From: Alphaproteobacteria bacterium
Lineage (GTDB): Bacteria; Pseudomonadota; Alphaproteobacteria; UBA828
Direction: 5' to 3'
DNA: 64,000 nt
NCBI GenBank assembly: GCA_022826665.1
Contig: JAJDUK010000093.1
Span: forward strand, 1 to 64,000
Part shown: positions 1 to 64,000 of the stretch, one piece after another
How positions within the stretch are numbered: position 1 is the stretch's first letter
Layout of the letters: the number at the start of each line of letters is the position of its first letter
The notes under the pieces: model-generated
Databases searched by the model: none
Seen by the model: only the letters and a program-made list of their open reading frames with translations
What the model was told of the DNA's origin: nothing
Made by a program: the position numbers and the translations under genes

Positions 1-231
1 CGATCCGCATATCTCCATACAGGCCCGCGGCGCACCAATGCCGCATCGAGAGGCCGGACACACGGAAGCACCTGACCGCATGCCCAACCCTCCAAAGAAA
101 ATGCTTGCATCAACGGGGGCGTCCACACACGGGCATGACGATGTGGGGGAAGGGGCGGGCGCTCGATTCATGATTCGGCGCGACGTTCGCTTGGCTTACG
201 CGCCTCTCGGCGCGGCGCGCAGTCGCGTGCT

Positions 232-248
232 CCGGACCTACGGTCCGG
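232..248. terminator. Hairpin, possible weak terminator
   Basis: The arms CCGGACC (232-238) and GGTCCGG (242-248) pair perfectly around a 3-base loop and are followed on the plus strand by CCCTCTTTA. The T-run is poor, so intrinsic termination is only a possibility. No gene ending here lies inside the window. Confidence 0.3.
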
Positions 249-290
249 CCCTCTTTATGGCAGACGGCTCGTCTGTTGCCGGGCAAACGC

Positions 291-317
291 CCCGGACCAT
301 GGTGCGGTGCACGGCGC
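291..317. repeat. Dispersed intergenic repeat, copy 1, conserved core
   Basis: This 27-base block (beginning CCCGGACCATGGTGCG) recurs at 40744-40770 with a single mismatch (G against A in GGTGCRTGC). Both copies lie in gene-free DNA and both are followed about 70-110 bases later by C-rich TATCCCGC-type repeats, so they look like two members of one element family. Copy 1 carries the longer repeat array. Confidence 0.7.
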
Positions 318-418
318 GGAGCGGGGATGTCATGATCGCTATATGAGTGCGCGAACGAACATGCTGCGGCTGGCGTCGCCGCCAGAGATGTCCGGGCCGG
401 GCGGCTGTCCCGCGCGAT

Positions 419-555
419 CCCACTTATCCCACCTTATCCCACCTAATCTCACCTATCCCACTTATGCCGCTTGTCCCGCGTATGCCACTTATCCCGCCGA
501 ATCCCGGTTATCCCGCTTATCCCGCGGAATCCCGGCTGGTCCCGCCGAATCCCGG
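419..555. repeat. Degenerate 9-10-bp tandem repeats, TATCCCRCY type
   Basis: About fifteen consecutive units of 9 to 10 bases share a core like TATCCCGC or AATCCCGG. Unit length drifts between 9 and 11, so it is not a clean coding repeat. The array ends just before the stop codon of the ABC-type membrane protein. Units are too short, and lack unique spacers, for CRISPR. A shorter relative of the same array is at 40835-40882. Confidence 0.75.
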
Positions 556-564
556 TCGTCCGTC

Positions 565-1434
565 TCACCGGGCGCCCGCGGGCGGTGCCTCCGTCGTTGT
601 CGGGGGCGTCGCCACCATGGCGGTGAGCCGGCCCGAATTCTCCCGCAAGCGAAGCCACTGCTGGTAGTAGAGGGGAAGCGCCATCACCGCCTCCATGAAC
701 TGGAAGACGTACATGACGATGGCGAAGACCTTGCCGTACTCGACGATGTTGTCCGCCGCCGCCCCGATGGAGAAGACAAGCAGGGCGATCATGAAGAGCC
801 AGACGATCCCGAAATTGGCGGCTTCGAGGTCTGAGAGCTTGATGTTCCAGCGCATCATGGCGCGGATGTGGCTGCCGACGCGCGCGGCGTCGCCGCTTTC
901 GACGGCATCCACCTGCTGCTCGTACTGGTCGTTGTAGCTGCGGTTGAAGCGCGTGGTCAGCCGTCCGGTCAGCACGTAGACCGCCACCGTCACGCAGATG
1001 ACGACGACGCAGCCGACGAAGATGGGCAGGTCCAGGGTCGAGAGGATGAGAATCACGCCAGCGAGCTGAAGGACGTTGGTAATGAGCTCGGGGAGGGAAT
1101 TCTCGAGAAACTCGACGATCTCGCGGAGCATCCCGAGGCGCGCGGTCTTGGTCGACGTGCTGCTCCCGGATTGACCGGCCACCAGCTCCTCGCCGAGCTT
1201 GGCGTAGATGCGGGCGTAAGCCCGGCTGTCCACGATCCGCCGGAGGATGGCGATCGCCATGGCGGCGATGCCGAGAATGGCGAGCTCGTAGAGGCCGTGC
1301 CACGAGTCAGCGAGGATGCCGTCGATGGCCCGGCCGATGACCAGCGGAAACAGGATCCAGCCTGCGGACTCCAGCACGATCAGCAGGAGGGTCAGCGAAA
1401 TGCGGGCGGCGAAGCGCTTCAGGAGCATGCTCAA
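565..1434 (-). CDS. ABC transporter six-transmembrane-domain protein lacking an ATPase domain
   Basis: This 289-residue protein reads as the membrane half of an ABC exporter. Hydrophobic helices lie near residues 8-35, 45-65, 115-150 and 205-235, and the sequence ends without Walker A, signature or Walker B motifs. Stand-alone six-helix ABC proteins of this length are a known family whose ATPase partner, if any, is unidentified; none is encoded next to it here. The longest start is TTG (1434). An ATG two codons in (1428) is equally possible and changes almost nothing. Its 3' end abuts the C-rich repeat array. Substrate unknown. Confidence 0.75.
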   Translation of the reverse strand: MSMLLKRFAARISLTLLLIVLESAGWILFPLVIGRAIDGILADSWHGLYELAILGIAAMAIAILRRIVDSRAYARIYAKLGEELVAGQSGSSTSTKTARLGMLREIVEFLENSLPELITNVLQLAGVILILSTLDLPIFVGCVVVICVTVAVYVLTGRLTTRFNRSYNDQYEQQVDAVESGDAARVGSHIRAMMRWNIKLSDLEAANFGIVWLFMIALLVFSIGAAADNIVEYGKVFAIVMYVFQFMEAVMALPLYYQQWLRLRENSGRLTAMVATPPTTTEAPPAGAR

Positions 1435-1492
1435 CGCATGAGACTCCGACTATGGATTGCGGTGATCGGAGGCGGTCGGGCCGGGCGGGCGC

Positions 1493-3436
1493 CTACTCGA
1501 ATGACGAGAGGCGCGCGAGAAGCTGCGCGATCTCGGCATCGCTCACTTGCGCCGGGCGGTACCATGAGCGCTCGGACGCGCTCACGATCTTCTGCCGGTC
1601 CGCCGGCTCATCGGGAACGAAGCCGATCCAGAGCTCGCTCATCTCGTCCGTGGTCTCCCAGCCCCAGGTCACGGTCTCAGGCTCCAGCGCCGGGTTCTGG
1701 GGATTGTCCGCCGTGTTGTCGTAGCGCACCCAGGCGTCGATGCGGCTGCCCGCCGGCAGGTGGACCGGCTCCCGGTAGGCGAAGGTGTTCTGCCAGCGGA
1801 AGTCCCAGTCGGCGATGCGGATGAGGGGGCGCTCGCTGCCGTCGGGCAGGATGGCGATGGCGATGAACTCGCGGCCGAGAAAGTGCATGTGCGGGGTCAC
1901 GTCGGTCAGCGCCATGCCGGAGGGGACGTCCATGGAGAAGCGTCGCCAGTAGCTCTCCTCGCCCGGCGGAATGCGCAGGTCCTGGGTGCCGATGACCACG
2001 CCATCGACGTAGCGCTCGACCGGCTCCCTGGCGAAATGGAAGCCCACCTCGCTCCGGTCGGTCGTGGCCTTGCCGTTCAGGTGATAATGCACCTCCAGCA
2101 CCAGGTCCCCGCCCCTGGGCAGCCACATGCCGAGCCCCTTGTCGAGGACGTAGGGCTGCACCCCCGGCGCCCAGCCGCCGATGCCGTAAGCGTTGTAGTC
2201 GAGGAAGGCCCCGGTGCCGAAGACCGAGAAGCCCGGCTCCGCGTCCTTCGCATCCGCCGCCCTGGCGCGGCCGCTGTAGTCCATCAGGTAGTTGGCGTGG
2301 TGCACCACCTTGGCATCGCCGGGGCTGAATTCGAGCGCTGCCACCACCTTGTCCTCGGTGAAGCCGGTGGGGATGACGAAGTAGCGGTAGATGTCGTCGC
2401 CGTCCGCCGGCACCTGGAAGGGCTCGGTCATGCTGAGCACCAGGTCCGGCTCGCCCAGTTGCCACTTCGAGCCGGAGCGGATGGAGGCCGGCATGGCATC
2501 GCCCGCATCGCCCAGGCGGGCGCCGTTCTCCGACCACGACGCGAGCAGCGCGATCTGACGGTCGCTGAGGCGGCGCGCGTCGCGGAACGCGCCGAAGCCG
2601 GGCACCGCGCGCCACGGCGGCATCAGGCGCTCGCCGGCCATGAAGGAGACCATGCGGTGCCAGCGCTTCGCGTTGTCGTAGCCTTCGAGGGAGAAGGGGG
2701 CGATGCCGCCCTGCCGGTGGCATTCGACGCAGTTCACTTCCAGCAGCGGGGCGATGTGGCGGTTGTAGGTGACTTCGTCGAGGCCTGTGCCGTTGGCGCC
2801 GGCCCGGTTCCAGTCGTGGTGAAAGCACCCGACCGCCTCGGTGGCGTAGGGTTCCGGCTGGCCGCCGTCGGCCATCGCCTCGATGACGGTGCGCAGGTCG
2901 TGCGAGGAGATTCGCGTGCGCAGCCTGCCGACGGCGGCGAAGCGATCGTCGATGCGGCCCTGGTAGACGACCCGGTCGGCGGTGGAAATCACGAAGGCCT
3001 CCGACATGACGCGGGGGCCGAGACGGAGCGCCAGATCGCCGGTGCTGTCCAGGATGACCGGGAACGCGATGCCGAAATCGTCCACGAAATCCGTGCTCTG
3101 GCGCCAGGTGATGTTAGGGTTCGACAGGACGCCGTAGAGCGCCACGCCATTCGCGCGCGCTTCGGCGTGAAGCGCGTTGAGCGTCGGCACGTAGCGCGTG
3201 GCGACGGGGCAGGCGGTATCGAGAAAGACCAGGACCGCCGGCTGCACCGCGCCTGCGGAGACGCCGATGCGGTGGTGGTGGCCTTTCACGTCGGTCACGC
3301 GGACCCCGATCAGATCGACCGCGTCGCCCGGTCCCGGCGAGGCGGCGGCGGCGATCGACGGCGCAGCGGCCAACAGGCAGACGAGAACGAGAAGGGCGCG
3401 AAGTCGCTTCGCGATGGCGTTCATCATGGTCGTCAT
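1493..3436 (-). CDS. Secreted redoxin / cytochrome c / ascorbate-type copper monooxygenase fusion
   Basis: This 647-residue protein begins with a signal peptide (about 1-31), then a thioredoxin-fold redoxin domain (about 35-190, single TACP cysteine at 76), a c-type haem motif CVECH (236-240), and a C-terminal domain resembling peptidylglycine/dopamine monooxygenases. All expected copper ligands can be read: HH 379-380, H450 in EVHYH, H516 and H518 in PHMHF, and Met599 in TDEM. A periplasmic copper oxygenase with a built-in electron-transfer domain is inferred; the substrate is unknown. The ATG at 3436 overlaps the TetR stop codon (ATGA), so the two are translationally coupled. ATGs at 3427 and 3424 are alternatives. 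Confidence 0.75.
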   Translation of the reverse strand: MTTMMNAIAKRLRALLVLVCLLAAAPSIAAAASPGPGDAVDLIGVRVTDVKGHHHRIGVSAGAVQPAVLVFLDTACPVATRYVPTLNALHAEARANGVALYGVLSNPNITWRQSTDFVDDFGIAFPVILDSTGDLALRLGPRVMSEAFVISTADRVVYQGRIDDRFAAVGRLRTRISSHDLRTVIEAMADGGQPEPYATEAVGCFHHDWNRAGANGTGLDEVTYNRHIAPLLEVNCVECHRQGGIAPFSLEGYDNAKRWHRMVSFMAGERLMPPWRAVPGFGAFRDARRLSDRQIALLASWSENGARLGDAGDAMPASIRSGSKWQLGEPDLVLSMTEPFQVPADGDDIYRYFVIPTGFTEDKVVAALEFSPGDAKVVHHANYLMDYSGRARAADAKDAEPGFSVFGTGAFLDYNAYGIGGWAPGVQPYVLDKGLGMWLPRGGDLVLEVHYHLNGKATTDRSEVGFHFAREPVERYVDGVVIGTQDLRIPPGEESYWRRFSMDVPSGMALTDVTPHMHFLGREFIAIAILPDGSERPLIRIADWDFRWQNTFAYREPVHLPAGSRIDAWVRYDNTADNPQNPALEPETVTWGWETTDEMSELWIGFVPDEPADRQKIVSASERSWYRPAQVSDAEIAQLLARLSSFE

Positions 3437-3984
3437 GAGCCCAATCCTTCGAGCAGTGTGCGCAGTGCCAGGTCGGCCGCGTGCGCGGGCGCGAGATTTC
3501 CCGCCGCGACTTCCGACCAGGCGAGCCAGACCTGTGCATCGATGTTGACGACCGCCCAGCTGCGCGGCACGTCGGCGGCGATCACGCCTTCCGCCTTGAG
3601 GTCGTCCACCAGGTGCCCGAGCCAGTCGAGCTCCTCGGCGTACCGCTTGCGCACGGCTTCGTCGTCGACGGCCTCGGACACCAGAAAGTGATAGCGATCG
3701 CCGAGCGGGATCACCGCTTCCAGCATGCGCGACAGACGATCCCGTGCGGTGTGCGCGTCCTGGAGCGCCTCGGCGGTCGCGGTGTCGATCTGGTCCATGC
3801 ACTGCCGGGAGGCGGCGGCGATGAGGTCGCCGCGCGAGGGGAAATGGCGGTGCAGGCTCGCCCGGCCGACGCCGGCGCGGCTCGCGATCTCGGAGAGAGA
3901 CGCGCCCGAATTGCGCGCGAGCGTGTCGATGGCCGCATCGAGTACGGCCTGCCGTGTCGAGGGTCTGAGCGGTCGTTCGGGCAT
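3433..3984 (-). CDS. TetR-family transcriptional regulator
   Basis: This 183-residue protein has the TetR layout: an N-terminal helix-turn-helix at about residues 12-55 (ASLSEIASRAGVGRASLHRHF) followed by a helical ligand-binding and dimerisation domain. Its stop codon overlaps the start of the redoxin/copper-monooxygenase gene by four bases, so it is very likely co-transcribed with that gene and controls it. A dyad ACAATATTGT sits 12 bases upstream of the ATG, where autorepression would be expected. There is no Shine-Dalgarno sequence. The frame stays open far upstream, but that extension is antisense to the aminotransferase and was not used. Confidence 0.9.
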   Translation of the reverse strand: MPERPLRPSTRQAVLDAAIDTLARNSGASLSEIASRAGVGRASLHRHFPSRGDLIAAASRQCMDQIDTATAEALQDAHTARDRLSRMLEAVIPLGDRYHFLVSEAVDDEAVRKRYAEELDWLGHLVDDLKAEGVIAADVPRSWAVVNIDAQVWLAWSEVAAGNLAPAHAADLALRTLLEGLGS

Positions 3985-3991
3985 GGCGTCG

Positions 3992-4019
3992 TGATACAAT
4001 ATTGTCTCACATGAGGCAA
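3992..4019 (-). promoter_or_regulatory. Candidate TetR-gene promoter with overlapping operator dyad
   Basis: On the minus strand TTGCCT (4019-4014) and GTATCA (3997-3992) are separated by 16 bases and resemble -35 and -10 boxes. The perfect palindrome ACAATATTGT (3996-4005) lies between and over them, a typical repressor position. The -10 box is only about seven bases from the ATG, which would give a leaderless or nearly leaderless message. The dyad also faces the divergent aminotransferase gene. Confidence 0.45.
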
Positions 4020-4110
4020 CATTCAACCCCTCGCGCCGCGCCCCCCCTCGCGGCGCGGCGTGATAGGATCGCGCGCCTCGACACCAACCACGATCCCAGG
4101 TGCCCGGTCC

Positions 4111-5448
4111 ATGCCTCTCGACGACATCAACTATCCCGAGAACCCCAACGATCTCGAAGCCTTCTGGATGCCGTTCACGGCGAACAAGGGTTACAAGCAG
4201 AAGCCGTGCCTGATGACGCGCGCCAAGGGCATGCACTACTACACGCCGGGCGGCCGCGAGATCCTGGACGGCACCGCCGGTCTCTGGTGCTGCAACGCGG
4301 GCCACGGCCACGAGAAGATCGTGGCGGCGATCAAGGCGCAGGCCGAGCGCATGGACTTCGCGCCGACCTTCCAGCTCGGCCACCCGGCCGCCTTCGAGTT
4401 CGCCAACCGGCTGGTGGACCTCGCGCCCGGCGATCTCGACCACGTGTTCTTCACAAACTCGGGCTCGGAGTCGGCGGACACCGCGCTCAAGATCGCGCTC
4501 GGCTATCACTACGTGCGCGGCAAAGGCTCGAAGACCCGGCTGATCGGGCGCGAGCGCGGCTACCACGGCACCAACTTCGGCGGTACCTCCGTCGGCGGCA
4601 TCGTCAAGAACCGCATGTTCTACGGCAGCCTGCTCTCGGGCGTGGATCACATCCGCCACACCCACGACCTGGAGCACCAGGCCTTCAGCCGCGGCGAGCC
4701 CGAGTGGGGCGCGCACCTGGCGGACGACCTGGAGCGGCTGGCGGCGCTGCACGATCCTTCCACCATCGCGGCGGTGATCGTGGAGCCGGTGGCGGGCTCC
4801 ACCGGCGTGCTGGTGCCGCCCAGGGGCTACCTGCGCCGGCTCCGCGAAATCTGCGACAAGCACGACATCCTGCTGATCTTCGACGAGGTGATTACCGGGT
4901 TCGGCCGCCTCGGCGCGAGCTTCGCGGCGGACTACTTCGACGTGCAGCCGGACATCCTGACCACCGCCAAGGGGCTCACCAACGCGACCGTGCCCATGGG
5001 CGCGGTGTTCTGCCGGAGCAAGATCTACGACGCCTTCATCGAGAACACCAAGCAGGGCATCGAGCTCTTCCACGGCTACACCTATTCCGGCCACCCGCTG
5101 GCGTCGGCAGCGGGGATCGCGACGCTCGACGTCTACCGCGAGGAGAGGCTGTTCGAGCGCGCCGCCGAGCTCGCGCCCTACTGGGAGGACGCGCTCTGGT
5201 CGCTCAAGGGCGGGCACCACGTGATCGACCTGCGCAACCTCGGCATCGTCGCCGGCATCGAGCTGGAACCCCGGCCTGGCGCGCCCACTGCGCGCGCCGT
5301 CGAGACCTTTCACAAGTGCTTCGACGAAGGCGTGCTGATCCGGGTCACGGCCGACACCATCGCGCTCTCGCCGCCGCTGATCGTCGAGAAGAACCAGATC
5401 GACCGGATCTTCGACACCATCGGCGGCGTGCTGAAGACGGTGGACTGA
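4111..5448 (+). CDS. Class III omega-amino acid:pyruvate-type aminotransferase
   Basis: A 445-residue, full-length PLP-dependent class III aminotransferase. Visible features are the cofactor phosphate-binding segment [16 protein letters not shown], the acidic [11 protein letters not shown] motif that contacts the pyridine nitrogen, and the Schiff-base lysine in TTAKGLTN. The N-terminal segment [16 protein letters not shown] is typical of beta-alanine (omega-amino acid):pyruvate transaminases, so it probably moves an omega or beta amino group to pyruvate. ATG 4111 was chosen because family members begin just before this motif; upstream in-frame codons at 4060 lack conserved sequence. It heads a plus-strand group with the next two genes. 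Confidence 0.88.
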
Positions 5449-5479
5449 GCGCGCGGGCGGACGACGGGGGAGCGGCAGG

Positions 5480-6679
5480 ATGATGCGGGCCTATATCGTC
5501 GGCACCCTCGATACCAAGGGGGATGAGCTGCTCTATCTCCGTGACCTGCTCGCGGCGGATGGCGTGCAGGCCTGCGTCGTGGATGTGGGCACCGGGAGCG
5601 CAGAGCGTCCCGCCGGCGTGGACGTGAGCGCGGCGGAGGTCGCCGCCCACCATCCCGACGGCGCCGATGCGGTGCTGAGCCTCGAAGATCGCGGCCAGGC
5701 GGTCGCCGCCATGGGCGAGGCGCTGGCGCGCTTCCTGCCCACGCGCGATGACATCGGCGGGGTGATCGGGGCAGGGGGCTCCGGCAACACCGCGCTGGTT
5801 TCCATCGGGATGCAGGCGCTCCCCATCGGGGTGCCGCGGGTGCTGGTCTCCACCGTCGCGTCGGGCAACGTCGCGCCCTACGTTGGGCCCAACGACATCA
5901 CCATGATGTACTCGGTGGTGGACATCGCCGGGCTCAACCGCATCTCGCGGGTGGTGCTCGCCAACGCGGCGCACGCGCTCGCCGGCATGATGCGGGGCAC
6001 GGCGCCGGCGGCCGAGGACAAGCCCGCCATCGGGCTCACCATGTTCGGCGTCACCACGCCCTGCGTGGATCAAGTCCGCGCCGCGCTCGAGGCGCGCTAC
6101 GACTGCTTGGTCTTCCACGCCACCGGGACCGGCGGGCGCTCGATGGAGAAGCTGGTCGATTCAGGTCTGGTGCTGGGCTGCATCGACAGCACCACGACGG
6201 AGGTGTGCGATCACCTGATGGGCGGCGTCTTCAGCGCGGGCGGGGACCGGCTCGGCGCCTTCGCGCGGACCGGCCTGCCCTACGTGGGCTCGTGCGGGGC
6301 GCTCGACATGGTGAACTTCGGCGCGCGTGAGACCGTGCCCGCGCAGTACGAAAGCCGCACCTTCCACATCCACAATCCCAACGTGACGCTCATGCGCACG
6401 ACCGCCGACGAGAACCGCGCCATGGGCGAATGGATTGGCGCCAGGCTCAACGCCTGCGCGGGGCCGGTGCGGTTCCTGATCCCCGAGCAGGGGGTCTCGC
6501 TGATCGACGCGCCGGGGATGCCGTTCCACGATCCGGACGCCGACGCGGCGCTCTTCGAGGCGCTGGAGCGGACGGTCGAGCAAAGCGACACAAGGCGCCT
6601 GATCCGCCTGCCGTTCCACATCAACGACGACGATTTCGCCCAGGCTCTGGTCGAGTGCTGGAACGAGATCGCCGCCTGA
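5480..6679 (+). CDS. UPF0261 / Tm-1-like ATP-binding domain protein
   Basis: This 399-residue protein starts with the family hallmark [13 protein letters not shown] and continues with [12 protein letters not shown] and [14 protein letters not shown], both conserved glycine-rich segments of the Tm-1-like family. The tomato antiviral protein Tm-1 has this domain at its N terminus; the bacterial biochemical role is not established. It lies 32 bases after the aminotransferase and 22 bases before its usual partner, the TIM-barrel protein. GC-rich ribosome-binding sequence GGGGGAGCGGCAGG precedes the ATG. Confidence 0.88.
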
Positions 6680-6701
6680 GCCGGACACAGGGAGGCCGAC
6701 A

Positions 6702-7532
6702 GTGCCGGGCATGGATCGCCGAACGCTGCTCGAGAGATTTCACGGCATGATCGCCAGCCGCAAGCCGATCATCGGCGGCGGCGCCGGCACCGGGCTCTCG
6801 GCCAAGTGCGAGGAGGCAGGCGGCATCGACCTCATCGTGATCTACAACTCGGGCCGCTACCGCATGGCGGGCCGGGGCTCGCTCGCCGGCCTGCTCGCCT
6901 ACGGCAACGCCAACGAGATCGTGAAGGAGATGGCGCACGAGGTGATCCCCGTGGTCAGCCGCACGCCGGTGCTGGCCGGGGTCAACGGCACCGATCCCTT
7001 CATGGTGTTCGACCGCTTCCTGGACGAGCTCAAGGCGCTGGGTTTTTCCGGCGTGCAGAACTTCCCCACCGTGGGACTCATCGACGGCGTCTTCCGCGCC
7101 AATCTGGAAGAGACCGGCATGGGCTTCGGCCTGGAGGTCGACATGATCCGCGCGGCCCACGAGGCGGACCTGCTCACCACGCCCTATGTCTTCTCGGAGG
7201 GCGATGCGGTCGCCATGACAGACGCCGGCGCCGACATCATCGTCTGCCACATGGGGCTCACCACCAGCGGCACCATCGGCGCGCAGACGGCGAAGTCGCT
7301 GGAAGAGTGCGTGACGTTGATCGATGCGTGGGCGCTCGCGGCCAAGGCCGTGCGCAAGGACGTCATCGTGCTCTGCCACGGCGGCCCCATCGCCTCGCCC
7401 GAGGACGCGACGTTCGTGCTGCAGAACGCGCAGCATGTGCACGGTTTCTACGGTGCCAGCAGCATGGAGCGCCTGCCCACCGAGGTCGCCATGACCGCGC
7501 AGACCAAGGCCTTCAAGGCGATCAGCTTCTGA
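6702..7532 (+). CDS. Phosphoenolpyruvate-hydrolase-family TIM-barrel protein (UPF0261 partner)
   Basis: This 276-residue protein has alternating strand-helix periodicity and the family segments [22 protein letters not shown] and [13 protein letters not shown], placing it in the TIM-barrel group annotated as phosphoenolpyruvate hydrolase-like. It corresponds to the C-terminal half of plant Tm-1 and fungal homologues, in which the UPF0261 and barrel halves are fused. GTG 6702 was chosen because GGAGG (6691-6695) lies six bases upstream; ATG 6711 is the alternative. It ends 12 bases before the convergent livF stop. The true reaction is unknown. Confidence 0.82.
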
Positions 7533-7544
7533 CGGGGTGACGCC

Positions 7545-8234
7545 TCAAACTCCTAGGTATCTGTCCGTCAGTGCGGGCGTGAGATCGGTGCTGGCGCCGG
7601 ACCAGCAGGTCGCCCCTTTCTCCAGGATGACGCAGCGCTCGGCCACGGCCGTGAGCGCCGCGAGCGACTTGTCGACGACGAGGATGGAGAGACCGGCCTC
7701 CTTGAGGCGGGCGATCACCGACCAGATTTCGCGGCGGATGAGCGGGCCGAGCCCTTCCGTCGCCTCGTCCAGGATCAAGAGGCGGGGGTTGGTCATCAGT
7801 GCACGGCCGATGGCGAGCATCTGCTGCTCGCCGCCGGAGAGCGTGTTGGCCTTCTGATTGCGGCGCTCCGCGAGCTGGGGGAAGAGCGCGATCACCCGCT
7901 CTTCGTTCCAGTGGCCGGGGCGGGCGGCGGCGGTTAGGTTCTCGCGCACCGTCAGGGTCGGGAAGCAGCGCCGGCCCTCCGGTACCAGGCCGAGGCCGAG
8001 CCAGGCCGCCCTGTGCGAGGGGAGCCGCGCGAGATCGCGGCCGGCGAAGGCGATGCGGCCTTCGCGGTGCGGCATCATGCGGCAGATCGTCCTGATGGTG
8101 GTCGTCTTGCCCATGCCGTTGCGTCCCATCAGCGCCACGACCTCGCCTTCAGCGACGGCGAGATCGACGCCGAAGAGCGCCTGCGAGGTGCCGTAGAAGG
8201 CGGTGACGCCCGCGACCTCAAGCAGCGCCGTCAT
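7545..8234 (-). CDS. livF: Branched-chain amino-acid-type ABC transporter ATP-binding protein LivF
   Basis: At 229 residues this is a compact LivF-type ATPase with Walker A GRNGMGKTTT, the signature LSGGEQQM and Walker B LLILDEATEGL. It energises import through the LivHM channel together with LivG. The ATG at 8234 lies inside the end of livG (17-base overlap), implying coupled translation; the longer open frame upstream has no family similarity. The transport genes face an amidase and hydantoinase/oxoprolinase set, so the real substrate may be an amide or amino-acid derivative rather than leucine. Confidence 0.92.
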   Translation of the reverse strand: MTALLEVAGVTAFYGTSQALFGVDLAVAEGEVVALMGRNGMGKTTTIRTICRMMPHREGRIAFAGRDLARLPSHRAAWLGLGLVPEGRRCFPTLTVRENLTAAARPGHWNEERVIALFPQLAERRNQKANTLSGGEQQMLAIGRALMTNPRLLILDEATEGLGPLIRREIWSVIARLKEAGLSILVVDKSLAALTAVAERCVILEKGATCWSGASTDLTPALTDRYLGV

Positions 8235-8982
8235 GTCCCTCGTCCCCGAGGTAGGCGCCGCGGACCTCCTCGTTGGCGCGTATCTCCTCCGGCGTGCCGC
8301 TCGCGATGATGCGGCCGTAGACGATGACGGAGATGCGGTCGGCGAGCGCGAACACCGCATCCATGTCGTGCTCGACCAGCAGGATCGGAGCCTCCGCCCG
8401 CAGGTCATCGAGAATTTCGATCAGCTTTGCCGTGTTTTCCGGCCCCATGCCCGCCATGGGCTCGTCCAGCAGGAACGCCTTGGGCTTGAGCGCGAGCGCG
8501 ATGGCGATCTCCAGCGCCCTTCGCTCGCCGTGCGACATGTCGCCTGCGCGAACGTGGGCTCTGTCGTCCAGCAGGAGGCGTTCGAGGTGTGCCATCGCCT
8601 GCGTCATCAGTGGCTTGTCCTTGAGCGCCGGCCTGAGGAAGCGGAAGGTCTTCCGCTCCACCGATTGGACCGCCAGCATGACGTTCTGGAGCCCCGAGAA
8701 CTCCGGCGCGACGGAGGATACCTGGAACGTGCGCGCCAGCCCCAGTTGGGCGCGCGCCACCATGTCCAGGCGGTCGATGTCGCGGCCGGCGAAGCGGATC
8801 GAGCCGCTGTCCTGTCTGATCTCGCCCGCGATCTGCTTGATGACGGTGGACTTGCCGGCGCCGTTCGGCCCGATCAGCGCATGAATCTCGCCGGGCACGA
8901 GGTCGAGCGTCACCGCGTCGCTCGCGACCACCGCGCCGAAGCGCTTCGACAGCTTCTCGGTCTGGAGGATCGGCTCAGGCAT
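8218..8982 (-). CDS. livG: Branched-chain amino-acid-type ABC transporter ATP-binding protein LivG
   Basis: This 254-residue ATPase shows Walker A GPNGAGKSTV, the LivG-type signature MSHGERRALEIA and Walker B FLLDEPMAGM, followed by EHDMDAVF with the switch histidine. It pairs with LivF. Its start overlaps the end of livM by eight bases and its end overlaps livF by 17, the tight spacing usual in liv operons. Confidence 0.93.
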   Translation of the reverse strand: MPEPILQTEKLSKRFGAVVASDAVTLDLVPGEIHALIGPNGAGKSTVIKQIAGEIRQDSGSIRFAGRDIDRLDMVARAQLGLARTFQVSSVAPEFSGLQNVMLAVQSVERKTFRFLRPALKDKPLMTQAMAHLERLLLDDRAHVRAGDMSHGERRALEIAIALALKPKAFLLDEPMAGMGPENTAKLIEILDDLRAEAPILLVEHDMDAVFALADRISVIVYGRIIASGTPEEIRANEEVRGAYLGDEGHDGAA

Positions 8983-9958
8983 GGCGGGGTTGGCCTGCGA
9001 GGATGCCGATGACGCCGCCGCGGGCGAACAGCACCAGCGCCACCAGCAGCGCGCCGAGCAGCAGGAGCCAATGCTCGCTGACGTCGCCCAGCGTGTTCTC
9101 CAGCACGATGTAGAGCGCGGCGCCGGCGGTGGGGCCGAAGAGCCGTCTCGTGCCGCCCAGGATCACGAACACCATGATCTCGCCCGAGGTGTGCCAGGAC
9201 AGCATTGACGGGCTGACGAAACGGTTGAGGTCGGCGTAGAGCGCACCGGCGAGCCCTGCCATCATGCCCGAGATCACGAAGGCGGTGAGCTTCACGCGGA
9301 AGGGACTGATGCCGACGGTGGCGAGCCGCTGCGCGTTCTGTCGCGCTCCGTTGAGCGCGAGCCCGAAGCGCGATTGCGAGAGCAGGAAGGAAAGGCCGAT
9401 CGCAAGGATGAGCAGCACGTAGCAGATGGCGAAGAAGTGAAGCGGATTCAGCGTGTTGAGACCGGGGAACTCGTTCCTGATGTAGATCGAGAGCCCGTCC
9501 TCGCCGCCGTAGGCCGGCCACGAGATGGCGAAGTAGTAGACCATCTGGGCGAAGGCCAGCGTGATCATGATGAAGAAGACGCCGGTGGTGCGCAGGGAGA
9601 GCGCGCCGATCACCAGCGCCGCAACACCGCTGACGACGATGGCGACGGGCCAGATGATGAGCATCTGCGTCGTGCCTTCGACCAGCAGCGGCGCGGTGAA
9701 GAGCGGCTCGTAGTTGAGCGCATGGCTCGCGAGGATGCCGGCCACGTAACCGCCCAGGCCGAAGAACGCCGCGTGCCCGAGCGAGACCATGCCGCCGTAG
9801 CCGAGCGCGATGTTGAGGCCGGTGCCGGCAAGCCCGAGGATCGCCACCTTGGTCGCGAGCGTGATGACGAAAGGCTCGTCGAAGGCGTTGCCGAGCAGCG
9901 GCGCGGCAAGCAGGCCCGCCGCGATCAGGAGACTGATGGCCGCCTCGCGGGTCATCAT
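8975..9958 (-). CDS. livM: Branched-chain amino-acid-type ABC transporter permease LivM
   Basis: A 327-residue inner-membrane permease with about ten hydrophobic helices and the conserved LivM region NIALGYGGMVSLGHAAFFGL near residues 48-67. Its start codon overlaps the livH stop in TGATG. It forms the transmembrane channel with LivH. Length and layout match the family. Confidence 0.92.
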   Translation of the reverse strand: MMTREAAISLLIAAGLLAAPLLGNAFDEPFVITLATKVAILGLAGTGLNIALGYGGMVSLGHAAFFGLGGYVAGILASHALNYEPLFTAPLLVEGTTQMLIIWPVAIVVSGVAALVIGALSLRTTGVFFIMITLAFAQMVYYFAISWPAYGGEDGLSIYIRNEFPGLNTLNPLHFFAICYVLLILAIGLSFLLSQSRFGLALNGARQNAQRLATVGISPFRVKLTAFVISGMMAGLAGALYADLNRFVSPSMLSWHTSGEIMVFVILGGTRRLFGPTAGAALYIVLENTLGDVSEHWLLLLGALLVALVLFARGGVIGILAGQPRHA

Positions 9959-10881
9959 CAGTGTGCCCTGGTGCCGAACAGGCCGGTCGGGCGCAGGAAC
10001 AGCACCAGCGCCATCAGGATGTAGATGAGCATGGAGGCCAATGCCGAGCCGACGTTGTTGGCGGTGGACGAATCCATGAACGTGTCGAACGCGACCGGCA
10101 GCAGGAAGCGCCCGAGCGTGTCGGCGAGGCCCACCAGGATTGCGCTCACCAGCGCGCCGACGATGGAGCCCAGCCCGCCGATGATGATGACGACGAAGGC
10201 GAGAATCAGCACCGGCTCGCCCATGCCCACCTGCACCGACTGGATGGTGCCCACCAGCGCGCCTGCGAGGCCGGCCAGCGCCGCGCCGATGGCGAACACG
10301 GTGGTGTAGAGCTTGCGGATATCGACGCCGAGGGCGGCGATCATCTCGCGGTCGGATTCTCCGGCGCGGATGCGGATGCCGAGGCGCGTGCGTGCGATCA
10401 GGAGAAAGAGCCCGCCCGCGATCACGAGCCCGATCAGGATGATCGCGAAGCGGAAGAGGGGGTAGTCGATGCCGCCGGGGAGCGCCACCGGACCCGACAG
10501 GAAATCGGGCACGGTGAGGTAGAGCGGAAAGGAGCCGAACACCCAGCGGGTGCCTTCCGAGAAGACCAGGATCAGCGCGAAGGTCGCGAGCACCTGATCG
10601 AGATGGTCGCGGCGATAGAGCCGGCGGATGACGGCGACCTCGACCAGCGCGCCTGCCGCCGCCGCCGCCGCGAGGCTCGCCGCAAGTCCCACCCAGTAAG
10701 AGCCGGTCGCCGCGGCCACGGCGGCGCAGGCGAAAGCGCCGATCATGTAGAACGAGCCGTGGGCGAGGTTGATGAGGCCCATGACGCCGAAGATGAGCGT
10801 CAGCCCTGCGGCCATCAGAAACAGCATGAAGCCGAACTGAAGGCCGTTCAGCAGCTGCTCGACGATGAGCGAGACCGTCAA
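9958..10881 (-). CDS. livH: Branched-chain amino-acid-type ABC transporter permease LivH
   Basis: This 307-residue permease has the LivH hallmarks GLTLIFGVMGLINLAHG near the N terminus and ALAGLAGALVGTIQSV in the middle. The best full-length start is a TTG at 10881, because the conserved LLNGLQFGFMLFLMAAG segment begins only ten residues later; no ATG lies upstream in frame. It heads livHMGF. The substrate-binding gene that normally precedes it is separated by a toxin-antitoxin pair in the opposite orientation, so livHMGF presumably has its own promoter in 10882-11075. Confidence 0.88.
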   Translation of the reverse strand: MTVSLIVEQLLNGLQFGFMLFLMAAGLTLIFGVMGLINLAHGSFYMIGAFACAAVAAATGSYWVGLAASLAAAAAAGALVEVAVIRRLYRRDHLDQVLATFALILVFSEGTRWVFGSFPLYLTVPDFLSGPVALPGGIDYPLFRFAIILIGLVIAGGLFLLIARTRLGIRIRAGESDREMIAALGVDIRKLYTTVFAIGAALAGLAGALVGTIQSVQVGMGEPVLILAFVVIIIGGLGSIVGALVSAILVGLADTLGRFLLPVAFDTFMDSSTANNVGSALASMLIYILMALVLFLRPTGLFGTRAH

Positions 10882-11075
10882 GTCGGTGCCCCGGTCACGC
10901 TGATGGCCCGGCGACTGCTGACTCGCAACGAATGTCGGGAGCGGCCTTCCATGCCCATGCTTTCGACTTCGGACGCTTGCGGTCCACTTAGCATCTTGAG
11001 CGACGAACTAGGTAGGGCTTGCGTTGAACGCATTCCCTGCAGACAATCTAGTCAGACTGGTCAGGATCATGTGAT

Positions 11076-11324
11076 ATGGCGACATGGCAGGTGCAGGAGG
11101 CCAAGGCGCGCTTCAGCGAGTTGATGCGCGGTGCCGACGAGGCCGGGCCGCAGACGATTACCGTGCGAGGGCGGCGTGCGGCCGTGCTCCTGTCCGCGAA
11201 CGATTACGACCGTCTCCGCAGCCGAAAGCCCTCGTTGACCGCGTTCATGCGCGCTTCTCCGCTGGCGGGTATCGAGCTCACCGTCGACCGCGACCAAACG
11301 CCGCCGCGCGATGTCGATCTGTGA
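11076..11324 (+). CDS. Phd/YefM-type antitoxin
   Basis: An 82-residue protein with the N-terminal motif WQVQEAKARFSELM of Phd/YefM antitoxins, a DNA-binding fold that also represses its own operon, followed by the typical ITVRGRRAAVLLS strand region. The charged C-terminal tail would neutralise the toxin. Its stop overlaps the toxin start in GTGA. It reads antisense to the flanking transporter genes. Confidence 0.9.
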   Translation: MATWQVQEAKARFSELMRGADEAGPQTITVRGRRAAVLLSANDYDRLRSRKPSLTAFMRASPLAGIELTVDRDQTPPRDVDL

Positions 11325-11734
11325 GCTTCCTCGTCGACACCTGCGCACTCTCCGAGCTGGTCAAGCCGAAACCGTCGAGTGAGGTCTGCGGCTGGTTCGA
11401 CGCCGCACCGCCGGAAGCGCTGTTCGTGAGTGTCCTGACGCTCGGCGAAATTCGAAAGGGCGTGGAGAAGCTCGAAGGCGGTCGTCGACGCGCACGGATC
11501 GTCACGTGGCTCGAGACGGCGTTGCCTGCGTGGTTCGAAGACCGGGTCCTGCCGGTGGATGCCGGCGTCGCGGACGAATGGGGTCGTCTGGCGGCCCGCC
11601 TGCCCAGGCCGATTCCCGCCATCGACAGCCTCATCGCCGCGACCGCTATCCGGCACCGCCTCGCAATCGTCACGCGCAATGAATCCGACTTCGCGGCCAC
11701 GGGGGTGGATATCTTGAACCCGTGGAAGAATTGA
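11321..11734 (+). CDS. VapC-type PIN-domain ribonuclease toxin
   Basis: This 137-residue PIN protein keeps the acidic metal-binding set: Asp6 in LVDTCALSE, Glu43 in LGEIRKG, Asp102 in AIDSLIAA and the acidic TRNESDF segment (Glu121/Asp123). VapC toxins cleave RNA, often tRNA. The start is a GTG overlapping the antitoxin stop (GTGA), so expression is coupled. The Phd-type antitoxin plus PIN toxin pairing is known. The pair sits between the substrate-binding and permease genes of the transporter, in opposite orientation. Confidence 0.9.
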   Translation: MSFLVDTCALSELVKPKPSSEVCGWFDAAPPEALFVSVLTLGEIRKGVEKLEGGRRRARIVTWLETALPAWFEDRVLPVDAGVADEWGRLAARLPRPIPAIDSLIAATAIRHRLAIVTRNESDFAATGVDILNPWKN

Positions 11735-11787
11735 ATGGTCAGAGAGACCGGTCGTCTGCCACGGCATGAATTGCCAAGAGCACCGGA

Positions 11788-11810
11788 ACGGGCCGCGCTG
11801 AGCGGCCCGT
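11788..11810. terminator. Hairpin between convergent toxin and substrate-binding genes
   Basis: ACGGGCCGC (11788-11796) and GCGGCCCGT (11802-11810) form a perfect 9-bp stem with a 5-base loop. It lies between the stop of the PIN toxin and the stop of the convergent substrate-binding gene, where a bidirectional terminator is expected. Neither side has a strong T-run; on the minus strand it is followed by TTCCGGTGCTCTTGG. Confidence 0.6.
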
Positions 11811-11828
11811 CCCGCCTGCTCGTGCAGG

Positions 11829-12968
11829 CTACATCTGGCAGGCGTCGATATACGCGTTGGCGTGGTCGGTCATGGCGACGCCCACGATCTTGTTGGTATA
11901 GACGTCACCTTCCTTGATCACTTCGCGGACATAGATGTCCTGGATCGGGTGGTGGTTGGGGGCGAAGGCGAAGTCGCCGCGGGTGGACTTGAAGTCCGCC
12001 GCCCTGAGAGCATCGCGGAACGCGTCGGCATCCGAGACGCTCGCCTTGCCCATGGCCGAGATCAGCAGGTTCGCCGTGTCGAAGCCCTGGCTTGCGTAGA
12101 GCGAGGGCAGCCGGCCGTATTCGGCCTGGAAGCTCTCGACGAAGGCCTTGTTGGTCGGATTGTCGATGTCCTTGTTCCACTGCGAGGTGTTCTTCACACC
12201 CATCGCTGCCTCGCCGACGGCCTGCAGGATGCCCTGGTCGAAGGAGAAGGCGGGCCCGACGAGCGGGATGTCGATGCCGGCCTGGGCATACTGCTTGAGG
12301 AAGGCGATGCCCATGCCGCCTGGCAGGAAGAAGTACACGCTGTCGGCGCCCGAGGCCCGGATCTGCGCGATCTCGGGCGCGTATTCGTTCGCGCCCAGCT
12401 TGGTGTAGACCTCGTCGGCAACGGCGCCCTTATAGAAGCGCTTGTAGCCGGTCAGCATGTCGCGGCCGGCGGGGTAGTTGGGCGCGAGGAGGAAGCTGTT
12501 GCTGTAGCCGGCGTCGTTCGCATAGCCGCCGGCGGCCTCTGCCAGATTGTCGTTCTGCCAGGCGACGTTGAAGTAGTTCTCGTGGCAGCGTTCGCCGGCA
12601 AGCAGCGAGGGCCCGGCGTTGGGCGAGAGGTAGAACTTGCCCTGCTGCACCACCGCTGGCACGACGGCGATGGCGAGGTTCGACCAGATGATGCCGGTCA
12701 GCACGTCGACCTTGTCGCTTTGAACCATCTTGTCGGCGAGCTGGACGGCGATATCCGGCTTGCGCTGGTCGTCCTCCACGATCACCTCGATGTCGGCACC
12801 GGCTTGCTTGATGGCAAGCATGAAGGCGTCGCGCACGTCGATGCCGAGGCTGGCACCGCCGCCGGAAAGGGTCGTGATCATGCCGACCTTGAGGGTTTCG
12901 GCATGGGCGGCCGTTGCCAGCGCCATCGCTGCAACCGCCACCGTGAGCAGGCTGAGGGATTTTCTCAT
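11829..12968 (-). CDS. Periplasmic substrate-binding protein of the liv-type ABC transporter
   Basis: This 379-residue type I periplasmic binding protein has a signal peptide ending at ATAAHA (about residue 23) and the family openings VGMITTLSGGGASLG and DIEVIVEDDQRKPDIA. It captures the ligand for the LivHMGF importer. Family members range from leucine to amide and aromatic ligands, and the amidase upstream suggests a non-canonical one. It is 51 bases downstream of the amidase gene on the same strand and ends in a hairpin at 11788-11810. Confidence 0.88.
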   Translation of the reverse strand: MRKSLSLLTVAVAAMALATAAHAETLKVGMITTLSGGGASLGIDVRDAFMLAIKQAGADIEVIVEDDQRKPDIAVQLADKMVQSDKVDVLTGIIWSNLAIAVVPAVVQQGKFYLSPNAGPSLLAGERCHENYFNVAWQNDNLAEAAGGYANDAGYSNSFLLAPNYPAGRDMLTGYKRFYKGAVADEVYTKLGANEYAPEIAQIRASGADSVYFFLPGGMGIAFLKQYAQAGIDIPLVGPAFSFDQGILQAVGEAAMGVKNTSQWNKDIDNPTNKAFVESFQAEYGRLPSLYASQGFDTANLLISAMGKASVSDADAFRDALRAADFKSTRGDFAFAPNHHPIQDIYVREVIKEGDVYTNKIVGVAMTDHANAYIDACQM

Positions 12969-13019
12969 GGGTCTTGGCCTCCCGTGGTGTGTCTTGGTCC
13001 AATCAGTCTAGGGGAGCAG

Positions 13020-14468
13020 TCACGCGCCCGCGTTGACCGGGGGCAAGCGATCTGCCCAGGGTTGTGCCTGTTCAAGCTGGCCGGCGAGGCGGAAGAGCAG
13101 CGCTTCGTCGAGGTCGCGTCCGACCAGCTGGGAGCCCACCGGCACGCCGTCGGCCGTCCAGTGCAGCGGCAGCGAGATCCCCGGCAGCCCGGTCGCGTTG
13201 AAAGGCTGGGTGAAGGCGCAATCCGGCCCCATGATGTTCGCGTTGTATTCGTCGCAATCGCGCGACATGTCGTAGTAGCCGATCTTGCGCGCCACCATCG
13301 GCACCACCGGGCAAAGCCAGGCGTCGTAGGCGGCCATTCGCCCCACGATGTCGCGGCACATGGCGCGGAGCTGAGCCACGTCGTTGTGATGATCGACGCC
13401 GGAGATGCCGCGGCCCCGCTGGATCGTCGTCCAATAGAGGTTCTCGGTTTCGTCCTGCCTGAGAGTGTGGCCGACGAGCTCAGCCGAGCCATCGAACCAG
13501 GCCGCCGTGACCACGGCGCCGATCCGCATGTAGCAGTCGTAGAGCGGCCAGAAGTCGTAGGGCGCGGTCTCGGGCGTGACCCGGTGGCCCAGGCTCTCCA
13601 GCAGCTTCCCGGTGTTCTCGATCCCCTCGCGCACCTCGGCGTCCACCGGGGTGCAGCCGTCGGGCGAGGCCGTGACCATGGCGATCGAGAGGGAGCCGGG
13701 GTCCTTGCCGATCTCGTCGAGGTAGGGGGTCTCCGGCATCACCGCGTAGTAGGGATCGCCGCGCATGGGGCCGCCCACGGTGTCGAAGAAAGCCGCCGTG
13801 TCGCGCACGCTGCGCGAGACGCAGAGGAAGGTCACGCCGCCGTACCAGAAGTCCGCACCCGGCGCCATCGTGATGCGCCCGCGCGCGGGCTTCAGGCCGA
13901 CGAGGCCGGAATGGCAGGCGGGCGTGCGGATGGAACCGCCACCATCGCTTGCTTCCGCCAGTGGCAGCACGCGGGCCGCCACCGCCGCCGCGGAGCCGCC
14001 GGAGGAGCCGCCTGGCGTGCGCGTCGTGTCCCACGGATTGACCGTCGGGCCGTACATCTTGGGCTCGGTGGAGAGCGCCCAGCCGGCCTCGGGCGAGTTG
14101 GACTTGCCGAGCAGCACGAACCCCGCCTGCTTGACGCGCCTGACCTGCTCGTTGTCGCTGGTCGAGACGACGTCCTTGAAGTAGGGGCAGGCGTTGGTGT
14201 TCTGCAGGCCGGTCCAATCGGTCGCGATTTCCTTCACCAGCCAGGGCACGCCCTTGAAGGGGCCGTCGGGGAGTGCCGGGTCGGCCGCCATCTTGCGGCC
14301 TTCCTCGTAGGCCTTGTAGGTGAGGAAGTTGAGCGTGCCGTTGACCGCCTCGGCGCGGCGGATCGCCTCTTCCAGCACCTCGCTCGGCGAGACCTCGCCT
14401 TGTCTGACCAGGGCGGCGAGCCCCACGCCGTCGAGTGAGCCGTAAACCTCGGAAATCCCGCCCGTCAT
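13020..14468 (-). CDS. Amidase-signature-family amidase
   Basis: A 482-residue amidase with the complete Ser-cisSer-Lys triad: Lys79 in VPWLVKE, Ser155 in GGSSGGSAA and nucleophile Ser179 in DGGGSIRTPA. It hydrolyses a carboxamide to acid plus ammonia in the cytoplasm. It stands between the fused hydantoinase/oxoprolinase gene (101 bases upstream) and the substrate-binding gene, which suggests that an imported amide or ring-opened hydantoin-like compound is the substrate. GatA is unlikely because gatC and gatB are absent. Confidence 0.9.
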   Translation of the reverse strand: MTGGISEVYGSLDGVGLAALVRQGEVSPSEVLEEAIRRAEAVNGTLNFLTYKAYEEGRKMAADPALPDGPFKGVPWLVKEIATDWTGLQNTNACPYFKDVVSTSDNEQVRRVKQAGFVLLGKSNSPEAGWALSTEPKMYGPTVNPWDTTRTPGGSSGGSAAAVAARVLPLAEASDGGGSIRTPACHSGLVGLKPARGRITMAPGADFWYGGVTFLCVSRSVRDTAAFFDTVGGPMRGDPYYAVMPETPYLDEIGKDPGSLSIAMVTASPDGCTPVDAEVREGIENTGKLLESLGHRVTPETAPYDFWPLYDCYMRIGAVVTAAWFDGSAELVGHTLRQDETENLYWTTIQRGRGISGVDHHNDVAQLRAMCRDIVGRMAAYDAWLCPVVPMVARKIGYYDMSRDCDEYNANIMGPDCAFTQPFNATGLPGISLPLHWTADGVPVGSQLVGRDLDEALLFRLAGQLEQAQPWADRLPPVNAGA

Positions 14469-14569
14469 GCGTCCTCTCCCTGCATCATGCGATCAGTTTG
14501 CGCTTCGCCCTCTTATCACACGCCGGGCTCAGGCGGGATAGCCTCAGCCTTGCTAGTAGTCTCGGTTGC

Positions 14570-17500
14570 TCAAGCCGGTGCCGGCTGGCGTGCCGCACTG
14601 GAGCGCTCGGCGCGCAGCTTGCGGGTCGCCTCCTCGTCGAGGCGCATCGGCTCGGGCTCGATCACGACGCCGTAGTCGTCGCGGGCGCGCTCGATGGTGG
14701 TGAAGCCGTCGAACACGTCCGAGAGGACGAGCGCCGGATCGCGCACCAGCGGATCGCCATAGCCGCCTGAGTTCGGCACCGTGATCTCGATGCTGTCGCC
14801 GGCGGCGAGGCGGAAGCCGGTGAACTTCGACGGCCACGCCTCTTCGTCCGCACCGCCACGGTTGCGCACCACGGAGGCATTCAGCCCCGCCATGCCCCCA
14901 AAGACTCCCCAGGGCTCGTCGGACTCGTGGCGCTCGCCCTCGCAGGTAACGATGGTGTCCACCAGCATCTTGTTGACCCGCACCATGCCGATGCCGCCCC
15001 GCCACTTGCCGGCGGCGCAGGGCTCGTTGCGCAGCTCGTAGCGCTCGGTGCGGATCGGGAAGCGCCACTCCAGCTCCTCGATGGGGTTGTTGCGGGTGTT
15101 GGCGATGAGGCAATCCACGGCGTCCATGCCGTCGCGATCCGGACGGCCGCCGTAGGAGCCTTCGTCCACCTCCAGGTAGACCCAGTACTCGCCCTGATCC
15201 GCGTCGAAGCCCGAGTAGGAGATGAAGTGCAGGTGCGCCGAGTTGCCCGCGGTCACCCGCTCAGGCACCACCGGGGCGAGCGCGCGCAGCACCAGATCGA
15301 CCGCGCGCTGCACCTGGCAGAAGCGGGCGAAGCAGGAGCGCGGGAAGTTGGGGTTGAAGATCGAGCCCTTGGGCGCGATGACGTTGATCGGCCGGGTCAT
15401 GCCCTCGTTCTGCGGCACGTAGACCGGGTGGGTCACGGTATCGAGGAAGATCATCCGCGTGATGAAGGACATGGCGGAGCAGGTGGTGCCTTCGAAGGGC
15501 ACGTTGTAGCCGGTCGGCACCTCGTCGCTGGAGCCGGTGAGGTCGTAGGTGATCTCGTCGCCCTCGATGATCACCTTGACCTTGACCGGCAGCTTGCGGC
15601 CCCGGTTGACCCCGTCGTCGTCGAGATAACCCATAGCGGTCTCGTACTCGCCGTCGGGAATCCTGGCGATCTCCCGGCGCAGCATCTGCTCCGAATAGGT
15701 CATCCAGTGCTGGCCGGCCGCATCGACGGCGGCCCGTCCGTAACGCTCGATCAGGTCGAGGTAGCGCCGCTTGGCGAGCTCGCAGGCCGCGATCATGGCC
15801 TGGATGTCGCCCTCATTGGGCGTGGGCGTGCGCATGTTCTCGAGGATGTGCTTCCAGAGCCCGTCCTGCCGCACGCCTTTCACCGCGAGCTTCACGGCGC
15901 GGTAGATGTTGCCTTCGGCGTAGATGTCGACCGCGTCGATGTTGAGCCCTGGATAGGCGCCGCCGATGTCGAGCAGGTGGGCAGACGCGCCCGCGAACCC
16001 CACCAGCTCGCCTCCGTCGTAGATCGGCATCACGATGGCGCAGTCCGGCGAATGGGTGGCCCCGTAGTAGGGGTCGTTGTGGAAGATGATGTCGCCTTCG
16101 TGGATGTCGCCGTCGAGCAGCTCGATGACGTTCTGGACGATGCGCGGCATCGCGCCCATGAACATCGGCGTCGATTCCGATTCCGCCAGCATAAGGCCGT
16201 CGCGGTCGAAGATGCCGGCGCCGAGGTCTTCGGATTCGCGGATGATCGAGGAGTAGGACATGCGGTAGAGCACGCCCGCCATCTCCTGAGCGATGGCGGT
16301 GAACGCGCCGCCGATGACACGCTGCATGATCGGCGCCGCGAGGTCGTGCCCGTGCTGCGCAACTGCGCCCGCGCAATCGATCACGATATTGCCGCGCGCA
16401 TCGATCGCCGCCTCGCAGCGGGGCGGGATCACCACGGTCGTGTCGTACTGCTCGACGATGGCAGGGCCCGCGATGCGGTCGCCGGCGCTGAGCGCGGCGC
16501 GGTCGTAAAACGGCGTCTCGTGGGTCTCGCCCTTGCCTTCGACCTCGAACACCACCGGCTGGCGCAGCAGCGGCGTCGGCGCGCCGTCGCCGCTTTCGAT
16601 CTCCGGCCAGTCGAGGTCCGGGATGCGGCCGATGGCGACCGCGCGGATGTTGATGATCTCGACGGGGGCATCGAAGCGATGGCCATACTCGGCATCGTGG
16701 GCGCGATGGAAGCGCTCGGCCAGCTCGTCCACCCAAGCGTCGTCGATCTCGCCTGCCGGTGCGTCGAAGCGCACCTCGTAGCCTTGACCGGCGTAGCGGC
16801 AGTCGGCGAGACGGCGGATCAGGCGGTCGCTCTCCCGCACGCCGTCGGCCTCCAGCCGCGCCAGCGCCTGGCTCGTCAGCTCGTCGAAGCGGGCGGCGAG
16901 ATGGGCGCGGTCGAGCGTCGCCAACGGCTGGCGCTCGGTGGTGACGAACTCGTGCTGCATGTCGGTGGCCAGCAGCCCGGTGGCCGAGAGGATGCCCGGA
17001 TGCGGCGGCACCAGTACGCGCGGGATTTCCAGCTCCACCGCGATGTCGCAGGCGAAGAGCGGGCCCGCGCCGCCGGCCGCGACGAGAGTGAAGTCGCGGG
17101 GATCGTAGCCGCGCCGCACGCTGTTGAGCTCGATGGCCTGCACCATGCTGAACTTCTGAATCTGGAGCGCGCCGAGCGCAGTCTCCTCCAGCGACATGTC
17201 GAGCGTGCCGGCGAGCCCCTGCAGCGCGTCCTGGGCGAGGTCCGCGTGCAGGGTCATGCTGCCGCCGACGAGGCCGCGGTCGGTGCGGAGCCGGCCGAGC
17301 GCCACCTGCGCGTCGGTGGAGGTGGGCTCGGCTCCGCCGCGGCCGTAGCAGGCGGGGCCTGGGTCTGCGCCGGCGGATTGCGGGCCGACCCGGTAGATGC
17401 CGCCCTCGTCGACGTAGGCGATGGAGCCGCCGCCCGCGCCGATGGTGTCGATATCGACCATCGGGATCATGGCCTGGTAGTCGCCGACCTTGGTGTCGAG

Positions 17501-18433
17501 CAGGTGGCGCATCCGGAGCGCGCCGCCGGCTGCCACGCCGATGTCGGCGGACGTGCCGCCGATGTCGAGCGTGAACACGTTGTCGTAGCCGGCCATCTTG
17601 CCGGCCCAGATGCCGCCGATCAGCCCTGCCACCGGCCCCGACATCATCAGGTTGACCGGGCCGCCGGTCGCGCTGTCTGCGGTGGTCATGCCGCCCGAGG
17701 ACTGCATGAGGCGGACACCGCGCGCGAGGCCCGCGTCCTTCAGGCCGGACTCCAGCCGGCCGACATAGCTCCCGACTCGGGGGCCGACATAGGCGTTGAG
17801 GCAGGTGGTGGAGAAGCGTTCGAACTCGCGGTAGAGCGGCAGCACCTCGCTGGAGACCGAGAGGTAGGCGTCGGGACACTCCTCCTGCAGGATCTGCTTG
17901 ATGCGCTGCTCGTGCGCGGGGTTGAGGTAGGCGTGCAGCAGGCAGACGGCGATGGCGTCCACTCCGGCCTTCCGAAGCACTCGCGCGCGCTCGCGCACCT
18001 CCGCCTCGTCCAGCGGAACGATGATCTCGCCCTTGGGCGCGGTGACCCGCTCCCTGACCGTCAGCCGATGGCGGCGCCTGACCAGCGGGCGCGACTGCCA
18101 CGGCAGCTCCTGCTGGAGCGAGAAGTTGTGCGGCTTCTTGTGGCGCGCGATGTGGAGAATGTCGCGGAAGCCCTCGGTCGTGATCAGGCCGACCTCGGCG
18201 CCCTTGTGCTCGATGGCGATATTGGTCGCCACGGTGGTGCCGTGCAGCAGCAGGTCCACCGCCTCCAGGCTGACTCCGGCCTTGCCGCAGAGCGCGTCCA
18301 CGCCCGTCATCACCGCTCGCGCCGGATCGTCCGGCGTGGACGGCACCTTGTCGACCGTGATCGCGCCCGCCGCCTCGTCGACCAGAATCAGGTCCGTGAA
18401 GGTACCGCCGACATCCACTCCGATGCGCCGCAT
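14570..18433 (-). CDS. Fused hydantoinase/5-oxoprolinase (HyuA-HyuB in one chain)
   Basis: At 1287 residues this protein joins an ATP-binding HyuA part (about 1-690) to a HyuB part (about 705-1265). The HyuA part opens with GVDVGGTFTDLILVDE and includes LLHGTTVATN and TLDIGGTSADIG, actin/hexokinase-type phosphate loops. The HyuB part begins near MQRVIGGAFTAIAQEM and includes GAMPRIVQNVIE and HNDPYYGATHSPD. This fused layout is that of ATP-dependent 5-oxoprolinases and some N-methylhydantoinases; which ring it opens cannot be read from sequence. It leads the amidase and transporter genes. A split homologue is at 44881-48731. Confidence 0.88.
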   Translation of the reverse strand: MRRIGVDVGGTFTDLILVDEAAGAITVDKVPSTPDDPARAVMTGVDALCGKAGVSLEAVDLLLHGTTVATNIAIEHKGAEVGLITTEGFRDILHIARHKKPHNFSLQQELPWQSRPLVRRRHRLTVRERVTAPKGEIIVPLDEAEVRERARVLRKAGVDAIAVCLLHAYLNPAHEQRIKQILQEECPDAYLSVSSEVLPLYREFERFSTTCLNAYVGPRVGSYVGRLESGLKDAGLARGVRLMQSSGGMTTADSATGGPVNLMMSGPVAGLIGGIWAGKMAGYDNVFTLDIGGTSADIGVAAGGALRMRHLLDTKVGDYQAMIPMVDIDTIGAGGGSIAYVDEGGIYRVGPQSAGADPGPACYGRGGAEPTSTDAQVALGRLRTDRGLVGGSMTLHADLAQDALQGLAGTLDMSLEETALGALQIQKFSMVQAIELNSVRRGYDPRDFTLVAAGGAGPLFACDIAVELEIPRVLVPPHPGILSATGLLATDMQHEFVTTERQPLATLDRAHLAARFDELTSQALARLEADGVRESDRLIRRLADCRYAGQGYEVRFDAPAGEIDDAWVDELAERFHRAHDAEYGHRFDAPVEIINIRAVAIGRIPDLDWPEIESGDGAPTPLLRQPVVFEVEGKGETHETPFYDRAALSAGDRIAGPAIVEQYDTTVVIPPRCEAAIDARGNIVIDCAGAVAQHGHDLAAPIMQRVIGGAFTAIAQEMAGVLYRMSYSSIIRESEDLGAGIFDRDGLMLAESESTPMFMGAMPRIVQNVIELLDGDIHEGDIIFHNDPYYGATHSPDCAIVMPIYDGGELVGFAGASAHLLDIGGAYPGLNIDAVDIYAEGNIYRAVKLAVKGVRQDGLWKHILENMRTPTPNEGDIQAMIAACELAKRRYLDLIERYGRAAVDAAGQHWMTYSEQMLRREIARIPDGEYETAMGYLDDDGVNRGRKLPVKVKVIIEGDEITYDLTGSSDEVPTGYNVPFEGTTCSAMSFITRMIFLDTVTHPVYVPQNEGMTRPINVIAPKGSIFNPNFPRSCFARFCQVQRAVDLVLRALAPVVPERVTAGNSAHLHFISYSGFDADQGEYWVYLEVDEGSYGGRPDRDGMDAVDCLIANTRNNPIEELEWRFPIRTERYELRNEPCAAGKWRGGIGMVRVNKMLVDTIVTCEGERHESDEPWGVFGGMAGLNASVVRNRGGADEEAWPSKFTGFRLAAGDSIEITVPNSGGYGDPLVRDPALVLSDVFDGFTTIERARDDYGVVIEPEPMRLDEEATRKLRAERSSAARQPAPA

Positions 18434-18648
18434 GGCTCCTCTCCCTCGAACGCCGGTGTCGCCGCATCTTCGCCGACACCTACGCCGGCGACAATCACTA
18501 TGGGATTAGATCGTCGCAAACGAAGGAGTCGATGCATTTGCGCTCGGCATGAAACGGCACCTTGTAACTGGTTGACGCCGTCGCCACGTGACGGTTGAAG
18601 GTCGCCTGCAAGCCAGCGGGTCTCCGCCAACGGGCGAGCATCGTCACG
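18434..18648. other. Divergent intergenic region
   Basis: This gap of about 215 bases separates the divergent oxoprolinase and serine dehydratase genes and must carry at least one promoter. An inverted repeat CCGTC/GACGG with a 7-base loop sits near 18578-18594, next to a TTGACG hexamer. No start-proximal ORF is supported. Confidence 0.4.
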
Positions 18649-20049
18649 ATGTTCCTGAGCGTCTTCGACATCTTCAAGGTCGGCATCGGCCCGTCGTCGT
18701 CCCACACCATGGGGCCGATGGCGGCGGCCGAGGCTTTCCTCGCGCTACTGGCGGAGCGGGTCGCGACGGACCCGCCGCCCGATTCATGGCTGCGCATTCA
18801 CGTCTCGCTCCATGGCTCGCTGGCCTTCACCGGCAGGGGCCATGCGACGGACCGGGCGATCGTGTTCGGACTGCTCGGCCATCGCGCCGGCGACATTGAC
18901 ATCGACAAGGCCGAGGGCGACGTGGCGGTCCTCAGGCAGAGCAGACACCTGCCGCCGCTCGGCGGCATCACGCTCGCGTTCGATCCGCATCACCACATCT
19001 TCTTCGACTATGGCCCACCGCTACCGGGCCATCCGAACGGCATGGAGTTCCACGCGATCGATGCCGAGGGCGTAGGCTATCTGAGCCAAGTCTACTATTC
19101 GATCGGCGGCGGCTTCATCGTGACGGCCGAGGAGCTCGCCGGCGACCAGGCGGGCGCCGGCAACGATGCGGACGCACAAGTGCCGTTCCCGTTCGAGAAC
19201 GCCGCCTCCATGCTGCAAATGGCGGATGAGAGCGGCAACTCCATCGCCCAGATGATGCTGGCGAACGAGCGCGCCCTCCGCTCCGACGCCGAGGTCGATG
19301 CCGGGCTCGCGGCACTCTGGGGTGCCATGGACTCCTGCATCGATCGCGGGCTTGCGCGGCAGGGCGAGCTCCCCGGCGGGCTTCGCGTGAAGCGGCGGGC
19401 GAGCGCGCTGTTCGAGCAGTTGTGCGACGAGCAGGGCTCCAACAGCGCCCAGCCTCACGTCTATGCCGACTGGCTCACCGTCTACGCCATGGCGGTCAAC
19501 GAGGAGAACGCCGGCGGGGGCAAGGTGGTCACGGCGCCGACCAACGGTGCCGCCGGCGTGATTCCGGCCGTGGTGCGCTACTACCTAGACCATTGCATTG
19601 ACGCCGAGAGAGTGCGGGTCGGGGAATTCCTGCTCACCGCTGCGGCGATCGGCGGCCTGATCAAGTCCAACGCGTCGATCTCCGGCGCCGATGCCGGCTG
19701 CCAGGCGGAAGTGGGCTCCGCTGCCGCCATGGCTGCCGCCGGTCTCTGCGCTGTGCTCGACGGCACGCCGGCTCAGGTGGAGAACGCAGCCGAAATCGCG
19801 CTGGAGCACCATCTCGGCATGACCTGTGACCCGGTCGCCGGCCTGGTCCAGGTGCCGTGCATCGAGCGCAACGGCATCGGCGCGACCAAGGCCGTCACCG
19901 CCGCATCGCTCGCGTTGCGGGGCGATGGCACTCACTTCATGCCGCTCGACAACTGCATCCAGGCGATGCGCGAAACCGGGCGCGAGATGAGCGCCAAGTT
20001 CAAGGAAACCAGCCTCGGCGGCCTCGCCGTGAACATGCCGGAGTGTTGA
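18649..20049 (+). CDS. sdaA: L-serine dehydratase (ammonia-lyase), iron-sulfur type
   Basis: This 466-residue single-chain enzyme matches bacterial L-serine dehydratases: the opening [37 protein letters not shown] and the cysteine-bearing segments [27 protein letters not shown] and DNCIQAM, which ligate the 4Fe-4S cluster. It converts serine to pyruvate and ammonia. ATG 18649 was selected because the conserved sequence starts immediately after it. It converges on rmuC, close to the serine-synthesis genes serA and serC. Confidence 0.92.
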
Positions 20050-20071
20050 ACCTATCCGCCTTTGTTGATGG

Positions 20072-21478
20072 TCACTCGGCGGCTTCTTCCGTCCGGGGCT
20101 CGACCAGCTCCTCGGCCTGAGCCTCGCGGGGGTCGAGCTCGACCGGCTCCAGCGTCGGGATCGAGGACGAAGCCGGCGCAACGCCCAACTCCTCGAACTT
20201 GCGCGCCGCCGGCAGTACCCGGCTCTCGAGTGAGCCCACGCCCTTGTTGTAGCGGTCCACGGTCTGCCGCAGCGACCGGCCGAGGTCACCCATGTGCCCG
20301 CCAAAAACCTTGATACGCTCGTAGAGGTCGCGGCCCTGCGCCGCCACGACTTGCGCATTCTCGGCGAGCTTCTCCTGCTGCCAGCCGTAGGCGATGGTCT
20401 TCACCAGCGCGATCAGGGTGGTCGGCGTGCTGATGAGCACCCGCTGGCGCGCGGCGCTCTCGAACAGCGCGGGATCGCTCTCGATGGCTGCCGCGAAGAA
20501 GGATTCGCCGGGGACGAACATCACGACGAACTCGGGCGTCTCGGGCAGGGCCTTCCAGTAGTTCCGCGATGACAGCATGCGCACGTGGTCGCGAACCTGG
20601 CGGGCGTGGTCGGCCATGAGCCGCTCACGCGCTTCTTCGGCGGTCGCCTCCACGGCGCTGAGGTAGGCGTCGAGCGGTGTCTTGGCATCGACGATAATCG
20701 ACTTGCCGCCGGGAACGCGGATGATCACGTCGGGCCGCAGCCGGCCCTCTTCGCCCTCGATGGTCGACTGCTCGACGAAGTCCACGTGCTCGGTCATGCC
20801 GGCCATGTCGAGCACGTTGCGCAGCTGGTACTCGCCCCAGCGCCCGCGGGTCTGGGGCCGCCTGAGCGCCTGCACGAGCCGGCTGGTTTCCGTCCTCAGG
20901 CCGGTCTGCCCTTCCGCCAGGCTCTTCACCTGTTCGCTGATGGCCCGGTAGGCGCCCTCGCGTGCCTTCTCGATCGCGTCCACCTTGTGCTCGAACTTGC
21001 TGAGGCTTTCGCCCAGCGGCTTGACCAGGGTCTCAATGGCGACGCGCCGCTTCTCCAGGTCGTCCTTGGCGCTCTCGCTGTGCTTCTCGAAGCGTTCGCT
21101 CACGAGCTTCAAGAAACCCTCGCTGTTCTTGCCGAGGGCCTCGGCCGCGAGACCTGCAAACTTCTTTTCGAGCTCCGCACCCATCCGCGTGAGCTCCTGG
21201 ACGCGCGCCTCGTGGCTCTTGCGGTCCGCTTCACGCGCCGTCTGGAGCGCCACGACTTCCTTCTCGGCCTCCTGCAGCTGCCCGCGGAGCCTGGTGCTCT
21301 CCTCTTCGAGGTCCGGGACGCGCTCCGCGTCGACGGTGAGGCGGGCGGTCTCGGTCGCGCGTGCCTCCCGCTCCCGCGCCGCGCTCCGTGTCGAAGGCAG
21401 CACGAAGGCGAAATAACAGACGGCCGCGCCGGCGAGCGCCGCCAGCACGATGACGATGATGGTCAGCCCGAGGCCCAT
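20072..21478 (-). CDS. rmuC: DNA recombination protein RmuC
   Basis: This 468-residue protein begins with one transmembrane helix (residues 5-27), followed by a long coiled-coil region (about 30-180) and the RmuC core with GRWGEYQLRNVLDMAGM and VDAKTPLDAYL, a nuclease-like fold. RmuC limits DNA inversions in E. coli. It is the last gene of a minus-strand run phzF-like / serC / serA / rmuC, 60 bases after serA. Confidence 0.92.
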   Translation of the reverse strand: MGLGLTIIVIVLAALAGAAVCYFAFVLPSTRSAAREREARATETARLTVDAERVPDLEEESTRLRGQLQEAEKEVVALQTAREADRKSHEARVQELTRMGAELEKKFAGLAAEALGKNSEGFLKLVSERFEKHSESAKDDLEKRRVAIETLVKPLGESLSKFEHKVDAIEKAREGAYRAISEQVKSLAEGQTGLRTETSRLVQALRRPQTRGRWGEYQLRNVLDMAGMTEHVDFVEQSTIEGEEGRLRPDVIIRVPGGKSIIVDAKTPLDAYLSAVEATAEEARERLMADHARQVRDHVRMLSSRNYWKALPETPEFVVMFVPGESFFAAAIESDPALFESAARQRVLISTPTTLIALVKTIAYGWQQEKLAENAQVVAAQGRDLYERIKVFGGHMGDLGRSLRQTVDRYNKGVGSLESRVLPAARKFEELGVAPASSSIPTLEPVELDPREAQAEELVEPRTEEAAE

Positions 21479-21538
21479 GTCGTCGATCCGCCGTTCTCTC
21501 TCTGCAGGTTCAGGTGCGTCTGCGAGGGCGCGCGCGAG

Positions 21539-23116
21539 TCAGAAACTCAGGCGCTTCAGGTCGATGACCGCGGCGCGGGACCGGAGCCTGGCCACCACCT
21601 CGTCCGGCACCACGGAATCGACGCCGATGAGGCCGATGGCCGCGCCGCCCGGTTCCCTGCGCCCAAGATTGAAGGTGGCGATGTTGATTCCGGCCTCGCC
21701 GAGGATCGTCGCCACCGCGCCGATCAGACCCGGCCTGTCCTCGTTGGTGAAGTAGAGCATGTGCGGGCCGAGTTCCGCCTCGATTTCGATGCCCTCGATT
21801 TCCACGATTCGCTGCCCGCCCCGGCCGATGAGCGTGCCTGCTACCGTCTGCGCGTGTTCTTGCGACAGCACTTCCACCCGCAAGAGGGTCCGATAGTCCG
21901 CCGTCATCTCGCTCTTGACTTCGCGTACCGTGATGCCGCGCTCGCGGGCGATGAAGGGGGCGTTGACGATGTTGATGTCGTCGAGGCGCGGGGCGAGCAG
22001 ACCCTGTAGGGCGGCGGCGGTGAGCAGCCGCGGATCGAGCGCGCTGGCCTGGCCCTCGTAAGCGATCGTGACGCCACGGATTCGGCCGTCCGCAATCTGG
22101 CCGGCGAAGCTCCCGATCTGCTCGGCCAGGGTGAGATAGGGGCCGAGCTTCGCCATTTCCTCGGGCGACACCGAAGGGGCGTTGACCGCGTTGACGACGG
22201 TGTCGGTCAGCAGGTACTCGGCCATCTGCTGCGCGATCTGGAGCGCCACGTTCTCCTGCGCCTCGACCGTGGAGGCGCCGAGATGGGGGGTCGCGATCAC
22301 CTCGTCGAGCGCAAAGAGGGCGTTTTCCCGCGCCGGCTCCTCTTCGAACACGTCGAGCGCGGCACCGGCCACGTGGCCGCTCTCGATGGCGCTCTTCAGG
22401 TCGGCCTCCACGACGAGCCCGCCGCGGGCGCAGTTCACGATACGCACGCCGGGCCTGGTCTTGGCGAGCGCCTCGGCGTCGATGATCCCCCGCGTCTCGT
22501 CGGTCAGCGGCACGTGCAGGGTGATGACGTCGGCTTCGCCGAGCAGCTCGTCCATCGTCGCCAGCGTAACGCCGAGGGCGGCCGCACGGTCCGGCGCGAG
22601 GTAAGGGTCGAAGGCGACGACCCGCATCCTGAGCCCCTGGGCGAGGGTCGCGACGATGGCGCCGATGGTGCCGCAGCCCACGACGCCGAGCGTCTTGTCG
22701 CGCAGTTCGACGCCCATGAAGCGGCCGCGCTCCCAGCCGCCCTTGCGGGTGGAGCGGTCAGCCTGCGGGATTCGACGCGCCAGCGCGCACATCATGGCGA
22801 TGGTGTGCTCGGCCGCAGTCACAGAATTGCCGTGGGGCGTGTTCATGACCACGATGCCGCGCTTGGTGGCTGCGTTCATGTCGACGTTGTCGACCCCGGT
22901 GCCGGCGCGGCCCACGACCTTGAGCCGAGCGGCCCGGTCCACCAGTTCCGCGGTCACTCTGGTCGCGGAGCGGACGACAAGGCCCTCATAGTCTCCAATA
23001 ATCTCGGCCAGCGCCTCGGGCGCGAGCCCCGGCTGCACGCTGACCTCGATGCCGCGCTCGGCGAACGCCTGCACGGCGACTTCGCTCACCTCGTCTGCAA
23101 TCAGGACTCGCGGCAT
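21539..23116 (-). CDS. serA: D-3-phosphoglycerate dehydrogenase
   Basis: A 525-residue long-type SerA. It has the NAD-binding GVVGCGTIGAIV, the catalytic CARGGLVVE arginine region, TPHLGAST with the catalytic histidine, an intervening domain (about 315-450) and a C-terminal ACT domain (about 450-525) that gives serine feedback inhibition in other SerA proteins. It catalyses the first step of serine synthesis. It follows serC by 27 bases on the same strand. Confidence 0.95.
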   Translation of the reverse strand: MPRVLIADEVSEVAVQAFAERGIEVSVQPGLAPEALAEIIGDYEGLVVRSATRVTAELVDRAARLKVVGRAGTGVDNVDMNAATKRGIVVMNTPHGNSVTAAEHTIAMMCALARRIPQADRSTRKGGWERGRFMGVELRDKTLGVVGCGTIGAIVATLAQGLRMRVVAFDPYLAPDRAAALGVTLATMDELLGEADVITLHVPLTDETRGIIDAEALAKTRPGVRIVNCARGGLVVEADLKSAIESGHVAGAALDVFEEEPARENALFALDEVIATPHLGASTVEAQENVALQIAQQMAEYLLTDTVVNAVNAPSVSPEEMAKLGPYLTLAEQIGSFAGQIADGRIRGVTIAYEGQASALDPRLLTAAALQGLLAPRLDDINIVNAPFIARERGITVREVKSEMTADYRTLLRVEVLSQEHAQTVAGTLIGRGGQRIVEIEGIEIEAELGPHMLYFTNEDRPGLIGAVATILGEAGINIATFNLGRREPGGAAIGLIGVDSVVPDEVVARLRSRAAVIDLKRLSF

Positions 23117-23143
23117 CGCTTCCGGCCCCCGCGACTGGGTGGA

Positions 23144-24304
23144 TCAGCCGGTCCCATGCCGGCGCACCTCGTCCCAGGCCCAATCGAGCCACGGAGTCAG
23201 TGCTTCGAGATCGTCGCGCTGCACCGTGCCGCCGCACCAGATGCGCAGCCCCGGCGGGGCGGCCCGATGTGTCTTGATATCATATGCGGCGCCCTCCGCC
23301 TCCAGCAGCGCGCACATCCGCTTGATCGCGGCCCACTGCTCGTCGGTTTCGAGCGCGCTGAACCAGGGATCGACGATGCTGAGGCACACCGACGTGCGGG
23401 AGCGTGTCTCCGGCGCCTGCGCGAGGAAGTCGATCCATTCGCGTGCCGCGACCCACGCGTCGATGACGTCGAAGTTGGCTTGCGTCCGCGCGATCATCCC
23501 GGTCTGGCCGCCGATGGAGTCGATCCAGCGCATCGCATCGAGCGCGTCCTCGACTGCCATCATCGAGACCGTGTTGATGGTCTCGCCCCGGAAAATGCCT
23601 TCGTTGAGCCGGCCATCGCCGGTGGTAAGGCGGAAGACCCTGGGCACCGGCCAGGGCGGCGACTCGCTCTCCAGTCGCTCCACCGCGCGCGGGCCCAGGA
23701 TCAGCATGCCGAACCCGGCTTCGCCACCCAGCACCTTCTGCCAGGAGTATGTGATCGCATCGAGCCTGGTCCAATCCATGGGGTAGGCGAGGACGGCAGA
23801 GGTGGCGTCGCAGAGCGTAAGCCCCGCGCGGTCGGCGGCGATCCATTCGGCATCGGGCACGCGCACGCCAGACGTGGTGCCGTTCCAGACGAAGACTGTG
23901 TCGCGGCTCGGGTCGACTTGTCCGAGGTCGGGCAGTCGGCCGTAGGGCGCGTCGATCACCCGCGCATCCAGAGGGCGCAGCTCGCGCTCTCCGTCGATGG
24001 CCCAGAGCGCGCCGAAATTGTCCCAGCTCAGAAAGTCGACGCCGCGCGGGCCGAGCAGCGACCACATGGCCATCTCGATGGCGCCGGTGTCGGAGCCCGG
24101 CACGATCCCGATGCGCCATTCGTCGGGAAGCCCGAGAAGCGCGCGCGAGCGCTCCAGCACCTCCTGGATTCGCGCCAGCGGCTCTTTCGCCCGGTGGGAC
24201 CTGCCGAGCAGCGCGCCCGAGAGGACACCGACCGACCAGCCGGGGCGCTTGGGACAGGGTCCGGAGGAGAAGAGCGGATATTTGGGACGGACGGTGGGCT
24301 TCAT
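23144..24304 (-). CDS. serC: Phosphoserine aminotransferase
   Basis: This 386-residue PLP enzyme resembles the alphaproteobacterial form of SerC: an N-terminal KPTVRPKYPLFSSGPCPKRPG segment, WNGTTSGVRVPD, and the Schiff-base lysine in SWQKVLGGEAG. It converts phosphohydroxypyruvate and glutamate to phosphoserine. ATG 24304 was chosen because the conserved N terminus begins there; the frame runs 69 bases further with no similarity. It precedes serA in the same operon. Confidence 0.93.
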   Translation of the reverse strand: MKPTVRPKYPLFSSGPCPKRPGWSVGVLSGALLGRSHRAKEPLARIQEVLERSRALLGLPDEWRIGIVPGSDTGAIEMAMWSLLGPRGVDFLSWDNFGALWAIDGERELRPLDARVIDAPYGRLPDLGQVDPSRDTVFVWNGTTSGVRVPDAEWIAADRAGLTLCDATSAVLAYPMDWTRLDAITYSWQKVLGGEAGFGMLILGPRAVERLESESPPWPVPRVFRLTTGDGRLNEGIFRGETINTVSMMAVEDALDAMRWIDSIGGQTGMIARTQANFDVIDAWVAAREWIDFLAQAPETRSRTSVCLSIVDPWFSALETDEQWAAIKRMCALLEAEGAAYDIKTHRAAPPGLRIWCGGTVQRDDLEALTPWLDWAWDEVRRHGTG

Positions 24305-24335
24305 GGGCGGTACGGCCGGCGCAGGCCTTTCGAGC

Positions 24336-25118
24336 TCAGACCGCGATCGTCCCTTCGAGATATTGCACGGCACGGCCGGCGAGCCGGACCCGGTCGCCTG
24401 CGACCGTGCAATGGACCGCCCCGCCGCGCGCCGAAACCTGATGGGCGTGGAGGTCCGCCTTGCTCAGGCGTTCCGCCCAGAACGGCGCGAGCATGCAGTG
24501 GGCGGACCCGGTGACCGGGTCTTCGGGGACCCCGAGTCGGGGGCTGAAGAATCGCGAGACGAAGTCCGCGCTCTCGCCGGGCGCGGTCACGATGACCCCG
24601 CGCCGCTCGTCGAGGCGGGCCAACGCCGTCATGTTGGGCTCGATCGCCCTGACTTCGGCCTCGGTCTCGAAGAGCGCGAGATAGTCCATGTCGGCGAACA
24701 CCGCCTCGGGCTCGGCCCCGAGACCCTCGGCGAGGTCGGCCGGCGCCTCGACGGGGTGCGCGGCCAAAGCCGGGAAGTCCATGATGAGGCCGTCGTCGTC
24801 GCGGGAGACGTACAGGCGCCCGCTTCGGGTCTCGAAGGCGACCGACTCGGCATCCGGCTGCACGTGGCGAAACACGACGTAGGCGCTGGCGAGGGTCGCA
24901 TGGCCGCACAGATCGACCTCGGCCAACGGCGTGAACCAGCGCAATGCGTAGGTGCCGTTAGCCGGCACGAAAAACGCGGTCTCCGACAGGTTGTTCTCGT
25001 TCGCGATCGCCTGCAGCGTGGCGTCGTCGAGCCAGGACTCCAGCGGGCAGACGGCGGCAGGATTGCCGCCGAACACGGCATCGGTGAACGCATCGATCTG
25101 GAATATCTTCAGGCGCAT
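24336..25118 (-). CDS. PhzF-family isomerase/epimerase-like protein
   Basis: A 260-residue two-lobed protein with the family N terminus KIFQIDAFTDAVFGGNPAAV, the catalytic glutamate in NNLSETAF, and EDPVTGSAHC near residue 200. PhzF relatives isomerise small hydroxylated acids; the substrate of this one cannot be inferred. ATG 25118 is used because similarity starts there. It lies 31 bases upstream of serC and probably shares its message; it is divergent from the Sel1-repeat gene. Confidence 0.9.
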   Translation of the reverse strand: MRLKIFQIDAFTDAVFGGNPAAVCPLESWLDDATLQAIANENNLSETAFFVPANGTYALRWFTPLAEVDLCGHATLASAYVVFRHVQPDAESVAFETRSGRLYVSRDDDGLIMDFPALAAHPVEAPADLAEGLGAEPEAVFADMDYLALFETEAEVRAIEPNMTALARLDERRGVIVTAPGESADFVSRFFSPRLGVPEDPVTGSAHCMLAPFWAERLSKADLHAHQVSARGGAVHCTVAGDRVRLAGRAVQYLEGTIAV

Positions 25119-25214
25119 GCAACAGTTTATTGACGATCGCGGACAGGCATGCAAGGTGAGGCAGGGACTGCGGCGCTGTGCGCCGCGCTGCAACGATCGG
25201 GTTCCGCCGACGGC

Positions 25215-26636
25215 ATGAACCGCGACTCCTTGCGAGATTTCCGGGCATTCATATCGGCCGCCTCAATGGGCGCGGCAGCACTTTGCTTGGCAGCGCTGAC
25301 TGCACCAAACGCAGCGGCGAGCGATTTTTTTGACGGTTACGAGGCGTTTCAACGGGGCGACTACGAGGAGGCGCGCGCCATCTGGTCCGAGCTCGCCTAT
25401 GACGGCGACGTGGATGCGCAGTTCAACCTCGGCACGCTCTACGAGAACGGCTTCGGCGTTGAGGAGGACGCCGAGCAGGCAGCGCGCTGGTACCGGGCAG
25501 CGGCAGCGCGCCGCGTCGACCTCGCCAGACTCGCGCTGGCGCGCCTGCAGCGCACGGGCGCGCTTGAGCCAGAACCGGATGAGGACCAAATAAAGCTGCT
25601 CGAGACCGCTGCCCGGCGCGGCCTGGCCGAGGCGCAGTACGAGCTGGGCGTGGCCTACGATCGCGGGCTCGGCGTCACACAGAATCATGCAACGGCGGCG
25701 GGTTGGTATCAGCGCGCGGCCGAGCAGGGTCTGACCGATGCACAGTACAATCTGGCGACACTCTTTGACGAAGGGCTGGGGACCCCGCGTGATTTCGAGC
25801 AGGCGCGTGACTGGTACATGCGCGCTGCTGACGCCGGTGAGGCCAGGGCCATGAACAATCTCGGATACATTTATGAGAAAGGCCTGACCGGCGTGCGCGA
25901 CTATGGCCAGGCCGTCGTGTGGTACCGCCGCGCGGCCCAAACGGGTCTCGCCATCGCACAGAGCAATCTCGCGGCGCTTCACTATCTGGGCCGCGGCGTG
26001 CCCCGTGACTTCGAACAGGCTTACCGCTGGTACAAGGCCGCCGCGGAGCAGGGCGACGCCGCAGGACAGAACGGCCTCGGTCTGCTCTACGCCAACGGGC
26101 TCGGTGTCGAGCGCGACCTCGTCAAGGCGATGGCCCTGTTCAGCCTCGCAGTCCACGGGGAAGGCTCGGCCGGCGCAGACGCGAAGACCTATCGCGACCG
26201 GCTTGCACGCCTGTTGTCGGTGGAAGAGCGCGCACGGGCAGACGCGCTGAGCGAAGACATTCTGGCCCGAACAGCCACTGAAGAGGCGTCGGAGGAGCCC
26301 GTCTTCGGCGTGTCAATGCCGAGGCCGGCCAACGGCTTCCGCGATTCTGCCATTTACGCGCAAAGGCTCCTCAAATCGTTGGGCTACTATGACGCGGCGG
26401 TGGATGGAGTCGCCGGTGAGTTCACCATCAAGGCGACGCGGCAATTTTTGAGAGAGAACGGGTTGAGAATGGAACCGCGGATCACCCGAGAGCTGGTGGA
26501 GGCGCTGGAGGCAGTGCGGACGGCCCGCATCGCTGCGGCCGCCGCCGCCGCTGCTGCCGAAGAAGCCGCAGGGCAAGAAAGCGTTGAAGAGCCGACCGAC
26601 GAGATGGTCGAGCATAACGGGCAGGGCCAATCATGA
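25215..26636 (+). CDS. Exported Sel1-repeat protein with C-terminal peptidoglycan-binding domain
   Basis: This 473-residue protein has a signal peptide (about 1-36), then six Sel1-like repeats (about residues 50-325) with the recurring pattern AQxxLGxLYxxGxGVxxDxxxAxxWYxxAA, and a peptidoglycan-binding-type domain (about 385-430, YAQRLLKSLGYYDAAVDGVAG) followed by an Ala/Glu-rich tail. It is probably a periplasmic protein-interaction factor at the cell wall. Its stop overlaps the bamD start (ATGA), so it is coupled to outer-membrane assembly genes. An ATG at 25149 would add a non-similar leader. Confidence 0.85.
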   Translation: MNRDSLRDFRAFISAASMGAAALCLAALTAPNAAASDFFDGYEAFQRGDYEEARAIWSELAYDGDVDAQFNLGTLYENGFGVEEDAEQAARWYRAAAARRVDLARLALARLQRTGALEPEPDEDQIKLLETAARRGLAEAQYELGVAYDRGLGVTQNHATAAGWYQRAAEQGLTDAQYNLATLFDEGLGTPRDFEQARDWYMRAADAGEARAMNNLGYIYEKGLTGVRDYGQAVVWYRRAAQTGLAIAQSNLAALHYLGRGVPRDFEQAYRWYKAAAEQGDAAGQNGLGLLYANGLGVERDLVKAMALFSLAVHGEGSAGADAKTYRDRLARLLSVEERARADALSEDILARTATEEASEEPVFGVSMPRPANGFRDSAIYAQRLLKSLGYYDAAVDGVAGEFTIKATRQFLRENGLRMEPRITRELVEALEAVRTARIAAAAAAAAAEEAAGQESVEEPTDEMVEHNGQGQS

Positions 26637-27466
26637 GGCTTACGCGCGCAAAGAGTTCGACGTCCCTTGCGGCACTGGCTGCGTCGGTCGTGCTGGCATT
26701 GGCACTGCTTGCGGGCTGCGCGACAGAAGAAGAGGCCTACGTCGAACGCTCGGTCGAGGAGCTTTACAACGAGGCGATGGACAGCCTGCTGGACGACGAC
26801 TTCGACGCCGCCGCGGCGGGGTTCGCCGAGGTCGAGCGCCAGCATCCTTATTCCGTATGGGCGACGCGGGCACAGATCATGTCGGCCTTCGTCTACTACC
26901 AGGGCAACCTCTACGACGAGGCTATCGCCGCAGCCAAGCGGTTCGTCGAGTTGCACCCGGGTCATCGCGATGCCGCCTACGGCTACTATCTGATCGCCAT
27001 GTCCCATTACGAGCAGATCTCGGATGTAGGCCGCGATCAGAGCACCACGGCGCGCGCGCTGCGGGCTCTTGAGGAGGTCACGCGCCGCTTCCCCGGCAGC
27101 GTCTACGCGCGCGATGCACGCCTCAAGATCGATCTGGCGCGCGATCATCTCGCGGGTAAGGAAATGACCGTCGGCCGCTACTACCAGCGGCGCGGGAATC
27201 ACGTTGCGGCGATCGGGCGCTTTCGCAAGGTCGTCGAACTCTACCAGACCACGAGCCACACGCCGGAGGCGCTGCATCGCCTGACCGAAGCCTATCTGGC
27301 GCTGGGTCTGCCCAATGAAGCACAGACCTCGGCCGCGGTCCTCGGTCACAATTACCCCGGCAGCCGGTGGTACCAGCACAGCTATGCCTTGCTCGCCGAC
27401 TCCGACCTCGAACCCGAGGCGGATGAGGGTTCATGGATCAGCCGGGTGTTCGGCGACGTGTTCTGA
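26633..27466 (+). CDS. bamD: Outer membrane protein assembly factor BamD
   Basis: A 277-residue lipoprotein with lipobox LAGC (Cys29) and tetratricopeptide-like helices carrying BamD features: YNEAMDSLLDDDFDAA, QHPYSVWATRAQIMSAF and RFPGSVYARDARLKIDLAR. It joins the BamABCDE complex that inserts beta-barrel proteins. The gene order bamD, recN, ligA is common in alphaproteobacteria. Confidence 0.94.
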   Translation: MRLTRAKSSTSLAALAASVVLALALLAGCATEEEAYVERSVEELYNEAMDSLLDDDFDAAAAGFAEVERQHPYSVWATRAQIMSAFVYYQGNLYDEAIAAAKRFVELHPGHRDAAYGYYLIAMSHYEQISDVGRDQSTTARALRALEEVTRRFPGSVYARDARLKIDLARDHLAGKEMTVGRYYQRRGNHVAAIGRFRKVVELYQTTSHTPEALHRLTEAYLALGLPNEAQTSAAVLGHNYPGSRWYQHSYALLADSDLEPEADEGSWISRVFGDVF

Positions 27467-27475
27467 CGCCGGCAG

Positions 27476-31941
<4,466 letters not shown>

Positions 31942-31945
<4 letters not shown>

Positions 31946-32265
31946 TGGGCGCCGCGCGACAGGTTGAGCCCGACCACGCCGATGATGATGAGGATGATTG
32001 AGCCGATTCTGAGCGGCCCCATCGGCTCTTTGAACCAAATGTAGCCGATCATGGCGATCGCCGCCGTACCGATGCCGGCCCAGATCGCGTATGACAGGCC
32101 GAGATCGAGCTTTTTCAGCGCAAGCGCGAACAACACGAAGCTGACCCCGTAGAGGACGAAGATCAGCACCGTGAAGATGGGCTTCGTCAGCCCCTCGCTG
32201 AGCTTCATGGAGGTCGTACCGCCGACCTCGAATACGATGGCGAGGGCGAGATAGAGCCAGTGCAT
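31942..32265 (-). CDS. Small multidrug resistance (SMR) family transporter
   Basis: A 107-residue protein with four hydrophobic helices and the essential membrane glutamate (Glu13 in [17 protein letters not shown]), followed by [12 protein letters not shown], as in EmrE/SugE/QacE proteins. It would export quaternary ammonium, guanidinium or similar cations as a dimer. ATG 32265 is used because the first helix starts there. Its stop codon (31942-31944) overlaps the lipB stop (31943-31945) on the other strand. Confidence 0.9.
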
Positions 32266-32461
32266 GGTGCGACTCCGCAAGTACCGACCGGGGCTCGTCA
32301 TTCTTTGATGTGTGCCGCTGAGTCAAGGAACAGTGGGCGTGGTATATCCCCGCCGGATAAGGCGACGGGCTACCTTGCGTGCGCCGGGGTGGACGGGGAC
32401 AATCGCCTCGCCCTGCGCGCCTCCGTGCCGCGCGGGCCTGTAAGGCGACGGTGATCATCCC

Positions 32462-33454
32462 ATGAGCGACCAGTCCGACCTCTCGAAACCGTTGAAGACC
32501 TGGAGCCACCTCGCCGGCAAGCGGCGCAGGCCCAGCGAATACGAGATCGTCTCGACCAACCTGCTCTGGAGCACCGACGACGAGATGCCGTGGGCGCTCT
32601 CGCCCGACATCGACATGAACAAGTGGTATCTCCGGTACCGCAACAACTCGCCGCTCAAGCACGACGACTGGGACGCGTTTCGTGACCCCGATGAGACGGT
32701 CTACCGCTCCTACAACGTCATGCAGGATGGGCACGAGACCTATGTCGACGGCCTGCTCCGCGACCATGCGAAGAACGATCACGACAAGGGCTTGAGTGCG
32801 GACTGGGTGGCGGCGCTGGCCAGGCTCTACACGCCCACACGCTACCCGCTGCACTGCCTGCAGATGGGCTCCGCCTATCTGGTGCAGATGGTGCCGTCGA
32901 GCACGATCGAGAACTGCGCGATGTTCCAGGCGGCCGACCAGCTCCGTTGGGTCTCGCGCGTCGCCTACCGCACCAAGGAGCTCGCCAACACGCACGCCGA
33001 CGCGGGCTTTGTCGGCGGCGAGCGCAAGGCGTGGGAGGAGGATGCCTGCTGGCAGGGCTTTCGCGAGCTGTTGGAGCGGGTCCTCGTCGCCTACGACTGG
33101 GCGGAGCACTTCATCGCGCTCAACGTCGTCGCCAAGCCGGCGTTCGACGAGGCCTGCATCCGCCAGCTCGGCGGCCCGGCCCGGAGCAACGGCGACACGC
33201 TGCTGGCCCAGATGCTCGACGCGCAGTGGGAGGACAGCGAGCGCGCTAGGCGCTGGACCGGCGCGCTCGTCGCGTTCTCGCGCGAGACCGAGGGCAACGC
33301 GGAAGTGATGGCGGACTGGGTCGCGAAGTGGGTGCCCTTGGGCGATGCCGCCATCGACGCCTACTGTGCCGCGCTGCCGGCGGGCGCGGACGCCGCAGAC
33401 GAGGCGAAGGGTGCGGCGCGCGCCTTCCGCGAATCGCTCGGATGCGGGGCCTGA
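32462..33454 (+). CDS. Orphan toluene/alkene monooxygenase hydroxylase beta subunit (TmoE-like)
   Basis: This 330-residue protein is a full-length relative of the beta subunit of soluble diiron monooxygenases such as toluene-4-monooxygenase TmoE. Recognisable segments include LKTWSHLAGKRRRPSEYEIV, NNSPLKHDDWDAF, CLQMGSAYLVQMVPSSTIENC and DQLRWVSRVAYRTKEL. In characterised systems this subunit scaffolds the catalytic alpha subunit and has no diiron site itself. No alpha or gamma subunit, ferredoxin, effector or reductase gene is present in the window. It precedes a thiolase, enoyl-CoA hydratase and acyl-CoA dehydrogenase on the same strand. No strong ribosome-binding site is seen. Confidence 0.88.
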   Translation: MSDQSDLSKPLKTWSHLAGKRRRPSEYEIVSTNLLWSTDDEMPWALSPDIDMNKWYLRYRNNSPLKHDDWDAFRDPDETVYRSYNVMQDGHETYVDGLLRDHAKNDHDKGLSADWVAALARLYTPTRYPLHCLQMGSAYLVQMVPSSTIENCAMFQAADQLRWVSRVAYRTKELANTHADAGFVGGERKAWEEDACWQGFRELLERVLVAYDWAEHFIALNVVAKPAFDEACIRQLGGPARSNGDTLLAQMLDAQWEDSERARRWTGALVAFSRETEGNAEVMADWVAKWVPLGDAAIDAYCAALPAGADAADEAKGAARAFRESLGCGA

Positions 33455-33492
33455 GACGTAACGGGCTCGCGCCTTATTTTTGGGGGGAGGAC

Positions 33493-34692
33493 ATGCGCAA
33501 GGTGATGATCGGCGGGACCGGCATGACCCGGTTCGGCAAGTTCCTGGACACGAATCTGCGCGCGCTCGCTGCCGAGGCGGCGACGGCAGCGCTCGCCGAT
33601 GCCGATACCACGGCCGACGAGGTCGGCATGGTCTTCTTCGGCAACGCGGCGGGCGGGCTGCTCGGCGCGCAGGAATGCGTGCGCGGGCAGGTGGCGCTGC
33701 GCCATTCCGGCCTGCTGGGCAAGCCGATCGTCAATGTCGAGAACGCCTGCGCCTCATCGTCCACCGCGTTTCATCTGGCGGTGCTGGCCGTGGGCTCCGG
33801 CCAGTGCGACGTGGCGCTTGCGGTTGGCGCCGAGAAGATGAGCAACGAGGACAGGACCGTGCCGATCAAGGCGCTGGAGGCGGCGGCGGATCGCGATGAG
33901 TTCGAGGAGCTGAAGAAGCGGATCTCCCCGGACGGGGCCGGCACGGGCTCGGTCTTCATGGACCTCTATTCGAGCCTGGCGCGGGACTATGCGGAGCAGA
34001 CCGGCGCGACCGCTGCCGACTATGCCCGTGTCTCGGTCAAGCAGCGCCGGGCCGGCGCGCTCAACGAGAAGGCGCAGTTCCAGGAGGAGGTCACGTTGGA
34101 GGACGTGCTGGAGAGCCGCATGATCGCGGAGCCGCTCACGCTGATGATGTGCTCGTCGATCGGCGATGGCGCTGCCGCCCTGGTGCTGATGAGCGAGGAC
34201 TACGCCGAGCGCAAGGCGACCCACCCGGTCGCGGTGCTGGCGAGCGAGCTGCGCTCCGGCCAGGGCGACGATCCCGAGGCGCCGCCGGTCGCTCAGGCGG
34301 CGGCCACGGCGGCCTACGAGACCGCGGGGCTCGGGCCCGAGGACCTCAGCGTCGCCGAGATTCATGACGCCGCGGCGCCGGCGGAATTGATGCTCTCGGA
34401 ACAGCTTGGCTTCTGTCGGTCGGGCGATGCCGTCGGCCTGCTGCGGGACGGTGTTACGGCGCTCGACGGGCGCATGCCGATCAACCCGAGCGGCGGGCTG
34501 CTCAGCAAGGGGCACCCCATCGGCGCGACCGGCGCGGCTCAGCTGGTCGAGCTGGCCGACCAGATGCGCGGGCGCTCGGGTGCGCGCCAGAAGGAGGGTG
34601 CGCGTTTCGGCCTCGCCGAGAATGCCGGCGGCTGGATCGGCGCGGACGCCGCTGCCGCCTGCGTCACCATCCTGGGGTCCACCCGGCACTAG
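33493..34692 (+). CDS. Thiolase-family protein (acetyl-CoA acetyltransferase / SCP2-like)
   Basis: This 399-residue protein has the thiolase fold markers VENACASSST (nucleophile Cys86), EIHDAAAPAE, and the C-terminal GGLLSKGHPIGATG with the catalytic histidine. The wording at these motifs is closer to SCP2/lipid-transfer-type thiolases than to biosynthetic PhaA. A strong ribosome-binding run (GGGGGGAGGAC) precedes ATG 33493. It lies 38 bases after the monooxygenase beta subunit and upstream of beta-oxidation genes, suggesting thiolytic cleavage in a degradation route. Confidence 0.88.
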   Translation: MRKVMIGGTGMTRFGKFLDTNLRALAAEAATAALADADTTADEVGMVFFGNAAGGLLGAQECVRGQVALRHSGLLGKPIVNVENACASSSTAFHLAVLAVGSGQCDVALAVGAEKMSNEDRTVPIKALEAAADRDEFEELKKRISPDGAGTGSVFMDLYSSLARDYAEQTGATAADYARVSVKQRRAGALNEKAQFQEEVTLEDVLESRMIAEPLTLMMCSSIGDGAAALVLMSEDYAERKATHPVAVLASELRSGQGDDPEAPPVAQAAATAAYETAGLGPEDLSVAEIHDAAAPAELMLSEQLGFCRSGDAVGLLRDGVTALDGRMPINPSGGLLSKGHPIGATGAAQLVELADQMRGRSGARQKEGARFGLAENAGGWIGADAAAACVTILGSTRH

Positions 34693-34838
34693 CGCGGCGG
34701 CCACGAGAGGGCAGAACCAGAAGGGGCCGGGCTGTCAGGCCCGGAGCGCGCGACCGCACGCCGCGCCGTATGGCGCGAAAGCCAAGCGAGCGGAGCGAGC
34801 GCCCGGCGATTGAGGGAAATGGAAAAGAGGAGAAGGGC
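34693..34838. other. Intergenic hairpin and short direct repeat
   Basis: CCGGGC (34727-34732) and GCCCGG (34739-34744) form a 6-bp stem with a 6-base loop, without a T-run. At 34785-34801 the sequence AGCGAGCGGAGCGAGCG is an imperfect direct repeat of GAGCG units. The in-frame codons through this stretch were rejected as an N-terminal extension of the next gene. Confidence 0.4.
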
Positions 34839-35621
34839 ATGAGCGAGAACGCCGTGCTGGTCGAGGTCGCGGGCAGGGCAGGGGTCATTACCGTCAACCG
34901 GCCGGAGAGACTGAACGCGCTCGACGTGCCGACCTGCGGTGCTCTCGACGATGCCGTGAGCCAGGTGGAGGCGGACGAGGCGGTGCGGGTCGTGGTCATC
35001 ACCGGCGCTGGCCGCGCGTTCGTGGCCGGCGGCGACATCGCCGACCTCGACTCGCGCCAAGGACTCGCCCACTACGAGGAGTTCGCCGCGCCGATCCACC
35101 GCCTCTTCCGCCGGATCGAGACCCTGGACAAGCCGACCATCGCGGCCGTCAACGGCTTCGCGCTCGGCGGCGGCGCGGAGCTCATGCTGTCCACCGACAT
35201 CCGGGTGCTCTCCTCGGCGGCGAAGATCGGCGTGCCCGAAATCAATCTCGGGCTCTTCCCCGGTGCCGGGGGCTCGCAGCGCCTGATCCGCCAGATTCCG
35301 CTCTGTCGCGCCAAGGAGATGATGTTCTCCGGCGCCCCCATCGGCGCGGAAGAGGCGGTGGCGCTCGGCCTCGCCAACCGCGTCGTCGAGCCGGAGGCGC
35401 TGATGGAGGAGGCGCTGGCGCTTGCCGAGAAGATCGCGGACAAGTCGCCTCTCGTGCTGCGCCTGCTCAAGCGTACCATCGATGCCGGCGCGGACATGCC
35501 GCTGCCGGCGGCGCTCGCCCACGAGCAGGCCATGATCTCGCTGGTGCTCGACAGCGAGGACGCGCACGAGGGCTGCCAGGCGTTTCTGGAGAAGCGCAAG
35601 GCCAGCTTCAAGGGCGCCTGA
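34839..35621 (+). CDS. Enoyl-CoA hydratase/isomerase family protein
   Basis: A 260-residue crotonase with the oxyanion-hole segments AFVAGGDIADL and AAVNGFALGGGAEL, and both usual acidic residues: the glutamate in GGGAELMLSTD and that in VPEINLGLFPGAGG. It should hydrate enoyl-CoA. ATG 34839 has AGGAG six bases upstream. The next gene, an acyl-CoA dehydrogenase, begins three bases after its stop. Confidence 0.9.
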   Translation: MSENAVLVEVAGRAGVITVNRPERLNALDVPTCGALDDAVSQVEADEAVRVVVITGAGRAFVAGGDIADLDSRQGLAHYEEFAAPIHRLFRRIETLDKPTIAAVNGFALGGGAELMLSTDIRVLSSAAKIGVPEINLGLFPGAGGSQRLIRQIPLCRAKEMMFSGAPIGAEEAVALGLANRVVEPEALMEEALALAEKIADKSPLVLRLLKRTIDAGADMPLPAALAHEQAMISLVLDSEDAHEGCQAFLEKRKASFKGA

Positions 35622-35624
35622 GCG

Positions 35625-36797
35625 GTGGAGGTCCAGCTCTCCGAAGAACAGGCGCTGATGCTCGAGACGGCGCGGCGCATCGGCGCCGAATACGGTCTCG
35701 ACTACTGGCGGGCGCTGGACCAGCAGGGCGCCTACCCAAGCGCGATGTGGCAGGCGATTTGCAACGCAGGCTTCGGTGGCATCGCGCTGCCGGAGGAGCA
35801 CGGCGGCGCCGGGCTCGGGATGCTGGACCAGGCGCTGGTGATCGAAGCGCTCTGCGAGGCAGGCGCGGGCAGCACCCTCGCCCAGATCTTCATGGTCAAC
35901 CCGATTTTCGGCGGCGTCGCCATCGCGCGCTACGGCACGGAGGCGATGCGCCGCGATCTGCTGCCGCCGCTCGTCGCCGGCGACATCCAGTGCTGCATGG
36001 CGCTCACCGAGCCCGACGCCGGCACCAACAGCCTGGAGCTCCGCACCTTCGCCGAGGCTCACGGCAACGGCTGGCGCCTCAACGGCCGCAAGATCTGGAT
36101 CTCGGCGGTGCCGACGGCGGACAAGATGCTGGTCGTGGCGCGCACCAAGAGGGTGGAGGAGTCGCAGCGCAGGACCGACGGCATCTCGCTCTTTCTCGTC
36201 GACGTGAAGCGCGAAGGGCTGACCCACTCCACCATCGAGAAGGCGGGCACCCACTGCGTGCCCGCGAGCAACGTCTATTTCGAGAACACGCCGGTGGCCG
36301 GCGACGAGCTGGTGGGCACGCTCCACGGCGGCTGGAAGGAGCTGCTCGACGTGCTCAACACCGAGCGCATCGTCACCACCGCCGGCCTTGTGGGCACGGT
36401 GCGGCTCGCGCTCGGTTTCGCGGTCGATTACGCCAACGAGCGCCGCGTGTTCGGAGACCGGCCGATCGCCTCGTACCAGGGGCTGCAGTTCCCGCTCGCC
36501 CAGGCCAAGGCGGAGATCGAGTGCGCCGCAGTGATGAACCACAAGGCCGCCGCCCTGCACGACGCCGGCCTGCCCTACGGCGCGGAGGCCAACATGGCCA
36601 AGCTCATCGCAGCCCAGGCGGCAGCCGAGGGCCTGGAGCGCGCGATGCAGACCATGGGCGGCATGGGCTACGCCAAAGAGATGCACCTGGAGCGGCTCTG
36701 GCGCGACGCGCGGCTCTTCCGCTTCGCGCCCGTCTCGGAGGAGATGATCCTCAACTACATCGCCGTGCACGACCTCGGCATGGCGCGGGGGTATTGA
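35625..36797 (+). CDS. Acyl-CoA dehydrogenase family protein
   Basis: This 390-residue flavoprotein shows CMALTEPDAGTNSLEL (FAD/substrate contact), VFGDRPIASYQGLQFPLA and a C-terminal QTMGGMGYAKE. The usual C-terminal catalytic glutamate of medium-chain enzymes (YEGTS) is replaced by FAPVSEEM; a glutamate at 247 in LNTERIV lies where isovaleryl-CoA dehydrogenases place their base, so I infer that position is used. The GTG start follows the hydratase stop by three bases, indicating co-transcription. Confidence 0.88.
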   Translation: MEVQLSEEQALMLETARRIGAEYGLDYWRALDQQGAYPSAMWQAICNAGFGGIALPEEHGGAGLGMLDQALVIEALCEAGAGSTLAQIFMVNPIFGGVAIARYGTEAMRRDLLPPLVAGDIQCCMALTEPDAGTNSLELRTFAEAHGNGWRLNGRKIWISAVPTADKMLVVARTKRVEESQRRTDGISLFLVDVKREGLTHSTIEKAGTHCVPASNVYFENTPVAGDELVGTLHGGWKELLDVLNTERIVTTAGLVGTVRLALGFAVDYANERRVFGDRPIASYQGLQFPLAQAKAEIECAAVMNHKAAALHDAGLPYGAEANMAKLIAAQAAAEGLERAMQTMGGMGYAKEMHLERLWRDARLFRFAPVSEEMILNYIAVHDLGMARGY

Positions 36798-36957
36798 GGG
36801 GCGCCGGCCAGTCTTACAAGCAGCGGGGCGACGAAGGCACCCCCACTTTGCATCTCGTCCACTCGCCGTCGGGGTTATTGTGATGGCGTTGGACGCGGGC
36901 GGGAGACCGATCCACCTCTGCTCTCGACATCGACGCGAGCCAATCAGGGAGGCACCC

Positions 36958-37983
36958 ATGCGCATCTACAACTACAAGAAGGGGACGGCGCGACGGGTCG
37001 CGGTAGAGGATGACAAGGAGCTGGTCGACCCGATCGATGCGCTGGGCGGCCTCCGCAAGCTCACTGCGCGGGACCGCGAGGCGCTCGCCGACACGATCTC
37101 TTTCATCGAATCCGGGGATCGGGGCTTGCGCCTCGCGCGCAAGGCGATCCGCGAAAGCCGCGGCAGCGGCAAGGGCCGCCGCAGCCTGGCCCGGACCACG
37201 CTGTTCGCGCCCGTTGAGCCCGCGGTCATCCTGTGTTCGGGAGAGAACTACTGGGATCATCGGGACGAGAAGCCGGTGGTCGAGGGCAAGGAACCCGAGT
37301 TCTTCATCAAGCTCCAGCAATGTGCCAACGGCCCATACGACGACATCGTCTACGAGCCGAAGATCACCAAGAAGCTGGACTACGAAACCGAGCTTGCCAT
37401 CGTCATCGGCAAGGGCGGGCGCCACATCGCCAAGCGGGATGCGATGAAGCACATCTTCGGCTTCACCGTCATGAACGACGTCACCGCCCGGGACCGGCAG
37501 GTCAAGATGCGGCCCGACGGCACTTCGCAATACGCACTCGGACCAGGCAAGAACTTCGATACCTCCGCGCCGCTCGGCCCCTGCATCGTCACGACAGACG
37601 AGCTTGGCAACCCACAGAAGCTGAGGCTCCGCACCTGGGTCAACGACGAGCTGCGCCAGAACAACACCACCGCGATGATGATCTGGAACGTCCGGGAGTT
37701 GGTCCATTTCTTTTCGGGCTTCGTCACCCTGAAACCGGGTTCGGTGATTTCGACGGGCACGCCCGGCGGAACCGCGTGGGGAACCGATCCTGAGCTGGGC
37801 GGACGCGGTGCCCTGACCGAACGCGAAGACATCGAGCTCGCCGGGGGCTATCTCAAGGTCGGCGATGTGGTCACCTGTGAGATCGAAGGCATCGGCCGCC
37901 TGCGCGCCAGGGTCGTGCTGTCCGGGCATTCGCGGAGAAAAACCTCGGCCAGAATCAAGCCCGCGCGTAATCGAAGGGTCTAG
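36958..37983 (+). CDS. Fumarylacetoacetate hydrolase family protein
   Basis: A 341-residue protein of the FAH fold, with DYETELAIVIGKGGRHIA supplying metal-binding acids, FTVMNDVTARDRQ, and GPCIVTTDELGNPQKL. The family covers fumarylpyruvate hydrolase, catechol meta-cleavage hydratases/decarboxylases and related enzymes, so only C-C bond hydrolysis or isomerisation of a 2-oxo acid is inferred. ATG 36958 is preceded by GGGAGG (spacing seven) and begins the conserved sequence. It is separated by 160 bases from the acyl-CoA dehydrogenase and may be transcribed separately. Confidence 0.87.
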   Translation: MRIYNYKKGTARRVAVEDDKELVDPIDALGGLRKLTARDREALADTISFIESGDRGLRLARKAIRESRGSGKGRRSLARTTLFAPVEPAVILCSGENYWDHRDEKPVVEGKEPEFFIKLQQCANGPYDDIVYEPKITKKLDYETELAIVIGKGGRHIAKRDAMKHIFGFTVMNDVTARDRQVKMRPDGTSQYALGPGKNFDTSAPLGPCIVTTDELGNPQKLRLRTWVNDELRQNNTTAMMIWNVRELVHFFSGFVTLKPGSVISTGTPGGTAWGTDPELGGRGALTEREDIELAGGYLKVGDVVTCEIEGIGRLRARVVLSGHSRRKTSARIKPARNRRV

Positions 37984-38032
37984 TTGGTCCACCGAGTAAC
38001 GTGCGAGAGGGCGGGAGAGGGAGTCGCCCCCC

Positions 38033-38800
38033 TCAGTTCACATTCGCGGCTCCGCCCAGGGTCGGGCCGATTTCGCGGTTTATGACGAGGTCGGCGATGC
38101 CGTCGAGGTCAGTGGGTTCGCGGTTCAGGATAACGAGGGTGGAGCCGGATTCCTTGGCGAGCATGGGCAGCCCGGCGGCGGGGTAAACGACGAGCGACGA
38201 GCCGATGGCGAGGAAGAGGTCGCAGGCAAGCGTCTCGTGCTTCGCGCGATTCATCTCTTCCTCCGGCATCGCTTGGCCGAAGGAGATCGTCGCCGTCTTG
38301 ACCGGCGCTCCACAGAGCGTGCAGGTGGGCGGCACGGAGTCCCTCTCGAACGCCTCCTTGATCGGAGCAAGCTCGTAGCGGGTTCCGCAGGCGACGCATT
38401 TCGCATAGCTGCCGTTGCCGTGGAGCTCGATCACCTTCTCCTTGGGGATGCCCGAATCCTGGTGCAGGTTGTCAATGTTCTGGGTGATCACGCTCGAGAC
38501 CTTGCCGAGTCGGACCAGCTTGGCGACCGCTCGGTGCCCGCGGTTGGGCGTGGCGTCGACGATGTCCCGGTCGACCAGCAACTTGCGCCGCCAGGCCTCG
38601 ACACGTGCGTCCTCGGAGGCGAGGAACTCCTGGTAATAGATCGGCGTGGTCTGCGACCAGATGCCGGTCGGGCTGCGGAAGTCCGGGATACCCGACTCGG
38701 TTGATATCCCGGCGCCAGTAAAGACGACCGCCCGGCGCGCGTCCGCGATCATCCCGGCGAGGCGCTCGAAATCGGCGCGGGCGTCCTCCATCTCAGCCAC
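38033..38800 (-). CDS. Sir2-family NAD-dependent protein deacylase
   Basis: This 255-residue sirtuin has FTGAGISTESGIPDFRSPTG, QNIDNLHQDSG, the catalytic histidine in ELHGNG, and a structural zinc site formed by CVACG and CTLCG. It removes acetyl or acyl groups from lysines using NAD. In bacteria sirtuins commonly reactivate acyl-CoA synthetases, which would suit the adjacent acyl-CoA genes, but this link is inference. Confidence 0.9.
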   Translation of the reverse strand: MAEMEDARADFERLAGMIADARRAVVFTGAGISTESGIPDFRSPTGIWSQTTPIYYQEFLASEDARVEAWRRKLLVDRDIVDATPNRGHRAVAKLVRLGKVSSVITQNIDNLHQDSGIPKEKVIELHGNGSYAKCVACGTRYELAPIKEAFERDSVPPTCTLCGAPVKTATISFGQAMPEEEMNRAKHETLACDLFLAIGSSLVVYPAAGLPMLAKESGSTLVILNREPTDLDGIADLVINREIGPTLGGAANVN

Positions 38801-38983
38801 GCTGCGGGGCAGCCACTTCGCGATCTCCCTTAGTGCTGTCGTCGGTTACGCGCTCGAGGAGGTCCAACTGGCAGAGCCCGTCAAGACCAGCATTAACTTC
38901 GAGATGATCGGCCTAACCCATTGAGTAGTCCAGTTTCAAAGTTGGTTGCGGCCTGTCGCCCGTCCGCCGAAAGCGGACGCGCT

Positions 38984-39847
38984 CTACCGATGCTTCTCCA
39001 GGAAGGGGGCGACGGCGGCGTGGTAGCCTTGCGGGTTCTCCCAGAACGGCATGTGGGCGCAGCCGGGGAAGAAGGCGTACTCCGAGTTTGGCAGGTACTG
39101 GCACGAAACGGCGCAGAGCTCCGGCAGCACGTAGTCGTGCTCGCTGGCGACGACCAGAGTCGGTGTCGTCACGCGATGCAGGTCGCCCATACGGTCGAAC
39201 CACCGGAGCGTACCGGTACAGTTGAAGAGATGCGGCCCGAACATGCGCCGGAGCGGGCCGTAGCCGATATCGCTCAAGGACTTCTGCACTGGCTCGGGCC
39301 AGGTCTCCATCCGGCACATGTGCCGATAGAGCAGCATCGTTACGACCGTTTGATATTCGGGGTGTTCGGTGGTGCCTTCGGATTCGCGGCGCGCCATCAT
39401 GCGCACGGTCTCGTCGCCGAGGTTCTGCTTGCAGCGGAGGAAGCCCGCCTGAACCTCGCGGAAGTCGTAGGCGATGCTGCTGGAGACGAAGCATTTCACG
39501 TTCTCGGCGTGGGCGAGGCAGTATTCGAGGCCGAGCATCCCGCCCCATGAGTTGCCCACCACGGCGACACGGCCGAGACCGAGGGTGCTGCGCACCGTCT
39601 CCATCTCTTCCACGTAGCGCTCCACGGTCCAGAGCGAATCGTCGTCCGGCCGGTCGGATTCGCCGCAACCGAGCTGATCCCACGAGACCACGCGGTAGCC
39701 CTGGTCCGCGTAGCGCAGGTGTGCGTCGCGCACGTAGTTGCACGGCACCCCTGGCCCGCCGTGGACCACCAGAATCGCGTCATCACCGTCTCCTTCGCTG
39801 AAGGCGGTCACCGCGTGGGTGCCGACGCGCACCGGAATTCGCTCCAT
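38984..39847 (-). CDS. Proline-iminopeptidase-like alpha/beta hydrolase
   Basis: A 287-residue alpha/beta hydrolase. HGGPGVPCNYV forms the oxyanion region, GNSWGGMLGLEY holds the nucleophile serine, and the acid and base lie in ASEHDYVLPE and PGCAHMPFWE. The HGGPG and GNSWGG wording matches the proline iminopeptidase/tricorn F1 family. ATG 39847 is chosen over a start 30 bases upstream because the family N terminus begins there. It is divergent from the next hydrolase. Confidence 0.87.
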   Translation of the reverse strand: MERIPVRVGTHAVTAFSEGDGDDAILVVHGGPGVPCNYVRDAHLRYADQGYRVVSWDQLGCGESDRPDDDSLWTVERYVEEMETVRSTLGLGRVAVVGNSWGGMLGLEYCLAHAENVKCFVSSSIAYDFREVQAGFLRCKQNLGDETVRMMARRESEGTTEHPEYQTVVTMLLYRHMCRMETWPEPVQKSLSDIGYGPLRRMFGPHLFNCTGTLRWFDRMGDLHRVTTPTLVVASEHDYVLPELCAVSCQYLPNSEYAFFPGCAHMPFWENPQGYHAAVAPFLEKHR

Positions 39848-39915
39848 TTCGTTCTCCCCGCCCGCCAGTGCGGACACCGTGTGCTACGCTCGGCTGCCGG
39901 CCACAGGAGCAGCCA

Positions 39916-40743
39916 GTGCGCGCAGCCTTCATCGATATCGACGGTACCCGCACACGTTATCTTTATGAAGGCGATGCAGGCGAAACCCTGCTTCTCATTC
40001 ACGGATTCGGGCTGAGCGCCGACATCTGGGCGCATGTGCTGGACCCGCTGGCGGCGCATTTCTCCGTGTTTGCGCCCGACATCCTCGGTCACGGCTTCAC
40101 CGACTTCAAAGAGCCCGGCGCAGACGCCGCGCCGCTGGTGATGACCCGGCACCTCGAAGGCTTCATGGACGCGGTAGGGATCGAGCGCTGTGCCGTGCTC
40201 GGCAGCTCGCTCGGCGGCCTGCTGGCGCCGCTGCTCTATGCCGCGCGGCCCGAGAGCATCACGGCGCTGATCATCGACGGCTTGCACACGCCCGTCTCCG
40301 ATACCGGCAAGCTGCCGCCGGAGACAATCAGGGCGACCATGGCCAACGGCACCACGGCGATGACCGACGTGACCTGGCAGTCGTGCATCGATCGCATGGG
40401 GCGAATCTGCCACGACCCCGCGCGCTCGCCCGCCGACATCGCGCTGATGCAGGTCACGGTCTACGCCCAGCCCGACCGGCTGCCGGCCTACCTCGCCTAC
40501 GGTCAGAGCATGATCGACCACGTGGATGACGAGGCGGTGCGGATGCGGCCCGAAACCATCGCGGTGCCGACGCTCTTCCTCAGCGGCCGGCAGGACATCC
40601 GTGCGCCCGTCGAGGTGATCGAGAAGAACTACCGGCGCGTTCCCGGCGCAAGCCTCAGCGTGTTCGAGGATTGTGGACACTTGCCCGAGGTGGAGCATCC
40701 TGAAAAATTCGTGGAAACGGTGACGGCGTTCCTGCGGGGATAG
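39916..40743 (+). CDS. Alpha/beta hydrolase, meta-cleavage-hydrolase-like
   Basis: This 275-residue hydrolase has LLIHGFGLSADIW, APDILGHGFTD, the nucleophile elbow GSSLGGLLAPLL, the acid in LSGRQDIRAP and the histidine in EDCGHLPEVEHPEKF, the layout shared by meta-cleavage product hydrolases, lactonases and esterases. The GTG start at 39916 has AGGAG six bases upstream. Copy 2 of the dispersed repeat begins at its stop codon. Confidence 0.85.
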   Translation: MRAAFIDIDGTRTRYLYEGDAGETLLLIHGFGLSADIWAHVLDPLAAHFSVFAPDILGHGFTDFKEPGADAAPLVMTRHLEGFMDAVGIERCAVLGSSLGGLLAPLLYAARPESITALIIDGLHTPVSDTGKLPPETIRATMANGTTAMTDVTWQSCIDRMGRICHDPARSPADIALMQVTVYAQPDRLPAYLAYGQSMIDHVDDEAVRMRPETIAVPTLFLSGRQDIRAPVEVIEKNYRRVPGASLSVFEDCGHLPEVEHPEKFVETVTAFLRG

Positions 40744-40770
40744 CCCGGACCATGGTGCGATGCACGGCGC
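40744..40770. repeat. Dispersed intergenic repeat, copy 2, conserved core
   Basis: This block matches 291-317 at 26 of 27 positions. It starts two bases after the stop codon of the upstream hydrolase. Weaker similarity continues for about 60 bases (GTGCCAACGAGCAGAC here against GCGCGAACGAACATGC in copy 1) and leads to a short C-rich repeat at 40835-40882. Confidence 0.7.
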
Positions 40771-40834
40771 CCGGTGTGCGCGCCAGGATCGTGCCATGCA
40801 GCGTGCCAACGAGCAGACCCCCGAAGAGCGCCAA

Positions 40835-40882
40835 CCATCCCGAGGCATCCCTCCTATCCCGCTTAATCCCGGCGAATTCCGG
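40835..40882. repeat. Short C-rich repeat of the TATCCCGC type
   Basis: Four to five degenerate units of the same kind as those at 419-555 are seen (for example CCTATCCCGCTTAATCCCGG). A 5-bp hairpin GGCCG/CGGCC with a 3-base loop follows at 40946-40958, just beyond the stop of the minus-strand amidohydrolase. The rest of the 225-base gap from 40744 to 40968 holds no supported gene. Confidence 0.6.
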
Positions 40883-40968
40883 AAGAAATTAAGGATTGCT
40901 GGACTGGGACGGCGGAACCGAACTGCGACTGTGGTGAGATTCTGGGGCCGATACGGCCGTCGGCGGCC

Positions 40969-42132
40969 TTACTCCGCAGCCGCCCGCGCCGGCGCCGGAA
41001 CGTCCATGTTGAAGAGGCGCGCGCAGTTGAGCCCCACCACGTTCGCCTTGGTCTCGTCGTCCACGTTGGCGAGGACGCGGTTCAGAACCTCGTGGCTGTG
41101 AGGGAAGGTGTTGCGCGGATGGGGGAAGTCGGAGCCCCACATGACCTGCGTGGCGCCCGCGACATCGAAGGCGCGGTCCGCGAACTTGTCGTCCACGAAG
41201 CTGTGCCAGACCTGCGTGTGCAGATACTCCTGCACGGACTTCTTGACCGGCGTGACCTTGAGCGAGTTCGCCACCGCGCCCTGAAGCTGCTGGGTGCGGA
41301 ACAGGAACCAGGGCAGCCAGCAGATCTCGTACTCGCCGAGGATCAGCTTCAGCTTGGGATGACGGTCGAAGATGCCGCCGAAGATGAACTCGTTGGCGAG
41401 GATCGGTCCGGCGTCGGAGAAGAGCTCCAGCCAGAGCCGCGCCACGTCGCCGCGCTCGTGATCGTGGATGATGGTGAAAGGGTCGCGTATGCGGCCGGCG
41501 ACGATGTGGATTGTCACCGGAATGTCGAGGTCCGCCGCCGCCGCCCAGAGCCGATCGTAGTAGGGGTCGCGGTAGGGCGGCATGTGCGGCTTCACGTCGG
41601 TGTAGATGAAGACGGTGCGCACGTTCTTCTTGGCCAGCCGTTCGAGCTCGGCGACGGCCCAGTCGACATCGTCGGGCGGCAGCATGCCGGAGGCGAGCAG
41701 GCGCTTCGGGTCGTGGCTGCAATACTCGACGATCCAGTCGTTGTAGACTTGGCAGACGTCCTGCACGAGCTGCGGGTGCTCGATCCGCATGCAGAGCAGC
41801 GCGAAGGTCGAGTTGACGATTTCGGCTTGAACGCCGTCCATCTCCATTAGCTCGAGGCGGAGCGCCGGATCCTGGTTGGAGCGGTTCACCTTGTCGGCGA
41901 GCTCAGGGTCCATGGCGGAGGATTCCTCGGTGGAATCCGCCGCGTCCTCCGGCTCGACCACGCCAAGGTCGATGTAGTCGTAGCCGAAGAAGTAGTAGTT
42001 GCCGGGAATGCCGTCGTAGCGGTCGACGACGCGCGGAACCTTGTCGCCCCACTTCTTGCCGAGCGCCTTCTCCCACAGGTCCAGCGGCTCGATGATGTGG
42101 GAATCGGCAGAGATCACGTAATCCAGGCTCAT
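40969..42132 (-). CDS. Amidohydrolase_2-family metal-dependent hydrolase or decarboxylase
   Basis: This 387-residue protein fits the Amidohydrolase_2 group, which includes aminocarboxymuconate semialdehyde and resorcylate decarboxylases. It opens with ISADSHIIEP, has a metal-type histidine in PVTIHIVAGR, HPKLKLILGE in the middle and the conserved aspartate in WGSDFPHPRNTFP. The first motif is DSH instead of the usual HxH, as in one subgroup of the family. It starts 28 bases after the VOC dioxygenase gene and is likely co-transcribed with it. The long open frame upstream of the ATG is a shadow of that gene. Confidence 0.87.
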   Translation of the reverse strand: MSLDYVISADSHIIEPLDLWEKALGKKWGDKVPRVVDRYDGIPGNYYFFGYDYIDLGVVEPEDAADSTEESSAMDPELADKVNRSNQDPALRLELMEMDGVQAEIVNSTFALLCMRIEHPQLVQDVCQVYNDWIVEYCSHDPKRLLASGMLPPDDVDWAVAELERLAKKNVRTVFIYTDVKPHMPPYRDPYYDRLWAAAADLDIPVTIHIVAGRIRDPFTIIHDHERGDVARLWLELFSDAGPILANEFIFGGIFDRHPKLKLILGEYEICWLPWFLFRTQQLQGAVANSLKVTPVKKSVQEYLHTQVWHSFVDDKFADRAFDVAGATQVMWGSDFPHPRNTFPHSHEVLNRVLANVDDETKANVVGLNCARLFNMDVPAPARAAAE

Positions 42133-42160
42133 CGTCGTTCCTCTTTGGCTCGCGGGCGGC

Positions 42161-43138
42161 TCAGGCGTGGAAGGGCCTTTGCTCCGGCGGGGCGGACGCA
42201 GCCTGCGCGAAGTCGCAGTCGCGGGTTGCGTAGAATTCGACCAGGAAGCCGTCCGGGTCGCGCAGACAGAAGCTGCGCTTGGTGGCGCTGTCGACCGTCG
42301 CGACGGTCGGGATGTTCCGCGCGGCCAATGCCGCCTCGGCGTCGGCAACCTGGGCTTCGCCCGCCATTTCGCACGAGAAGTGATGGCAGCCGTTCTCCAG
42401 GCCCTCCGCCCTGGCGAACAGAGCGCAGTGGAAGTCGGGCGTGGGCGCCGTGCCCCGCAGATAGGCGTAGGCGCCGTCGGGCGCCATGTAGGCGACATCG
42501 AGGCCTGCAAATTCGGTGTAGAAGCCGAGCGAGCGCGCGACATCCTCCACCACCATCACCGCGCGCGTGGTGCGCAGCGGATGGACCGGCGCGTCCGCGA
42601 CGCGCTGGTAGTCCGGTGCCCGCTGCCACTTGGGCTCTGCGCTCGGCGGCTCGGCCTCGGGGTCCCAGCGGGCAGAGATGTTGGGGATGGGGCCGCCTGT
42701 GAAGACCGAGCGCCAGTCGTGCATCACGTCGGCGTAGAACTCGTGGAAGATGCCGTCGGGGTCGGGCACGTAGAAGGAGTGCGAGAAGGTGTGGTCGATG
42801 GTGAGATAGTCTTGGCAGCCGGACGCGACCGCGCGCTCGATCGCGGCCACCAGCGCCGCTTCGTTATCGACCTCCCAGCCGAGATGGTTGAGCCCCGTCT
42901 CCTGAAAGCCCTCCTCGATGATCACCTCGCCGTCGCGGCCGCGGAAGGGGCGGCCGATCTCCACCATGCCGACATCGTGATGGCTGTTGCCGTTGGAGAC
43001 GAAGCCCGCCCCGGTGCCGACCTCGATGCCGACCTCCTCGAAGCCGCAGATCTTTTCGAAGAACGCGACCGAGCGGTCGAGGTTCCGCACGCTGACGTTC
43101 GCGTGGCCGAGCCTGCGCACGCCGAAGTTCACCGTCAT
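42161..43138 (-). CDS. Two-module VOC protein, catechol-2,3-dioxygenase-like
   Basis: A 325-residue protein with two vicinal-oxygen-chelate modules (about 8-140 and 190-305). Module 1 keeps a full metal triad: His12 in LGHANVSV, His85 in NHLGWEV and Glu133 in FHEFYAD. Module 2 lacks the first histidine (TTRAVMVV) but retains His252/253 and Glu301. Classical two-module extradiol dioxygenases bind iron in the second module, so the arrangement is reversed here. ATG 43138 is favoured over GTG 43147 because GGGAGGGG ends eight bases upstream. A ring-cleavage role is inferred from family and neighbours. Confidence 0.82.
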   Translation of the reverse strand: MTVNFGVRRLGHANVSVRNLDRSVAFFEKICGFEEVGIEVGTGAGFVSNGNSHHDVGMVEIGRPFRGRDGEVIIEEGFQETGLNHLGWEVDNEAALVAAIERAVASGCQDYLTIDHTFSHSFYVPDPDGIFHEFYADVMHDWRSVFTGGPIPNISARWDPEAEPPSAEPKWQRAPDYQRVADAPVHPLRTTRAVMVVEDVARSLGFYTEFAGLDVAYMAPDGAYAYLRGTAPTPDFHCALFARAEGLENGCHHFSCEMAGEAQVADAEAALAARNIPTVATVDSATKRSFCLRDPDGFLVEFYATRDCDFAQAASAPPEQRPFHA

Positions 43139-43178
43139 CGCCTGCACCCCTCCCTGCCGACTTTGACCAGAGGAAAAC

Positions 43179-43205
43179 GGTATAGTGTGCCCAGGACACC
43201 GTCAA
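43179..43205 (-). promoter_or_regulatory. Candidate promoter of the VOC dioxygenase operon
   Basis: On the minus strand TTGACG (43205-43200) and TATACC (43184-43179) form plausible -35 and -10 boxes. The spacer is 15 bases, shorter than the sigma-70 optimum, so the call is tentative. The -10 box is about 40 bases upstream of the chosen ATG. Confidence 0.4.
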
Positions 43206-43368
43206 TTTCGTTAGCCTTCCCTGGAGCGAGACTGAGTCCATCCCCACTCAAGGTGGTATTGAGTCGAAGCGTCCTACAAACACTTATCCATTCCCGACAC
43301 GTCGCGTATCTTGTATCGAGAAAGTATGATTGGGGAGCCGACACATCTTTGGTTCAGGCGTCGTTTAC
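43206..43368. other. AT-richer gap at the edge of a foreign-looking island
   Basis: Base composition drops clearly from the GC-rich neighbours from about 43160 onward. No supported gene lies here. The stretch separates the divergently oriented upstream ends of nothing: both flanking genes read on the minus strand, so it is the 3' flank of the PIN gene and the promoter side of the VOC gene. Confidence 0.4.
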
Positions 43369-43791
43369 TCAAGTTGACTTGGTAGACATGAGGGCGACAA
43401 ATCCCTCCTGCTCAAAATCATGATCGCTAGTGAGAACATCCGTAATGCCCTCATCTTCCATGGCAATAAACGAGATGCAGTCTTGCATGCTGAATTTCTT
43501 ATCAGATCTATTCTCGTATCGTTTCAGCCCTCTCGCGAAAGAGTCCCGAGTTTGAGGAATAACTTTGACATTTGGATTTCCGCCAATAGCGCGCACAGCA
43601 GTTGCAGTTCGCTTTCGAAGCTCCTCGCCAGACTTGGAGAACCCAGTAAGCACTTCCATGAGTACTTCTTCAGTTGTCACAAGACTCACATTTCCAAGTG
43701 CCTCTCTGGCCTTCACTGCTGCATTATGCCACTGATCCTTCGGATTGATAGTTGCGATCCAATATGACGTGTCGACGAACACTACTTTCAT
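43369..43791 (-). CDS. PIN-domain protein, putative ribonuclease toxin
   Basis: This 140-residue PIN protein has Asp7 in VFVDTSYWIA, Glu41/Glu42/Glu46 in TTEEVLMEVL, Asp104 in SMQDCISFIAM and the acidic pair Asp123/Asp125 in TSDHDFEQEGF, a complete catalytic set. Codon use and base composition are visibly AT-richer than in neighbours. Its ATG overlaps the stop of the upstream gene (ATGA), a toxin-antitoxin-like coupling, although the partner is far larger than usual antitoxins. The conserved SMQDCISF wording resembles PIN proteins annotated as predicted nucleic-acid-binding proteins. Confidence 0.88.
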   Translation of the reverse strand: MKVVFVDTSYWIATINPKDQWHNAAVKAREALGNVSLVTTEEVLMEVLTGFSKSGEELRKRTATAVRAIGGNPNVKVIPQTRDSFARGLKRYENRSDKKFSMQDCISFIAMEDEGITDVLTSDHDFEQEGFVALMSTKST

Positions 43792-44705
43792 GGCTCATCT
43801 CGGCCAGAGATATAGGAGTCGAGCCGGTGTGATAAGTCAGTTGGTACTCGGTCCCATTCCTGTTCCGGGACATCACGAAATATGTCGGTTATCACATCTT
43901 CGATACGCGGTGCGTCAACGCTAAACTGGGGTGAATTACTCGATATGGGGTCAAGCTCCGCCACTTGGGTAACCTTTCGAGGCTTTCCCCCAGAAGTGAA
44001 TTCTCCTCGGCCCCGCACTCTGAGACGCACTGACTCGTGGTTCTTGAGTGCGGAGGTAACTTGTGTTTCCTGCTCCTTCGTGAAGGAAGCGACGATATTG
44101 GTCTTGTCATCGATCCAAATCTGAAACTGCCTCTTTCTGACATCAGCCTCCAACACACGTCCAACGATGTCCAGTTCATCTTCGTAAGAATTCTCGACTA
44201 TTGAAAGCAGCCGATCTCGATCACGCTTTGTGACGTGAGCAAAGCTTTTCTTTGGTGGTGCGAACGTTAGTGTGCATGAGTCGGAAAGGCTTTCGCCCAG
44301 TCGAGCGAATTCTGACAACAGTTGCTTCGGACACTTCTCTGGAAGTTCCATATCATCATTCACCGATAAGAAGACTCTATGAACGAGATCAATAGCCTCC
44401 ATCACTTCGCTATCAATCTGGGGTGCTTCGAGTGCGTTCATAAGCGGCTTGTCGACGGGTATCTCGAACGGGATTGCGGTGCTACCATCTTCTATTGAAC
44501 GAAGCCAAAGGTGGGTTCGGGCCTCGAAATTCTTCGGAAGCCGTGCACGACCCGGATTTTTGTCTCGCCAGAGCGACTTGGCTGTTTCGGTCACCAAGGA
44601 TTGGAAACGTTGAAGTTCGCCACACGCCGCAGCATCGAGGGCGCGTTCGCCATAGCGATCACCGCCAAAATGCAGCGTGACAACTCGCCGCCACTGGTCG
44701 GTCAT
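43788..44705 (-). CDS. Unrecognised protein coupled to PIN-domain gene, possible large antitoxin
   Basis: I do not recognise this 305-residue protein as a named family. The region at about residues 183-258 (DIVGRVLEADVRKRQFQIWI to RKVTQVAELDPI) looks like an all-beta, possibly OB-like domain; the N-terminal part reads TDQWRRVVTLHFGGDRYGER. It is soluble, with no signal peptide. ATG 44705 has GGAG eight bases upstream; a TTG start at 44753 is less likely. Four-base overlap with the PIN gene and shared AT-rich composition indicate a two-gene horizontally acquired module, in which this gene would be the antitoxin or regulator. Confidence 0.75.
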   Translation of the reverse strand: MTDQWRRVVTLHFGGDRYGERALDAAACGELQRFQSLVTETAKSLWRDKNPGRARLPKNFEARTHLWLRSIEDGSTAIPFEIPVDKPLMNALEAPQIDSEVMEAIDLVHRVFLSVNDDMELPEKCPKQLLSEFARLGESLSDSCTLTFAPPKKSFAHVTKRDRDRLLSIVENSYEDELDIVGRVLEADVRKRQFQIWIDDKTNIVASFTKEQETQVTSALKNHESVRLRVRGRGEFTSGGKPRKVTQVAELDPISSNSPQFSVDAPRIEDVITDIFRDVPEQEWDRVPTDLSHRLDSYISGRDEP

Positions 44706-44880
44706 GAGCCTAACTCCAACTGCTTCAGCCTCTTCTCGCTCGGGTATCTGCAATCTTAACAGTCGTCCGGCGGGCCTTACCAGTCTTCTGCGAAAGGTGC
44801 GGCCTGCACCCGTGACGGGCGACCGAGACAGGGGTGCGATACGCCACTATCCAAGGAACTGGGAGCAATACGAGTTTCCC

Positions 44881-46629
44881 CTATTCGGCTCCCGTCCCGC
44901 GGAGGGCGGCGGTGGCTGCTTTGTCGAGGGTGCCGTTGGCCGAAACGGCGACGGCATAGTCCCGCCGCGCGGCCTCGGGCGACACCAGATCGTTCCGCAC
45001 GTCCGCGGCCACGTCCTCGGCCGCACGGCCGCGTGGGTCGCCGTAGCCGGCGCCGCCGGGGAGCACCAGCTTGAGGCGCTGGCCGGGCGGGATCGTCTGC
45101 TGGCCCTTGCCGCGCAGCTTGGTGCCGTCGTCGAGCGCGATGGTACCCGCCGCACCGTCGAGCCCGCCGCCCCGGCCGCGCGCGGGGTTGTCGATGCGTT
45201 CGAACTGCGCGAGCACGCTGAAGGGCGCGCCGTCCGCGCCGCCGATCTCCATCACCTGGCCGACTCCGCCGCGCAGCAGCCCGGCGCCGCCGGTATCCTG
45301 CGCGAGCTCCTTCCGCCAGATAACGATGGGCGCCACCGTCTCGGTGGCCTCGGCGGGTATGGTGCGCACGCCGCTTGGGAAGGCTGTCGCGGACAGGCCG
45401 TCCTTGGTCGGCCGCGCGCCGGCGCCGCCAGAGTTGAACAGGGCGACCTCGAACTCCGGCGGATCGAACGCCGCGTTGCGCCGGGCCTCGCTGTCGATCG
45501 CGGTCGCGCCGCCCCGCAGCTGCACGATCCAGAGCGAGGCCGCGCCCTCCGCCGGCACCCGCTCGGGGATCGCCTGATGCAGGCAGCCGAACACCAGATC
45601 GGGCAGCATATGGCCGATGACGTGGCGGGCGGCGACCGGCCAGGGCCTGGGCACGTTGAGGATCGAGCCCTCGGGCGCCGAGACGGTGAGCGGCGCGAGC
45701 GAGCCCGCGTTGTTGGGGATGTCCTTGGCCACGATGCACTTGAGGCCGAAGCTCGTGTAGGCGGTGGTGTAGTTGAGCACCACGTTGATGCCGTGGTTGC
45801 TCGCGGGCGAGGTGCCGGTGAAGTCGACGTGGATGCCTTCGCCCGAGACGGTCATGGCGGCGGCCAGCGTGATCGGCTCGTCGTAGCCGTCCATGGTGAG
45901 CGTGTTGCGGTAGGTGCCCTTGGGCAGCTCGGCGATGGCGGCGAGCGTCGCCGCACGCGAGCGTTCGATGATCTCCTCGCCCAGCGCATCGAGGTCGGTC
46001 AGTCCGAACTCGTCCATCATGGCGAGCAGGCGGTCTGCACCGGCCCGGTTGCAGGCGATGAGCGAGTGGACGTCGCCTTCGAGCTGGAGCGGCTCGCGCA
46101 CGTTCCAGCGCACCATCTCCAGCAGGTCCTCGTTGATGCGGCCCTCGCGCACGAGCGGCATGATCGGGATGTAGAGCCCTTCCTCGAACACCGAGCGCGC
46201 GTCCGGGCCGAAGCCGCGTCCGCCGATATCCACCACATGTGCCGTGCAGGCGAAGGAGCCGATGATCCGGCTCTCGCGGAACACCGGAGTCACCACGGTG
46301 AGGTCGTGCAGATGGCCGCAGGTGAGCCACGGGTCGTTGGTGATGTAGACGTCGCCCTCGCGCATCACCTCGTTGGGGTAGCGGGCGAGGAAGTGCTGCA
46401 CGGCGATGGCCATGGAGTTGACGTGGCCGGGCGTGCCGGTCACCGCCTGAGCGAGCATCCGGCTCTTGGTGTCGAACACACCGGCGGAGAGGTCGCCCGC
46501 CTCGCGCACGGTCGTGCTGAAGGCGGTGCGCAGCAGCGTCTGCGCCTGTTCCTCCACCACCGAGATCAGGCGGTTCCACATGATCTGCGTCTGGATCTGG
46601 GCGAGGCCGGATTGGGTGTTGCCGTTCAT
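44881..46629 (-). CDS. hyuB: Hydantoinase/oxoprolinase subunit B
   Basis: A 582-residue HyuB-family subunit. Recognisable segments are QIMWNRLISVVEEQAQTLLR, GVFDTKSRMLAQAVTGTPGH, TNDPWLTCGHLHDL and GVRTIPAEATETV near the C-terminal part. With HyuA it forms an ATP-dependent ring-opening enzyme acting on hydantoins or 5-oxoproline. Its start overlaps the hyuA stop by four bases. The fused homologue at 14570-18433 shows the same two domains in one chain. Confidence 0.9.
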   Translation of the reverse strand: MNGNTQSGLAQIQTQIMWNRLISVVEEQAQTLLRTAFSTTVREAGDLSAGVFDTKSRMLAQAVTGTPGHVNSMAIAVQHFLARYPNEVMREGDVYITNDPWLTCGHLHDLTVVTPVFRESRIIGSFACTAHVVDIGGRGFGPDARSVFEEGLYIPIMPLVREGRINEDLLEMVRWNVREPLQLEGDVHSLIACNRAGADRLLAMMDEFGLTDLDALGEEIIERSRAATLAAIAELPKGTYRNTLTMDGYDEPITLAAAMTVSGEGIHVDFTGTSPASNHGINVVLNYTTAYTSFGLKCIVAKDIPNNAGSLAPLTVSAPEGSILNVPRPWPVAARHVIGHMLPDLVFGCLHQAIPERVPAEGAASLWIVQLRGGATAIDSEARRNAAFDPPEFEVALFNSGGAGARPTKDGLSATAFPSGVRTIPAEATETVAPIVIWRKELAQDTGGAGLLRGGVGQVMEIGGADGAPFSVLAQFERIDNPARGRGGGLDGAAGTIALDDGTKLRGKGQQTIPPGQRLKLVLPGGAGYGDPRGRAAEDVAADVRNDLVSPEAARRDYAVAVSANGTLDKAATAALRGTGAE

Positions 46630-48731
46630 GTGGCGTCCTCCCCTTGTAGCGGCTGGCGTTCCAGCACGATCGCGCCCAAGGCATCGACCGAGGCGGTGAA
46701 CGCCGCGCTCACCACCGCCGTGGTGTCAGTCTCGACGATCAGCGCGGGCCCGTCCACCCGCGCGCCGGGGGCAAAATCCGCGCGCCGGTAGACCGCCGCC
46801 TCGACCACGTGTCCGCTCCCCGGATCGAGCACGGGCCGCACGCCGCGCGCCGGCGGCGCGGCCGTCTCGGGGGATGGCGCGATGGGGGTGACGGCCTCCG
46901 GCACGGCGCTCACGCCGACGGACCAGCTCACGATCTCGAGGTCGAGCTTGGGGATGATGCGCCCGTAGAGCGTCTCGTAGGCGGTCTCGAACGCCTCGCG
47001 GATGATGGCGGTGTCCTCCCGCTCCCAGGTGCGGTTGGGCAGCGGCACGACCACCTCGTGCCCCTGGCCGAGATAGCGCATGTAGGCTGAGCGGTGCTCC
47101 TGCGTGGGCGTGCCCGGCGCTCCCCGGGCGACGATGGCGGCGGCCTCATCGCGCATTTCCTCCAGCACCCGATTTGTCAGCTCGGGGTTGAAGGCGCTCA
47201 CCACCTGGTAGGCGCTACGCACCACCTCGTAGGCGACCGGCGCGCGGAGGAAGCCGATGGCAGAGCCCACCGCCGCGGCGGTCGGGATCAGGATGCGGTC
47301 CATGTCGAGTTTTTCTGCGAGCCGGGCCGCGTGCAGGGGCGCCGCGCCGCCGAAGGCGATCATCGTGCGCTCGCCGAGCGTGGCGCCGATCTCGATGGCG
47401 TGAACCCGCGCCGCACTCGCCATGTTCTCGCCGACCATCTCGCTGACCCCGAGGGCCGCCATCTGCGGCTCCAGATCGAGCGGCGAGCCGATCGCGGACG
47501 CGAGGGAATTGATAGCGGCCTGTTCGTCGAGCGCGATGCGCCCGCCCGAGAACTCGGCCGGGTCGATGCGCCCCATCGCCAGATCGGCGTCGGTCACCGT
47601 GGGCTCTTCGCCGCCCTGGCCGTAGCATGCCGGCCCCGGCTGGGCTCCGGCACTTTCTGGCCCCACGGCGACGCGGCCGAGGCGATCCACGACGGCGATG
47701 GAGCCGCCGCCTGCGCCGATCTCCACCATCTCGATTACCGGGATGCGGAGCGGCAGGCCGCTGCCCTTGAGGAAGCGATGGGCGCGGGCCACCTCGAAGG
47801 CCCGCGTCGTCTGCGGCTGGGCGTCGTCGATCAGGCAGATCTTGGCGGTCGTGCCCCCCATGTCGAACGAGAGCACGCGGTCGAGCCCGCATTGGCGCGC
47901 GACGTGGCTGGCGAAGACGGCGCCGCCCACCGGTCCGGATTCCACCAGGCGGATGGGGAAGCGGATCGCCGTTCCAATGTCGGCGACGCCACCACCGGAC
48001 AGCATGACGAAGAGCGGGCAAGCGAAACCGGCCTCGCGCAGGCCGTCCTCAAGATTGCGCAGGTAGCGCGCCATGACCGGCTGGACGTAAGCATTGGCGC
48101 AGGCGGTCGAGAAGCGCTCGTATTCGCGCATCTCCGGCGCGACCTCGGAGGAAAGCGTGATCGCGAGGTCCGGCAGCGCCGTGTGCAGGATGTCGTGGAC
48201 CCGTCGCTCGTGCGCCGGGTTGACGTAGGAGTGCAGGAGGCCGATCGCGGCGCTCTCGATGCCTTCGGCGGCGAGCTTGGCGGCCGTGGCTTCGACCGCC
48301 GCCTCGTCGAGCGGCAAAATTGGATCGCCCGAGGCGTTGAGCCGTTCGGGAATGGGGAAGCGCCACTGCCGCGGCACCAGCGGCACCGGCTTCTCCATGT
48401 CGATGTCGTACTGCTCGAAGCGGCTCTCCGTCCCCATCTCGATGGAATCGCGAAAGCCTTCGGTGGTGATCAGTGCGGTGCGTGCGCCCTTGCGCTCGAT
48501 CATCGCGTTGGTGGCGAGCGTGGTGCCGTGAATGACCAGCGCCACCTCGTGCGGGGCGACACCGCATGACTCCATCGCCTGCGCCAGTCCCTGGCGCACG
48601 CCCTCCTCGGGCGCGTCGGGCGTCGTCAGCACCTTCGCCGTGAAGCGCTCGGGCCCGCGCTCCAGCACGATATCCGTGAAGGTGCCGCCGATATCGACGC
48701 CGATCCGAACCTCTGCGTTCGCTTCCGCCAT
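46626..48731 (-). CDS. hyuA: Hydantoinase/oxoprolinase subunit A
   Basis: This 701-residue subunit opens with RIGVDIGGTFTDIVLERG and carries IHGTTLATNAMIERKGA, a central SFDMGGTTAKICLIDD and GAGGSIAVVDRLGRVAVGP, the nucleotide-binding loops of HyuA. It is coupled to hyuB through ATGA. No transporter or amidase lies beside this copy; the flanks are polA and the PIN-domain island. Confidence 0.91.
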   Translation of the reverse strand: MAEANAEVRIGVDIGGTFTDIVLERGPERFTAKVLTTPDAPEEGVRQGLAQAMESCGVAPHEVALVIHGTTLATNAMIERKGARTALITTEGFRDSIEMGTESRFEQYDIDMEKPVPLVPRQWRFPIPERLNASGDPILPLDEAAVEATAAKLAAEGIESAAIGLLHSYVNPAHERRVHDILHTALPDLAITLSSEVAPEMREYERFSTACANAYVQPVMARYLRNLEDGLREAGFACPLFVMLSGGGVADIGTAIRFPIRLVESGPVGGAVFASHVARQCGLDRVLSFDMGGTTAKICLIDDAQPQTTRAFEVARAHRFLKGSGLPLRIPVIEMVEIGAGGGSIAVVDRLGRVAVGPESAGAQPGPACYGQGGEEPTVTDADLAMGRIDPAEFSGGRIALDEQAAINSLASAIGSPLDLEPQMAALGVSEMVGENMASAARVHAIEIGATLGERTMIAFGGAAPLHAARLAEKLDMDRILIPTAAAVGSAIGFLRAPVAYEVVRSAYQVVSAFNPELTNRVLEEMRDEAAAIVARGAPGTPTQEHRSAYMRYLGQGHEVVVPLPNRTWEREDTAIIREAFETAYETLYGRIIPKLDLEIVSWSVGVSAVPEAVTPIAPSPETAAPPARGVRPVLDPGSGHVVEAAVYRRADFAPGARVDGPALIVETDTTAVVSAAFTASVDALGAIVLERQPLQGEDAT

Positions 48732-48795
48732 TACTTACCTGCGTTCGAAGTGTTGGATTACACGATTTGAGAGGATTGATTCCCGCGACCTGGCG

Positions 48796-51561
48796 TCAAT
48801 GGGCGTCGGCCCAGCTCGTGCCGGTGCCGATGTCGACGGTGAGTGGCACGTCGAGATGGGCGGCGCTCTCCATCACCTGGGTGACGACGGCGCCGGTCTC
48901 CTCAATTTCCGCCTCGGGCACCTCGAAGACCAGCTCGTCATGCACTTGCAGCAGCATCTGTGCGCCCAGGCCCTCGGCCTTCAGCGCGCCCTGTATCGGT
49001 ATCATCGCGCGCTTGATGACGTCGGCGGCGGCGCCCTGTATCGGTGCGTTGATCGCCGCCCGCTCCGAGAACGCCCGGCGCGCCGGGTTGCGGTCGTTGA
49101 TCCCCGGCAGCCGGCACTTGCGCCCGAAAAGCGTGGTCACGAAGCCTTCCGCATGGGCCACCTTCTTGGTGCGTTCCATGTAGTCCTTGATGCCGGGATA
49201 CTGCGTGAAATAGGCCTCTATAAGTCGCTTGGCCTCGGCCTGGGGGACGCCGATCTGGCGCGCCAGTCCGAAGGCGCTGATGCCGTAGATGATCCCGAAG
49301 TTGATCGCCTTGGCCGAGCGACGAACCATCGGGTCCATGCCCTCCAGCGGCAGGTCGAACACTTGGCTCGCGGTCAGCGCGTGGATGTCGGTCCCATCGC
49401 GAAACGCATCCTTGAGCGCCTCGACGCCTGCGACGTGGGCGAGGATGCGAAGCTCGATCTGCGAATAGTCGGCGGAGAGCAGCACATGGCCCGGCGCTGC
49501 GACGAAGGCGCGGCGGATGCGCCGGCCTTCCTCGGTGCGGATCGGGATGTTCTGCAGATTGGGATCGTTGGAGGAGAGCCGCCCCGTGTTGGCGGCGGTC
49601 ATCGTGTAGGTGGTGTGGACGCGCCGGGTTCGGGGATCGATGTGCTCGACCAGCGCATCCGTGTAGGTGCTCTTGAGCTTGGTGAGCTGGCGCCAGTCCA
49701 GCACCCGCGCCGGCAGGTCGTGACCCTGGGCCGCAAGCTCTTCGAGGATGTCGGCACCGGTGCTGTAGGCGCCCGACTTGCCCTTGCGTCCGCCCTGGAG
49801 CCCCATCTCCTCGAACAGCACCTCGCCTAGCTGCTTGGGCGAGCCGATGGTGAAGGGATGGCCGGCGAGCGCATGAATCTCGCTCTCCAGCGTCTCGATC
49901 CGGCCGGCGAAATCCTCGGACAGCGCAACGAGCTCGCCCTGGTCGACCAGGATGCCGGCGGACTCCATCTGCGCCAGCACCGCGATCAGCGGGCGCTCGA
50001 TCCGCTCGAAGACCGTCGTGAGACGGTCGGCGACGAGGCGCGGCCGCAGCACCCTGTGCAGGCGCAACGCGAGGTCGGTGTGCGCCGCCGCCGTGTCCCG
50101 AAGCGCCTCGGGCGGAACCGCGTCGATGGAGACCTTGTTGCGCCCGCTGCCGAGCACGTCGGCCAGCGCTGGCGCCGGGCGGTCGAGGTGGATGCGCGTG
50201 AGATCGTCGAGCGCGTGGTTGTGCAGGCTGCCGTCGAGCACCCAGGACGCGAGCATCGGGTCGTCGATCGGGCCGACTGCGCCGTTCTCCCGCGTCAGCA
50301 GACGCAGGGTGCGCTTTATGTCGAGTCCGACCTTGAGGACACCGGGCTCGGCCAGCACGGGCGCAAGAATGGTGAGCGCCTCGTCAGGACTCAGTTGCGG
50401 GGCCGCTTGCTCCGCTCCGATCAGGTCGGGGCCCACGTGGCCGAGGGGCACGTAGCAAGCCTCGCCGGGTGCGGTGCCGAGTGCGAGACCGACGAGGCCG
50501 GCACCCTCCGCCGATCCGTCCGCCACGAATGGCTCCAGCGCCAGCACGCCGCTCGCGCGGGCCTTGTCCGCCCAACCAGCGAGCGTGTCGGCATCGGTCA
50601 CCAGCGGATAGGTGTCAGGGAGGGGGGCCGTCTCCTCCGGTTCCGCCTCCTCCTCGGCCAACGTCGCCTCTCCGTCATCGGGGTCGAGCCGGGCAGCGAT
50701 CGATCGGAATCCGTTTTCCTGGAAGAAGGCGCGTAGCGCGCCCGGCTCGGGTTGCCGACGTGCGAGCGCCTCAAGCGGCGTCGGCAGAGGCGCATCCCGG
50801 CGCAACGTCACGAGATCGCGGGAGATGCGCGCCATCTCGGCGTGCTCGATCAGGTTCTGGCGCCGCTTGGGCTGCTTGATCTCTTCTGCGCGCTCCAGCA
50901 GTTGGTCGAGATCGCCGTAATCGTTGATGAGCTGCGCCGCCGTCTTAACACCGATGCCGGGGACGCCCGGCACGTTGTCGGTGCTGTCTCCGGCAAGCGC
51001 CTGCACGTCGATCACCCGCTCAGGCCCAACGCCGAAGCGCTCTCGCACCTGCTCGGGGCCGATCTCGCGATTCTTGAAGTAGTCGTACATGACCACGGAG
51101 TCGCCCTCGACGAGCTGCATCAGGTCCTTGTCGGCGGAGACGATGGTGACCCGCGCGCCCTCTGCCCGCGCGGCGTCAGCGTAGGCTGCAATCAAGTCAT
51201 CCGCCTCGAAGCCCTCGAGCTCGATCGACGCTAGGTTGAAGGCGGCGGCGGCCTCGCGCACGAGCGGGAACTGCGGAATCAGTTCCTCCGGTGTCTCGCC
51301 CCGGTTCGCCTTGTAGGGCTCATAGATTTCGTTGCGGAAGGTGAGCCGCGCGGTGTCGAAGATCACCGCAGCGTGGTCCGCATCGGTCTCGCGCAGAATC
51401 TTCCAGAGCATGTTGGAGAAGCCGAGCACCGCATTCACCGGCGTGCCGTCGGAGCGGGTCAGCGGCGGCAACGCGTGGAACGCGCGAAAGATGAAACCCG
51501 AGCCGTCGATCAGGTAGAGGTGGCGAAGTTCGCTCGCTTCGGCGGAGGTGTCGTCGTTCAC
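48796..51561 (-). CDS. polA: DNA polymerase I with an eroded proofreading site
   Basis: A 921-residue Pol I. The 5'-3' exonuclease/flap domain (about 12-290) and polymerase domain (about 515-921) are intact, the latter with SADYSQIELRILAH (695-708), RRSAKAINFGIIYG and LQVHDELVFEVP. In the middle 3'-5' exonuclease-like domain (about 315-510) the usual acidic residues are missing: the DTET motif reads LEPF (342-345), the KYD motif reads KRT (416-418), and the YAAED motif reads TAAAH (490-494). It should polymerise and process Okazaki fragments but probably not proofread. Confidence 0.95.
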   Translation of the reverse strand: MNDDTSAEASELRHLYLIDGSGFIFRAFHALPPLTRSDGTPVNAVLGFSNMLWKILRETDADHAAVIFDTARLTFRNEIYEPYKANRGETPEELIPQFPLVREAAAAFNLASIELEGFEADDLIAAYADAARAEGARVTIVSADKDLMQLVEGDSVVMYDYFKNREIGPEQVRERFGVGPERVIDVQALAGDSTDNVPGVPGIGVKTAAQLINDYGDLDQLLERAEEIKQPKRRQNLIEHAEMARISRDLVTLRRDAPLPTPLEALARRQPEPGALRAFFQENGFRSIAARLDPDDGEATLAEEEAEPEETAPLPDTYPLVTDADTLAGWADKARASGVLALEPFVADGSAEGAGLVGLALGTAPGEACYVPLGHVGPDLIGAEQAAPQLSPDEALTILAPVLAEPGVLKVGLDIKRTLRLLTRENGAVGPIDDPMLASWVLDGSLHNHALDDLTRIHLDRPAPALADVLGSGRNKVSIDAVPPEALRDTAAAHTDLALRLHRVLRPRLVADRLTTVFERIERPLIAVLAQMESAGILVDQGELVALSEDFAGRIETLESEIHALAGHPFTIGSPKQLGEVLFEEMGLQGGRKGKSGAYSTGADILEELAAQGHDLPARVLDWRQLTKLKSTYTDALVEHIDPRTRRVHTTYTMTAANTGRLSSNDPNLQNIPIRTEEGRRIRRAFVAAPGHVLLSADYSQIELRILAHVAGVEALKDAFRDGTDIHALTASQVFDLPLEGMDPMVRRSAKAINFGIIYGISAFGLARQIGVPQAEAKRLIEAYFTQYPGIKDYMERTKKVAHAEGFVTTLFGRKCRLPGINDRNPARRAFSERAAINAPIQGAAADVIKRAMIPIQGALKAEGLGAQMLLQVHDELVFEVPEAEIEETGAVVTQVMESAAHLDVPLTVDIGTGTSWADAH

Positions 51562-51698
51562 GGTCGGTGCTCCGGCTTCCGGACGGTAACGGAGTGGCCT
51601 TGCGGTGGGCGGTGCGCGCCACTATGCCACGCGGGCCGGCCCCCGCACAGCAAGCCGGCGGCCTCCCGTCACCAACCGCTGGCAATCGAGATCCGCCC

Positions 51699-52868
51699 GT
51701 GACCGCCCCCAGCGCTCCCGTCCCCTATGCGGCTCCGCGCATCTCCGCCTTCTACGCGGCCTACTTCCTGGTGGCCGGGGTGGCGCTGCCGTTCTGGCCT
51801 CTTTTCCTGCAGGCGCGCGGGCTCTCCGTGACGGAGATCGGGCTGATGCTGGGGCTCACGCTGATGCTGCGTGCCGCCGCCGGCCCCTTTATCGGCCGCT
51901 TCGCCGACCGCCGCGACAGCACGCGTGGGCCGCTCGTCGCCTGCGCGCTGACCGTGCTGCTCGTCGCCGTCGCCTTTTACTGGACCTGGGGCTTCTGGCC
52001 GATCTTCATCGTCAGCACCGTCTTCACGCTGGTCTACGCCGGCGTCCTGCCGTTGGGGGAAACCATCGCACTCCGCACCGTCTCCGCCGAGTCGGGCTAC
52101 GGCCGCGTGCGGCTCTGGGGCTCGGTTTCGTACCTGGTGGCGGCTGCGGTGGGCGGTGCGGTGTTGGAGGTTGCGGAGGTGCCGTCCGCCGAGGTCATCG
52201 TCACCATGATCCTCGCGACCATCGTGGTGATGATTGCCGGCTCGCTTGCGATGCCCGACCGTCGGGGCGGCAGCGCGCCGCCAGCGGCGCCCATCATGAG
52301 CGTGCTGAGAGAGCGGCAGTTTCGCCTGATGGTTTACGCCACCACCGCGATCCACGGCGCGCACGCGGTGTTCTACGGCTTCTCGACTCTCCACTGGCTC
52401 GCGTCTGGGATCTCGGAGTGGGTGATCGGACTCTTGTGGGCGGGCGGGGTCGTCGCTGAGGTGATCCTCTTCGCATGGAACGCGCCGCTCGTCCGCCGCA
52501 TCGGGCCAGTCGGGCTCCTGGGCGCGGGGGCGGTGGCCGGAGTCGTGCGCTGGGCCGTACTGGCGCTGACGACGGAGGTTTGGGCGCTGGCGCTTGCCCA
52601 GTGCCTGCACGCCTTCACCTTCGGCGCGATGCACTTGGGGGCAATGGTCTTCATTGCGCGAACGGTGCCCGCCGGATCGGCAAACACGGCGCAGGCGCTG
52701 TTTGCCGCCACGACCAACGGTCTGGGTCTGGGCGCCGGGCTCCTGCTCGCAGGCCTGCTCTACGCCGCCTGGGGCGCCAATGCCTACTGGGTGTGCGCAG
52801 CGGTCTCCGGCCTGGGTTTCATCGCAGTGCTGGCGATGCGCCGCCCCGGACGGGAGGGGACTGTCTAG
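51699..52868 (+). CDS. MFS transporter of the HcaT-like (MFS_1_like) group
   Basis: This 389-residue membrane protein has about twelve hydrophobic helices. FYAAYFLVAGVALPFWPLFL and GRFADRRDST (the loop 2-3 MFS motif) are typical of the group that includes the 3-phenylpropionate transporter HcaT, and YGRVRLWGSVSYL is conserved there too. The GTG at 51699 was chosen because the conserved N terminus starts soon after it and no ATG is closer. Substrate unknown. It is divergent from polA and overlaps the stop of the next minus-strand gene by four bases. Confidence 0.85.
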   Translation: MTAPSAPVPYAAPRISAFYAAYFLVAGVALPFWPLFLQARGLSVTEIGLMLGLTLMLRAAAGPFIGRFADRRDSTRGPLVACALTVLLVAVAFYWTWGFWPIFIVSTVFTLVYAGVLPLGETIALRTVSAESGYGRVRLWGSVSYLVAAAVGGAVLEVAEVPSAEVIVTMILATIVVMIAGSLAMPDRRGGSAPPAAPIMSVLRERQFRLMVYATTAIHGAHAVFYGFSTLHWLASGISEWVIGLLWAGGVVAEVILFAWNAPLVRRIGPVGLLGAGAVAGVVRWAVLALTTEVWALALAQCLHAFTFGAMHLGAMVFIARTVPAGSANTAQALFAATTNGLGLGAGLLLAGLLYAAWGANAYWVCAAVSGLGFIAVLAMRRPGREGTV

Positions 52869-53050
52869 TGGCCGCCGGTGCCGACCGCGCCTTCCTTCAG
52901 GACGAAGCGGCGGTCGCAATAGGGGCAGTCGATGGCCCCGTTGGATTCGAGATTGAGGAACACGCGCGGATGGCCGAGCGCTCCACCACCGCCATTGCAT
53001 GAGACGACCGTGTCTTCGACCTCGATGATCTCGGGCGGATCGATGGTCAC
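52865..53050 (-). CDS. Small zinc-finger (CHCC-type) protein
   Basis: A 61-residue protein with ligands arranged Cys-X7-His-X14-Cys-X2-Cys (SCNGG, GHPRVFLNL, DCPYCDRRF), the zf-CHCC pattern shared with the NDUFS6-like accessory subunit of complex I. The GTG start at 53050 has AGGGA six to seven bases upstream and starts the conserved sequence; the frame continues upstream without similarity. Small, but the motif is diagnostic. Confidence 0.87.
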   Translation of the reverse strand: MTIDPPEIIEVEDTVVSCNGGGGALGHPRVFLNLESNGAIDCPYCDRRFVLKEGAVGTGGH

Positions 53051-53238
53051 GGGCCGTCCCTCGTCAATTCCTGCTGCTCCTGGCCGCCATTTGACCGAAG
53101 CGGCGGGGCGATGATACCCATTGCCCGCCGCCATTCAACCGGGCGTCGCCGCCCAATCCGGCGCCATCCACTCCGCCACGAGCCCCGCCTGGAGAGCATC
53201 GTCCTGCATCCGACACACGCCCACGACGAGTCCGCGCC

Positions 53239-54135
53239 ATGAGCGAGGCGATCCCCTATGTCCGGGATCTCGACTTCACCTATGGCAAGGTGGCGCAGGT
53301 CTCCCCGTTGATCCGCCGGGTCATCGCGCACAACCCGAGCGTCTTCACCTTCCACGGCACCGGCACCTACATCGTGGGGCGGGGCAATGTGGCGATCATC
53401 GATGCCGGCCCTGACCTCGCCGACCATGTCGATGCCGTGCTCGCCGCCGTGCGCGGCGAGACCGTGACGCATCTCGTTGTGACCCACACCCACATCGATC
53501 ATTCGCCGGCGACACGCCACATCAAGGCCGCGACCGGGGCGCCGAGCTACGGCTTTGGCCCGCACGGGGGCGGGGAGGGGCCGGCGGTCGAAGAGGGTGC
53601 GGACCGTGACTTCGTGCCGGATCACCGGATCGAGGACGGTGTGTCGATCGAAGGCGAAGGCTGGACTCTGGAGGCGGTACACACGCCGGGCCACACCTCG
53701 AACCACCTCTGCTTCATGCTGGCGGAAGAGCGGGCGCTCTTCTCGGGCGATCACGTGATGGGGTGGTCGACCACGGTGGTCTCGCCGCCGGATGGCGACA
53801 TGGGTGCCTACATGGCCTCGCTGGAGAAGCTCAAGGCGCGTGACGAGGTGACCTACTGGCCCACGCATGGGCCTCCGATTCCCCGGCCGCAGCGCTACGT
53901 TGGCAAGCTGCACGCTCACCGGCGCCAACGCGAAGCGGAGATCCTATCCGCCGTCGCGGACGGCGCGGCGACCATTCCAGAGATTGTGGCCCTGCGCTAT
54001 CGGGGGCTCGACCCGCGCCTGCGCCCCGCAGCCGCCCGCACCGTACTTGCCCACCTGATTCATCTGGTCGAGAGTGGGCGTGCCGCTTGCGCTGGCGAGC
54101 CGGATGAGGACGCGCGCTACCGTGCAGTCGTTTAG
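53239..54135 (+). CDS. MBL-fold metallo-hydrolase, LACTB2-like
   Basis: This 298-residue protein has the metal motif THTHIDHSPAT (HxHxDH), a further ligand histidine in VHTPGHTSNHLCF, the bridging aspartate in FSGDHVMGW and a C-terminal histidine in YWPTHGPPI. A winged-helix-like C-terminal region (about 230-285) is typical of LACTB2-type hydrolases, some of which act on RNA and others on thioesters. No clear operon partner. Confidence 0.9.
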   Translation: MSEAIPYVRDLDFTYGKVAQVSPLIRRVIAHNPSVFTFHGTGTYIVGRGNVAIIDAGPDLADHVDAVLAAVRGETVTHLVVTHTHIDHSPATRHIKAATGAPSYGFGPHGGGEGPAVEEGADRDFVPDHRIEDGVSIEGEGWTLEAVHTPGHTSNHLCFMLAEERALFSGDHVMGWSTTVVSPPDGDMGAYMASLEKLKARDEVTYWPTHGPPIPRPQRYVGKLHAHRRQREAEILSAVADGAATIPEIVALRYRGLDPRLRPAAARTVLAHLIHLVESGRAACAGEPDEDARYRAVV

Positions 54136-54150
54136 CGGAAAGACTGGTCT

Positions 54151-54942
54151 CTAGCGGGCACGCTTCTTAGGCGGCGAATCGTGGAACTCCTTGACCTGGG
54201 CGAAGGCGGCGCCCTGGAGCAGCTTCACATCCTGGCCGCAGACGACCAGGTCGTAGCCGCGTTCGAACGTCCATTTGACTGACTTGCCGGGGCGCGTGAC
54301 CGTCGCGAGCAGCTTTCCCGTCGCCCGCATCTTGCGCTCGGCCTTCTGGATCAGCCGGATCACTTTCGGCTCCTTCATGTCCAGCATGTGGCCGATGCTC
54401 GCGGAGATGTCGCTCGGCCCCAGGAACAGCATGTCGACGCCATCGACGGCCGCGATTTCCTCGATGTTGTCGATCGCCTCCTCGGTCTCGATCTGGCAGG
54501 CGACCAGTAACTCCTGCGGCATTGCCGCGCGATAATCCGCGATCCGAGAACCCCAGCCGGAGCAACGCGCGGCGTGCGGTGCCACCCCGCGCACACCTTC
54601 CGTCGGAAAGCGACAGGCGGCGACCGCCGCCTCGGCCTCAGCGGCGTTCTGCACGTATGGCACGACGACGCCCATCACGCCGATGTCGAGGGCACGCTTG
54701 ATGTAAACCATGTCGTTCCACGGCACGCGCATCATCGGAGTGGCTCCGGACGCTGCCGCTGCCTGCATCAGGCTGATGGCGTTGAGGAGGTCGCCCGGCC
54801 CGTGCTCGTGATCCATGATGACCGTGTCGTAGCCGGCGTTGGCGACGACTTCGGCGGCAATGGGGCTGCCCATCGCGAGCCAGGCGCCCAATGCGGGCTC
54901 GCCCGCGAGCATCTTTCTCTTGCAGCGGTTCTCGACGGTCAT
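54151..54942 (-). CDS. HpcH/HpaI-family aldolase
   Basis: A 263-residue class II pyruvate aldolase-type TIM barrel. GAWLAMGSPIAAEVVANAG, VIMDHEHGPGD, CQIETEEAIDNIEEI (metal-binding glutamate) and LFLGPSDISASIG (metal-binding aspartate region) match the family, which cleaves 2-oxo-4-hydroxy acids to pyruvate and an aldehyde. ATG 54942 has GGAGG nine bases upstream; the ATG at 54966 is the alternative. Confidence 0.9.
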   Translation of the reverse strand: MTVENRCKRKMLAGEPALGAWLAMGSPIAAEVVANAGYDTVIMDHEHGPGDLLNAISLMQAAAASGATPMMRVPWNDMVYIKRALDIGVMGVVVPYVQNAAEAEAAVAACRFPTEGVRGVAPHAARCSGWGSRIADYRAAMPQELLVACQIETEEAIDNIEEIAAVDGVDMLFLGPSDISASIGHMLDMKEPKVIRLIQKAERKMRATGKLLATVTRPGKSVKWTFERGYDLVVCGQDVKLLQGAAFAQVKEFHDSPPKKRAR

Positions 54943-55065
54943 GCGCGGCGCCTCCCAATGGTGCAATGAGCGAGGGTGAGGGGACTCCCATCGGCCCAGA
55001 ACACACGGGCAATGGGCGCGGCCGGTTCTACCACGGCCTGCGCGGGCGGGACAGGCGGCGCAGGA
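54943..55065. other. Intergenic region after lon
   Basis: Inverted segments GGCCG and CGGCC (about 55020-55045) could form an imperfect GC-rich hairpin downstream of lon on the minus strand, but no T-run follows. It also contains the promoter region of the aldolase gene. Nothing else is supported. Confidence 0.3.
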
Positions 55066-57516
55066 TTAAGAAACGGGGGGAGGGACCGGTGTCTCGTGGC
55101 CGCCGAGCGGAGGCAGGATACTCACGTCTGGGTCGTCATCCGAGGCGGCGAGTTCGCCAAGAGCCTCGTCGTCCTCGTCGGTCCATTCGATGGGCACGAG
55201 CGGCCCGGTCAGCGCGTGCTTCAGGATGTCATCCATCGAATCGACCGAGACGATGGTGAGGTCCTTCTTCACGTTGTCCGGAATGTCGTCGAGATCCTTC
55301 TCGTTCTCCTGCGGAATCAGGACCGTCGTGAGCCCGCCCCGCAGGGCGGCCAGCATCTTCTCCTTGAGGCCGCCGATCGGCAGCACGCGCCCGCGCAGCG
55401 TAATCTCGCCCGTCATCGCGATCGACTTCTTGACCGGGACGCCCGTCAGCACCGAGACGATGGAAGTCACCATGGCGACACCGGCGGAGGGGCCGTCCTT
55501 GGGCGTCGCGCCCTCTGGCACGTGAACGTGGATGTCGCGCTTGCTGAGGATCGTCGGCTTGATGCCGAACTCGACCGCGCGCGACTTGACGTAGCTCTCG
55601 GCCGCTTGAACGGACTCGCGCATCACGTCGCCGAGCTTGCCGGTGGAGATCACCCGGCCCTTGCCCGGCAGCGTCACCGATTCGATGGAAAGCAGCTCGC
55701 CGCCGACCTCGGTCCAAGCGAGACCGGTCGTGACGCCCACCATGTCCTCGTGCTCGGCCTCGCCGTAGCGGTACTTGCGGATGCCGGCATACTTCTTGAG
55801 ATTGCGCCGGGTGACGCGGACCTTTTCCCGTCCCTCCGCGACAATTTCCCGAGTCGCCTTGCGGGCCAGATTGGCGAGCTCCCGCTCCAGATTTCGCACA
55901 CCCGCCTCGCGGGTGTAGTAGCGAATCAGGTCGAGCAGCGCCTCAGCCGAGATCGACCACTCGCCCTTCTTGAGCGCATGCGCCTTGGCCTGCTTCGGGA
56001 TTAGGTGGCGCTTGGCGATCTGGACCTTTTCGTCCTCGGTGTAGCCGGGAATGCGAATGGTCTCCATCCGGTCGAGCAGGGCCGGCGCCATCCTGAGCGT
56101 GTTGGCCGTAGTGATGAACATCACGTCCGAAAGGTCGTAGTCGACCTCGAGATAGTGGTCGTTGAACGTGTTGTTCTGCTCGGGGTCCAGCACCTCCAGC
56201 AGGGCGGACGCGGGGTCGCCCCGGAAGTCGGCGCCCATCTTGTCGACTTCGTCGAGGAGGAAGAGCGGGTTGGACGACTTCGCCTTCTTCATCGACTGGA
56301 TGATCTTGCCCGGCAGCGAGCCGATGTAGGTACGACGATGCCCGCGAATCTCGGCCTCGTCGCGCACGCCACCGAGCGAGAAGCGCACGAAGTTGCGCCC
56401 AGTCGCGCGTGCCACCGACTTGCCGAGGGAGGTCTTGCCGACTCCGGGCGGGCCGACGAGACAAAGGATCGGCCCCTTCATCTTCCGCGCCCGCTGCTGG
56501 ACCGCGAGATACTCCAGGATCCGCTCCTTGACCTTCTCCAGCCCGTAGTGGTCGTCGTTGAGGATCTTCTCGGCGTTCTTGATGTCCTTCTTGATCCGGG
56601 TGCGCTTCTTCCACGGGATCGAGAGTATCCAGTCGAGGTAGTTGCGGACCACCGTGGCCTCGGCCGACATCGGGCTCATGGAGCGGAGCTTCTTGACCTC
56701 CGCCAGCGCCTTTTCCCTCGCCTCTTTGCTGAGCTTGGTGGCCTTGATCCGTGCCTCGAACTCGGCGGCCTCGTCGCGCCCGTCCTCGCCTTCGCCAAGC
56801 TCCTTCTGGATCGCCTTCATCTGCTCGTTCAGGTAGTATTCGCGCTGCGTTTTCTCCATCTGACGCTTGACGCGCGAGCGGATGCGCTTCTCCACCTGGA
56901 GCACCCCGATCTCGCCTTCCATCAGCGAGATCACGCGCTCCAGCCGACCGCCGACCGAGCCGATCTCCAGCAGCTCCTGCTTCTCATCCAGCTTGATCGA
57001 GAGGTGCGAGGCGATGGTGTCCGCGAGCTTGCTCGGTTCCTCGATCTGGTTCACCGAGACCAGAACCTCCGGCGGCACCTTCTTGTTGAGCTTCACATAT
57101 TGCTCGAACTGGCTCGCCACCGAGCGGCTGAGCGCCTCGAGCTCGCCGGCATCGCCCTCGTCTTCCTCCATCTTTTCGGCTCGCGCTTCGAAGAACGCCG
57201 GATTCTCGCGGAACTCGACGATCCGCGCGCGAGCGCCGCCCTCTACCAGCACCTTGACCGTGCCGTCCGGCAGCTTGAGGAGCTGAAGCACCGAGCCGAC
57301 CACGCCGACGGAATGGATGTCCTTCGGCGCGGGGTCGTCCTGGGAAGCGTTTTTCTGCGCAACGAGAAGGATTTGCTTGTCGTCCTTCATCACGGTTTCG
57401 AGTGCCGCGACCGACTTTTCGCGGCCGACGAACAGCGGCACGATCATGTGCGGAAACACGACGATGTCCCTCAGCGGCAGGACCGGGTAGCTCGGAAGAG
57501 ACGAAACGTCCAGCAT
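55066..57516 (-). CDS. lon: ATP-dependent protease Lon
   Basis: An 816-residue LonA. The N-terminal substrate domain (about 8-205) precedes a coiled region, Walker [16 protein letters not shown], Walker [12 protein letters not shown], and the protease domain with catalytic serine in [10 protein letters not shown] and lysine in [14 protein letters not shown]. It degrades misfolded and regulatory proteins. It follows clpX by 102 bases, matching the tig-clpP-clpX-lon order. Confidence 0.97.
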
Positions 57517-57618
57517 TGTTCCTCGTGCGCCTTGCGATTGCGCGTCAGAGCGGTAGCCGATACCGCGGCGCGCCCGCAGGTAAGGTAAGTACGGCGGCGC
57601 AGCCGTTCAAGCGGTCAC

Positions 57619-58887
<1,269 letters not shown>

Positions 58888-59110
58888 GTCCGCTCCGTGC
58901 CGTCGCTTGCGGAGACGCGCCCGCCTAAACCGCCGTTAAGCTCGCGACGCTCTTCTCCAGACAACCAGGACCCCGTGAGGTTGGCAAACACCCCGGCCCG
59001 TGTCTAGGCCGAACATTCGGTGATTTCGAGACCCAATATCTAGTGCCTCCCGGCCTAAGTTTTCGGGTTAAATGCACCACGCGGCAGCCTGCTCCAGCCA
59101 CCTGCGGACT
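58888..59110. other. clpP-clpX intergenic region
   Basis: About 223 bases separate clpP from clpX on the same strand. The gap is longer than others in this cluster and likely holds a clpX promoter, but I see no convincing -35/-10 or heat-shock box and no hairpin with a T-run. Confidence 0.35.
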
Positions 59111-59770
59111 CTAGCTTCCCTTCTTGGTGCCGCCCTTGGCTCCCGAGTCGTCCGGGGTTTCCGGCCGCCGCGCCACCACATCGTCCACGATACCGAAGTC
59201 CTTGGCTTCGTTAGGAGTCATGAACTTGTCACGTTCCAGGTTTTCTTCGATGATCGCAAGGTCCTGACCGGTATGGCTCACGTAAATTTCGTTGAGACGC
59301 TGGCGCAGCAACAAGATTTCCTTGGCGTGGATCTCGATGTCGGTGGCCTGCCCCTGAAAGCCGCCGGACGGCTGGTGCAGCATGATCCGCGCGTTGGGTA
59401 GCGCGAAGCGCTGCCCAACCGCGCCGGCCGCCAGCAGAAGCGAGCCCATCGAGGCCGCCTGGCCGATGCAGAGTGTGGCCACCGCCGGGCGCACATACTG
59501 CATCGTGTCGTAAATCGCGAGACCCGACGTCACCAGGCCACCGGGGCTGTTGATGTAAACGGAGATGTCCTTGGTCGGGTTCTCCGATTCCAGGAACAAG
59601 AGCTGCGCGGTGACCAGGCTCGCGACCTCATCGCCGATGCCGCCAGTGAGGAAAATGATTCGCTCCTTGAGCAGCCGCGAATAGATGTCGTAGGCACGCT
59701 CGCCCCGGTTGGTTTGCTCCACGACCATCGGCACCAGGGTGTTGGCGTAGGTCTCGACGATATCCGCCAT
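59111..59770 (-). CDS. clpP: ATP-dependent Clp protease proteolytic subunit ClpP
   Basis: A 219-residue serine protease with catalytic serine in [15 protein letters not shown], histidine in [10 protein letters not shown] and aspartate in [13 protein letters not shown]. The start is ATG 59770 ([14 protein letters not shown]). It assembles as a tetradecamer and works with ClpX. It is 27 bases downstream of tig. The C-terminal tail is slightly extended and lysine-rich. Confidence 0.97.
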
Positions 59771-59797
59771 GACGCTCTCCTTATTCAGCGGGGCGGA

Positions 59798-61234
59798 TCA
59801 GCCCGACTCGCCCGACGCAGCGCTCTCGTCCTCGACGGTTGCCGCGCTCTCGTCCTCGTCGGCCTCTTCGGTTCCAGTAGCCGACGACTTCTCGTCCTCG
59901 TCGGGATCGCGCATCAACGTCTCCACGTCGACGACCTCTTCCGAGACCGTCGCGAGTTCACTGAGGAAGATGATCACCTTGTCCTCGAATACCGTGGGAC
60001 GGAAGCGCTCCAGTTGGTCTGGTTGGCTCCGGTAGAATTCGAGGAGGCGCTGAGGCTCCGGATGCTCGCGAGCTCTCATCATGGCCGCGCGGAGCAGGTC
60101 CTCCTGCTCGACCGTAATATCGTTGCTCCTCCCGATCTCCGCGATTAGGAGGCCGAGGCGGACGCGCCGCTCGGCGATCTGCCGAAACTCTTCCCGCGCT
60201 TCGTCTTCTGGCTGATCGAGGAAAGAGGCGATCTCCGACTCGGTCCGCTTGGCGTCGTTCTCGATCTGCTGCCAGACGGCGTCGAACTCGCGCTCGACCA
60301 TGCCGGGCGGCACGTCGAACTTGTAGCGCTCATCCAGGACATCGAGCAGCGAGCGCTTGAGGCGAGCCTGGGAGAATTGCTCGTACTGCGATTGGATCCG
60401 CTCCCGTACCACGCCGCGCAGTGCGTCCAGGCTTTCGGCGCCTTGGCGTTCGGCGAAGGTGTCGTCGACCGTCACGGGCAACCGCTCCTGCACCTCCTTG
60501 ACTGTGATCTTGAAGACGGTGGCCTCCGCCGCTGCTGCGGGCTCATCCTGCTCTCCCGCCTCCTGTTCGGGTGCGGGCGGCGTCATCGTCACTTCCCGTT
60601 CCTGGCCCGCCTCAGCGCCGACGAGCTGCTCGGTCATTTCGGGCAAGAGCGCTTCGGCATCGAGCTCCAGCGGCACGTCCGTGCCGCTCCGCTCCGGCGC
60701 CGGTTCGCCATCGACCTCGACAGCGATGTCGACCAGAAGCTGATCGCCTTCCTGTGCCGCTCTCGGCGTCTCGACCGGCTCGAACCGCTTTTCGGCCTCT
60801 GCGAGTCGGCCAAGCGCGTCCTCCACCGAGTCGTCGGTCACTTCGGCCTTGAGTCGGGTGACGGTGAGGTCGGAGAAGTCGCCGAGCTCGATGTCCGGCA
60901 AGACCTCCATTCCCATGGTGAACTCGAGATCCTTGCCCTCGTCGTAGGCCGTGATCTCGATCTCAGGCTGCATGGCCGGGCGCAGCTCGCGTTCCTCCAG
61001 GACCTCGCGCGAGCGCGTCTCGATGGTCTGCTGCAGCACTTCGCCGAGCACACGCGGCTGATAATGGCGGCGCACGATCGAGAGCGGCACCTTGCCGCGA
61101 CGAAAGCCCTTCATGGTCACGGTCTTGCGCAGCTCGTCCAGCCGCCCCTCGACGTCGGCTTCGAGGTCGGCCGCCGGCACCGTCACCTTGAGCTCACGCT
61201 TCAGCCCCTCGGAGAGGGTTTCCGTTACCTGCAT
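59798..61234 (-). CDS. tig: Trigger factor
   Basis: This 478-residue ribosome-associated chaperone has the ribosome-binding signature GFRRGKVP near residues 44-51, a PPIase domain (about 150-270) and a helical substrate-cradle domain. Compared with the ~430-residue E. coli protein it carries an extra Ala/Glu-rich insertion inside the PPIase domain (near APEQEAGEQDEPAAAAEA) and a long acidic C-terminal tail (about residues 445-478). It lies 79 bases downstream of tRNA-Leu on the same strand. Confidence 0.96.
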   Translation of the reverse strand: MQVTETLSEGLKRELKVTVPAADLEADVEGRLDELRKTVTMKGFRRGKVPLSIVRRHYQPRVLGEVLQQTIETRSREVLEERELRPAMQPEIEITAYDEGKDLEFTMGMEVLPDIELGDFSDLTVTRLKAEVTDDSVEDALGRLAEAEKRFEPVETPRAAQEGDQLLVDIAVEVDGEPAPERSGTDVPLELDAEALLPEMTEQLVGAEAGQEREVTMTPPAPEQEAGEQDEPAAAAEATVFKITVKEVQERLPVTVDDTFAERQGAESLDALRGVVRERIQSQYEQFSQARLKRSLLDVLDERYKFDVPPGMVEREFDAVWQQIENDAKRTESEIASFLDQPEDEAREEFRQIAERRVRLGLLIAEIGRSNDITVEQEDLLRAAMMRAREHPEPQRLLEFYRSQPDQLERFRPTVFEDKVIIFLSELATVSEEVVDVETLMRDPDEDEKSSATGTEEADEDESAATVEDESAASGESG

Positions 61235-61310
61235 AATCCTGCGCTCATGTCATACTCCGCATGCCCGGCGGGCGCCCCATCGAGACGCGGGCTCGGGCAC
61301 CGCCAGCGGA

Positions 61311-61395
61311 TGGTGCGGGCGAAGGGATTCGAACCCCCACGGCCTGAGCCACGTGGTCCTAAACCACGCGCGTCTACCAATTCCGCCACGCCCGC
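61311..61395 (-). tRNA. tRNA-Leu, anticodon TAG
   Basis: Acceptor arms GCGGGCG and CGCCCGC pair, the anticodon stem CGTGG/CCACG encloses loop TTTAGGA, giving anticodon TAG, and the T-arm GGGGGTTCGAATCCC is standard. A class II variable arm is present and CCA is encoded (61313-61311). It reads CUN leucine codons, chiefly CUA and CUG. It lies directly upstream of tig. Confidence 0.95.
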
Positions 61396-61454
61396 GCGTC
61401 TCCGGTGTGTCTCTGGTTCGTGAGTCCCTCCGGAAGCGGAGAAACTTCGCGCGC

Positions 61455-61485
61455 CCTATAGCACAGAAGGGCGCCAATGGGCCAA
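61455..61485 (-). promoter_or_regulatory. Candidate promoter of tRNA-Leu
   Basis: On the minus strand an extended -10 TGCTATAGG (core 61460-61455) lies 19 bases after TTGGCC (61485-61480). The spacing is a little long. It is about 60 bases upstream of the mature tRNA. Confidence 0.35.
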
Positions 61486-61569
61486 GACGCTATCGAGCAG
61501 CTTTTCCAGCTTGAACACAAGCCGGGATCGTGCTGAGAAATTCGGGTTAGTCTGACGATATCTTGCTGC

Positions 61570-61659
61570 GGATGGGTGGCCGAGCGGTCGAAGGCACCGG
61601 TCTTGAAAACCGGCAGGGGCGCGAGTCCCTCGTGGGTTCGAATCCCACCCCATCCGCCA
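61570..61659 (+). tRNA. tRNA-Ser, anticodon TGA
   Basis: Acceptor arms GGATGGG and CCCATCC pair, the anticodon stem CCGGT/ACCGG encloses CTTGAAA with anticodon TGA, a long class II variable arm is present, and CCA is encoded (61657-61659). It reads UCA and related serine codons. Confidence 0.95.
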
Positions 61660-61935
61660 CTCAGATGCTATAATTCATTGATTAATCATGATTTTTCGTG
61701 ATTTTTCAGTTCTGTGTTCCTCAGTTTGCCTCAGAAATTCGTGGCATGGTGGCCATTTGGAGCCCTGCCCGCTACTGCTCTCCAGTGTTGTTCGGCGCGG
61801 GGGAGTGGCGCCGATAGGCGTTCTAACGTGTTGAGGTGGCTAGGCTTTAGGGGGTCAATGTTCCACGCTTGACAACGTCCAGGGGGCCGCGCGAAGCCCT
61901 ACACCGGTTCTTCGACGGCGTGGAGGCGTGATTCG
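61660..61935. other. AT-rich tRNA-Ser flank and gene-free stretch
   Basis: Just after tRNA-Ser lies a distinctly AT-rich segment with the palindrome TGATTAATCA (61679-61688) and two direct copies of TGATTTTTC (61689-61697 and 61699-61707). The palindrome plus T-runs could terminate the tRNA; the repeats also resemble integrase arm sites, but no integrase gene is present. The rest to 61935 contains no supported gene. Confidence 0.45.
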
Positions 61936-62862
61936 ATGCTCCTTTGCTGCGGCGAAGCGCTGATCGACATGATCCCGACGCCGACTGAGTCGGGGCAGGA
62001 CGGCTACGTGCCGCATGTCGGCGGTGCGGTCTTCAACACCGCGATCGCGCTCGGACGTCTGGGCGTGCAGACCGGAATGTTGACCGGGCTTTCCTCCGAT
62101 CTGTTCGGCCAGCAATTGACCGCATCGCTCCATGCGAACCATGTCGACACATCGCTCGTCGTCACCTCCGACCGGCCCACCACACTCGCGTTCGTCCAGC
62201 TCACGGACGGCCAGGCCTCCTACCTGTTCTACGACGAGAACTCGGCCGGACGGATGCTCGACCGGGCCGACATGCTCCCGCTGCCCGACGAGATCAGCAC
62301 GCTCTACTTCGGCGGCATCAGCCTGGTCTTCGAGCCGGGTGCCGAGGCCTATGCCGCACTGCTGAAGCGTGAGGCCGCGGCCCGCGTGGTCATGCTCGAC
62401 CCGAACATCCGCCCGAGTTTCATCCGGGACATCAGGCAATACCGCGACCGTCTGGATCAGATGATCGCGCTGTCGGACATCGTGAAGGTCTCCGACGAGG
62501 ACCTGAACTGGATCTATCCCGGCCCGCAGTCGCTGTTCGAGAAGCTCGATTTCGTGCGCCAGGCCGGGCCGTCCGTCGTGATCCTGACGCGCAGCGGCAG
62601 CGGTGCCACCGCCTTCCTCAAGGACGGCACCGAAGTCTCGGTTCCGGTCGACCGCGTCGACGTCGTCGACACCATTGGCGCGGGCGATACGTTCAATGCG
62701 GGCGTGCTGGCCAAGCTCGCGGAGCTCGGGCTGCTCATCAAGGCATCCCTGGCCGCCATCGATCGCGATCAGATGCGCGAAGCCCTGCGCTTCGGCACTC
62801 GGGTCGCAGGGGTCACCGTTTCCCGCGCCGGTGCGAACCCGCCATGGCGCCATGAGCTTTGA
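61936..62862 (+). CDS. PfkB-family carbohydrate kinase, fructokinase-like
   Basis: This 308-residue sugar kinase has the N-terminal CCGEALIDMIP, the substrate region HVGGAVFNTAIALGRLG, and the C-terminal DTIGAGDTFNAGVLA with the catalytic aspartate and anion hole. The wording and its position beside zwf favour fructokinase or a related hexose kinase. GGAGG lies about nine bases upstream of the ATG. Confidence 0.88.
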   Translation: MLLCCGEALIDMIPTPTESGQDGYVPHVGGAVFNTAIALGRLGVQTGMLTGLSSDLFGQQLTASLHANHVDTSLVVTSDRPTTLAFVQLTDGQASYLFYDENSAGRMLDRADMLPLPDEISTLYFGGISLVFEPGAEAYAALLKREAAARVVMLDPNIRPSFIRDIRQYRDRLDQMIALSDIVKVSDEDLNWIYPGPQSLFEKLDFVRQAGPSVVILTRSGSGATAFLKDGTEVSVPVDRVDVVDTIGAGDTFNAGVLAKLAELGLLIKASLAAIDRDQMREALRFGTRVAGVTVSRAGANPPWRHEL

Positions 62863-62947
62863 AGGCGATATTCTCTTGAGCGGTTAGTGAAGCGGGGATG
62901 CTCCTCTCAGTGGCGCCGTCTCTAGGCGGGCTGGAGGTGGACTGATC

Positions 62948-64000
62948 ATGGTTTCTCGAGTCATTCCGGTCGAGCCGTTCGATCTCGTGGTCTTCGGCGG
63001 CACTGGCGACCTGGCGCGGCGCAAGCTGCTGCCCGCGCTCTATCGCCGCATGCTTGCCGGGCAGGCGCAGCCCGGTTCGAGGATCGTCGCCGTCGGCCGC
63101 AGAGTGCTTGACGCCGACGGTTATCGCCGCATGGCCGAGGCGTCGCTCAAGGAGCATGCGGGTCCGGGCGCGCTCGATCCCGATCGGGCGGCGGCCTTCC
63201 TCGACATGCTCGACTACGTGCACGTCGATGCGGAGGGCGAGGGTGGCTGGGCCTCGCTCGCCGACCGGCTCGAGGGCTCTGAGCGCATGCGGATCTTCTA
63301 TCTCTCGGTGGTGCCGCACCTATTCGGGCCAATCAGCGAACGGGTGGCGCGGAGCGGCTGCCGCACGCCCGACACGCGGCTGGTGGTCGAGAAGCCGCTC
63401 GGCCGCGATCTCCAGAGCGCGCAGGTGCTGAACCGCCGGCTCGCGACGCTGTTCGAGGAGCGCCAGATCTACCGGATAGACCACTATCTCGGGAAGGAGA
63501 CCGTGCAGAACCTGATGGCGCTGCGCTTCGCCAATGCCCTGTTCGAGCCGATCTGGAACGCGCGCCATGTCGATCACGTGCAGATCACCGTCGCCGAGCG
63601 AGTCGGCGTCGGCGGCCGGGGCGCCTACTACGACGAGAACGGCGCGCTGCGGGACATGATGCAGAACCACCTTCTGCAACTGCTTTGCCTCATCGCCATG
63701 GAGCCGCCGGCGCATTTCGAGCCGGACGCGCTGCGCGACGAGAAGCTCAAGGTGCTGCGCAGCCTGAAGCCGCTGGAGGGGCTCGGCGACGTGGTGCGCG
63801 GCCAGTATCTCGGCATCAACGGCGAGGCGGGCTATCTGGAAGACGCGGAGAATCCCCGATCGCGCACCGAGAGCTTCGTGGCGATCAAGGCGGAGATCGC
63901 CAACTGGCGCTGGAACGGGGCGCCGTTCTACCTGCGCACCGGAAAGCGGCTGCGGACGCGGATGTCGGAGATCGCCGTCGTCTTCAAGGACGCCCCGCAT
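62948..64000 (+). CDS. zwf: Glucose-6-phosphate 1-dehydrogenase, 3' end outside window
   Basis: The 351 codons present are in frame to the window edge, so the gene is truncated only by the window (the family is about 490 residues). They show the NADP-binding FGGTGDLARRKLLPALYR, VEKPLGRDL, and the catalytic RIDHYLGKETVQNLMALRFAN. It makes 6-phosphogluconolactone from glucose 6-phosphate, opening the Entner-Doudoroff and pentose-phosphate routes. GGAGGTGG precedes ATG 62948 by about ten bases. It follows the sugar kinase by 85 bases. Confidence 0.95.
   Translation, partial: MVSRVIPVEPFDLVVFGGTGDLARRKLLPALYRRMLAGQAQPGSRIVAVGRRVLDADGYRRMAEASLKEHAGPGALDPDRAAAFLDMLDYVHVDAEGEGGWASLADRLEGSERMRIFYLSVVPHLFGPISERVARSGCRTPDTRLVVEKPLGRDLQSAQVLNRRLATLFEERQIYRIDHYLGKETVQNLMALRFANALFEPIWNARHVDHVQITVAERVGVGGRGAYYDENGALRDMMQNHLLQLLCLIAMEPPAHFEPDALRDEKLKVLRSLKPLEGLGDVVRGQYLGINGEAGYLEDAENPRSRTESFVAIKAEIANWRWNGAPFYLRTGKRLRTRMSEIAVVFKDAPH

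Follow-up and report, generated by a model that had tools for sequence, protein, structure and literature searches.

The window, i.e., the complete stretch of 64,000 nucleotides that was analyzed, contains at positions 1493–3984 two genes on the minus strand, which extend from the start of a TetR gene (3984) to the stop of an oxygenase gene (1493). These genes, the domains of the encoded oxygenase, and the flanking elements are the following:

3433..3984, minus strand: TetR-family regulator gene, 183 amino acids; Pfam TetR_N 35.9 bits, cut-off 24.
1493..3436, minus strand: redoxin/cytochrome c/PHM-like copper oxygenase fusion gene, 647 amino acids.
3341..3436, minus strand: Sec-type signal peptide, residues ~1–32, recognized by eye from a positive N-terminal end, a hydrophobic core, and AAAAS.
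2822..3325, minus strand: redoxin (AhpC/TSA-type) domain, residues ~38–205, with C76-P77-V78-A79 and C204.
2513..2815, minus strand: c-type haem domain, residues ~208–308, with C236-V-E-C239-H240 and the likely axial ligand M272 (MPPW).
1607..2479, minus strand: PHM/DBH-like two-subdomain copper domain, residues ~320–610, with H379, H380, and H450 (CuH) and H516, H518, and M599 (CuM).
565..1434, minus strand: ABC_membrane_3 (PF13748) stand-alone membrane-domain gene, 58 bp downstream of the oxygenase gene.
3992..4009, no strand assigned: predicted TetR operator, palindromic, TGATACAATATTGTCTCA (plus strand), located 7 bp ahead of the ATG of the TetR gene.

The two reading frames overlap by the four bases ATGA, in which the start codon of the oxygenase gene, the ATG at 3436, lies inside the TetR stop codon. 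The GTG at 3802, where the mechanically defined open reading frame starts, was rejected in favor of this ATG; counted from it, the number 599 given to the Met ligand in the initial annotation is correct. The product had been described as one exported chain, and this agrees with a fusion of 647 amino acids carrying a signal peptide predicted by eye. Its only cysteines are at positions 20, 76, 204, 236, and 239, which leaves none in the copper domain. The earlier description is accurate to the residue, with the exception of the thioredoxin-fold domain, which is without CxxC (see below).

On the fusion protein, Pfam PF03712 (Cu2_monoox_C) scores 13.2 bits, under its gathering cut-off of 23, and the copper domain is, as far as its sequence tells, a divergent relative outside this curated family. 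A search with PF03712 yielded no matches in the own genome, but likewise none in 14 control genomes, and profiles built from relatives replaced it for the family searches. A 12-row profile of the C-terminal half matched the PHM structures with an E-value of 2.6e-7 and DBH with one of 1.3e-5. In the profile alignment with PHM, HH379-380, H450, H516-x-H518, and M599 stand opposite the HH, VHY, HTH, and DEM motifs, the counterparts of H379, H380, H450, H516, H518, and M599 being, in order, H107, H108, H172, H242, H244, and M314. In PMC6123673, the three CuH His of PHM are named, H242 and H244 appear as ligands of copper in a mutant, and M314 is given as the CuM site; the same paper states that PHM is inactive upon loss of any CuH His.

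A structure prediction had been proposed as a check, and as regards the fold it came out in favor of the assignment: an AlphaFold2 model of the copper domain alone (pLDDT 80.9, pTM 0.81) aligned in VIA-align to PHM with Z 21.0 and to DBH with 20.5, the next fold (PNGase F type) following at 8.7. The model of the whole chain is modest (pLDDT 70.1, pTM 0.50), with pLDDT below 50 for much of the haem region and the loop at C204, and the distance between haem and copper is not readable from it; in Foldseek, this model ranked PHM first (E 1.9e-13). Q549 of the fusion protein sits at the position of Q272 in PHM. By its predicted fold and its six ligands, the C-terminal half is placed in the PHM/DBH dicopper monooxygenase superfamily.

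PHM and DBH, known chiefly from animals, depend on ascorbate and catalyze a difficult C–H hydroxylation. With PHM (1PHM, 1OPM, 3MIC), the window protein has in common the two-subdomain fold (Z 21), the six ligands in the same order, and the equivalent of Q272. However, identity in the structural alignments is ~18–20%, the copper domain here is without Cys, and the window protein is a bacterial, exported protein with a fused haem c and redoxin. Furthermore, the peptide-binding residues are not kept: at the positions of R240, N316, and Y318, the residues of PHM that bind the peptidylglycine substrate, it reads T514, E601, and W603. DBH (4ZEL), which resembles it in the fold of the copper domain (Z 20.5) and in the profile match (E 1.3e-5), carries a DOMON domain at the N terminus, with ascorbate as its reductant, whereas the window protein has haem c and redoxin in front of the copper domain. 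The same fold and the same ligands would suit a bacterial PAM-like peptidylglycine-amidating or dopamine-hydroxylase-like enzyme with an animal substrate, but the altered substrate positions argue against it, as does a PAL lyase domain that was neither found in the chain (Pfam) nor named among the neighbors, and such an enzyme is highly improbable. Peptide amidation was dropped as a candidate function on account of these substrate residues and of the chain having no lyase domain.

The family set consists of 89 non-redundant rows taken out of 109 loci. Ligands were counted in the 81 rows with a copper domain of at least 250 aligned residues; the eight rows left out are fragments or distant copies, including L040 and pieces in L033 and L041 without ligand residues. 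The distant copies L040 and L033 (genome G098) read R, E, and S at ligand positions and are possible non-catalytic paralogues. The six copper ligands are invariant in 81/81 full-length relatives from at least four phyla, in a sample that leans to well-conserved members because the rows were collected with a profile of the same copper domain. Only 22 positions of the domain are kept in at least 95% of the 81 rows; ten are kept in all of them, and the six ligands are among these ten. Q549 is kept in 79 of the 81. A PHM/DBH-like domain with all six copper ligands, as originally proposed, is thereby upheld by the profile alignment, by the fold, and throughout the relatives. The same figures bear on the possibility that the protein is a redox carrier, a copper-binding protein, or a sensor that has the PHM fold but does not act as an oxygenase. 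Two points speak for this possibility: the two genes have no conserved neighbor that is a substrate or product gene, and control by TetR would equally suit a stress protein. However, a pure carrier would not need both copper sites so strictly, including the Met of CuM and Q549, and we regard it as quite unlikely.

In a search with the domain profile, matches were present in 42 of 119 sampled genomes of Planctomycetota (the phylum of the L012 genome), in 27 of 149 of Acidobacteriota (that of the L010 genome), some of which have up to ~20 stretches matching the copper-domain profile, and in two of 289 sampled genomes of Alphaproteobacteria, the own genome included. In a whole-protein search of 95 sampled relatives, seven of the eight genomes of the own genus were positive, again with the own genome included. 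No characterized bacterial member or substrate of the fusion family was found in the open-licence literature searched, in keeping with the earlier statement that bacterial members are without an established substrate.

The haem domain has a weak Pfam match in the window protein (CBB3, 15.7 bits; cut-off 27). The CxxCH motif noticed initially is present as C236xxC239H240 together with M272, and motif and Met are kept in all 77 family rows that cover the complete haem site (the domain is matched in 78 rows, one of which is truncated at the end of its contig and was not counted). By this attachment motif and the likely axial Met, the domain is assigned as a c-type cytochrome domain. Its appearance is that of a Met-ligated electron carrier and not of a peroxidase, and it is likelier than the redoxin to be the site of electron entry. 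A functional analogy is offered by cellobiose dehydrogenase, in which a haem b domain hands electrons to the copper oxygenase LPMO; the arrangement of a haem domain serving a copper oxygenase is the same, whereas the type of haem, the copper fold, and the separate chains are different.

The redoxin domain matches Pfam AhpC-TSA with 38.1 bits (cut-off 26) and contains the CP nucleophile, C76-P77. Thus, the thioredoxin-fold domain of the initial annotation is retained as a domain, but the CxxC active site of the thioredoxin/TlpA type is absent from the redoxin of the window protein, which reads CPVA and has a distant Cys204. Because of this, it is no ordinary thioredoxin donor, and it resembles an atypical peroxiredoxin more closely than it does a dithiol donor. 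The closest proteins in sequence and fold are the thioredoxin-like 2CVB (E 1.5e-17), 3U5R, and 2YWI, with which it has a C-terminal GC motif in common; these are stand-alone proteins, and at the position of Asp73 in the window protein, ahead of the CP motif, 2CVB has an additional Cys. Of the 31 fused redoxins in the family, six have CPxC, whereas the 13 read in the clade of the window protein all lack it. All fused redoxins keep C76-P77, and nearly all keep C204. The proposal that the chain contains its own electron donor therefore has to be modified: the redoxin is without CxxC, the haem domain fits this role better, and the electrons would still have to come from outside.

The redoxin is fused to the haem/copper chain in 31 of the 89 family rows, and in ten further rows a separate gene, clearly located immediately upstream on the same strand, encodes a full-length redoxin domain. 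These ten remain of 14 rows that carried the separate-redoxin label: L054b and L108 were excluded as tandem arrays with a redoxin attributable to a neighbor, L053 because all it has is a piece of 37 residues in a different frame, and L056 because the redoxin lies downstream. Since it is either fused or encoded directly upstream in these rows, the redoxin belongs to the system, and the fusion in the window unites components that other loci appear to encode in a single operon. In 44 of the 89 rows, no redoxin was found in the stretch examined (~1.5 kb of flank for most), and the haem and copper sites remain; the redoxin may be dispensable for the chemistry.

According to PMC6123673, each copper of PHM takes one reducing equivalent from ascorbate, the two coppers are 11 Å apart, and H2O2 can bypass O2 and the reductant (PMC6123673). 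Because of this bypass, a redoxin that handles peroxide would be sensible, and an alternative is kept alive in which the enzyme is peroxide-driven, i.e., the copper domain is a peroxygenase fed with H2O2, or the whole chain removes peroxide via the redoxin and haem c. The AhpC/TSA-type redoxin has a single nucleophilic Cys, and roughly half of the family rows have the redoxin in fused or adjacent form, which is consistent with this alternative. Against it speak the rows that have kept the haem and copper sites with no redoxin in the stretch, and a haem domain that resembles a Met-ligated electron carrier rather than a peroxidase. A peroxide-driven enzyme is considered unlikely.

In a tree of the 81 copper domains, the window protein belongs to a clade of 14 rows with an SH-aLRT support of 100. 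The clade comprises seven alphaproteobacterial rows of the kind of the window protein, two metagenome-assembled genomes (MAGs) labelled Gammaproteobacteria, one Gemmatimonadota MAG, the alphaproteobacterium L079, the Kiloniellaceae MAG L011, the acidobacterium L010, and the planctomycete L044. A TetR of the same family (36–90% identity) is located directly upstream in 11 of the 14 rows. We infer a twelfth, because the Kiloniellaceae locus is split over two contigs: contig L035 closes with the TetR and the redoxin, and contig L011 opens with the remainder of the protein. In L079, a TetR of a different type, in divergent orientation, adjoins the three-domain gene (L079 3–443, which equals L111 ~5500–5950), as if the regulator had been replaced, and in L008, no TetR was found in the locus. 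Neither was this TetR found in the loci of the 67 rows outside the clade, most with only ~1.5 kb of flank.

Upstream of the TetR gene, an 18-bp palindrome, TGAGACA-N4-TGTCTCA, is present in 12/12 loci with this TetR, with zero to three mismatches of 14: none in L010 and L035, one in the window, L001, L002, L005, and L006, two in L003, L004, L007, and L044, and three in L009. The L044 sequence, TGATACA-N4-TGTATCA, is itself perfectly palindromic. As the palindrome was defined from the same loci, only L035 and L044, which were tested afterwards, are independent of the definition. Markov-shuffled upstream regions of the ten other loci had a mean best value of 5.6 to 6.0 mismatches, and the observed value was reached by none of 200 shuffles in nine of these loci and by 1% in L009. 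When the own genome was searched with the degenerate pattern TGAKACA-N4-TGTMTCA, the single site without mismatches was that of the cassette, and the acidobacterial, Kiloniellaceae, and planctomycete genomes have one exact match each, also at the cassette. No exact match to this pattern was found in the genomes G006 (L004), G007 (L003), and G095 (L006), and the one exact match in G096 is located elsewhere than its cassette. When up to two mismatches were allowed, the own genome had hardly more sites than the control (5 vs. 4). By eye, the right half of the operator (TGTATCA in the orientation of TetR) would overlap a −10 box. Altogether, the regulator is a TetR with a palindromic predicted operator at its own promoter, and the coupling to TetR that was described initially gains from the overlapping ATGA, the conservation of this site, and its single perfect occurrence in the own genome. 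An inducible oxidation system, as the TetR and its predicted operator suggest, would be a reasonable reading. The operator lies ~100 bp before the divergent aminotransferase gene, and TetR might touch both sides.

Because the same TetR and palindrome recur in loci that include those of acidobacterial and planctomycete genomes, the TetR and the three-domain protein appear to behave as a travelling two-gene cassette, which is seemingly mobile. The MAGs of L006, L007, and L013, labelled Gammaproteobacteria and Bryobacterales, contain copies 74–77% identical to the window protein (L013 being a fragment), which represent either recent transfer or mis-binned contigs. Spread on plasmids was considered and is unsupported, with one weak match, to a Nonomuraea record of 11.85 Mb.

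The PF13748 gene at 565–1434 (148.9 bits) encodes a membrane domain without an ATPase. It is complete in the window and beside the oxygenase gene in L003, present as a 41-residue relic after the oxygenase gene in L001 and as a distant homologue in L011, and was not found in L002. Thus patchy, it was judged optional after being considered as a third component of the cassette; it is a possible third gene of the operon, but not a conserved one. On the other side, window positions 4111–9958 contain a divergent class III aminotransferase gene, UPF0261 and PEP_hydrolase genes, and genes for an ABC transporter of the branched-chain amino-acid type (the transporter recognized by eye). The aminotransferase gene adjoins the cassette in L001–L005, accompanied by UPF0261 in L001–L004 and by the PEP-hydrolase gene in L002–L004, but none of the three was found in L006, L007, L009, and L010, which speaks against a fixed metabolic context. 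Since these genes are not constant beside the cassette, the neighbors give no pointer to the substrate. In L110, positions 9782–13136, upstream of the cassette of the planctomycete, contain PvcA-like, TauD-like, and FAD hydroxylase genes, possibly an isonitrile-type biosynthetic cluster.

The reading toward which we lean, and which we hold to be somewhat probable, is a repressor-controlled periplasmic copper hydroxylase that is reduced by haem and encoded in a two-gene repressor/enzyme cassette; its catalysis, electron route, inducer, and substrate and the role of the redoxin are what we infer. By binding to the 18-bp palindrome at its promoter, TetR would hold the operon off until a small molecule releases it, upon which TetR and the enzyme would be made from the coupled reading frames. 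After export of the enzyme, haem c would be attached at C236/C239-H240, with M272 as the likely sixth ligand, and two coppers would be held, one by H379/H380/H450 (CuH) and one by H516/H518/M599 (CuM). The cytochrome pool of the periplasm would supply electrons, which would pass via the haem domain to CuH and further to CuM, where O2 would be activated and a C–H bond in an organic substrate hydroxylated; PHM and DBH would be the model for this chemistry, except that haem c would replace free ascorbate. The redoxin, with C76 and C204 as a possible partner, would most likely handle peroxide or keep the metal site reduced.

For the family as a whole, we propose, tentatively and as a generalization that could well fail, a large uncharacterized bacterial branch of PHM/DBH that would take its electrons from a built-in haem c instead of ascorbate and control peroxide by a fused or adjacent redoxin, and of which one branch would have crossed phyla as a two-gene cassette switched by TetR. 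To the initial annotation, the analysis adds the invariance of the six ligands across phyla, the form with a separate redoxin gene, and the conserved predicted TetR operator. A built-in haem reductant in a bacterial branch would show another way of powering PHM/DBH chemistry. The electron path would become testable within a single chain, and the repressor with its operator would provide a handle for finding the substrate.
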